Shown here piece after piece: positions 1 to 13,509 of a stretch of DNA of 13,509 nt. This stretch comes from a bacterium (GTDB lineage Bacteria > Blakebacterota > Blakebacteria > Blakebacterales > Blakebacteraceae): NCBI GenBank assembly GCA_025774205.1, contig JALGWK010000045.1, positions 1-13,509 on the forward strand. Reading direction: 5' to 3'. The notes beneath the pieces were generated by a model. The model saw nothing but the letters and a program-made list of their open reading frames with translations, did no database searches and had not been told where the DNA came from. The translations under genes were made by a program, and so were the position numbers. Each line of letters opens with the position of its first letter. Within the stretch, counting starts at the first letter, position 1.

Positions 1-794
1 CCGGCCTTGTCGTGCCGGCTGGTCTTCTTCGCCAGGAGATCGGAGATGGTCCCGGCAGTGATCGTCCCGGCAGAGGCGGAAGCGCCCATCTCGAGTATCC
101 CCAGCAGTACCCGGGCATCGCCATCGGCCAGTCCCACCAGCATCTCCTCCACCCCGTCATCGAGTTCGATGGGAGCGCCGTCGGCACCGGTCACGCCTCG
201 TTCAGAATCTTCCAGGGCACGCCTCAGCAGGAGCCGCAGGTTCTCTTCCGGGAGCGGTTGGAAGGGAAAGACAGTCGTGCGGGAAAGCAGTGGGGCATTC
301 ACCTCGAAGGAGGGATTCTCGGTGGTGGAACCGATCAGGACGATGACACCCTCCTCGACATGGGGCAGGAAGGCGTCCTGCTGAGCCTTGTTGAAACGGT
401 GGATCTCATCCACGAAGAGAAAGGTCGGAATCCCCTCCACCCACGGGCCGCGACGGGCCTGCTCCACCACCTCGCGGACCTCCTTCACTCCGGCGAGTAC
501 CGCCGAGAAACTTCTGAAGGGAGCGCCGACATAGTCGGCCATCAGGCGACCGAGGCTCGTCTTGCCGGTGCCGGGCGGGCCCCACAGGATCATGCTGGGT
601 ATCGTCCCCGCTTCGATCAACCGGCGGAGCGGCATGCCCTCCCCCAGCAGGTGTTCCTGCCCCGTGAACTCTTCGAGTGACCGCGGCCGCATCCGGTCGG
701 CCAGGGGCGGGTGGAAGGATACCTGTCTCGCCTCACCCTCCGGTCCGGCCTGATCGAAGAGGTCGGAATCCCTGTTCTGCGCGTTCTCCGACAT
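1..794 (-). CDS. rarA: Replication-associated recombination protein A (RarA/MgsA), 3' end missing
   Basis: AAA+ ATPase of the clamp-loader-like RarA/MgsA/WRNIP1 family, which acts at stalled replication forks. I translated it directly: it starts at ATG 794 and runs off the window after 264 codons of an expected ~440. Visible are an N-terminal DLF segment (residues 11-13, as in many RarA proteins), the entry motif [16 protein letters not shown] (37-51), Walker A GPPGTGKT (72-79), Walker [11 protein letters not shown] followed by [10 protein letters not shown] (125-144), sensor 1 [10 protein letters not shown] (155-164), and the arginine-finger region LLSRTTVF (169-176). The helical lid and the C-terminal tetramerisation domain are beyond the edge; the last visible residues, SRHDKA, match the start of the conserved segment before them. 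It lies only 36 bases past the terminator of the M23 gene, so it probably has its own promoter (see 801-829). Identity is secure; only the length is unknown. Confidence 0.96.
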
Positions 795-800
795 GGCAGG

Positions 801-829
801 AGTATCTCCCGTCCGGGATCCTCAACCAA
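801..829 (-). promoter_or_regulatory. Possible rarA promoter giving a leaderless transcript
   Basis: On the minus strand TTGGTT (829-824) and GATACT (806-801) are separated by 17 bases. The -10 box is the same hexamer as in the strong promoter at 3087-3115; the -35 box matches consensus at only three positions. The pair lies just after the upstream terminator, where rarA would need a promoter. The predicted start site, about seven bases past the -10 box, falls on the rarA ATG itself. The weak -35 keeps this speculative. Confidence 0.25.
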
Positions 830-830
830 G

Positions 831-860
831 AAAAAACCCCGTCGGTTCCGACCGACGAGG
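831..860 (-). terminator. Rho-independent terminator after the M23 peptidase gene
   Basis: On the minus strand a 10-bp stem (860-851 paired with 846-837, one T-G wobble) closes a 4-base loop (850-847) and is followed directly by six T residues (836-831). It starts 36 bases after the stop codon of the M23 gene. This is a textbook intrinsic terminator, and it separates the M23 gene from rarA. Confidence 0.9.
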
Positions 861-896
861 CAGATATCAGACACTTCCCTGGAGCAGACAGTGAGT

Positions 897-1892
897 CTAC
901 TTCTTCAGTCCCAGGGCATCACTGGTCCGGTCATCGAAGTAGAAATGCCAGGGGTTGATCTCCCGGCTATCCTTGACTACCGCGTAGTGAAGATGAAAGC
1001 CGTCCGAGCGTCCGGTGTTGCCCACGTAGCCGATCACATCACCCCGCTTGATCCGCGCCCCGTTTTTCGCCCGGGGGTGCAGCCGGTCGAAATGGCCGTA
1101 GAAGGTCTGGAGGCCGCTGGCGTGCTCGATCCTGATAAAGTTCCCGAATCCGAAACGACTGGTTGAGGTCACATCGCTCCGCCGATCCACGATGATGCCG
1201 TCCGCCGTGGCCCGGACCGGGGTACCTTTGGCGGCCGCCCAGTCGTTCCCGGCATGGAACCGGCGCCGGCTGGGATCGATCGGGTCATCTCTCATCTTGA
1301 ACGCGGAACTCATGCGGGTGCGGTAGAGGGTGCGGTCGATCGGGGTGATACTCGGGTAACCGAGGAGGTACGTTTCCGACTCCGAGAAGCGGGCATTGAT
1401 CTCAAGGAGTGATTCCAGCTCGAGTTTCATCTCCCGGCTGAGCTGGCTGAGCCGACTCTGGGTGTCCCGGGCCATGGCGCCGGTGTTGCCCACGAGGGAG
1501 AGGAGTTCAAGGTCGAAGTCGCGGTAACTGCCACCCACACCGGCCTGGCGGATTTCATCGGCCAGCGGCTCCATTTCGGCCATGATTCGCAGGTCTTCAT
1601 CCCGGCTGGCGATGATGTCCATCTGGGCCGTGATGCTGAGGACCGACTGGTTCATCTCTTCGAGCTGATTCCGGAGCACCTGGTTCTCACGCTGGAGCCG
1701 CACGTAGCCTACCTGGTCCACCAGCGATGAGCCGTAGGTCAGGGCCATGGCCACAAAGAGGACCGCGAGGAAGAGGGAGCCGGCAGCCGTGCTGATGATA
1801 CCGATTCCCGAGAGGCGGAATTCCCGCACACCCTGTGCTTCGTTCCCGCGAGGGACAACCAGCAGTGAGAAACCGTTCTTCTCCATCAGCAC
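897..1892 (-). CDS. M23 family (LytM-domain) murein metallopeptidase, membrane anchored
   Basis: Predicted zinc endopeptidase that cuts peptidoglycan cross-links in the periplasm, or a regulator of such enzymes. Layout of the 331 residues: short cytoplasmic N-terminus, one membrane segment (about 30-53), a long helical, probably coiled-coil region (about 60-175), then a C-terminal peptidase M23 domain (about 195-305). The zinc and catalytic residues are present: H213 and D217 in FHAGNDWAA, H267 in FYGHFD, and H300/H302 in FHLHYAVV. An intact HxH and HxxxD set suggests an active enzyme rather than an EnvC/NlpD-like pseudo-enzyme. The start is either GTG 1892 or ATG 1886; an AAGG at 1897-1900 could serve both. 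It has its own promoter (1961-1989) and terminator (831-860), so it is probably monocistronic. The exact orthologue (MepM-like or otherwise) cannot be decided. Confidence 0.93.
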   Translation of the reverse strand: MLMEKNGFSLLVVPRGNEAQGVREFRLSGIGIISTAAGSLFLAVLFVAMALTYGSSLVDQVGYVRLQRENQVLRNQLEEMNQSVLSITAQMDIIASRDEDLRIMAEMEPLADEIRQAGVGGSYRDFDLELLSLVGNTGAMARDTQSRLSQLSREMKLELESLLEINARFSESETYLLGYPSITPIDRTLYRTRMSSAFKMRDDPIDPSRRRFHAGNDWAAAKGTPVRATADGIIVDRRSDVTSTSRFGFGNFIRIEHASGLQTFYGHFDRLHPRAKNGARIKRGDVIGYVGNTGRSDGFHLHYAVVKDSREINPWHFYFDDRTSDALGLKK

Positions 1893-1960
1893 CCGGCCTT
1901 CAGCGGCAGTGTGTGCGCGTTGCGGGGGCAGACGTCCCCAACAATGAGAATCCGCACAGG

Positions 1961-1989
1961 AGAATAGACACCCTGCGATCGGAGGTCAA
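1961..1989 (-). promoter_or_regulatory. Sigma70-type promoter for the M23 peptidase gene
   Basis: On the minus strand TTGACC (1989-1984), a 17-base spacer and TATTCT (1966-1961) match consensus at 5/6 and 4/6 positions. The predicted start near 1954 would leave a leader of about 60 bases. The 159-base gap between the sigma factor gene and the M23 gene shows no clear terminator, so read-through from the sigma factor gene may add to its expression. Confidence 0.7.
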
Positions 1990-2051
1990 GCCCTTGATTG
2001 AATATTCAGCAATGGTCGAGCGAAAGCCCGTAACTGGTTCTGATACGGTGA

Positions 2052-2909
2052 TTACTGGGTATAGGGAGAGAGGGCTCGTGACCGTGAACTGTGCCGCAGC
2101 CGCCGGATCGCCTTCTCCTTGATCTGCCTGACCCGCTCCCTGGTAAGACCGAACCTGGTGCCGATCTGTTCCAGCGTCATCGGTTTCTCCCGCCCGATCC
2201 CGAAGTACAGCCTGATAACTTCGGCTTCCCGGTCAGTGAGGGTGGAGAGTGCTTTGACGACTTCCTTCTGGAGGGCCTCATCGAAGAGGTCCTCGTCGGG
2301 CGGGGCCTGGACCTCGTCCTCAAGCACATCGAGAAGCCGGTTGTCTTCGCCCTCCTGGAAAGGAGCGTCGAGGCTCAGATGACGACTGGAGATCTTGAGG
2401 GTGTCGGTCACTTCGTTCGAGCTCATGTCGAGACGCTCGGCGATCTCGTCGGCCGATGGCTCCCGACCGAAGTTCTGCTCCAGGTCGGAGGAGACCTTCC
2501 CGATCTTGTGCAGCGCGCCCACCCGGTTGAGCGGGAGGCGGACGATGCGGGACTGTTCAGCCAGTGCCTGGAGGATCGCCTGCCGGATCCACCATACGGC
2601 GTAGGAGATGAATTTGAATCCCTTGGTCTCATCGAACCGCTTGGCGGCCTTGATCAGCCCGAGGTTCCCTTCGTTGATGAGATCACCCAGGGAGAGCCCC
2701 TGGTTCTGATACTGTTTGGCGACACTGACCACGAACCGGAGGTTCGCCTGAACGAGTTTGTTCAGCGCGTCCTGGTCATCCTGTTTCACCAGTTTCGCCA
2801 GGCGCACCTCTTCCTCGGCATTGATGAGATCGACCTCACCAATCTCCTGCAGGTACTTGTCGAGGGATTGGTCCTCGCGGGTATACGGTTTCTTCGTCAA
2901 CTTCGCCAA
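2052..2909 (-). CDS. rpoD: Primary RNA polymerase sigma factor (RpoD/SigA, short FCB type)
   Basis: Housekeeping sigma70-family factor that directs RNA polymerase to -35/-10 promoters. At 285 aa it lacks region 1.1 and the non-conserved insert, like Bacteroidetes and Chlorobi RpoD. Region 1.2 begins at [10 protein letters not shown] (15-24); region 2 holds [20 protein letters not shown] and [18 protein letters not shown], then the melting motif [16 protein letters not shown] (97-112); region 3 is about 133-205; region 4 ends with the helix-turn-helix [18 protein letters not shown] (255-272), and [12 protein letters not shown] starts at 226. The start is TTG 2909. An in-frame TAG lies three codons upstream, and no ATG or GTG occurs before region 1.2, so only TTG 2909 or the TTG at codon 4 can serve. 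The ribosome-binding site is weak. A strong promoter at 3087-3115 gives a leader of about 170 bases. Confidence 0.97.
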
Positions 2910-3086
2910 AGCACTCTACTCTTTCCTTCAGTTTCAGAGCCCTGCTCTATCCTACAGTTGTTGGGCCCAATTCTTCATTTCTGCCACAGATATGACACCG
3001 AGGGAGAACCGAACCTCGCGTCGTGAGGAGAATCCTTCCTCCAGGATGCAGGATATACCAGGAGCAGAGGAGGGTTCAAGCCCAGT

Positions 3087-3115
3087 AGTATCAGGTGAAC
3101 AGGAAGCGCTGTCAA
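3087..3115 (-). promoter_or_regulatory. Strong sigma70-type promoter for the primary sigma factor gene
   Basis: On the minus strand a perfect TTGACA (3115-3110), a 17-base spacer and GATACT (3092-3087, 4/6 to TATAAT) form the best promoter in the window. The predicted start is near 3080, about 170 bases before the TTG start codon. If the housekeeping sigma factor reads it, the gene is self-sustaining. Confidence 0.75.
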
Positions 3116-3179
3116 CAGAAAGTGGATGTTTTCCAATATCCTGGCCCGACCCTATCACATCCCCGGTGACCCCGCAAAT

Positions 3180-3216
3180 GGAAAGCTGCACCTGGCTGGC
3201 GCCAGGTGCAGTTTCC
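3180..3216. repeat. Long near-perfect inverted repeat (hairpin) downstream of capA
   Basis: An 11-bp perfect stem (3186-3196 with 3201-3211) closes a 4-base loop and extends by five more pairs (3180-3184 with 3212-3216) across a single bulged G at 3185. No T-run follows on either strand, so it is not a standard intrinsic terminator. It lies 79 bases past the capA stop and about 65 bases upstream of the sigma factor -35 box. It may be a capA 3' end structure, a protein-binding site or a dispersed repeat. A CTGCACC copy at 3249-3255 could compete for the arm at 3205-3211. Confidence 0.7.
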
Positions 3217-3294
3217 ACGCTTGCTGCTTGCTGAGGGAGCAGCCTGCACTGCACCACCCCCGTCGAATATTAGACGTCATTCAGGGATCAAAGT

Positions 3295-4440
3295 TTACAG
3301 TCCTGGAGGCACCAATCTGAAAAACCCGGCATTATCGATCTTGACCCCCCGATGTCCCGCGGCGGCGGAATCGGCCAGGGAGGAAATGACGGCACTGTTC
3401 AGCAGAGGCCAGCGGGCGGGTTCCATCAGACCGGGTCTGAATCCTCGACGGAAGTTGTTCACGTCGAGCGGGTAGAGGTCGGCTCCTGTCGGCCGGTCCT
3501 CCGAGAATCGGACCAGGAGGATGGCGCCCTTCGCGGTCGAAGTGTAGGAACCGAAGATGAAGTTGCCGAGACTGTAGGCGATCAGCCTGTCCCGATACCA
3601 TTCCAGCGGCTGGATGGTATGGGGGTGATGACCGATCACGAGGTCGGCGCCGTTGTCGATCGCTATGCGGGCCAGTATCTGCTGGTACTCCCTGGGTTCC
3701 TCCAGCAGTTCTCCTCCCCAATGGAACATGACCACCACCAGGTCGGCCGCCGCCTCGGCCCTCCTGACCTCGCGGGCCAGTCCCTCATCGCTGGCATGGG
3801 CGGTCCCCGGCCTGTCGGACGTGGCCCAGAACTCCTCCGGGAAGGTGTGGCTGTAGGCAAGGAACGCCACCTGCCGGCCCTTCCGGTCGAGAATGGTGTG
3901 GGTGTGAGCCTCTGCTTTCGTGAGGCCGGTACCGACATGCGCGATCCCTGCCGAGTCAAGCGTATCCCAGGTCTCGAAGAGACCGGCCGGGCCGTAATCG
4001 AGGATGTGGTTGTTTGCCAGCCCGACCAGGTCGAAGCCGCCGGCCGTGATGGTCTCAATGATCCCCGGCGGGACCGCGAAGGTGTAGGTCTTCTCGGCCG
4101 GAGTGATACCGGTCGTATCGCTGAGGAAAGGTGACTCCAGGTTGCCAACCAGCAGATCGGTCGACCGCAGAACCGGCAGCACATCCTCAAACGGCCAGGC
4201 GGATCCCTTCTCCTTGAGCACTTCGATCAGCCACGAGCCGAGCATGATGTCTCCCGTGACGCCGAGGGTGAGGGTGTCGGGTACGGTATGCCCCGCCGCC
4301 ACGCCTTGCCGGTCAAGCACGGCGTCACTCTCGGTGCGGACGCTCGTCACGCGACATGATACTGGAGCCGTTCCCGGCGTCTCAGCCAGGCTGCCGGCGC
4401 ACACCACGAGGGCGAGGAGGAAGGCGCTGATCAGCCTCAT
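3295..4440 (-). CDS. CapA-family (PGA_cap) exported metallophosphatase-like protein
   Basis: 381-aa member of the CapA/PgsA family, whose calcineurin-like fold is linked in some bacteria to poly-gamma-glutamate capsule synthesis or anchoring. I chose ATG 4440 because it opens a clear signal peptide (basic R2, hydrophobic 4-15, SLA cleavage site near A19) and overlaps the tdh stop as ATGA; longer in-frame extensions lie inside tdh. C14 lies in the hydrophobic core, but the lipobox is poor (VVC). Family motifs: VTGDIMLGS (61-69), LLVGNLESPF (96-105), GLANNHILDYG (140-150), MFHWGGEL (238-245), IGHHPHTIQPLEW (269-281) and YSLGNFIFG (289-297). No capB/capC-like ligase genes are present, so a capsule role is not supported here. 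Many family members have unknown substrates. Its partner gene, tdh, offers no obvious functional link. Confidence 0.88.
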   Translation of the reverse strand: MRLISAFLLALVVCAGSLAETPGTAPVSCRVTSVRTESDAVLDRQGVAAGHTVPDTLTLGVTGDIMLGSWLIEVLKEKGSAWPFEDVLPVLRSTDLLVGNLESPFLSDTTGITPAEKTYTFAVPPGIIETITAGGFDLVGLANNHILDYGPAGLFETWDTLDSAGIAHVGTGLTKAEAHTHTILDRKGRQVAFLAYSHTFPEEFWATSDRPGTAHASDEGLAREVRRAEAAADLVVVMFHWGGELLEEPREYQQILARIAIDNGADLVIGHHPHTIQPLEWYRDRLIAYSLGNFIFGSYTSTAKGAILLVRFSEDRPTGADLYPLDVNNFRRGFRPGLMEPARWPLLNSAVISSLADSAAAGHRGVKIDNAGFFRLVPPGL

Positions 4441-5480
4441 GAGACCGTGAGGACCACCTTCCCGCATTCTCCGGCCTCCATCAGGCGCATCCCCTCCTCG
4501 AACTCCTCCAGTTCCATGGTATGGGTGAGGACCGGCGTGATGTCCAGATCGCCGGAGGAGAGGAGCCGGTCCATCTCCTCCCAGGTCTCCCATATCCTGC
4601 GCCCCACGATGCCGTAGAACCGGATTCCCTTGAAGATCAGCTTGTTCAGGTCGAGGGTGACGTTGTCGGGAGGCAGTCCGAGCTGGGCGATATGCCCGCC
4701 CGGGATGACACACGAGATCGCGTCCTGTATGGCGGTCGGGTGTCCCGACATCTCCAGGACCGCGTCCACACCGTCACCGGTCATCTCCATGATCATATCG
4801 GTCAGCGATACAGCCATCGGATCGATCAAATGGTCAGCCCCCATGGCTCCGGCCAGTGATCGCCGGTAGGGATTGGGCTCTGAGGCGAAGATCTCGGTGG
4901 CGCCGAGCGCTTTCGCCACCCCGACGCTGAAGGCGCCGATCGGACCGATCCCGGTCACGAGCACGCGTCTTCCTTCGAGCGATTCAGCCATCGCGGTATG
5001 AACGGCATTGCCGAGTGGTTCGAGCGCCGATGCCACGGTGTCAGGCAGGTCGGGAGAGTTCACCCACAGGTTCTCCGCGGGCACCGTGATGTAATCGGCG
5101 AAGCAGCCGTCCCGATCGACCCCGAGGATGCTGGTATTGAGACAGACCTCGAGCTGACCTCGCTGACACGGCAGACAGGTATGGCAGACGATGTGGGTCT
5201 CGGCCGATACCCGGTCACCGACAGAGACCTGATCCACCCCCCTGCCGATCTCCTCAACCACTCCGCACAGCTCATGCCCCATGGTCTGGGGTATCCTCGG
5301 ACCGATCCTGCCCTCCGCCCAGGCGTTCCACTCATAGATATGGAGGTCGGTACCGCAGATGGAGGTCGCGGTGATCCGCACCAACGCCTCTCCCTCGCCC
5401 GGTTCCGGCCGTGGAACCTCAAGTAGTTCAGCGCCCGGTCCGGGCCTGGTCTTCACGATCGCGCGCATCGTCTCGGCCAT
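4437..5480 (-). CDS. tdh: L-threonine 3-dehydrogenase (zinc-dependent MDR family)
   Basis: Cytoplasmic NAD+-dependent enzyme that oxidises L-threonine to 2-amino-3-ketobutyrate; glycine C-acetyltransferase (kbl) normally follows, but is absent from this window. The 347 residues match the family length. The signature TSICGTDLHIYEWNAWAEGRI (39-59) carries catalytic zinc ligand C42; H69 and E70 follow in MGHE. Structural zinc cysteines are C99, C102, C105 and C113. The Rossmann motif is GIGPIG (177-182), with E201 placed to bind the NAD ribose. FKGIRFYGIVGRRIWETW (283-300) is typical of Tdh and argues against sorbitol or alcohol dehydrogenases. Start ATG 5480 has an AGGAG (5491-5487) six bases upstream. 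The stop overlaps capA by four bases, so the two are probably co-transcribed. Confidence 0.92.
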   Translation of the reverse strand: MAETMRAIVKTRPGPGAELLEVPRPEPGEGEALVRITATSICGTDLHIYEWNAWAEGRIGPRIPQTMGHELCGVVEEIGRGVDQVSVGDRVSAETHIVCHTCLPCQRGQLEVCLNTSILGVDRDGCFADYITVPAENLWVNSPDLPDTVASALEPLGNAVHTAMAESLEGRRVLVTGIGPIGAFSVGVAKALGATEIFASEPNPYRRSLAGAMGADHLIDPMAVSLTDMIMEMTGDGVDAVLEMSGHPTAIQDAISCVIPGGHIAQLGLPPDNVTLDLNKLIFKGIRFYGIVGRRIWETWEEMDRLLSSGDLDITPVLTHTMELEEFEEGMRLMEAGECGKVVLTVS

Positions 5481-5664
5481 GAGCCGCTCCTGTCCGTCGG
5501 TGAAGGCGGATTTCCGGGAACACCCGGTCCCCGGTGCAAGGTTCCCTCTGCCGGAAGCGGTGTCAACCGCCTCCTGCCGGTGGCGCCGTTCTCTTCAGTC
5601 TATCAGTCCCGGCCGGTCCGCACCACTTGCCCGGATTCCCCTCATCTATTACTCTGGCGACACC
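5481..5664. other. Divergent intergenic region between tdh and lpxH
   Basis: This 184-base gap must hold both outward promoters. Toward tdh there is a perfect TTGACA (5566-5561), but the hexamer 17 bases on (AACCTT, 5543-5538) is a poor -10 box. Toward lpxH the best match is TTGCCC (5627-5632), 17 bases, TACTCT (5650-5655), also weak. No operator-like symmetry stands out. Confidence 0.4.
5538..5566 (-). promoter_or_regulatory. Candidate tdh-capA promoter
   Basis: A consensus -35 box TTGACA lies at 5566-5561 on the minus strand. The -10 position at optimal spacing (AACCTT, 5543-5538) matches only 2/6, so an activator or another start site may be involved. The position is sensible: the predicted start would leave a leader of about 50 bases containing the AGGAG of tdh. 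Confidence 0.3.
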
Positions 5665-6411
5665 GTGGGAGCACTCTACTTCATCTCCGATGTCCATCTC
5701 GGCGCGCTGCCTGCCGCCGAGGAGAGCGCCAGGGAGTCCCGCCTTCTCGATCTGCTCGAGCAGGTGGGAACCGACGGCGAGCGACTCTATATCCTCGGTG
5801 ACCTCTTCGATTTCTGGTTCGAATACAGCCACGTTGTACCCACTACAGGCTTGAGGATTCTGAATGCCCTGAGAGACCTGACCGCACAGGGTATCGAGGT
5901 CCATTACCTGGCAGGGAATCATGACTTCGCGATCGGTTCCTTCATCAGCGACACCATCGGATGCCGGATCCATCGCGAACCGATCGACGTGGAGTGGAAC
6001 GGAACCAGATTCCATCTGCACCACGGCGACGGTCTGGCCGGGAAAGATACCGCTTACCGGCTGATGACCCGGGTCATCAGGAGCCGGGCGGCAATATGGC
6101 TGTGGCGTCTCCTCCCTCCCGCTCTTGGATTCGCCATCGCGAACCGTGTTTCCGGCACCAGTCGACACTATACCACCGGCAAGAATTTCGGGAGCGATGA
6201 GAGGACCCATTCCCAGATCGAGGCGCTGGCCGCGCGGGGATACGATTACATCGTCATGGGGCACTCGCACGTGGCGGAGGAAAGCCGGCTGGAAGGGGGC
6301 GGCACGTATATCAACCTCGGTTCATGGCTGGGAGGCGGCGCTCCCTGCGCCCGGTTTGGAGAGGGGCGGATGGAACTCACCTGGCCGGGGGATCGCCCGC
6401 TCACCATCTGA
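5665..6411 (+). CDS. lpxH: UDP-2,3-diacylglucosamine pyrophosphatase-like metallophosphoesterase (LpxH type)
   Basis: Predicted to hydrolyse UDP-2,3-diacylglucosamine to lipid X and UMP, the fourth step of lipid A synthesis, at the inner face of the cytoplasmic membrane. All metal-binding blocks of the calcineurin-like fold are present: FISDVHLG (D9, H11), LGDLFDFWFE (D46, D49), AGNHDF (N85, H86), LHHGDG (H120) and MGHSHV (H200, H202). GDLFDFWF and the hydrophobic helices at about 135-162 favour LpxH over generic phosphoesterases. The 248-aa length fits. The start is taken as GTG 5665, directly before the conserved first strand; no ATG and no clear Shine-Dalgarno sequence occurs nearby. It is the only plus-strand gene, divergent from tdh and convergent with rimO (77-base gap, no terminator seen). 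The exact substrate is inferred from family resemblance. Confidence 0.85.
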   Translation: MGALYFISDVHLGALPAAEESARESRLLDLLEQVGTDGERLYILGDLFDFWFEYSHVVPTTGLRILNALRDLTAQGIEVHYLAGNHDFAIGSFISDTIGCRIHREPIDVEWNGTRFHLHHGDGLAGKDTAYRLMTRVIRSRAAIWLWRLLPPALGFAIANRVSGTSRHYTTGKNFGSDERTHSQIEALAARGYDYIVMGHSHVAEESRLEGGGTYINLGSWLGGGAPCARFGEGRMELTWPGDRPLTI

Positions 6412-6488
6412 CCCGTTCCGGCGACCTGACGTCTCCGGCGATTCGATCAGTTCCCGCAACGCTCCGGCAGGCCTTCACGTACCCCTGA

Positions 6489-7928
6489 CTACCCGACGAT
6501 CACTCCCTCAAGGTCGAAGTCGATGGTGCCGACGATCTCGGCGCGGACGATCTCTCCCGGGTGGTATTCCGCCTCCGGGCCGTCATTCTCCGACAGCTCA
6601 AGATAGACCCCCTGGTCCACTTCAGGCGCGTCACCACGCGTGCGTCCCAGCCAGGTGAAGGGGGCCAGGTCCTCGAGGGATTCATCCAGCATCACTTCCA
6701 CAACTTCGCCTACGAGAGCATCGTTGATCTCCTGCATGATCCCGCGCTGGGCCTCGAGTATCTCCGCTGCCCGACGCTCCTTCTCCTCTTCCGGGACCGT
6801 ATCGGTAAGGTCGAAGGCCCGGGTGCCCTCTTCGGGGGAGTAGGTGAAGACGCCGAGCCGCTCGAACCTGATCTCACGGATGAGGTCGAGTGTCTCCCTG
6901 TGCTCCCGCTCACCTTCACCGGGGAAGCCGGTGATGATGCTCGTACGCAGCGTGATGCCCGGTACCCGTTCCCGGATCGAGTGGATCAGGTCGGTCATTG
7001 CGGTTCGGCCCATCCCCCGCCGCATCTCCCGCAGGATGCTGTCTGAACCGCTCTGGACCGGCAGGTCGAGATAGGGCACGATCGTGGATGAGGCGCTCAT
7101 CACCTCCAGGAGAGCATCGGTGACGCGGGTGGGGTAGGCATACATCAACCGCAGCCATTCGAGCCCCTCGACCTCGCTCTCCAGGCGCTGCAGCAGGGCA
7201 GCCACGTCGACCCCGTCTCCTCGGCCTCCACCCCGGCTGCCGCCTCCTCCCCCGGAATCCCGGTCGAGATCGTAGCCATAGAGAGTGGTGTCCTGCGCGA
7301 TCACGATGAGTTCTTTCACCCCGGAGCGGGCCAGGGCGGCGGCCTCTGCAACCAGGTCGTCGGGCGGGACAGAGACCGTGTCTCCCCGGATAAGCGGTAT
7401 GGCGCAGAAGGAGCAGGCGTTGCCGCACCCTTCAGCGATCTTCAGGTAGGCGAAATGGGCGGGCGTGGTCAGAACCCGAGGGATATCAGGGATCCCTTCG
7501 GGAAGCGCCGGGACATCCAGATCGGGTGCCGGCGATCCCGGTTCCCGGTCGGCGCTCCCGAGACCGAGTTGGATCGCCGCTTCACGGCTGACCGTCCTGA
7601 CCTCCTCCGGATCGAGGAGTCCGAGGAAACGGTCGACCTCGGGGAGTTCGGCCTCGAGATCGTCGCGATATCGGACAGCGAGGCATCCACCCACGACAAG
7701 CCAGCGGAGTCGCCCGGTCTCTTTCAGCTCCGCGATCTGCAGGATCTCGTCGATCGACTCCTCCCGGGCGGCCTCGATGAAACCGCAGGTGTTGATGATC
7801 ACCACCTCGGCGGCGGTTGGATCGACGGTAAGGGAGAAGCCGTCGGCGACGAGCGCGCCCATGGCTTTCTCGGAATCGACGCTGTTCTTGGCGCAGCCGA
7901 GAGTAACGAAGGCGATGGTGGGGTTCAC
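6489..7928 (-). CDS. rimO: Ribosomal protein S12 methylthiotransferase RimO
   Basis: Radical-SAM enzyme with two Fe-S clusters that adds a methylthio group to the conserved aspartate of ribosomal protein S12. The 479 residues contain an N-terminal UPF0004/MTTase domain with cluster cysteines C12 (LGCAKNSVDSE, the RimO signature), C48 (INTCGF) and C82 (VGGCLA); a radical-SAM core with C168, C172 and C175 (EGCGNACSFCAIP); FERLGVFTYSPEEGT (355-369), typical of RimO rather than MiaB; and a C-terminal TRAM domain from about 405. GTG 7928 overlaps the cdaA stop as GTGA, which supports it as the start. Two oddities: a glycine-rich insert at about 222-240 (see repeat at 7209-7265) and RGDTVSVPPDD after the cluster where many homologues have a basic RGxxRSRP-like stretch. 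It is the last gene of the operon. Confidence 0.94.
   Translation of the reverse strand: MNPTIAFVTLGCAKNSVDSEKAMGALVADGFSLTVDPTAAEVVIINTCGFIEAAREESIDEILQIAELKETGRLRWLVVGGCLAVRYRDDLEAELPEVDRFLGLLDPEEVRTVSREAAIQLGLGSADREPGSPAPDLDVPALPEGIPDIPRVLTTPAHFAYLKIAEGCGNACSFCAIPLIRGDTVSVPPDDLVAEAAALARSGVKELIVIAQDTTLYGYDLDRDSGGGGGSRGGGRGDGVDVAALLQRLESEVEGLEWLRLMYAYPTRVTDALLEVMSASSTIVPYLDLPVQSGSDSILREMRRGMGRTAMTDLIHSIRERVPGITLRTSIITGFPGEGEREHRETLDLIREIRFERLGVFTYSPEEGTRAFDLTDTVPEEEKERRAAEILEAQRGIMQEINDALVGEVVEVMLDESLEDLAPFTWLGRTRGDAPEVDQGVYLELSENDGPEAEYHPGEIVRAEIVGTIDFDLEGVIVG
7209..7265 (-). repeat. Glycine-rich low-complexity insert within rimO
   Basis: Codons for residues 222-240 encode mostly Gly with Ser, Arg and Asp, between the LYGYDLD strand end and the VAALLQRLE helix of the radical-SAM core. 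RimO proteins I know have a short loop here. The insert keeps the reading frame and probably forms a flexible surface loop. Confidence 0.6.
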
Positions 7929-8728
7929 GCAGTCGCTGTCAGCGGCATCACCGGTTCGGCCGAGCCGCGTGGTCCGAAGAGCGAGGAGAGATGCTGGCGG
8001 AGGGCGGCAGCGTCGATGTTCCGTGTCAGGCGGCCACCGACCGCGAGGCTGATCATGCTGGTCTCTTCACTCACTACCACCACGACGGCGTCCGATTCCT
8101 CGGTGACACCCATCGCCGCCCGGTGGCGAGTGCCGAGTCCCGGTTCGATCCGGCTGCTCTGGCTCAACGGCAGCAGGCAGGAAGCAGCTTCGATCACCCC
8201 GTCCTGGATGATTACCGCTCCATCGTGGAGGGGCGTGTTGGGGAAGAAGATGGTTTCGAGCAGGGAGGCGCTCAGGTCCGCTTCGAGTTTCACGCCGGTC
8301 TCCACGATCGCCTTCAGGCCGACCTCCCTGGTGAGCACCACCAGGGCGCCGATGCCCTTCCGGCTCAGGTGCTCGATCGCGGTGCAGACCTCGTCCACAA
8401 CCTGAGGTTCCTCCACCTTGACGAAATACCTCACGAGCCGGCTCTGCCCGAGGATGATCAGGATCCGACGCAGTTCGGGCTGGAAGAGGATGACAAAGGC
8501 GATCAGCCAGATGGCCCCCACGTTTTCGATCAGGTAGGAGAGGGTGCCGAGCTGCAGCAGCTGGGCGAAGATCGAAAGCATGAAGAGCAGCAGCAGCCCC
8601 ATCACCATCGGCACTGCTCTGGTACCACGGAGGATGTGCATCAGCCGGTAGAAGATGTACGCCACCAGGATGACGTCCAGTATGTCCCACAGGGTGATCG
8701 TCATGAAGCTGATGCGGAACAGTGTCAT
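7925..8728 (-). CDS. cdaA: Diadenylate cyclase CdaA (DisA_N/DAC domain, membrane bound)
   Basis: Makes cyclic di-AMP from two ATP molecules at the cytoplasmic membrane; c-di-AMP commonly controls potassium and osmolyte balance and wall stress. The 267 residues contain three hydrophobic segments (about 13-30, 38-58 and 65-83) followed by a DAC domain. The catalytic motifs are intact: PLHDGAVII (166-174, DGA) and GTRHRAAMG (199-207, RHR). A GGAGG lies ten bases before ATG 8728. That ATG overlaps the last codons of the folP C-terminal fragment as ATGA, and the stop overlaps rimO as GTGA. folP directly upstream of cdaA is a recurring arrangement in Bacteroidetes and relatives. No ybbR-like regulator gene follows here, unlike the cdaA-cdaR pair of Firmicutes. 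If folP translation really ends early, coupling into cdaA would be lost and expression would rely on its own GGAGG. Confidence 0.95.
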   Translation of the reverse strand: MTLFRISFMTITLWDILDVILVAYIFYRLMHILRGTRAVPMVMGLLLLFMLSIFAQLLQLGTLSYLIENVGAIWLIAFVILFQPELRRILIILGQSRLVRYFVKVEEPQVVDEVCTAIEHLSRKGIGALVVLTREVGLKAIVETGVKLEADLSASLLETIFFPNTPLHDGAVIIQDGVIEAASCLLPLSQSSRIEPGLGTRHRAAMGVTEESDAVVVVVSEETSMISLAVGGRLTRNIDAAALRQHLSSLFGPRGSAEPVMPLTATA

Positions 8729-8928
8729 GATACCCGGTCCTCCACGATCGCTCCCCGGATCTCATCGAGGGTGTCGAGCGCGAGCCTCATCTCGGCCACG
8801 TCGTGCACCCGCATGATCTGCGCGCCCTGCCAGGCGAGGATCGCGCAGGCTGAGGCCGTACCCATCAGCCGCTCTTCCGCCGGCCGGTCGGCCGGGCCGG
8901 AGATGTGCCGCTTCCGGGACGGACCCAC
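8725..8928 (-). pseudogene. folP: C-terminal fragment of dihydropteroate synthase, out of frame
   Basis: This frame continues folP after the break near 8928. It encodes VGPSRKRHISG (the SRK block that binds the pterin/pABA site in FolP) and then ERLMGTASACAILAWQGAQIMRVHDVAEM, the standard FolP C-terminus. Its stop overlaps the cdaA start as ATGA, like other junctions of this operon, which shows it is the true gene end. GTG 8928 begins the open stretch but has no ribosome-binding site of its own and is probably not a real start. The fragment cannot be an active enzyme alone. Confidence 0.85.
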
Positions 8929-9899
8929 CGGTAGATTTCGAAGTTGTGCTGACGACGCTTGCCGAAGCCCAGGCCGGGATCGATCGCGATCCGGTCGGGA
9001 GCGACCCCCTGCTCGAGCGCGGCGTCGGCGCGTTCCGCGAGGAAGGCATGGATCTCACCCATCAGGTCGTTGTAGCACGGATCCTCCTGCATGGAGGCGC
9101 TGAGCCCCTGACGATGCATCAGGACGAGACCGGCCTCTCGATCAGCAGCAAGGGAGATGATCGCGGGGTCGTCGAGGCCGGCGGAGATGTCGTTGATGAT
9201 CACAGCCCCGGCATCGAGCGCTGCCGCCGCCACCTCCGCACTGGAGGTATCGATCGAGACGGGGAGCCCGGTGCGCTCGATCGCTTCGACGATCGCTCCC
9301 GTCACCCGGTCGATCTCCACCTGTACCGGGACCGGATCAGCGCCCGGACGGGTCGATTCCCCGCCGATGTCGATAAGGTCGGCACCCCCCTCGACTGCCC
9401 TGTCGAGGGCACTCCTGATCTCATCGGTCGTCTCCGAGCGACTGCCGGCCCAGAAGGAGTCGGGAGTGGTGTTGATGACCGCCATCAGTCGCGTTCCCTC
9501 ACGCAGGGAGATCTCCCTTCCGGCGGACCGCCAGAAGTCAGGCCCCTCGATCCCGACGCCCCGCCGGAGCGCCAGGAGGGCTTCAGCCGCCCCGCTTCCG
9601 GATTCCCCGAGCCAGGCGAGGAGCCGGTCGGTCCGGCCACAGGCGATCATCCCGCGACCCTCCTCACCGATCGCTCCGACTCCGGGTCGAGGCAGGGTAT
9701 CCCGGAGATTCGCGGCCACTCCTTCCGGCAGTAGAATGGCCACGATCCCCTCCGTCGTCTCTTCCGGCCGGCCGCTCCGGGGAGGCGGTCCGAGCGGACC
9801 GCACCATTCCCGGTCGGAACCCACCCGGTCGAGTTCAAGACGGGCTTCTCTGTCAGAGGAGGGCCAGAGGAGTCGGGGTCGGGCCTCGGGGGCCGTCAA
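8865..9899 (-). CDS. folP: Dihydropteroate synthase, frameshifted and truncated at its C-terminus
   Basis: FolP joins pABA to 6-hydroxymethyl-dihydropterin diphosphate in folate synthesis. The frame starts at TTG 9899, overlapping the folE stop as TTGA. Residues 1-115 form an N-terminal extension resembling the extra domain of some bacterial FolP proteins (VAAN at 61-64). The TIM-barrel blocks follow: LMAVINTTPDSF (138-149), DIGGESTRPGA (177-187), SIDTSS (215-220), VIINDIS (233-239), LMHRQG (260-265), MQEDP (270-274) and IDPGLGFGK (306-314). After HNFEIYR (318-324) the reading frame leaves the family sequence and ends at 8865 with about 20 unrelated residues. The rest of FolP continues in another frame at 8928-8725. 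Comparison with E. coli FolP suggests about 13 residues are also missing at the junction. It is either a real inactivating deletion or an assembly error. Confidence 0.9.
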   Translation of the reverse strand: MTAPEARPRLLWPSSDREARLELDRVGSDREWCGPLGPPPRSGRPEETTEGIVAILLPEGVAANLRDTLPRPGVGAIGEEGRGMIACGRTDRLLAWLGESGSGAAEALLALRRGVGIEGPDFWRSAGREISLREGTRLMAVINTTPDSFWAGSRSETTDEIRSALDRAVEGGADLIDIGGESTRPGADPVPVQVEIDRVTGAIVEAIERTGLPVSIDTSSAEVAAAALDAGAVIINDISAGLDDPAIISLAADREAGLVLMHRQGLSASMQEDPCYNDLMGEIHAFLAERADAALEQGVAPDRIAIDPGLGFGKRRQHNFEIYRWVRPGSGTSPARPTGRRKSG

Positions 9900-10459
9900 T
9901 GCTTCCCGCCGTAGATGAGGTTGAGGGCTTCGGCGCGGGTCGCTTCCCGCTCGAAACCGCCCCGCATGGCCGAAGTCACGATCCTCGTGCCGGGCTTCTG
10001 CACCCCCCGCATGGTCATGCAGAGGTGTTCCGCCTCAATGAGCACCAGGGCTCCGAGCGGCTTGAGTGAACTCACCAGCGCCTCGCATACCTCGCTGGTG
10101 AGCCGTTCCTGGATCTGGGGTCGGCGGGCGGCGGTCTCGAGCATCCGGACCAGGTTGGAGAGTCCGGTGATCCTGTTCTCACTGGGGATATAGGCCAGGT
10201 GCGCCTGGCCGAAGAAGGGCAGCAGGTGATGTTCACAGACCGAATAGAACGGGATGTCCCTCACGATGATCATCTCATCGTGGTTTTCGACGCCGTATAC
10301 CCGCACTTCCTCCACGAGTGAGCGTCCCATACCGGAGAAGATCTCCTCGAACGCTTCAGCCACCCGCTCGGGGGTTCGGACAAGACCTTCCCGCTCGGGA
10401 TCCTCTCCAATCCCTTCCAGGATCAGCCTGACACCGGCAATGATCTTCTCGCGGTCCAC
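9896..10459 (-). CDS. folE: GTP cyclohydrolase I (FolE)
   Basis: Converts GTP to 7,8-dihydroneopterin triphosphate, the entry step of tetrahydrofolate synthesis; a toroidal homodecamer in characterised relatives. The 187-aa length is typical. Zinc ligands are present: C75 and H78 in FYSVCEHHLLPFFG, and C147 in AEHLCMTMRGVQKPGT; H77 and H145 are the other conserved active-site histidines. RITGLSN and RRPQIQERLT (113-122) are also family blocks. Start GTG 10459 has a strong AAGGAG (10471-10466) six bases upstream, which overlaps the ftsH stop codon. Its own stop overlaps the folP TTG start. Downstream folP in the same operon supports a folate role. Confidence 0.97.
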   Translation of the reverse strand: MDREKIIAGVRLILEGIGEDPEREGLVRTPERVAEAFEEIFSGMGRSLVEEVRVYGVENHDEMIIVRDIPFYSVCEHHLLPFFGQAHLAYIPSENRITGLSNLVRMLETAARRPQIQERLTSEVCEALVSSLKPLGALVLIEAEHLCMTMRGVQKPGTRIVTSAMRGGFEREATRAEALNLIYGGKH

Positions 10460-10469
10460 CCCGATCTCC

Positions 10470-12734
10470 TTATAGTTTCAGGTATCCGTCCTCCCGATCG
10501 GGATCGGATCCTTCCGGTTCATCGGCGGTTTCTCCTGATTCTGCCGACTCTCCGCTCTCCACCTCCCCGGCCCCGTCGAGCGCGTCGACCTGCTCCGTTC
10601 CGTCGGCCCCGTCGAGCGCGTCGACCTGCTCCGTTCCGTCGGCTCCGTCGGCGACAGCAGCGTCACCGTTCCCTTCCAGCTCGGCTGCCACGGATTCGAT
10701 ATCGGGCAGATCTTCCTTCTCGGCCACCATCATCAGCGGTTCCGGCTCTCCCGGCTCACGGTGCAGGGGCTTGCCGGTCATGGCCAGATCGATCTCCGAT
10801 CCGGACAGGATCTCGTATTCGAGGAGGGTTTCGGCCAGGTTCTTCAGGCTCTCGACATTATCCTTGAGCATCTGGTCGACCTCTTTCTCACAGGCCTTGA
10901 TGATCAACTTGACCTCGTCATCGATCAACTCGGCCGTCTCCTCCGAGCGATCCTTGGGCCGCGAGATGGAGCGTCCAAGGAAGATTTCCTCGTTCTCCTC
11001 ACCGTAATATAGTGGTCCAAGCTTGTCGCTCATCCCCCACTCCTGAACCATCTTGCGGGCCAGCGCGGTGGCCCGCTGGATGTCATTGCCTGCACCAGTG
11101 GTCACCTCGTCGAAGATGAGCAGTTCGGCCGACCGGCCGGCCATCAGTTGCTTGATGATGCCGAGCAGGTAGTCTCTGGAGTGGATGTGCCGTTCATCGA
11201 TGGGCAGGTAGTGGGTGAGGCCGAGCGCCCTGCCACGCGGAATGATCGTGACCTTGTGGACCGGGTCGGAACCGGGGACGAGTTTCCCGACCAGGGCATG
11301 GGCCGCCTCGTGGTAGGCGATCCTCCGCTTCTCCTCGTCGGCGATGACCATGCTCCGCCGCTCGGCGCCCATCATCACCTTGTCCTTGGCCTCCTCCATG
11401 TCGGCCATCGTGACACTCTCACGGTCGAACCGGGCTGCCAGCAGGGCCGCTTCGTTGACGAGGTTGGCCAGGTCGGCGCCGGAAAGTCCCGGGGTAGTCT
11501 TGGCGACGATTTTCATGTCCACTTCGTTCGCGAGCGGGATATGCCGCGTATGGACCCGCAGGATTCCCTCCCGCCCCTTCACGTCGGGCAGGTCTACTAT
11601 GACATGGCGGTCGAACCGTCCCGGTCTCAGGAGCGCCGGATCGAGGACGTCGGGCCGGTTGGTAGCCGAGATCAGGATGACCCCCTCGTTCGACTCGAAG
11701 CCATCCATCTCCACCAGGAGTTGGTTCAGAGTTTGTTCCCGTTCGTCGTGTCCGCCGCCCAGGCCCGCGCCGCGGTGTCGACCGACCGCGTCGAGTTCAT
11801 CGATGAAGATGATGCACGGCGCGTTGTTCTTGCCCTGCTCGAAGAGGTCCCGGACCCGACTGGCCCCGACGCCCACGAACATCTCGACGAATTCCGAACC
11901 GGCGAGACTGTAGAAGGGAGCGTCAGCCTCGCCGGCCACTGCCCTGGCCAGCAGGGTCTTGCCGGTGCCGGGAGCTCCGGTCAGAAGGACCCCCTTGGGG
12001 ATCTTGCCACCCAGTTTCTGGAACTTGGCGGGATCCTTGAGGAAGTCAATGACCTCCTGCAGTTCCTGTTTCGCCTCGTCGGCGCCTGCCACGTCGTTGA
12101 AGGTAACCTTCACCTTGCCGCCGGTAAGCAGTTTCGCCTTGCTCTTCCCGAACGAGAAGATACCCCGCTGCCCGCCCTGCATCTGGCGCATCATGAATAT
12201 CCAGAGGAAGATGATTACGAAGAACGGCAGCATGTAGATGAGGGCGCCGCCCCATGCCCCCTGCTGCTTGAAGGAGTATGAGACACCCCTCTCCGACCAG
12301 TAGTCGAGCATCTCCTTGTCGATGATGCCGTCGAGGATGATGAGACGGAACTCGTGGTAAACCCGGGTCGTCCCGCTGACCTGCCTCGTGATCTCGGTCC
12401 GGAGCTTCCCGCTGACCTCGGTGTTGTTGAGCACCAGGATCTCCTCGACCTCGCCCCGATCGATAAGCTCCTCGAACTCGTTGAACGACTCCAGTTCGAC
12501 CTGTCGGCCCGTCTGCGAGCCGAGCAGCTGGTAGCCGACTATCCCGACCAGGATCAGCATGGCCCAGAAGGCGAGGGTTCGGCTGGCGTTCCCGAACTTG
12601 TTGGCCGGGGGCTGCGGTCCGCCGTCACCACCCGGCCGGTCCTTCCGGTCACCCGGTTTGGGTGGGGTTGGGATCCGGCCTTTCCTGCCATCCTGTCCTG
12701 AAGAATCTCTACTCATCATCCACCTCTGCTTCAT
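10470..12734 (-). CDS. ftsH: ATP-dependent zinc metalloprotease FtsH
   Basis: Membrane-anchored hexameric AAA+ protease that degrades misfolded membrane proteins and short-lived regulators. Layout of the 754 residues: Pro/Gly/Lys-rich cytoplasmic N-terminus (1-50), membrane segments at about 52-71 and 163-183 flanking a periplasmic domain, AAA+ module with Walker A GAPGTGKT (253-260), Walker [12 protein letters not shown] (308-318) and second region of homology RPGRFDR (370-376), then peptidase domain with HEAAH (475-479) and third zinc ligand D551. The C-terminus carries an extra acidic tail of about 100 residues (656-754) containing two identical 12-residue repeats; common FtsH proteins are about 610-650 aa. 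ATG 12734 overlaps the hpt stop as ATGA. ATG 12716 (start MSRDSS) has a better-spaced GAGG and is an alternative. hpt-ftsH adjacency is widely conserved. Confidence 0.97.
10570..10641 (-). repeat. Perfect 36-bp tandem duplication in the ftsH tail
   Basis: Units 10570-10605 and 10606-10641 are identical over all 36 bases, and an 8/9 match to the start of a third unit follows. In frame they encode [12 protein letters not shown] twice (FtsH residues 697-720). Perfect identity implies a recent duplication or continuing slippage. Confidence 0.9.
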
Positions 12735-13321
12735 GACTCTCCGGACTCTGGAAGTCCCGAGAGGGTCGCCACATACGGAAGGTGGCGGAATTGTTCAGCG
12801 TAGTCCAGCCCGTAGCCGACCACAAAGACCGGCGGAATCGTAAAACCCAGATAATCAACCTCCGGGAGATTCCCGGTTTCCGCACCTTCCTTCTTCAACA
12901 GGGAGATGATGCGGACCGAAGCCGCGTTCCGCTCCACGCAGAGAGAAACCAGGAAACGGATGGTGTTCCCGGTGTCCACGATATCCTCGACCAGCAGCAC
13001 GTGCCGATCCCGGATATCATGCTGCAGTTCCTGTGTCACCTTCACCTCACCCGATGAGGTCGTTCCGTCGCCATATGAAGACACGGCGATGAAGTCGATC
13101 TCATGCGGAACGGTCAGCCGTCGGGTCAGGTCCGCCGTGAAAATGTAAGACCCTTTCAACACGCAAACGACCAGAAGATTTTTGCCTGTATAATCGTTGT
13201 CCACGGCCGCCGCCAGCTCGTCGATACGGGACTGGAGTCGTTCCGTACTGAGCAGGGGCTGTGGAATTATCTCGCGTCTGGTCTGCGTGGCGGTCTCTCC
13301 GTGCTCCCAGCGCCCTGTCAC
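12731..13321 (-). CDS. hpt: Hypoxanthine phosphoribosyltransferase
   Basis: Purine salvage enzyme that makes IMP (and usually GMP) from hypoxanthine (guanine) and PRPP in the cytoplasm. The 196 residues contain [10 protein letters not shown] (52-61), the flexible loop [13 protein letters not shown] (81-93), the PRPP-binding loop [14 protein letters not shown] (108-121), and the C-terminal base-binding segment [18 protein letters not shown] (167-184). GTG 13321 is the only usual start codon before the conserved region. It sits 22 bases past the tilS stop and lacks a well-placed Shine-Dalgarno sequence; an AAGGG lies about 17 bases upstream. The stop overlaps the ftsH start. The tilS-hpt-ftsH order is conserved across many phyla. 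Confidence 0.95.
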
Positions 13322-13343
13322 GCAGCAGCCGTGACAAGACCCT

Positions 13344-13509
13344 TTACGTATTCGACATTCGGAACTGCAATGTTACAGCCATTCGTGTCTCAGGCCCCAC
13401 CCGGGCCTGCTCGGCCGTCCTGACTCCGGCCACCCAGAGGATGGTCCCGTCAGCCTCGATCACCGGCAGCCGACCCCGCCGGAGACGGGGTACGCGCTCC
13501 TCGATGAAA
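13344..13509 (-). CDS. tilS: tRNA(Ile)-lysidine synthetase TilS, C-terminal end only
   Basis: The last 54 codons of a gene that enters from the right edge. The peptide FIEERVPRLRRGRLPVIE followed by ILWVAGVRTAEQARV matches the TilS C-terminal domain pattern (a conserved P-x-x-x-R-x-x-x-P-V followed by W-V-x-G-x-R). TilS converts C34 of tRNA-Ile(CAU) to lysidine so that it reads AUA. The catalytic N-type ATP pyrophosphatase domain is outside the window. Position directly before hpt and ftsH is the usual neighbourhood and supports the call. The TAA stop is at 13346-13344. Confidence 0.85.
   Translation of the reverse strand, partial: FIEERVPRLRRGRLPVIEADGTILWVAGVRTAEQARVGPETRMAVTLQFRMSNT

Follow-up and report, generated by a model that had tools for sequence, protein, structure and literature searches.

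A 40-bp, frame-breaking gap in folP of a fragmented metagenome-assembled genome is very probably a local assembly error

Introduction

Bacterial FolP proteins are recognized by the Pfam family Pterin_bind (PF00809) and by the NCBIfam dihydropteroate synthase (DHPS) model TIGR01496 (cut-off 162.6 bits), and the conserved spacing of 20–22 residues between an HN or QN pair and the SRK block serves as a further criterion for DHPS. FolP can also carry an extension, which in H. pylori is a reported flavin-dependent reductase. Here we describe the folP gene in a window of 13,509 bp that is an entire contig of a metagenome-assembled genome (MAG, hereafter G000) made up of 527 contigs, 85.85% complete and 4.84% contaminated. 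Compared with bacterial FolP, the window encodes two pieces that both match the family collinearly by PF00809 and TIGR01496, but profile positions 188–201 are absent and the frame changes between the pieces. An earlier note, made from the sequence of the window, had described this as a frameshift combined with a loss of about 13 codons, and both the profiles and the alignment to intact relatives bear that description out.

Results

The two parts of folP and the genes on either side of them are arranged as follows.

9896..10459, minus strand: folE, GTP cyclohydrolase I, intact (PF01227, 225 bits)
8868..9899, minus strand: N-terminal part of folP, with a TTG start at 9899 and a 4-bp overlap with the folE stop
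8927..8930, minus strand: folP junction, CTACC^GGTGGG, with 40 bp missing compared with the reference loci L006 and L007 and a 2-bp GG ambiguity
8725..8928, minus strand: C-terminal part of folP, VGPSRK... to the stop, with a 4-bp overlap with the cdaA start
7925..8728, minus strand: cdaA, diadenylate cyclase, intact (PF02457, PF19293)

The N-terminal frame runs from the TTG start at 9899 to 8865 on the minus strand and ends ...FGKRRQHNFEIYR followed by WVRPGSGTSPARPTGRRKSG and the stop: past HNFEIYR, it loses register and, after 20 residues, reaches a TGA at 8865–8867. The C-terminal part, VGPSRKRHISGPADRPAEERLMG..., lies in a different frame (8928–8725, minus strand). Pterin_bind is matched at positions 1–187 in the first frame and 202–244 in the second, and TIGR01496 at positions 2–187 (197.7 bits) and 202–256 (42.5 bits), respectively. 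A full-length match to TIGR01496 above the cut-off in a single frame was not obtained, with ∼14 profile positions (188–201) absent. The flanking genes had been described as intact, which agrees with the Pfam matches of folE and cdaA and with the open frame of rimO; the remaining genes on the contig are open as well. Separately, we note an in-frame, exact tandem repeat of 36 bp at 10568–10643 of the window, where it falls within the acidic tail at the C terminus of FtsH; the FtsH tail of a relative from the same genus (G001) likewise has an internal repeat (DDTPEAPEAE).

To size the gap, we used as references the folP loci of G001 (L006/L035) and of G003, a member of the same family (L007). Each encodes an intact FolP of 404 aa, and both orthologs fully match TIGR01496 (268 bits in G001 and 282 bits in G003). 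Over its 324 N-terminal residues, the FolP of the window shares 75% identity with that of G001; identity with that of G003 is 54%. Further, the gene order folE-folP-cdaA-rimO is common to the window, G001, and G003, and the window folP is thus the ortholog. DNA alignment with L006 and L007 placed the gap between 8930 and 8929 and gave its size as exactly 40 bp (13 codons plus 1 base), with a position that can be moved by a 2-bp microhomology (GG). The earlier note had allowed a deletion of either 37 or 40 bp, of which 40 is right and 37 is not; its residue counts (∼19 in E. coli FolP against ∼6 here) were correct within one, as the relatives have 18 residues between HN and VGPSRK and the window has 5. 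Between HN/QN and SRK, the window has 8 residues compared with 20–22 in 71 pattern-matched homologues (21 in 67 of them), a shortening far beyond chance. The same short junction in the nearest relatives would have spoken for an inherited change. However, the gap is absent from both relatives aligned, whose FolP is intact, and an inherited change in folP was therefore rejected.

The missing stretch, which reads RMAEFHSIGYPLL in G001, gives an ungapped alignment with DHPS chains of solved structure, e.g. 7l6p, and we take it to belong to the helix and strand that precede the SRK loop in the known TIM-barrel fold. Activity is therefore not expected of either piece of FolP or of a frameshifted product. 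This bears on the reading that folP is functionally split or recoded, with programmed frameshifting or two subunits yielding a shortened active enzyme. Although both pieces are open as far as the junction, 13 codons are gone between HN and SRK, where the 71 homologues never have fewer than 20 residues, neither relative has a split gene, and, judging from the DHPS fold, frameshifting would not restore the lost helix and strand. We therefore regard such an enzyme as exceedingly improbable, and the earlier view that a programmed frameshift could not rescue folP holds.

Lesions of the same type occur in indispensable genes of G000. In dnaE (C208, ∼1306; L266, ∼1304), 31 bp are missing at a 1-bp microhomology and the frame is shifted, with 80% DNA identity to the dnaE of G001 on either side of the gap. 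The loss takes out VSMPDIDIDFC, including the PDIDIDF active-site motif, a segment that holds the catalytic aspartates of DnaE. The MAG encodes just one further DnaE-like protein, which has 32% identity and is not the ortholog. Similarly, the only ValS-like gene of G000 (C340, 5336–5342) is in two frames, with ∼34 profile positions (79–112) missing as read from the coordinates; the pieces have no space between them, and the counterpart in G001 is a single frame of 899 residues. To our knowledge, bacteria cannot live without valS or without a replicative dnaE. For a real pseudogene in folP, indispensable genes would be expected to be free of such lesions, which is not so in G000. Because no living cell could carry these lesions, local misassembly is by far the best explanation for the gap in folP. 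In this MAG, the assembly process, or else reads that stem from dead or chimeric DNA, therefore generates lesions of the folP type with notable frequency.

For the background of such lesions, we sampled 80 contigs of G000 (∼458 kb readable) together with 526 kb of G001, and used tblastn to compare the long ORFs. Frame splits were flagged in 6 of the 40 G000 genes that were set against G001 proteins and in 0 of 36 in the reverse comparison, a break rate derived from a sample and from a single relative at ∼75–80% identity; some of the six flags (L211 and parts of L191), which are near gene starts, may be real differences. Other flags are clean cases: the gene ppdK (pyruvate phosphate dikinase) is broken by an exact tandem duplication of 22 bp (L134, 375–418, on C10), an ORF 3.5 kb beyond it on the same contig has lost 71 bp, and an L191 ORF contains an exact tandem duplication of 53 bp. 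Overall, a scan for exact tandem duplications whose unit length is not a multiple of three gave seven in the 458 kb of G000 and four in the 526 kb of G001; a control of 491 kb from other folP loci contained one out-of-frame exact tandem duplication, which was not a clean two-copy one. The clean out-of-frame duplications in G000 range from 22 to 104 bp, and across several of them one domain continues in the second frame, e.g. PEP-utilizers_C and DUF1846. In G001, as identified by NCBIfam/Pfam, rplP (ribosomal protein L16) carries an exact out-of-frame tandem duplication of 35 bp (L231, 16320–16389) and the GTPase gene der one of 76 bp (L230, 3814–3965), and here too the protein domain carries on in another frame past the duplication. 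Both out-of-frame breaks and exact micro-duplications are thus raised in rate across the G000 assembly. The clean gaps that shift the frame and the two-copy micro-duplications, which are many and in part fall in indispensable genes, resemble local misassembly of short-read metagenomes. The name of G001, Meg19_1012_Bin_119, points to the Meg19 cores from the Guaymas Basin, for which Illumina reads were assembled with IDBA-UD (PMC10290634). A literature search for this exact type of error returned nothing useful.

A search for a second folP, which the earlier note had called for, found none: with PF00809 over the whole 86%-complete MAG, DHPS appeared only as the two pieces in the window, and the other matches were to a methyltetrahydrofolate methyltransferase-like protein (C496) that adjoins a MetF-like gene and to MetH (C30). 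The incompleteness of the MAG leaves room for an intact second folP in the missing ∼14% of the genome, with the window copy as a decayed duplicate, but the window copy is the ortholog by its gene order, no relative has two DHPS matches to the query, and we consider this arrangement very improbable. G000 also contains folK and folB in addition to the intact folE and, with these genes kept, nothing else points to decay of folate synthesis. An ECF-transporter S-component was not matched in G000 by PF12822, a narrow test with one family only.

These results also bear on whether the 40-bp deletion is real, i.e. whether FolP is gone from the sampled lineage, or from a sub-population whose reads prevailed in the assembly, with folate imported or partners relied on instead. 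The gap is present in the assembly, a second DHPS was not found in the MAG, and the 2-bp microhomology suits slippage during replication no less than a misjoin. However, folE, folB, and folK are kept with no further decay seen, the narrow search did not reveal an S-component, folP is intact in both relatives that have it, and the lesions of the same kind that dnaE and the ValS-like gene carry in this MAG cannot be real. A real deletion is thus unlikely. Its consequence, a lineage that retains folE, folB, folK, and the N-terminal domain of FolP but has lost DHPS activity and needs folate from outside, is quite unlikely.

In the FolP family of the window, the DHPS domain is preceded by ∼135 residues without a match in Pfam (9485–9899 of the window, minus strand; 1501–1910 of L006; also in L007). 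In many unrelated bacteria, FolP has an extension of like length with a common NILKQ-ML--GGDAA motif; the family of the window is without this motif. DHFR was not found with PF00186 in G000–G004, and H. pylori is listed without FolA (PMC1971073). The idea that the FolP extension replaces a missing DHFR was set aside as a lead only, as genomes with a long FolP were not clearly poorer in PF00186 than those with a short FolP when stop-to-stop frames were counted by eye.

Discussion

Overall, we conclude that the 40-bp gap in folP is very probably a local assembly error and not a property of the organism, with the assembler as its presumed cause. What was observed directly is how large the gap is and where it lies, that the relatives are free of it, and that many equal lesions occur elsewhere in the MAG, some of them in indispensable genes. 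A wrong join inside folP, made in a fragmented metagenome-assembled genome, would produce such a gap, and in the organism itself FolP is most likely an ordinary, intact protein of 404 aa, that is, a DHPS with an N-terminal extension, encoded in the folE-folP-cdaA-rimO run as in the relatives. The statement that folP is broken is thus unsupported for the organism itself, given that dnaE and the ValS-like gene are damaged in the same way and that folP is intact in the relatives. The rival that the earlier note had named, a local deletion in the assembly, is favored by the lesions and micro-duplications across the same MAG.

The out-of-frame gaps and duplications in dnaE, the ValS-like gene, rplP, and der make pseudogene calls unsafe in both assemblies, and we caution that no gene loss or pseudogene should be called from G000 or G001 without the reads. 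If true, a loss of folP would mean folate auxotrophy in an uncultured lineage, which would be of modest interest.
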